From: Nanoarchaeota archaeon | GTDB taxonomy: Archaea; EX4484-52; LFW-46 | Reading direction: 5' to 3' | DNA: 10,455 bases | Assembly (NCBI GenBank): GCA_018897155.1 | Contig: JAHILE010000005.1 | Span: 1 to 10,455 of the forward strand | In this document: piece after piece, positions 1 through 10,455 of the stretch | How positions within the stretch are numbered: position 1 is the stretch's first letter | How the letters are laid out: each line of letters opens with the position of its first letter | Program-made: the position numbers and the translations under genes | Notes under the pieces: model-generated | Told to the model about the DNA's origin: nothing | Seen by the model: only the letters and a program-made list of their open reading frames with translations | The model's database searches: none

Positions 1-141
1 GAACTGCTTGGAAAGCATGATATTCGCAACAAACAGAAACAAGCTTCCTGCAAAAGCCGCAAGAAAGAGCATTCCGCTGTCCTTTATCAGTGCGGATTCT
101 TCCATTATCGAAGTAATATAGCCGTTGATTTTCGCTTTCAT
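1..141 (-). CDS. Flippase-like membrane protein, N-terminus (runs off the left edge)
   Basis: Forty-seven codons of an open frame begin at ATG 141-139 and continue beyond base 1. The peptide opens with a short polar segment (MKAKINGYITSIMEES), then 'ALIKDSG' and a strongly hydrophobic first membrane segment (about residues 24-42, containing LFLAAFAGSLFLF). This resembles the start of oligosaccharide/polysaccharide flippases (Polysacc_synt, MATE-like fold), which move lipid-linked glycans across the cell membrane. The family call is strengthened by the related copy at 1585-1893, which continues into GPEGFGNLQ, a flippase-like signature. The start codon overlaps the stop of the upstream ATPase gene as ATGA, so the two are probably cotranscribed and translationally coupled. 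Only the first helix is visible, so substrate and full length are unknown. Confidence 0.6.
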   Translation of the reverse strand, partial: MKAKINGYITSIMEESALIKDSGMLFLAAFAGSLFLFVANIMLSKQF

Positions 142-1520
142 TTGATCATCTGCTTTCTTATTGCTTTCTCAATGTCGTGAAGGTCAAAACACAAAACAGG
201 CATTTCATTATGGCTTTTGGGTTTGGATGAGAAGCTTTTTGCAAAGATTGCGAAATGCATCGACTTGTTTTCCGTATCTATATATGACGCTTTCTGCCAT
301 AACCCATCAAGGATTTCCTTTGCATCAACATCTTCCTGCCATTTGCATTCTCCCAAAAGCATTTGTTTGCCGTTCAACGCAACGATATCTATCTCATATT
401 GGTTTTTCCCGTCATCAGCGCCGTGTATCCTTCCCCACTGCCTGCCCAATTTTATAAAGCCGAAATCAGCAAGAATAATCTTATTTCTTATAATGTAGAT
501 TATGAATTTTTCGAATTTTTTTCCTACAAATTTCGGAAAGTTTTCTTTAAAAAATGCGGTTACTTCATCGAATCGTTCCTGCTCCATATAAGCCCGTTGC
601 TTATCCACAAAATAGAACCAGAATGAGAGGAAATTATCATTTATGGCATATGTGCCTTCCCTGGATTTTCTCGGGTCTGAAAGTATCGGCGTTTCCCGCT
701 TAATTAAATTGAACTCTTTTCTTAAAAGATCCAGATATTTTATGGTTTCGCCTTTCTTATTTGAAAAAAGCGTGGAGATTTCATTCAATCTTGTCTTGCC
801 TTCTGCAATTGCTGTAATGATTGTATTGTATGTTTTTGATTCCCCGCCAAATTCGACAGATAAAACCGCCCTGCCTTCATCCATGAGCATAGAATCTTTT
901 TCTTCGATCATCCGGGTTATCATTTTCTCTACAGGAATATTTTCGTCCAAAAGGGTATAATAATAAGGCACACCGCCAAAAATTGACCATGTTTTTATGA
1001 ACTCCTCCATGCTCATTTTGAACAGCAATTTCTCTGCAGGCAGCTCCTGGAGAATCATTTCGTTCGTCCGCCTCCCATAAAGAGGGGCTGCTTCGAGATT
1101 GAATATTTTTTTTATCAGAGAATAACTTGAACCGCTTACAATGATTCGGGTATTTTCTTTTTTCATCATTCTATCATCGACTAACTTTTGCATTTCTCCA
1201 AAAACTGACTTATCAACATTCAAAAAATTTTGAAATTCGTCAATAATTATTATTTTGTTTTTATCAAGCAGATACTTTACGATATCGATAAAGTTCTGAA
1301 ATTGGGGGAGTCCGTACTCAATGCAAATCTGATTGACGATCCATGAGTGCGACTTATTCGGCCAGATAAATATATAAATTGCGTCCGGAAACGCTTTCCT
1401 CAATAATGTTGTTTTTCCTATTCTCCTTCTGCCTCGGACAATCATAAAAAAATTCTTATCTCTTGTTCTTTCCAGCACTTCCATTTCTTTTTCTCTATCA
1501 ATAAACGGTATGTTTTTCAT
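138..1520 (-). CDS. Archaeal ATPase of the PF01637/DUF234 type (ATPase 1)
   Basis: A 460-aa STAND/MNS-type P-loop ATPase fused to a DUF234 domain. Walker A is GRRRIGKT (30-37), Walker B IIIIDEF (about 90-96), a sensor-like SGSS follows at 129-132 and YGRR at 148-151. A winged-helix-like region covers about 233-275, followed by the family's 'YAINDNFLSFWF' stretch (291-302). The C-terminus carries a PD-(D/E)xK-like nuclease signature, EID (D378) then ECK (E391, K393), so the nuclease residues look intact. Such proteins are abundant and lineage-expanded in archaea, and their cellular job is not settled. The ATG at 1520 is chosen because a TATA box lies 23-30 bases upstream, which makes the mRNA leaderless. 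The stop overlaps the flippase-like start by ATGA. Three palindromes surround the promoter. Confidence 0.9.
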   Translation of the reverse strand: MKNIPFIDREKEMEVLERTRDKNFFMIVRGRRRIGKTTLLRKAFPDAIYIFIWPNKSHSWIVNQICIEYGLPQFQNFIDIVKYLLDKNKIIIIDEFQNFLNVDKSVFGEMQKLVDDRMMKKENTRIIVSGSSYSLIKKIFNLEAAPLYGRRTNEMILQELPAEKLLFKMSMEEFIKTWSIFGGVPYYYTLLDENIPVEKMITRMIEEKDSMLMDEGRAVLSVEFGGESKTYNTIITAIAEGKTRLNEISTLFSNKKGETIKYLDLLRKEFNLIKRETPILSDPRKSREGTYAINDNFLSFWFYFVDKQRAYMEQERFDEVTAFFKENFPKFVGKKFEKFIIYIIRNKIILADFGFIKLGRQWGRIHGADDGKNQYEIDIVALNGKQMLLGECKWQEDVDAKEILDGLWQKASYIDTENKSMHFAIFAKSFSSKPKSHNEMPVLCFDLHDIEKAIRKQMIK

Positions 1521-1584
1521 ACATTATGTATGTTAAACATACTATTTAAATCTTTCTATATTAGTATGTATTATATACATACTA
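1518..1584 (-). promoter_or_regulatory. Promoter of ATPase 1 with three palindromic operator-like sites
   Basis: The TATA box is TTTAAATA on the minus strand (plus-strand 1543-1550), centred 26 bases from the ATG. Three palindromes built from the half-site GTATGT/ACATAC surround it. Site 1 is 1518-1532 (7-base arms, CATACAT/ATGTATG, including the start codon). Site 2 is 1528-1542 (7-base arms, GTATGTT/AACATAC, touching the TATA box). Site 3 is 1562-1584 (10-base arms, TAGTATGTAT/ATACATACTA). Sites 1 and 2 are centred 10 bases apart, one helical turn. Binding here would block TATA recognition and the start site, so repression, perhaps autorepression by the ATPase's winged helix, is the natural inference. 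Confidence 0.7.
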
Positions 1585-1893
1585 TTAAAACAATCCATTA
1601 ATGCTGATGTTTCCCTTCGTGATATATTTCGTAAGCGTGGCACCTGCGCCGAATTCAATCAGCGCGGAAAGGAACAAGAACAAAGATAAAACGGCCTTGA
1701 AATCCGTTTACTTCGCTTCGCTCGTTCTCGGCTTTACAACCTTCGGTTGTAAATTGCCGAATCCTTCGGGTCCGTTTGCTATGAAGAGGAAGATGCTCCC
1801 TGCAAATGATGCGAGGAAGAGCATTCCGCCATCCTTTATCAGTGCGGACTCTTCCATTATTGAACTGATATAGCCGTTGATTTTTTTTCGCAT
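1585..1893 (-). pseudogene. Broken 5' part of a flippase-like gene
   Basis: The minus-strand frame starting at ATG 1893 reads MRKKINGYISSIMEES and is clearly homologous to the start of the gene at 1-141, with the same first membrane segment. It then reads IAN-GPEGFGNLQ. The copy at 1-141 has about seven more residues (IMLSKQF) before its visible end, so an in-frame loss is likely here. After GNLQ come about 13 foreign codons ending in TAA (1708-1710) and containing a perfect hairpin. The same frame then resumes with a membrane-like stretch (LSLFLFLSALIEFGAGATLTKYI, about 1700-1620) and stops at TAA 1585-1587, directly against the third palindrome of ATPase 1. With an internal stop, a deletion and no 3' part, it is a remnant. 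Identity to the 1-141 copy is roughly 80% at base level by eye, so it is a paralogue rather than a fresh duplication. Confidence 0.7.
1733..1753. repeat. Perfect hairpin inside the flippase remnant
   Basis: TTTACAACC (1733-1741), loop TTC, GGTTGTAAA (1745-1753): a 9-base perfect stem. It is part of an approximately 39-base stretch (about 1708-1750) that interrupts the flippase frame, includes the run CTTCGCTTCGCTCG and supplies the in-frame stop. It looks like a small palindromic insertion. No second copy was found in the window. Confidence 0.55.
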
Positions 1894-1939
1894 GAAATCA
1901 TCTATTGCATAATAACCGTCTCTTTTTATCCCCTTTGAA

Positions 1940-2092
1940 TCATGGATTTGTGGGATGTTTTTTTGCCGCATCGTGCGGTAAAATATATTTCAGCCCGCGT
2001 TTTCCTTTACCGGTTCTTATAAGCACGCCTCTTTTAACAAGGCTGCTTAAATCCCTTTCCACGGCATATATTATCTTATAGAAGTTGGGCTG
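1940..2092 (-). pseudogene. Fragment of a winged-helix DNA-binding protein
   Basis: A 50-codon open stretch with no convincing start ends at TGA 1940-1942. It reads '...VERDLSSLVKRGVLIRTGKGKRGLKYIL...', the recognition-helix-plus-wing pattern typical of the C-terminal winged helix in several archaeal regulator and Fic-type proteins (RDL..LV.KG.L...G.G....Y.L). An in-frame TAA precedes residue 1, so the N-terminal part is missing. A TATA-like run lies just upstream (about 2095-2106), but no start codon fits it. It overlaps the frame that leads into the flippase remnant downstream. The parent family cannot be named from this piece. Confidence 0.4.
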
Positions 2093-2133
2093 TTATTTTT
2101 ATATATGCAAAATCGGGCCAAGAAGAAAGACAC

Positions 2134-2268
2134 TCACTGCCCAAAAGCGCATCGGTTCTGCGCAAGGATTATGAGTGCGAGTTCTTTTATATTTCCTTTT
2201 GCAGTTATGTATGTTCTGTATATTTGGGCGTATCCGGACACAAACCCTAGCATAACCCGCGCTTTAAA
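2134..2268 (-). pseudogene. Distal half of an ORF split by the IS66 element (tail A)
   Basis: Forty-four codons on the minus strand read FKARVMLGFVSGYAQIYRTY and continue through KELALIILAQ to a TGA at 2134-2136. The upstream half lies on the other side of the IS66 element (3720-3776, ending GKLPYILQAF). Removing the element and a shared AAA/AAAT joins the two as ...LQAF-KARVMLGF... in frame. The hydrophobic, basic composition resembles the membrane-associated C-terminus of archaeal family-2 glycosyltransferases, but that is a guess from style. The last 15 or so codons contain GCGCTTTTGGGC (GCCCAAAAGCGC on the plus strand), shared with tails B, C and D. The end appears frameshifted relative to tail B. 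Confidence 0.5.
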
Positions 2269-3718
2269 TATTGGTATCTGATTAGCTGACTTTCACCACC
2301 ACCCAAGACAAAGTATATACTTCAGTATCGAAAAACAGAAATACTAGAATATCCATAATTATTTTGGGAGATAAACTTTGTGCGATAAATATTCTCAAAA
2401 AGAAGTAGAATTGCTTGAAAAAAGAATTGCTGACCTTGAAAAACGTTGTAAGGATCTTGAAAAAATCGTAACTGCTTGCACAAATTCGTTTATTCCGTCA
2501 TCAAAAAGAATCATAAAAGAAACTGTTTCTGACGAACCTAAAGAGCCGAAAAAGAAAGGTGCGCCTATCGGACACCCAGGTACAACAAGAGAAACAAGCG
2601 AACCGGATAGTGAAAAAATAATTAATCCAACTTCTTGCCCAATTTGTAATGGGGTAAAACTCAGAATTTTAAAACCGAGAAAAAAGACTGTGGAAGATAT
2701 AGAAATGATAAAACATACAACAGCTTACACTTATTTTGACTGTCAATGTGAAGAATGCAAAGCACGTTTTACAACAACTCATTCTGAAATGCCGATTGAA
2801 GGCAAATTCGGACCGAATATTTCTGCTTTATGGACTTTATTGCATTACAAAGGCACTATTCCGTTTGACAGGCTTTGTTCAATAAGTGCAAGCGGGTTTA
2901 AAATGCCTGTCAGTGTCGGTGGAATTCAAAACGTAATCTATAGAAATGCCAAAACATTCAAACCTGAATTTAATAAAATCTGGAAAAACGTATCCGAATC
3001 AAAATATGCAAAAAGCGACGAAACCGGCTATTCTTTCAACGGAGAACGTTATTGGGTGTGGAATATTTCTGCCGGAAATGATACTCTTGTTTTGATGCGA
3101 AAAAGCAGAGGATCAAAAGTCTTAAAAGAAGTTTTTGGAGAATTTTTTGACGGCGTTTTATTGAGCGATTGCTTCAGTGCATACGGCAAATTCAATGCAA
3201 AAGAGTATGCAAAATGTTGGGCGCATATTTTGGTAGCTGGACGGGATCTTGCAAAATACAGTTCCGAAGGAAAAGAATTATATGAGATTCTTTGCAGGAT
3301 GTATGAATATATCAAAAATACAAAAAAGAATAATTTGGAAAATACGTATGCTGTGAAACAATGGATAAACAGGGCGATACGAAAATTTATTTTACTTTCC
3401 AAAACAGAATACGGTTCAAAAGCCGTTTTGAATCTGGCTTTGCGACTCGAAAAATACAAAGAGCAGTGGTTTACGTGCCTCAAATATCCCGAAGTTGAGC
3501 CGACAAACAACGGCTCGGAACGGGATATTAGAAAAATAGTTCTTTCAAGAAAAGTTTCTGGTTTGCACCGGAGCATTCTTGGAATCCGTTCAAGGGAAAT
3601 TATGATGTCTGTTTTGCTTACCGAACAAAAGAACGGTCAAAATCCGTATGCGTATGTGCAGAACGGACTCAAGAACTACAATTCAGGTACTAATGGGAGC
3701 TAAATAGATACAAATATT
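2267..3718 (+). mobile_element. IS66-family insertion sequence
   Basis: An element of about 1.45 kb holds one transposase gene between imperfect 21-base inverted repeats, 2267-2287 and 3698-3718 (18 of 21 positions match; core GTATCT..TTAGCT). The transposase stop codon lies within the right repeat. It has a single gene, without the tnpA/tnpB helpers of classical IS66, as in the ISBst12-like subgroup. It splits a minus-strand ORF (2134-2268 and 3720-3776). AAAT occurs at both junctions (2266-2269 and 3720-3723). The 8-base target duplication usual for the family is not visible, so exact ends are uncertain by a few bases. Confidence 0.75.
2378..3703 (+). CDS. IS66-family transposase (TnpC-like)
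   Basis: A 441-aa DDE transposase. It has an N-terminal coiled coil (about 8-32, heptads of L/E/K), a basic linker with KKKGAPIGHPG (58-68), a zinc-binding region with CPIC (87-90) and CQCEEC (122-127), then the IS66 catalytic core: SDETGY (D214), LLSDCFSAYG (D264), CWAHI (280-284) and NNGSERDIR (E381). The length is near that of single-gene IS66 transposases (classical TnpC is about 500 aa). The start is TTG at 2378, seven bases after a GGGAG ribosome-binding site (2366-2370); no in-frame ATG competes nearby. All catalytic residues are present, so the enzyme could be active. It is oriented against the minus-strand gene it interrupts. Confidence 0.93.
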   Translation: MCDKYSQKEVELLEKRIADLEKRCKDLEKIVTACTNSFIPSSKRIIKETVSDEPKEPKKKGAPIGHPGTTRETSEPDSEKIINPTSCPICNGVKLRILKPRKKTVEDIEMIKHTTAYTYFDCQCEECKARFTTTHSEMPIEGKFGPNISALWTLLHYKGTIPFDRLCSISASGFKMPVSVGGIQNVIYRNAKTFKPEFNKIWKNVSESKYAKSDETGYSFNGERYWVWNISAGNDTLVLMRKSRGSKVLKEVFGEFFDGVLLSDCFSAYGKFNAKEYAKCWAHILVAGRDLAKYSSEGKELYEILCRMYEYIKNTKKNNLENTYAVKQWINRAIRKFILLSKTEYGSKAVLNLALRLEKYKEQWFTCLKYPEVEPTNNGSERDIRKIVLSRKVSGLHRSILGIRSREIMMSVLLTEQKNGQNPYAYVQNGLKNYNSGTNGS

Positions 3719-3719
3719 G

Positions 3720-3776
3720 AAATGCCTGCAAGATATAAGGCAATTTCCCGAAAAACCTCCAAAGGTGCAAAATCAT
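3720..3776 (-). pseudogene. Proximal half of the ORF split by IS66
   Basis: Nineteen codons from ATG 3776-3774 read MILHLWRFFGKLPYILQAF and then meet the IS66 end. The ATG overlaps the TGA of ATPase 2 as ATGA. The stretch joins in frame to 2134-2268 on the far side of the element, giving a reconstructed product of about 62 residues. It reads as the interior of a longer membrane-associated protein rather than a natural N-terminus, which suggests that ATPase 2 itself lies inside an older gene. The GKLPY motif is reminiscent of archaeal glycosyltransferases; confidence in that is low. Confidence 0.45.
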
Positions 3777-5206
3777 TCACTTCTCTTTAAATCATCCAAA
3801 TCCCACGCAAGAAAGCCGCCTTTTCTAAGCGTTTCCTTGCCCTCTATCGTTTTCGCAAATATTGCAAAATATTCCTTTCTTTTGCCGCCATTCCATTCGA
3901 CACGCTTGCTTTTTTCTTTCAAAACAGCAATCAGTTTTTCAGCATCCTTGCAGCTCAAGTCCTGCCACTTGCACTCGGCAAAGATAATTCCGTTGCCTTT
4001 CTCGTCAAGCGCAACAATATCGATTTCAACCGGCTTTCTCTCGCCAACGATTCGGTAATATCCGTACCAAGTCCCTATTTTTGTGAGATATATCGGCAGG
4101 AGATTCTTTGCATTTTGTTTCTTTAAAAAATCCCTGCAAATGCCTTCAAATGCAAAGGAAACGTGCTTTTCGAAATAGGTGCCAAGAATCTCTTTGAATT
4201 TTTTGTAATTGCCCTCTTCGATATAGCTTCTGTTCGGATAAATGAATTTAAACCAAAAATCCATAAAATTATCTTTTATTTTGTAAATCGTCTTTTTGGA
4301 TCTTTTAGGCTCTGTTACCGGCGCAATTTTCTCAACATACTCAAGGCGCTCCAAAGTCGATATATATCTCGGAAGGGCTGTTGAAAGCATGCCGACACGG
4401 TTTGCTATTTCCGTCTGCTTTGTATTCCCTGCTGACATTGCGTCAAGCATAGAAAAATATGTTGAAGGATCCCGCAATTCCTCTTTGAGCAGAAGTTCGC
4501 CTTCCTCATATAGCATTTTGCCTTTTTTTGCGATTCTCTCAAGGATATTTTCGGATGCCGTTTTGCTTAAATCAAGTTCTGCAAGATAAAAAGGCACCCC
4601 GCCGGTTATTGCATATATCCTGACCGCCTCTTCAACAGACGCTCCCTTCGGAAAAAATTTAAGGGATTTTTCAAAATCCATGGGCCTGACTTTCCACTGC
4701 CCGGTTCTTCTGCCGTAAAGAGGGCTTTTATGGGCAAGCACCTCGCTTTCCATCATGTTTATGCTTGAGCCGCAAAGAACAAGCATTATTTTTGTGTTTG
4801 AAAGGCACTCATCCCAATATTTCTGAAAAATCGAGGTTATGTTAGGATTAGTATTTATGAGGTATGGGAATTCGTCTATGACAAGAAGAAATTTCTCCTT
4901 TTGCGCTTTTTCATTCAAATATATGAAAAGCGCACGCCACTCGGAAAAAGGCGACAATGTAAGGGCTGTGTCGCCAAGGCTCTCGCCAATCATCCTTGAA
5001 AGAAGCCTTATCTGCTCTGCTTCATTTCCCTTTGTGCAAAGGTAATATGTATGTTTTTTATTGTGCATAAAATGCTGGAGCAAATAAGTTTTACCCACAC
5101 GCCTTCTGCCGTATAGGACGATTAATTGGCTTTTGCTCTCTGCATACGACGATTCCAAAAAAGATGTTTCTTCTTCCCGGTCTATTATACTAACATTATG
5201 CACCAT
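3773..5206 (-). CDS. Archaeal ATPase of the PF01637/DUF234 type (ATPase 2)
   Basis: A 477-aa paralogue of ATPase 1 and ATPase 3. Walker A is GRRRVGKT (33-40), Walker B LLVIDEF (107-113), CGSS 145-148 and LYGRRT 163-168. A winged-helix-like segment spans about 251-292, followed by YKIKDNFMDFWFKF (308-321). The PD-(D/E)xK-like site is EID (D396) and ECK (E411, K413), intact. The frame stays open up to 5272, but ATG 5206 is preferred: the TATA box at 5229-5236 is centred 26-27 bases before it (leaderless), and 'IIDRE' near residue 7 then aligns with the start of its paralogues. The stop overlaps the ATG of the fragment at 3720-3776 (ATGA). A 35-base palindrome covers the start and promoter. Confidence 0.9.
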   Translation of the reverse strand: MVHNVSIIDREEETSFLESSYAESKSQLIVLYGRRRVGKTYLLQHFMHNKKHTYYLCTKGNEAEQIRLLSRMIGESLGDTALTLSPFSEWRALFIYLNEKAQKEKFLLVIDEFPYLINTNPNITSIFQKYWDECLSNTKIMLVLCGSSINMMESEVLAHKSPLYGRRTGQWKVRPMDFEKSLKFFPKGASVEEAVRIYAITGGVPFYLAELDLSKTASENILERIAKKGKMLYEEGELLLKEELRDPSTYFSMLDAMSAGNTKQTEIANRVGMLSTALPRYISTLERLEYVEKIAPVTEPKRSKKTIYKIKDNFMDFWFKFIYPNRSYIEEGNYKKFKEILGTYFEKHVSFAFEGICRDFLKKQNAKNLLPIYLTKIGTWYGYYRIVGERKPVEIDIVALDEKGNGIIFAECKWQDLSCKDAEKLIAVLKEKSKRVEWNGGKRKEYFAIFAKTIEGKETLRKGGFLAWDLDDLKRSE

Positions 5207-5236
5207 AACATTATGTTGTAGTGCATAATATATAAA
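5195..5236 (-). promoter_or_regulatory. Promoter and 35-base palindrome of ATPase 2
   Basis: The TATA box is TTTATATA on the minus strand (plus 5229-5236). An interrupted palindrome runs 5195-5229, centred on 5212, with 17-base arms pairing at 15 of 17 positions: outer arms ATTATGCAC/GTGCATAAT and inner AACAT/ATGTT. It spans the presumed transcription and translation start (5206) and reaches the TATA box, a position suited to repression. The ten-base word TAACATTATG also occurs twice here (5191-5200 and 5206-5215). Confidence 0.7.
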
Positions 5237-5275
5237 GATTTGTTGTAAACGACCTCTTTCTGTTATCTGCACTAA

Positions 5276-5368
5276 TTAAGCACTCACAACCGCCAAACTA
5301 ACGCCCAAAAGCGCAATCTTCTGCGCCAAGGTCCATGCGGTGAGCGCTTGCTGCAACTGCCCGAAACA
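5276..5368 (-). pseudogene. Decayed C-terminal tail B
   Basis: This frame begins immediately after the TAA of ATPase 3, in the same frame. It encodes 30 residues including ALTAWTLAQKIALLGVSLAV, ending ...VVSA-TAA at 5276-5278. It has no start codon of its own; the ATG overlapping the ATPase 3 stop (TAATG) reads another frame. The hydrophobic, alanine-rich end matches tails A, C and D at base level around GCCCAAAAGCGC, and B appears to be the least damaged copy. It is probably the 3' end of a lost gene; which one is not known. Confidence 0.5.
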
Positions 5369-6799
5369 TTAAAGCACTTTATTCAGATCATTTATATCAA
5401 AAAGCAGAACGTTCGGCTCTTTTATATTTTCTTTAAAGCTCTTTGCGAATACCGCATAGTGCTCTTTTCTTTTTTCATTATTCCACTGCACATATTGAGC
5501 CTTTTCCTTTAAATCCGCTAAAATCTTCTTCGCATCAACTTTGTCCTGCCATTTGCACTCTGCAAATAAGATTTCTTTTGTGTTATCATTCAAGGCAACT
5601 AGGTCCATCTCATAAACATTCTTCCCTTTTTCGCCTTTGAATTTGCCCCACTGCCGGCCTATTTTTTCAAAAAAGCAAGGCAGCTTTTTCGAGGCATTCT
5701 GTTTTAGCACGAATTCCTTGCATACTTGCTCGAAACTCTGCCCGATAAAGGAGGAAATATCTGAATGTATCGTCTCCCTTATTACTTCGTAGTTCTTTAT
5801 TTCATATGCGCTCATATTCCTATAGACGTATCTAAACCAAAACCTGAAAAAATTGTCTTTCAGAAAATATCTTCCCTTTTTGCTTCTTTCTGGATTTTTT
5901 TCAGTTACTGGCGCTTCTTTTGCCACAATGCCAAGCACCTTGGAAAGATTTTCAATATACGGCGTAAAAGAAGTTTCTTTTATTCCTGCATAATCGCATA
6001 TCTCTTTGGCAGTATTTTTTCCCATCGAAATAGCAGTTATGATTGAATAGTATGATGGAACATCCCTTCCGAATTCTTCTATTAAAATATCTGAAACTTC
6101 GTCTTTTAGCGGCGCCATTTCCCGGAGTAATAGATGTTCTATTGATGTGGCGGTATTATTTATCTTGTAATCGCCCATCAACATATAATACATAGGAATT
6201 CCGCCGTATATGGCGTATAGTTTGATCTGCTCTTCAATGTCGGTTATGCCGAAATCTTTCAAAATACATCCGACTGTTTCAAAATCAAAGGGAGTTATGG
6301 TTAAAATATTGTGTGCTCTCTTAAACAAAGGCGCCTTTTGTTCGATGAATATCTTTCTTATCATTCCGACAGACGAGCCGGAAATTAAGAGAAATAATTT
6401 GCCTTTATGCGCATCCCAAACTTTTTGAATTTCGAAAATAACTGATGGCTCAATGGATAAAAACCGCTGGAATTCGTCTATGGCTACGATGATTCTTTTT
6501 TCCTTTGACGCATCGAAAAGAACGTTAAAAAAAGACGCCCAAGTGTCAATTTTGACATATTCCGGAAGAGATAGCTCGGAAGATAATATTGATGAAAACT
6601 CAGAAAGAAGCTCTGAACTCGTTTTTTTTGGATTTACAAAAAAATACATCCCTTTTGTTTTAGAGAAAAACTGATGAATCAGTTCTGTTTTTCCGACACG
6701 CCGCCTTCCGGTTAACACCATCAGTATTTTGTGAGTCTCAGATATTTTTTTGGCGGCTTCAAGCTCGTTCAGCTCATTTTCCCTGTCGTAGAACTTCAT
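5369..6799 (-). CDS. Archaeal ATPase of the PF01637/DUF234 type (ATPase 3)
   Basis: A 476-aa paralogue of ATPases 1 and 2. Walker A is GRRRVGKT (31-38), Walker B VAIDEF (105-110), SGSS-like ISGSS 139-143, winged-helix-like segment about 250-292, YFLKDNFFRFWFRY 311-324, and a PD-(D/E)xK-like site EMD (D399) and ECK (E414, K416). Where the paralogues have LYGRRT this protein has LFKRAH (158-163), so the conserved arginine pair is altered. Unlike its paralogues it seems to have a short leader of about 20 bases: the TATA box is 45-52 bases upstream of ATG 6799, with GGTG about 6 bases before the ATG as a weak ribosome-binding site. The stop overlaps an ATG (TAATG), followed by tail B. Confidence 0.9.
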   Translation of the reverse strand: MKFYDRENELNELEAAKKISETHKILMVLTGRRRVGKTELIHQFFSKTKGMYFFVNPKKTSSELLSEFSSILSSELSLPEYVKIDTWASFFNVLFDASKEKRIIVAIDEFQRFLSIEPSVIFEIQKVWDAHKGKLFLLISGSSVGMIRKIFIEQKAPLFKRAHNILTITPFDFETVGCILKDFGITDIEEQIKLYAIYGGIPMYYMLMGDYKINNTATSIEHLLLREMAPLKDEVSDILIEEFGRDVPSYYSIITAISMGKNTAKEICDYAGIKETSFTPYIENLSKVLGIVAKEAPVTEKNPERSKKGRYFLKDNFFRFWFRYVYRNMSAYEIKNYEVIRETIHSDISSFIGQSFEQVCKEFVLKQNASKKLPCFFEKIGRQWGKFKGEKGKNVYEMDLVALNDNTKEILFAECKWQDKVDAKKILADLKEKAQYVQWNNEKRKEHYAVFAKSFKENIKEPNVLLFDINDLNKVL

Positions 6800-6809
6800 A
6801 ACAACACCA

Positions 6810-6851
6810 ATTATTATTCATATAATTATTATATTCATAATAATATATAAA
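6810..6851 (-). promoter_or_regulatory. Promoter and 35-base palindrome of ATPase 3
   Basis: The TATA box is TTTATATA (plus 6844-6851). A palindrome at 6810-6844, centred on 6827, has 17-base arms pairing at 15 of 17 positions (outer ATTATTAT/ATAATAAT; inner ATATAAT/ATTATAT). Length, centre and mismatch count equal those of the ATPase 2 palindrome although the bases differ. It touches the TATA box and covers the predicted start of transcription. The low complexity (almost all A/T) makes chance pairing easier than for ATPase 2. Confidence 0.55.
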
Positions 6852-6858
6852 GCTTTCG

Positions 6859-6966
6859 TTAAACAACCGCCACCCTCACAGCCCAAACGCGCATCCTTCT
6901 TCTCAGTAATATTATATCCGGCAGAGATATAAGCATATTCCGGCGTTCAAAAGCTCTTTCGTTTCT
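6859..6966 (-). pseudogene. Decayed C-terminal tail C
   Basis: A minus-strand open stretch ending at TAA 6859-6861, reading ...MLISLPDIILL... then a basic, probably frameshifted end. Bases 6862-6930 match tail D (8305-8375) at roughly 80% by eye, with a one-base length difference that changes the frame. No start codon or promoter of its own is evident. It lies directly upstream of the ATPase 3 promoter and is part of the divergent region between ATPases 3 and 4. Confidence 0.45.
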
Positions 6967-6967
6967 G

Positions 6968-7034
6968 CATTTTGTAAAAGTATTTGACAAAATGTATAGC
7001 ATTTTGTAAACTATTTAGCCGAAATGCTTATATA
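6968..7034 (+). promoter_or_regulatory. Promoter and repeated half-sites of ATPase 4
   Basis: The TATA box TTATATA lies at 7028-7034, centred about 25 bases before ATG 7056, implying a leaderless mRNA. Upstream are three copies of the half-site CATTTTGT in alternating orientation: 6968-6975 (+), 6987-6994 (inverted) and 7000-7007 (+). The last two form a palindrome with 8-base arms and a 5-base spacer, centred about 60 bases before the start. Unlike the other ATPase genes, the sites sit upstream of the TATA box, so activation is as possible as repression. Confidence 0.6.
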
Positions 7035-7055
7035 GTTCTTCCGCCAATATTTATT

Positions 7056-8273
7056 ATGGTTTCATCAGTCCAGATAGAGAAGATAATCGAGTTGCACAAC
7101 CTTGCAAAGGAAAGCGCGGCAAAGTTTGACAAAAAGAGGTTCGTCTACGAGGACGTAAAAAAAATGCTTGAAAACAAGCTTTTCATAGGAATTGCCGGGC
7201 TTCGGGGTGTAGGAAAAACAGTGCTTCTAAGACAGTTAGCAATAGAGCTTAAAGATTCTGTTTATACGAGCGCGGATGCGATTGATCCTGCTGTAAATCT
7301 TTTTGAGCTTGCAAAGGAGCTAAACAGAAATTATAAGACAAAATACCTGTTGATAGATGAAATCCATAATCATGCAAACTGGCAGATGGAAATCAAGAAA
7401 ATATATGATTTTTTGGACATAAAGATTATATTTACGTCATCTGCTTCAATCGATATAATCCGAAGCAAATACGACCTCTCAAGAAGGGTTGCAATCATAA
7501 ACATGCCTCCGTTCTCTTTCCGGGAATCTCTTTTTTTCAGGAAAAGTGTGCTTATTGAAAAAATGAGCCTGGAGGATATTTTAAAAAACTACAAAGAGCT
7601 TTACCGAAAAATCTATGCGTTTGAGCCGGAATTCCATGAGTTTTGCGTCCGGGGCGCCCTTCCGTCGGCCATTGAATCGCCTTTCCCGCAAACCATACGC
7701 AATATAGTCGAGAAAATACTGAACCACGACCTTTTGATATATGGGAAATTAAACAGAGAGGACATAATAAATATAGGTAATATACTAAGATTCATAAGCC
7801 GGTCGCCCGTTGATGTGTGCAGCTATTCCCTAATAGCCCGCAATGCCGGAATAACAAAGTACAAGACTCAGGAATACATACACATATTAGAGCAGGCGTT
7901 TCTCCTGAAAATATTGATGCCATATGGATCAAATGTAATGAAAGAACCAAAAATTCTATATAGCCTTCCTTTCAGGGCGTACTTTTCAGATGGTGTAGAG
8001 GACGAAAAAATCGCCGGAGCCATCAGGGAGGAATTTTTTATTCACCACATAAGCAATATCGATGCAAATGTAAATTATCTGAAGAGTCTGCGTGGTGAGA
8101 AATTGCCGGATTATATCGTTTTTTACAAAAACAAGAAATTTGTGTTTGAAATAGGCGGGGCGGGGAAGACAAGAGTGCAGTTAAAAGGAATTTCAAATAA
8201 CCGATTTGTTCTTTCACAACCCGGTAATGTAGATAAAGGAATACCATTAATATTTTTTGGATTTCTGTGGTAA
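7056..8273 (+). CDS. ATPase of the AAA_14/DUF4143 type (ATPase 4)
   Basis: A 405-aa P-loop ATPase from a different family than the three on the minus strand. Walker A is GLRGVGKT (48-55), Walker B YLLIDEIHN (97-105), sensor-like FTSSAS (126-131), then SRR (142-144) and MPPFSFRESLFF (150-161), the 'l.plsFrEfl' signature of AAA_14 proteins. A helical and winged-helix-like region (about 235-285) precedes the C-terminal DUF4143-like, PD-(D/E)xK-related domain: PDYIVF (351-356) and FEIGGAGKTR (364-373). Glycine sits where the catalytic lysine of E-x-K would be, so nuclease activity is doubtful. ATG 7056 is chosen from the TATA spacing; the frame is open to 6984. It is divergent from ATPase 3 and convergent with the peptidase operon. 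Confidence 0.88.
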   Translation: MVSSVQIEKIIELHNLAKESAAKFDKKRFVYEDVKKMLENKLFIGIAGLRGVGKTVLLRQLAIELKDSVYTSADAIDPAVNLFELAKELNRNYKTKYLLIDEIHNHANWQMEIKKIYDFLDIKIIFTSSASIDIIRSKYDLSRRVAIINMPPFSFRESLFFRKSVLIEKMSLEDILKNYKELYRKIYAFEPEFHEFCVRGALPSAIESPFPQTIRNIVEKILNHDLLIYGKLNREDIINIGNILRFISRSPVDVCSYSLIARNAGITKYKTQEYIHILEQAFLLKILMPYGSNVMKEPKILYSLPFRAYFSDGVEDEKIAGAIREEFFIHHISNIDANVNYLKSLRGEKLPDYIVFYKNKKFVFEIGGAGKTRVQLKGISNNRFVLSQPGNVDKGIPLIFFGFLW

Positions 8274-8296
8274 ACCGTTGGCTCGTACGATAAGCA

Positions 8297-8384
8297 CTAA
8301 CTCACAGCCGCCGCCCTCACAGCCCAAAAGCGCAGCCGCCTTCGCAGTAATTATTGCATCTGACAGAGATATAAAGCAGAACTG
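8297..8384 (-). pseudogene. Decayed C-terminal tail D
   Basis: A minus-strand stretch just after the stop of the peptidase gene (one frame over) reads FCFISLSDAIITAKAAALLG and then, after a one-base shift, ...VRAAAVS-TAG at 8297-8299. It is homologous to tail C at base level and ends like tail B (GTGAGT...GCTTA). An extra TTA near the end gives an early stop. No start codon is visible. It fills most of the 112-base gap between ATPase 4 and the peptidase gene. Confidence 0.45.
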
Positions 8385-8385
8385 C

Positions 8386-9036
8386 CTAGTCTATGCACAC
8401 GTTCTTGTCGCCTTCAATCTTCTGGCAGAACCTATCCCATATAAGCCACGAAACTATTGCCTCGCTTCCGGGAAGCGCTGCACTGCTTCCGAAATGTTCA
8501 ATCCATTTCCGGAAAAATGCCTGCGATTTTTCGTATGCTTCTCCTGATGTTCTTCCGTTTAATAGCGACAAAACTATCTGGTTTGAAGAATCTAGAAACG
8601 GCAAAGCAAGCTCATCATCAAGTTCTCTACCTGCCGAACAGTTCTTATCGGATGCAAATATGAAAACATCATTATATCCGATAAAGCATTTCGCACAGGC
8701 ACTAACAGCCTTTGGCCCGAGAACTTTTGCAGAACTGCACGAAACAGAATAAACCGCCTTTGATTTCAGCAAATGCTCGTTCTCTCCGCTTTTTATCAGC
8801 GCTTCATTCTTATGCCCGAAAATTGTATCATCGCTTCCATGGCCGTTAAATACTGCAAGAGGAGAATTCTGCTTCATAAGGTATTTCTCAACATCGCCTC
8901 TTGATGCCTTTTGGCCTTTAAAATCAGAATATGATATTCTGCGTTTTTTCGCAGCATTAATCAGATGCTCGCTCCATTTCGAAAGATACGCTGTGGTAGT
9001 GTCATGATTAGGCCGCGTTATCAGCATTTTGCTCAT
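8386..9036 (-). CDS. Small caspase-like (CHAT/C25-type) cysteine peptidase
   Basis: A 216-aa protein with the hallmark dyad of caspase-fold peptidases: a hydrophobic strand ending in histidine, AVFNGHGS (H66), and a second strand ending in cysteine, YSVSCSSAKVLG (C100), followed by AKCFIGYND (115-123) and a C-terminal helical part with GEAY (165-168). CHAT and C25 peptidases cleave protein partners and often act as effectors activated by an associated sensor. No sensor repeats, signal peptide or membrane segment are present, so the protein is minimal and probably cytoplasmic. ATG 9036 has AGAGGG five bases upstream; ATG 9027 (MLITRPNHD) is an alternative. It overlaps the upstream small gene by 29 bases, which suggests tight coupling. 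Substrate unknown. Confidence 0.75.
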   Translation of the reverse strand: MSKMLITRPNHDTTTAYLSKWSEHLINAAKKRRISYSDFKGQKASRGDVEKYLMKQNSPLAVFNGHGSDDTIFGHKNEALIKSGENEHLLKSKAVYSVSCSSAKVLGPKAVSACAKCFIGYNDVFIFASDKNCSAGRELDDELALPFLDSSNQIVLSLLNGRTSGEAYEKSQAFFRKWIEHFGSSAALPGSEAIVSWLIWDRFCQKIEGDKNVCID

Positions 9037-9235
9037 GTAACCCTCTCTTCATAGACCTTAAGTAAAATAATTGTATATCGATTACCTTCCTTCCGACCTC
9101 ATTATTCAGTTTTACATTCTCAATAAGCTCATATTTGTCAAACGTACCATACGCGCCTATTGATATTTTCATATTCTCCGGCATTGAAGAAAGTCTCGCA
9201 ATCACCAGCTTTTTAATTTCGTTTTCATCCGCCAT
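9008..9235 (-). CDS. 75-aa protein of unknown function, partner of the peptidase
   Basis: I do not recognise the family. The 75-residue acidic-then-basic protein begins MADENEIKKLVIARLSSMPE and continues with KISIGAYGTFDKYELIENV, then a helix with alternating charges (NEVGRKVIDIQLFYLRSMKRG, about 44-64). The pattern suggests a small helical domain with no membrane segment or metal site. A strong GGTGG ribosome-binding site lies six bases before ATG 9235 and directly after the stop of the gene upstream. Its 3' end overlaps the peptidase start by 29 bases. The operon position makes it a candidate partner, substrate or inhibitor of the peptidase; that is inference only. Confidence 0.75.
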   Translation of the reverse strand: MADENEIKKLVIARLSSMPENMKISIGAYGTFDKYELIENVKLNNEVGRKVIDIQLFYLRSMKRGLHEQNADNAA

Positions 9236-9248
9236 AATAAACCACCAT

Positions 9249-9407
9249 TCAAACTATTTCAAGTTCGACAAGTTTCTGCAATATTTTTTTGCCTAAGGGA
9301 GTATTGTTTTTTATTTCAATGTATGCAACGTTCCAGGTTATTGGTTGGTCGTCTACAACTAAGATGATTTCTTTCCGGAGGTTTATCGGAATATTGGAAA
9401 AGACTAA
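9249..9407 (-). pseudogene. C-terminal part of a conserved gene cut by the IS5 element
   Basis: About 52 residues of native sequence remain, from LVFSNIPINLRKEI through VDDQPITWNVAYIEIKNNT to ...LVELEIV-TGA. The open frame starts at ATG 9446, but its first 13 codons (9446-9408) belong exactly to the left end of the IS5-family element, so the original N-terminus has been replaced. The rest of the gene presumably lies to the right of the element, outside the window. The product is not recognised; the sheet-like pattern 'ITWNVAYIEIKNNTPLGKKIL' looks like a compact globular domain. It is the first visible gene of the peptidase operon, so the insertion may cut the operon from its promoter. Confidence 0.6.
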
Positions 9408-9444
9408 ACCTCTTGCGCAATTAACCACATAAACTCCAAAAACC

Positions 9445-9468
9445 ATGTTATCTCAGGGGAGATAACAT
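9445..9468 (+). promoter_or_regulatory. Hairpin over the IS5 transposase ribosome-binding site and start
   Basis: ATGTTATCTC (9445-9454), loop AGGG, GAGATAACAT (9459-9468): a perfect 10-base stem. It holds the GGGGAG ribosome-binding site (9456-9461) and the first two bases of the ATG (9467). A transcript entering from outside the element would fold it and hide the start, a known way of limiting transposase expression in other IS elements. It could also be a protein-binding site. Confidence 0.7.
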
Positions 9469-10399
9469 GATAACCTATGAAAAACTGTATAAAAAAACGA
9501 ATTCTTTCAGGTCATTTACAGGCATTACTGCGCCTGAATTCGATAAGCTGTTTGCATTTGTCGAAAAGGAATATCCGAAAGCAGAGGCTGAAAGGCTTGG
9601 CAGGCGAAAAAGGATAAATGCTATTGGCCAAGGCAGGAAATTCAGCCTTGAGCTTATAGACCGGCTGCTTATGCTCCTGATGTATTATCGCCTATACTGC
9701 TCCTTCACATTCATGGGATTTCTTTTCAACCTTGACCAAAGCAGTGTCTGGAGAGATATAAAATACATCGAGCCATTGGTTGAAAGGTGCATTCCCTTGC
9801 CAAAGAAGCTATACGAAAAAGCAAAAAAGATAACTACAATGGAAGATTTCCAGAAATATTATCCCGAGCTGAAAGCATTTCTTGACGCAACAGAGCAGCA
9901 AATCCCAAGGCCGAAGAACAAGCGAAGGAGAAAAAGCCATTATTCGGGCAAGAAAAAGAAGCATACTGCGAAGACGCAGCTCATGGTAAACCAGAACGGA
10001 TTGATACTGCACAAAACAGGTTATGAACGGGGAAGAAAACACGATTATGATATTTTCAAAAAGAAGCATCCAAAGATCCCAAAAAATGTTGAGCTCACAA
10101 CGGATTTGGGATATCTCGGCATTGAAAAGGACTTTCCAAAAATAAAGTCAAGAATTCCGAGAAAGAAGCCCAAAGGAAAACCAAGAGCAAAGGAAGATAA
10201 AAAATTCAACAAAAAGCTAAGCCGTGAGCGTATCGTAGTTGAACATGTGATAGGAAAGACAAAGAAGTTCGGGATTATGGGCGGCATATTCCGGAATAGA
10301 TTGAGCAGGTACGATGATGCGAGTTCTATTGTTTATGGATTGGTGAATTTCAGGGCAATGATGAACCAAGGGTTTGACTTGAACGAGTTTGTCGGTTAA
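9467..10399 (+). CDS. IS5-family DDE transposase
   Basis: A 310-aa transposase with an N-terminal helix-turn-helix-like region (SLELIDRLLMLLMYYRLYCSFTFMGFLFNLDQSSVWRDI region, about 64-104) and a DDE_Tnp_4-type catalytic core: LDATEQQIPRP (D139 region), TTDLGYLGIEKD (about 214-225) and RIVVEHVIGKTKKFGI (E near 259). The linker between is very basic (NKRRRKSHYSGKKKKH). Length is normal for IS5-group enzymes and all three acidic residues are present. ATG 9467 follows a GGGGAG site within a hairpin. It reads toward the right end of the element and ends 53 bases before it. Confidence 0.92.
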   Translation: MITYEKLYKKTNSFRSFTGITAPEFDKLFAFVEKEYPKAEAERLGRRKRINAIGQGRKFSLELIDRLLMLLMYYRLYCSFTFMGFLFNLDQSSVWRDIKYIEPLVERCIPLPKKLYEKAKKITTMEDFQKYYPELKAFLDATEQQIPRPKNKRRRKSHYSGKKKKHTAKTQLMVNQNGLILHKTGYERGRKHDYDIFKKKHPKIPKNVELTTDLGYLGIEKDFPKIKSRIPRKKPKGKPRAKEDKKFNKKLSRERIVVEHVIGKTKKFGIMGGIFRNRLSRYDDASSIVYGLVNFRAMMNQGFDLNEFVG

Positions 10400-10416
10400 C
10401 ATCAGGAATTAAAAGA

Positions 10417-10438
10417 TATAAGGGCTGACGCCCTTATA
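10417..10438. terminator. Hairpin near the right end of the IS5 element
   Basis: TATAAGGGC (10417-10425), loop TGAC, GCCCTTATA (10430-10438): a perfect 9-base stem starting 17 bases after the transposase stop codon and ending 14 bases before the element's end. It could end transposase transcription or block transcripts entering from the right. There is no following T-run, so terminator activity is uncertain; a transposase-binding role is an alternative. Confidence 0.5.
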
Positions 10439-10455
10439 ATTATGCAAGAGGTCTA

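What the first reader, a model, noticed from the sequence alone, without database searches (positions are those of the whole stretch)
1518..7034. Each of four ATPase genes has a private palindromic site at its promoter
Seen: the four promoters carry GTATGT-type, ATTATGCAC-type, ATTATTAT-type and CATTTTGT-type palindromes, different in bases but all at or near the TATA box or start. Known: three of the proteins have a winged-helix-like region and a PD-(D/E)xK-like end. Inference: each ATPase may bind its own site, so protein and operator would have diverged together, keeping paralogues from cross-repressing. The sites could also be recognition sites for the nuclease domain.
Basis: partly seen in the sequence, partly recalled or inferred. 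Interest (0 to 1): 0.65.

Follow-up and report, generated by a model that had tools for sequence, protein, structure and literature searches.

The report
Self-operators of ATPase-nuclease gene families
Two large families of poorly understood ATP-driven, nuclease-like proteins (candidate antiviral genes) carry at their own promoters a paired palindrome whose letters differ from gene to gene but whose spacing is fixed by family, as expected if each protein controls its own gene through a private DNA address.

Summary
Each of the four ATPase promoters has its own dyad; the strong forms of three of them do not recur elsewhere in the 1.43-Mb genome (win3's AT-rich site was not searched).

Survey of 159 DUF234-type ATPase genes (kind of genes 1-3; PADLOC PDC-S27) from archaea and many bacterial phyla: 88 have a significant 35-bp dyad at the promoter (p<=0.01), against 7/298 archaeal control genes and 4/86 bacterial neighbour genes. 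The dyad is two tandem palindromic units 15-16 bp apart. It lies between TATA box and start codon in archaea, and in bacteria often exactly on the -10 box TATAAT.

Gene 4's family (AAA_14/DUF4143, PDC-S01) has a different geometry: units 32-34 bp apart upstream of TATA (38/65 genes, 20/298 controls). A third AAA + nuclease family tested as control has none.

Site sequence tracks protein similarity (AAA and winged helix, not the nuclease end). One clade's site turned up in 24 of 394 archaeal genomes, mostly at that clade's gene.

Most likely: autogenous operators bound by each protein's winged helix, probably repressing. Binding is inferred, not shown. The nuclease-site reading is not supported. 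I found no report of these sites in the papers searched.

The parts
138..1520 (-). ATPase gene win1: AAA (ATPase_2) + winged helix + DUF234 PD-(D/E)xK-like end (PDC-S27)
   Evidence: Pfam PF03008 7e-18, PF01637 1.5e-13; PADLOC PDC-S27 2e-42; Walker and E-D-E-K residues intact
1508..1542 (.). win1 operator, 35-bp dyad GTATGTTTAACATAC-ATAAT-GTATGAAAAACATAC (read on the - strand), spans the start codon
   Evidence: z 5.3; nearly unique in the genome; same operator at relative L116
1559..1587 (.). second, upstream win1 dyad AGTATGTATtatATACATACT
   Evidence: inverted repeat 13-nt arms 92%
1543..1550 (-). TATA-like box of win1 (TTTAAATA)
   Evidence: read from the sequence
3773..5206 (-). ATPase gene win2 (PDC-S27)
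   Evidence: PF01637 2e-30, PF03008 1e-26; model pLDDT 95
5195..5229 (.). win2 operator, 35-bp dyad between TATA box and start codon, reaching into the first codons
   Evidence: 17-nt arms, 88% complementary, 1-nt centre; z 5.1; unique within 2 mismatches in the genome
5228..5237 (-). TATA-like box of win2 (CTTTATATAT)
   Evidence: read from the sequence
5369..6799 (-). ATPase gene win3 (PDC-S27)
   Evidence: PF03008 2e-26, PF01637 3e-19
6810..6844 (.). win3 operator, 35-bp AT-rich dyad
   Evidence: 17-nt arms, 88% complementary, 1-nt centre; z 5.1; same ATTATT-type sites at clade relatives L083, L091, L096
6843..6852 (-). TATA-like box of win3 (CTTTATATAT)
   Evidence: read from the sequence
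6967..7026 (.). win4 operator: two palindromic units CATTTTGTaaaagtatttgACAAAATG and a 75% copy, 32 bp apart, upstream of the TATA box
   Evidence: direct repeat 28 nt, spacing 32; z 4.1; family spacing 32-34 bp
7028..7035 (+). TATA-like box of win4 (TTATATAG)
   Evidence: read from the sequence
7056..8273 (+). ATPase gene win4: AAA_14 + winged helix + DUF4143 nuclease-like end (PDC-S01)
   Evidence: PF13173 6e-23, PF13635 1e-7; PDC-S01 2e-24; winged helix at residues 234-290 in the model, pLDDT 85

Best explanation
Each dyad is the autogenous operator of the gene it precedes. The encoded AAA ATPase binds it through its winged helix (probably helped by the AAA domain and by multimerisation), one dimer per palindromic unit. 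DUF234-type ATPases use two units 15-16 bp apart laid over the -10 box (bacteria) or the stretch from TATA box to transcription start and first codons (archaea). DUF4143-type ATPases use two units 32-34 bp apart upstream of the TATA box. Binding most likely represses the gene, keeping a candidate antiviral ATPase-nuclease at low level. Because many such paralogues live in one genome, operator and protein have diverged together so that each answers mainly to itself. Shown: the dyads, their enrichment, position, family-specific spacing, near-privacy and co-divergence. Inferred: physical binding, repression, induction and the antiviral role.
For: Enrichment: DUF234 genes 88/159 at p<=0.01 against 7/298 and 4/86 controls. 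Fixed spacing per family: 15-16 bp in 64/159 DUF234 genes against 10/298 controls; 32-34 bp in 38/65 DUF4143 genes against 20/298, p 1e-19. Position: archaeal centres mostly 18-24 bp after TATA, commonest at -7 of the start codon; bacterial centres exactly on TATAAT in 20/39. Co-divergence: Mantel 0/999; arm identity rises with protein identity. Clade site: 394 genomes, sites in 24 genomes, none for the reversed control pattern; 15 directly before a clade ATPase gene, 3 next to remnants of one. Negative control: AAA-ATPase_like genes (PF09820) of the same bacterial genomes, median z -0.3 and no 32-34 bp repeats. The models contain winged helices.
Against: No binding or expression data. About a quarter of DUF234 genes (42/159) have no dyad at p<=0.05, and the spacing law holds in 40-60%. 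Bacterial DUF4143 genes show it weakly (8/25). Operator similarity follows the AAA domain slightly more than the winged helix, and residue-level covariation is only suggestive. Paralogues C21 and C33 share a site type. In six Thermococcus genomes the site stands before nif3 with no ATPase beside it.
Confidence: 0.75

Rival explanations
1. The sites are binding sites of another regulator (a host defence or stress regulator) that controls these ATPase genes.
For: Operators on promoters are usually bound by dedicated regulators; six Thermococcus solo sites lie before nif3 without an adjacent ATPase.
Against: Sites differ between paralogues of one genome yet agree between distant genomes for the same ATPase clade, so the reader of the site must travel with the gene; the ATPases are the only gene shared by most of these places; geometry follows the ATPase family.
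Confidence: 0.12
2. The dyads are action sites of an ORC/TnsC-like machine (loading, cleavage or insertion sites for the AAA-nuclease) rather than gene-control sites, as archaeal cdc6 genes sit beside their own origins.
For: AAA domain resembles Orc1/Cdc6 and TnsC; each Haloarcula hispanica Cdc6 recognises its adjacent origin (PMC3936714); genes 1 and 4 are bracketed by direct repeats of flanking DNA; nuclease residues conserved.
Against: Centre lies on the -10 box or near the start of transcription, not beside the gene at large; operator similarity does not follow the nuclease end (rho 0.10); no matching dyad turned up at the far ends of genes 1, 2 and 4 in the genome-wide pattern searches.
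Confidence: 0.1
3. Chance or AT-rich promoter composition, or RNA hairpins.
For: Promoters are AT-rich and short palindromes are common; gene 3's site is almost pure AT.
Against: Dinucleotide shuffles and several hundred control genes; fixed spacing with varying sequence; sites on -10 boxes or largely upstream of the transcript exclude an RNA hairpin in most cases.
Confidence: 0.03

Closest known systems
C proteins and C-boxes of restriction-modification systems
   Same: A protein binds palindromic sites, often two in tandem with conserved spacing, in its own promoter; several site types are known for different C-protein families (PMC4824078)
   Different: C proteins are small dedicated HTH controllers next to nuclease and methylase genes; here the AAA ATPase-nuclease itself carries the winged helix and there is no partner gene
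Archaeal Orc1/Cdc6 and their adjacent origins
   Same: AAA + winged helix proteins, each recognising the site beside its own gene (PMC3936714); fold match
   Different: Those sites are replication origins; here the dyads lie on promoter elements, and the proteins carry a PD-(D/E)xK-like end
STAND-type regulators such as IniR and MalT
   Same: ATPase with a DNA-binding part acting on promoters; IniR's ATPase part is predicted to resemble SSO1545 (PMC5760070), which is also a top fold match here
   Different: Those have sensor domains and regulate other operons; here the site is at the own gene and the C-terminal part is nuclease-like
PDC-S27 and PDC-S01 phage-defence candidates
   Same: These are the same protein families; very abundant, ATPase fused to PD-(D/E)xK, most PDCs still awaiting experimental validation (PMC12988326)
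   Different: The passages found describe no promoter sites or self-regulation for them

Membership tests
PDC-S27 / ATPase_2-DUF234 (genes 1-3) | ATPase_2 and DUF234 domains over the Pfam cut-offs | tested here: met
   PADLOC
PDC-S27 / ATPase_2-DUF234 (genes 1-3) | Walker A/B and PD-(D/E)xK residues present | tested here: met
   G33, K39, D111, E112, E394, D396, E411, K413 (win2 numbering) present in all three window proteins
PDC-S01 / AAA_14-DUF4143 (gene 4) | AAA_14 and DUF4143 domains over the Pfam cut-offs | tested here: met
   81.8 and 32.0 bits against cut-offs 27 and 28.1; PADLOC
PDC-S01 / AAA_14-DUF4143 (gene 4) | intact nuclease active site | tested here: inconclusive
   win4 reads LPDYIVF...FEIGG where a D...ExK would be expected; fold of the end not tested separately
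Autogenous operator | site overlaps the core promoter of the own gene more often than chance | tested here: met
Autogenous operator | the encoded protein binds it and changes transcription | not testable with these tools
   needs binding and reporter assays
C-box system of R-M loci | small dedicated controller gene beside nuclease and methylase genes | tested here: not met
   the ATPase genes in the window are single; neighbours are transposases and unrelated ORFs
Orc1/Cdc6 with adjacent origin | member of the Orc1/Cdc6 family | tested here: not met
   Pfam assigns ATPase_2/AAA_14 with DUF234/DUF4143; a Cdc6 chain matches the profile only at E 0.004
Orc1/Cdc6 with adjacent origin | the dyad works as a replication origin | not tested
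   no marker-frequency or plasmid data

The most novel reading that the evidence does not exclude
Two of the most widespread families of untested single-gene defence candidates share one design in bacteria and archaea: an ATPase-nuclease that reads a private tandem operator on its own promoter, so that DNA binding is both its off-switch and its sensor (for example, release from the operator on infection both induces the gene and frees the nuclease). Operator grammar is fixed by family, the letters by clade, which gives dozens of mutually orthogonal self-switches.
Probability: 0.3. Interest if true: 0.9.

Novelty: new variant of a known kind. Interest (0 to 1): 0.77.

Why it matters
[quoted passage not shown] A self-operator gives a handle on them: it predicts from sequence alone the DNA each protein binds, and makes binding, repression and induction directly testable. 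Genomes with many paralogues form natural sets of orthogonal protein-operator pairs, useful for studying how winged-helix specificity diverges. It also gives a simple mark for finding and correctly starting these genes, since in archaea the operator often runs into the first codons.

Tried and rejected
RNA hairpin reading: rejected because most sites lie on or upstream of the start of transcription. Nuclease target reading: operator similarity is unrelated to the nuclease end. General property of AAA + PD-(D/E)xK proteins: rejected by the PF09820 family, which has no dyads. Residue-level covariation by mutual information was noisy; helix 2-3 of the winged helix holds 8 of the 40 top pairs against 2.6 expected, which is suggestive only. 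For DUF4143 the unit sequence is conserved only above about 50% protein identity, so co-divergence there rests on few pairs. Fold search with the win4 model gave only general AAA+ matches, and the nuclease ends were not folded alone. Literature searches for these families found no account of promoter palindromes; only open-access papers are held, and the SSO1545 structure paper was not available.

Full report
What is there. The window is a whole contig (C5, 10,455 bp) of a 1.43-Mb genome. Two relatives of the same order have ATPase loci identical to ones deposited under 'Candidatus Nanohalarchaeota archaeon CSMAG_321' (L042 = L156) and 'archaeon GLR71' (L035 = L141), which places it among the archaea. 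It holds three ATPase_2 + DUF234 genes and one AAA_14 + DUF4143 gene. The genome has eight DUF234 genes and eight DUF4143 matches. PADLOC models assign genes 1-3 to PDC-S27 and gene 4 to PDC-S01, candidate single-gene defence systems of unknown action (PMC12988326).

The dyads. Genes 1-3 each have a 35-bp dyad with a 1-nt centre at the promoter; gene 4 has two palindromic units 32 bp apart. z-scores against dinucleotide shuffles are 5.1-5.3 for genes 1-3 and 4.1 for gene 4. No control promoter of the same genome with free upstream DNA exceeded z 4 (0 of 58). Pattern searches of the whole genome show that the gene 1, 2 and 4 sites are unique or nearly so; gene 3 was not searched.

Other members. 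I collected 91 archaeal genes from relatives and 80 named loci from a scan of bacterial and archaeal genomes. With z>4 as threshold, 25 of 89 archaeal DUF234 promoters have dyads against 4 of 194 control genes with free upstream DNA (Fisher p 1.6e-10), and 44% of 73 named loci do. With a 35-bp dyad model that rewards a central ATNAT, 88 of 159 genes reach p<=0.01 and 117 reach p<=0.05, against 7 and 29 of 298 archaeal controls and 4 and 7 of 86 bacterial neighbours. Examples: Selenomonas felix L179, a perfect 41-bp palindrome; Anaerolineae L184; Treponema L171; Aciduliprofundum L172.

Grammar. The arm consensus outward from the centre is roughly ATA[A/C]T[C/T]NN[A/G]A[G/T]TA: each arm is itself a small palindrome, so the operator is two tandem units. 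Best direct-repeat spacing is 15-16 bp in 64 of 159 DUF234 genes (10 of 298 controls) and 32-34 bp in 38 of 65 DUF4143 genes (20 of 298; p 1e-19). In archaea the DUF234 centre lies mostly 18-24 bp after the TATA box and most often at -7 of the start codon; in bacteria 20 of 39 have an exact TATAAT at the centre. Archaeal operators often extend into the first codons, so the N-terminal residues before the F-I-D-R motif may be shaped by the operator (inference). DUF4143 dyads lie mostly upstream of the TATA box. Bacterial DUF4143 genes show the 32-34 bp spacing in 8 of 25.

Who reads it. The models show AAA, winged helix and C-terminal domain for win2 (pLDDT 95, helices 247-258, 264-271, 278-287 and a wing) and for win4 (pLDDT 85). 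Closest solved structures for win2 are 2qen, 2fna (SSO1545), Orc1/Cdc6 and plant NLRs, with TnsC lower. Operator similarity over gene pairs follows AAA identity (rho 0.49) and winged-helix identity (0.37) but not the C-terminal end (0.10; partial -0.07); the Mantel test is exceeded by 0 of 999 permutations. Operator-arm identity climbs from 0.30 to 0.70 as protein identity rises from 20-30% to 50-60%. These comparisons use sites selected for being palindromic, and shared ancestry contributes; the counterweight is that paralogues of one genome differ while the same clade agrees across distant archaea.

A genome-wide test. The 33-bp site of the C33 clade, with up to 3 mismatches, was sought in 394 archaeal genomes: 24 genomes have it and the reversed control pattern has none. 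Fourteen loci have a clade ATPase starting directly after it and one more own-genome gene (C21) does too. L226 and L229 have what read as remnants of an ATPase start, and L219 a fragment of the C-terminal end. L227 has no ATPase. Six Thermococcus genomes have the site before nif3 (named here from its sequence, not from a search); in three others (G038, G244, G227) an ATPase gene lies between that site and nif3. Loss of the ATPase with retention of its operator is the simplest reading; the direction was not tested.

Negative control. The AAA-ATPase_like family (PF09820, usually with a PD-(D/E)xK end) in the same bacterial genomes has median z -0.3 and no 32-34 bp repeats. So the sites are not a general property of AAA-nuclease genes.

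Mechanism. The best reading is autogenous control: a winged-helix ATPase binding a private operator on its own promoter, most likely repressing it. The analogy in working is the C-box of restriction-modification systems (PMC4824078); the analogy in recognition is Cdc6 with its adjacent origin (PMC3936714). Binding, sign of control and biological role are not shown. Nuclease and Walker residues are conserved whether or not an operator is detected, so the proteins are probably active enzymes (inference).

Novelty. Autogenous tandem operators are a known kind. That two very large candidate-defence families carry them with family-specific spacing and clade-specific letters, in both domains for DUF234 and mainly in archaea for DUF4143, was not found in the papers searched. 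The library is open-access only, so prior description elsewhere cannot be excluded.

Noticed in passing
window 23-151 and 1775-1903; 6863-6910 and 8304-8351: Genes 1 and 4 are each bracketed by direct repeats of flanking DNA (129 nt, 78%; 48 nt, 85%), resembling 3' ends of protein genes. This may be a trace of how the ATPase genes were inserted.
   Followed up: partly
window 8386-9036 (-): 216-aa ORF without Pfam, NCBIfam or PDB match, with NGHG and SCSSA motifs that recall caspase/CHAT-type (clan CD) peptidases; two small ORFs lie upstream of it.
   Followed up: partly
L230, L233, L236-L239 (Thermococcus, near elp3 and nif3): Solo operators: the C33-type site stands before nif3 without an ATPase gene, while related species have the ATPase between the site and nif3.
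   Followed up: partly
L021 (own genome C28), upstream of a DUF4143 gene: Perfect palindrome CCATTTTGTTGACGTCAACAAAATGG with the same half-site as gene 4 of the window.
   Followed up: no
archaeal loci such as L118, L076, L068: The operator's right arm covers the start codon and the first codons, so the protein N-terminus may be shaped by the operator.
   Followed up: no
window 2378-3703 (+) and 9467-10399 (+): IS66-family transposase (over the NCBIfam cut-off) and an IS5-like DDE transposase (DDE_Tnp_4 in Pfam; under the IS5 cut-off) share the contig with the ATPase genes.
   Followed up: no
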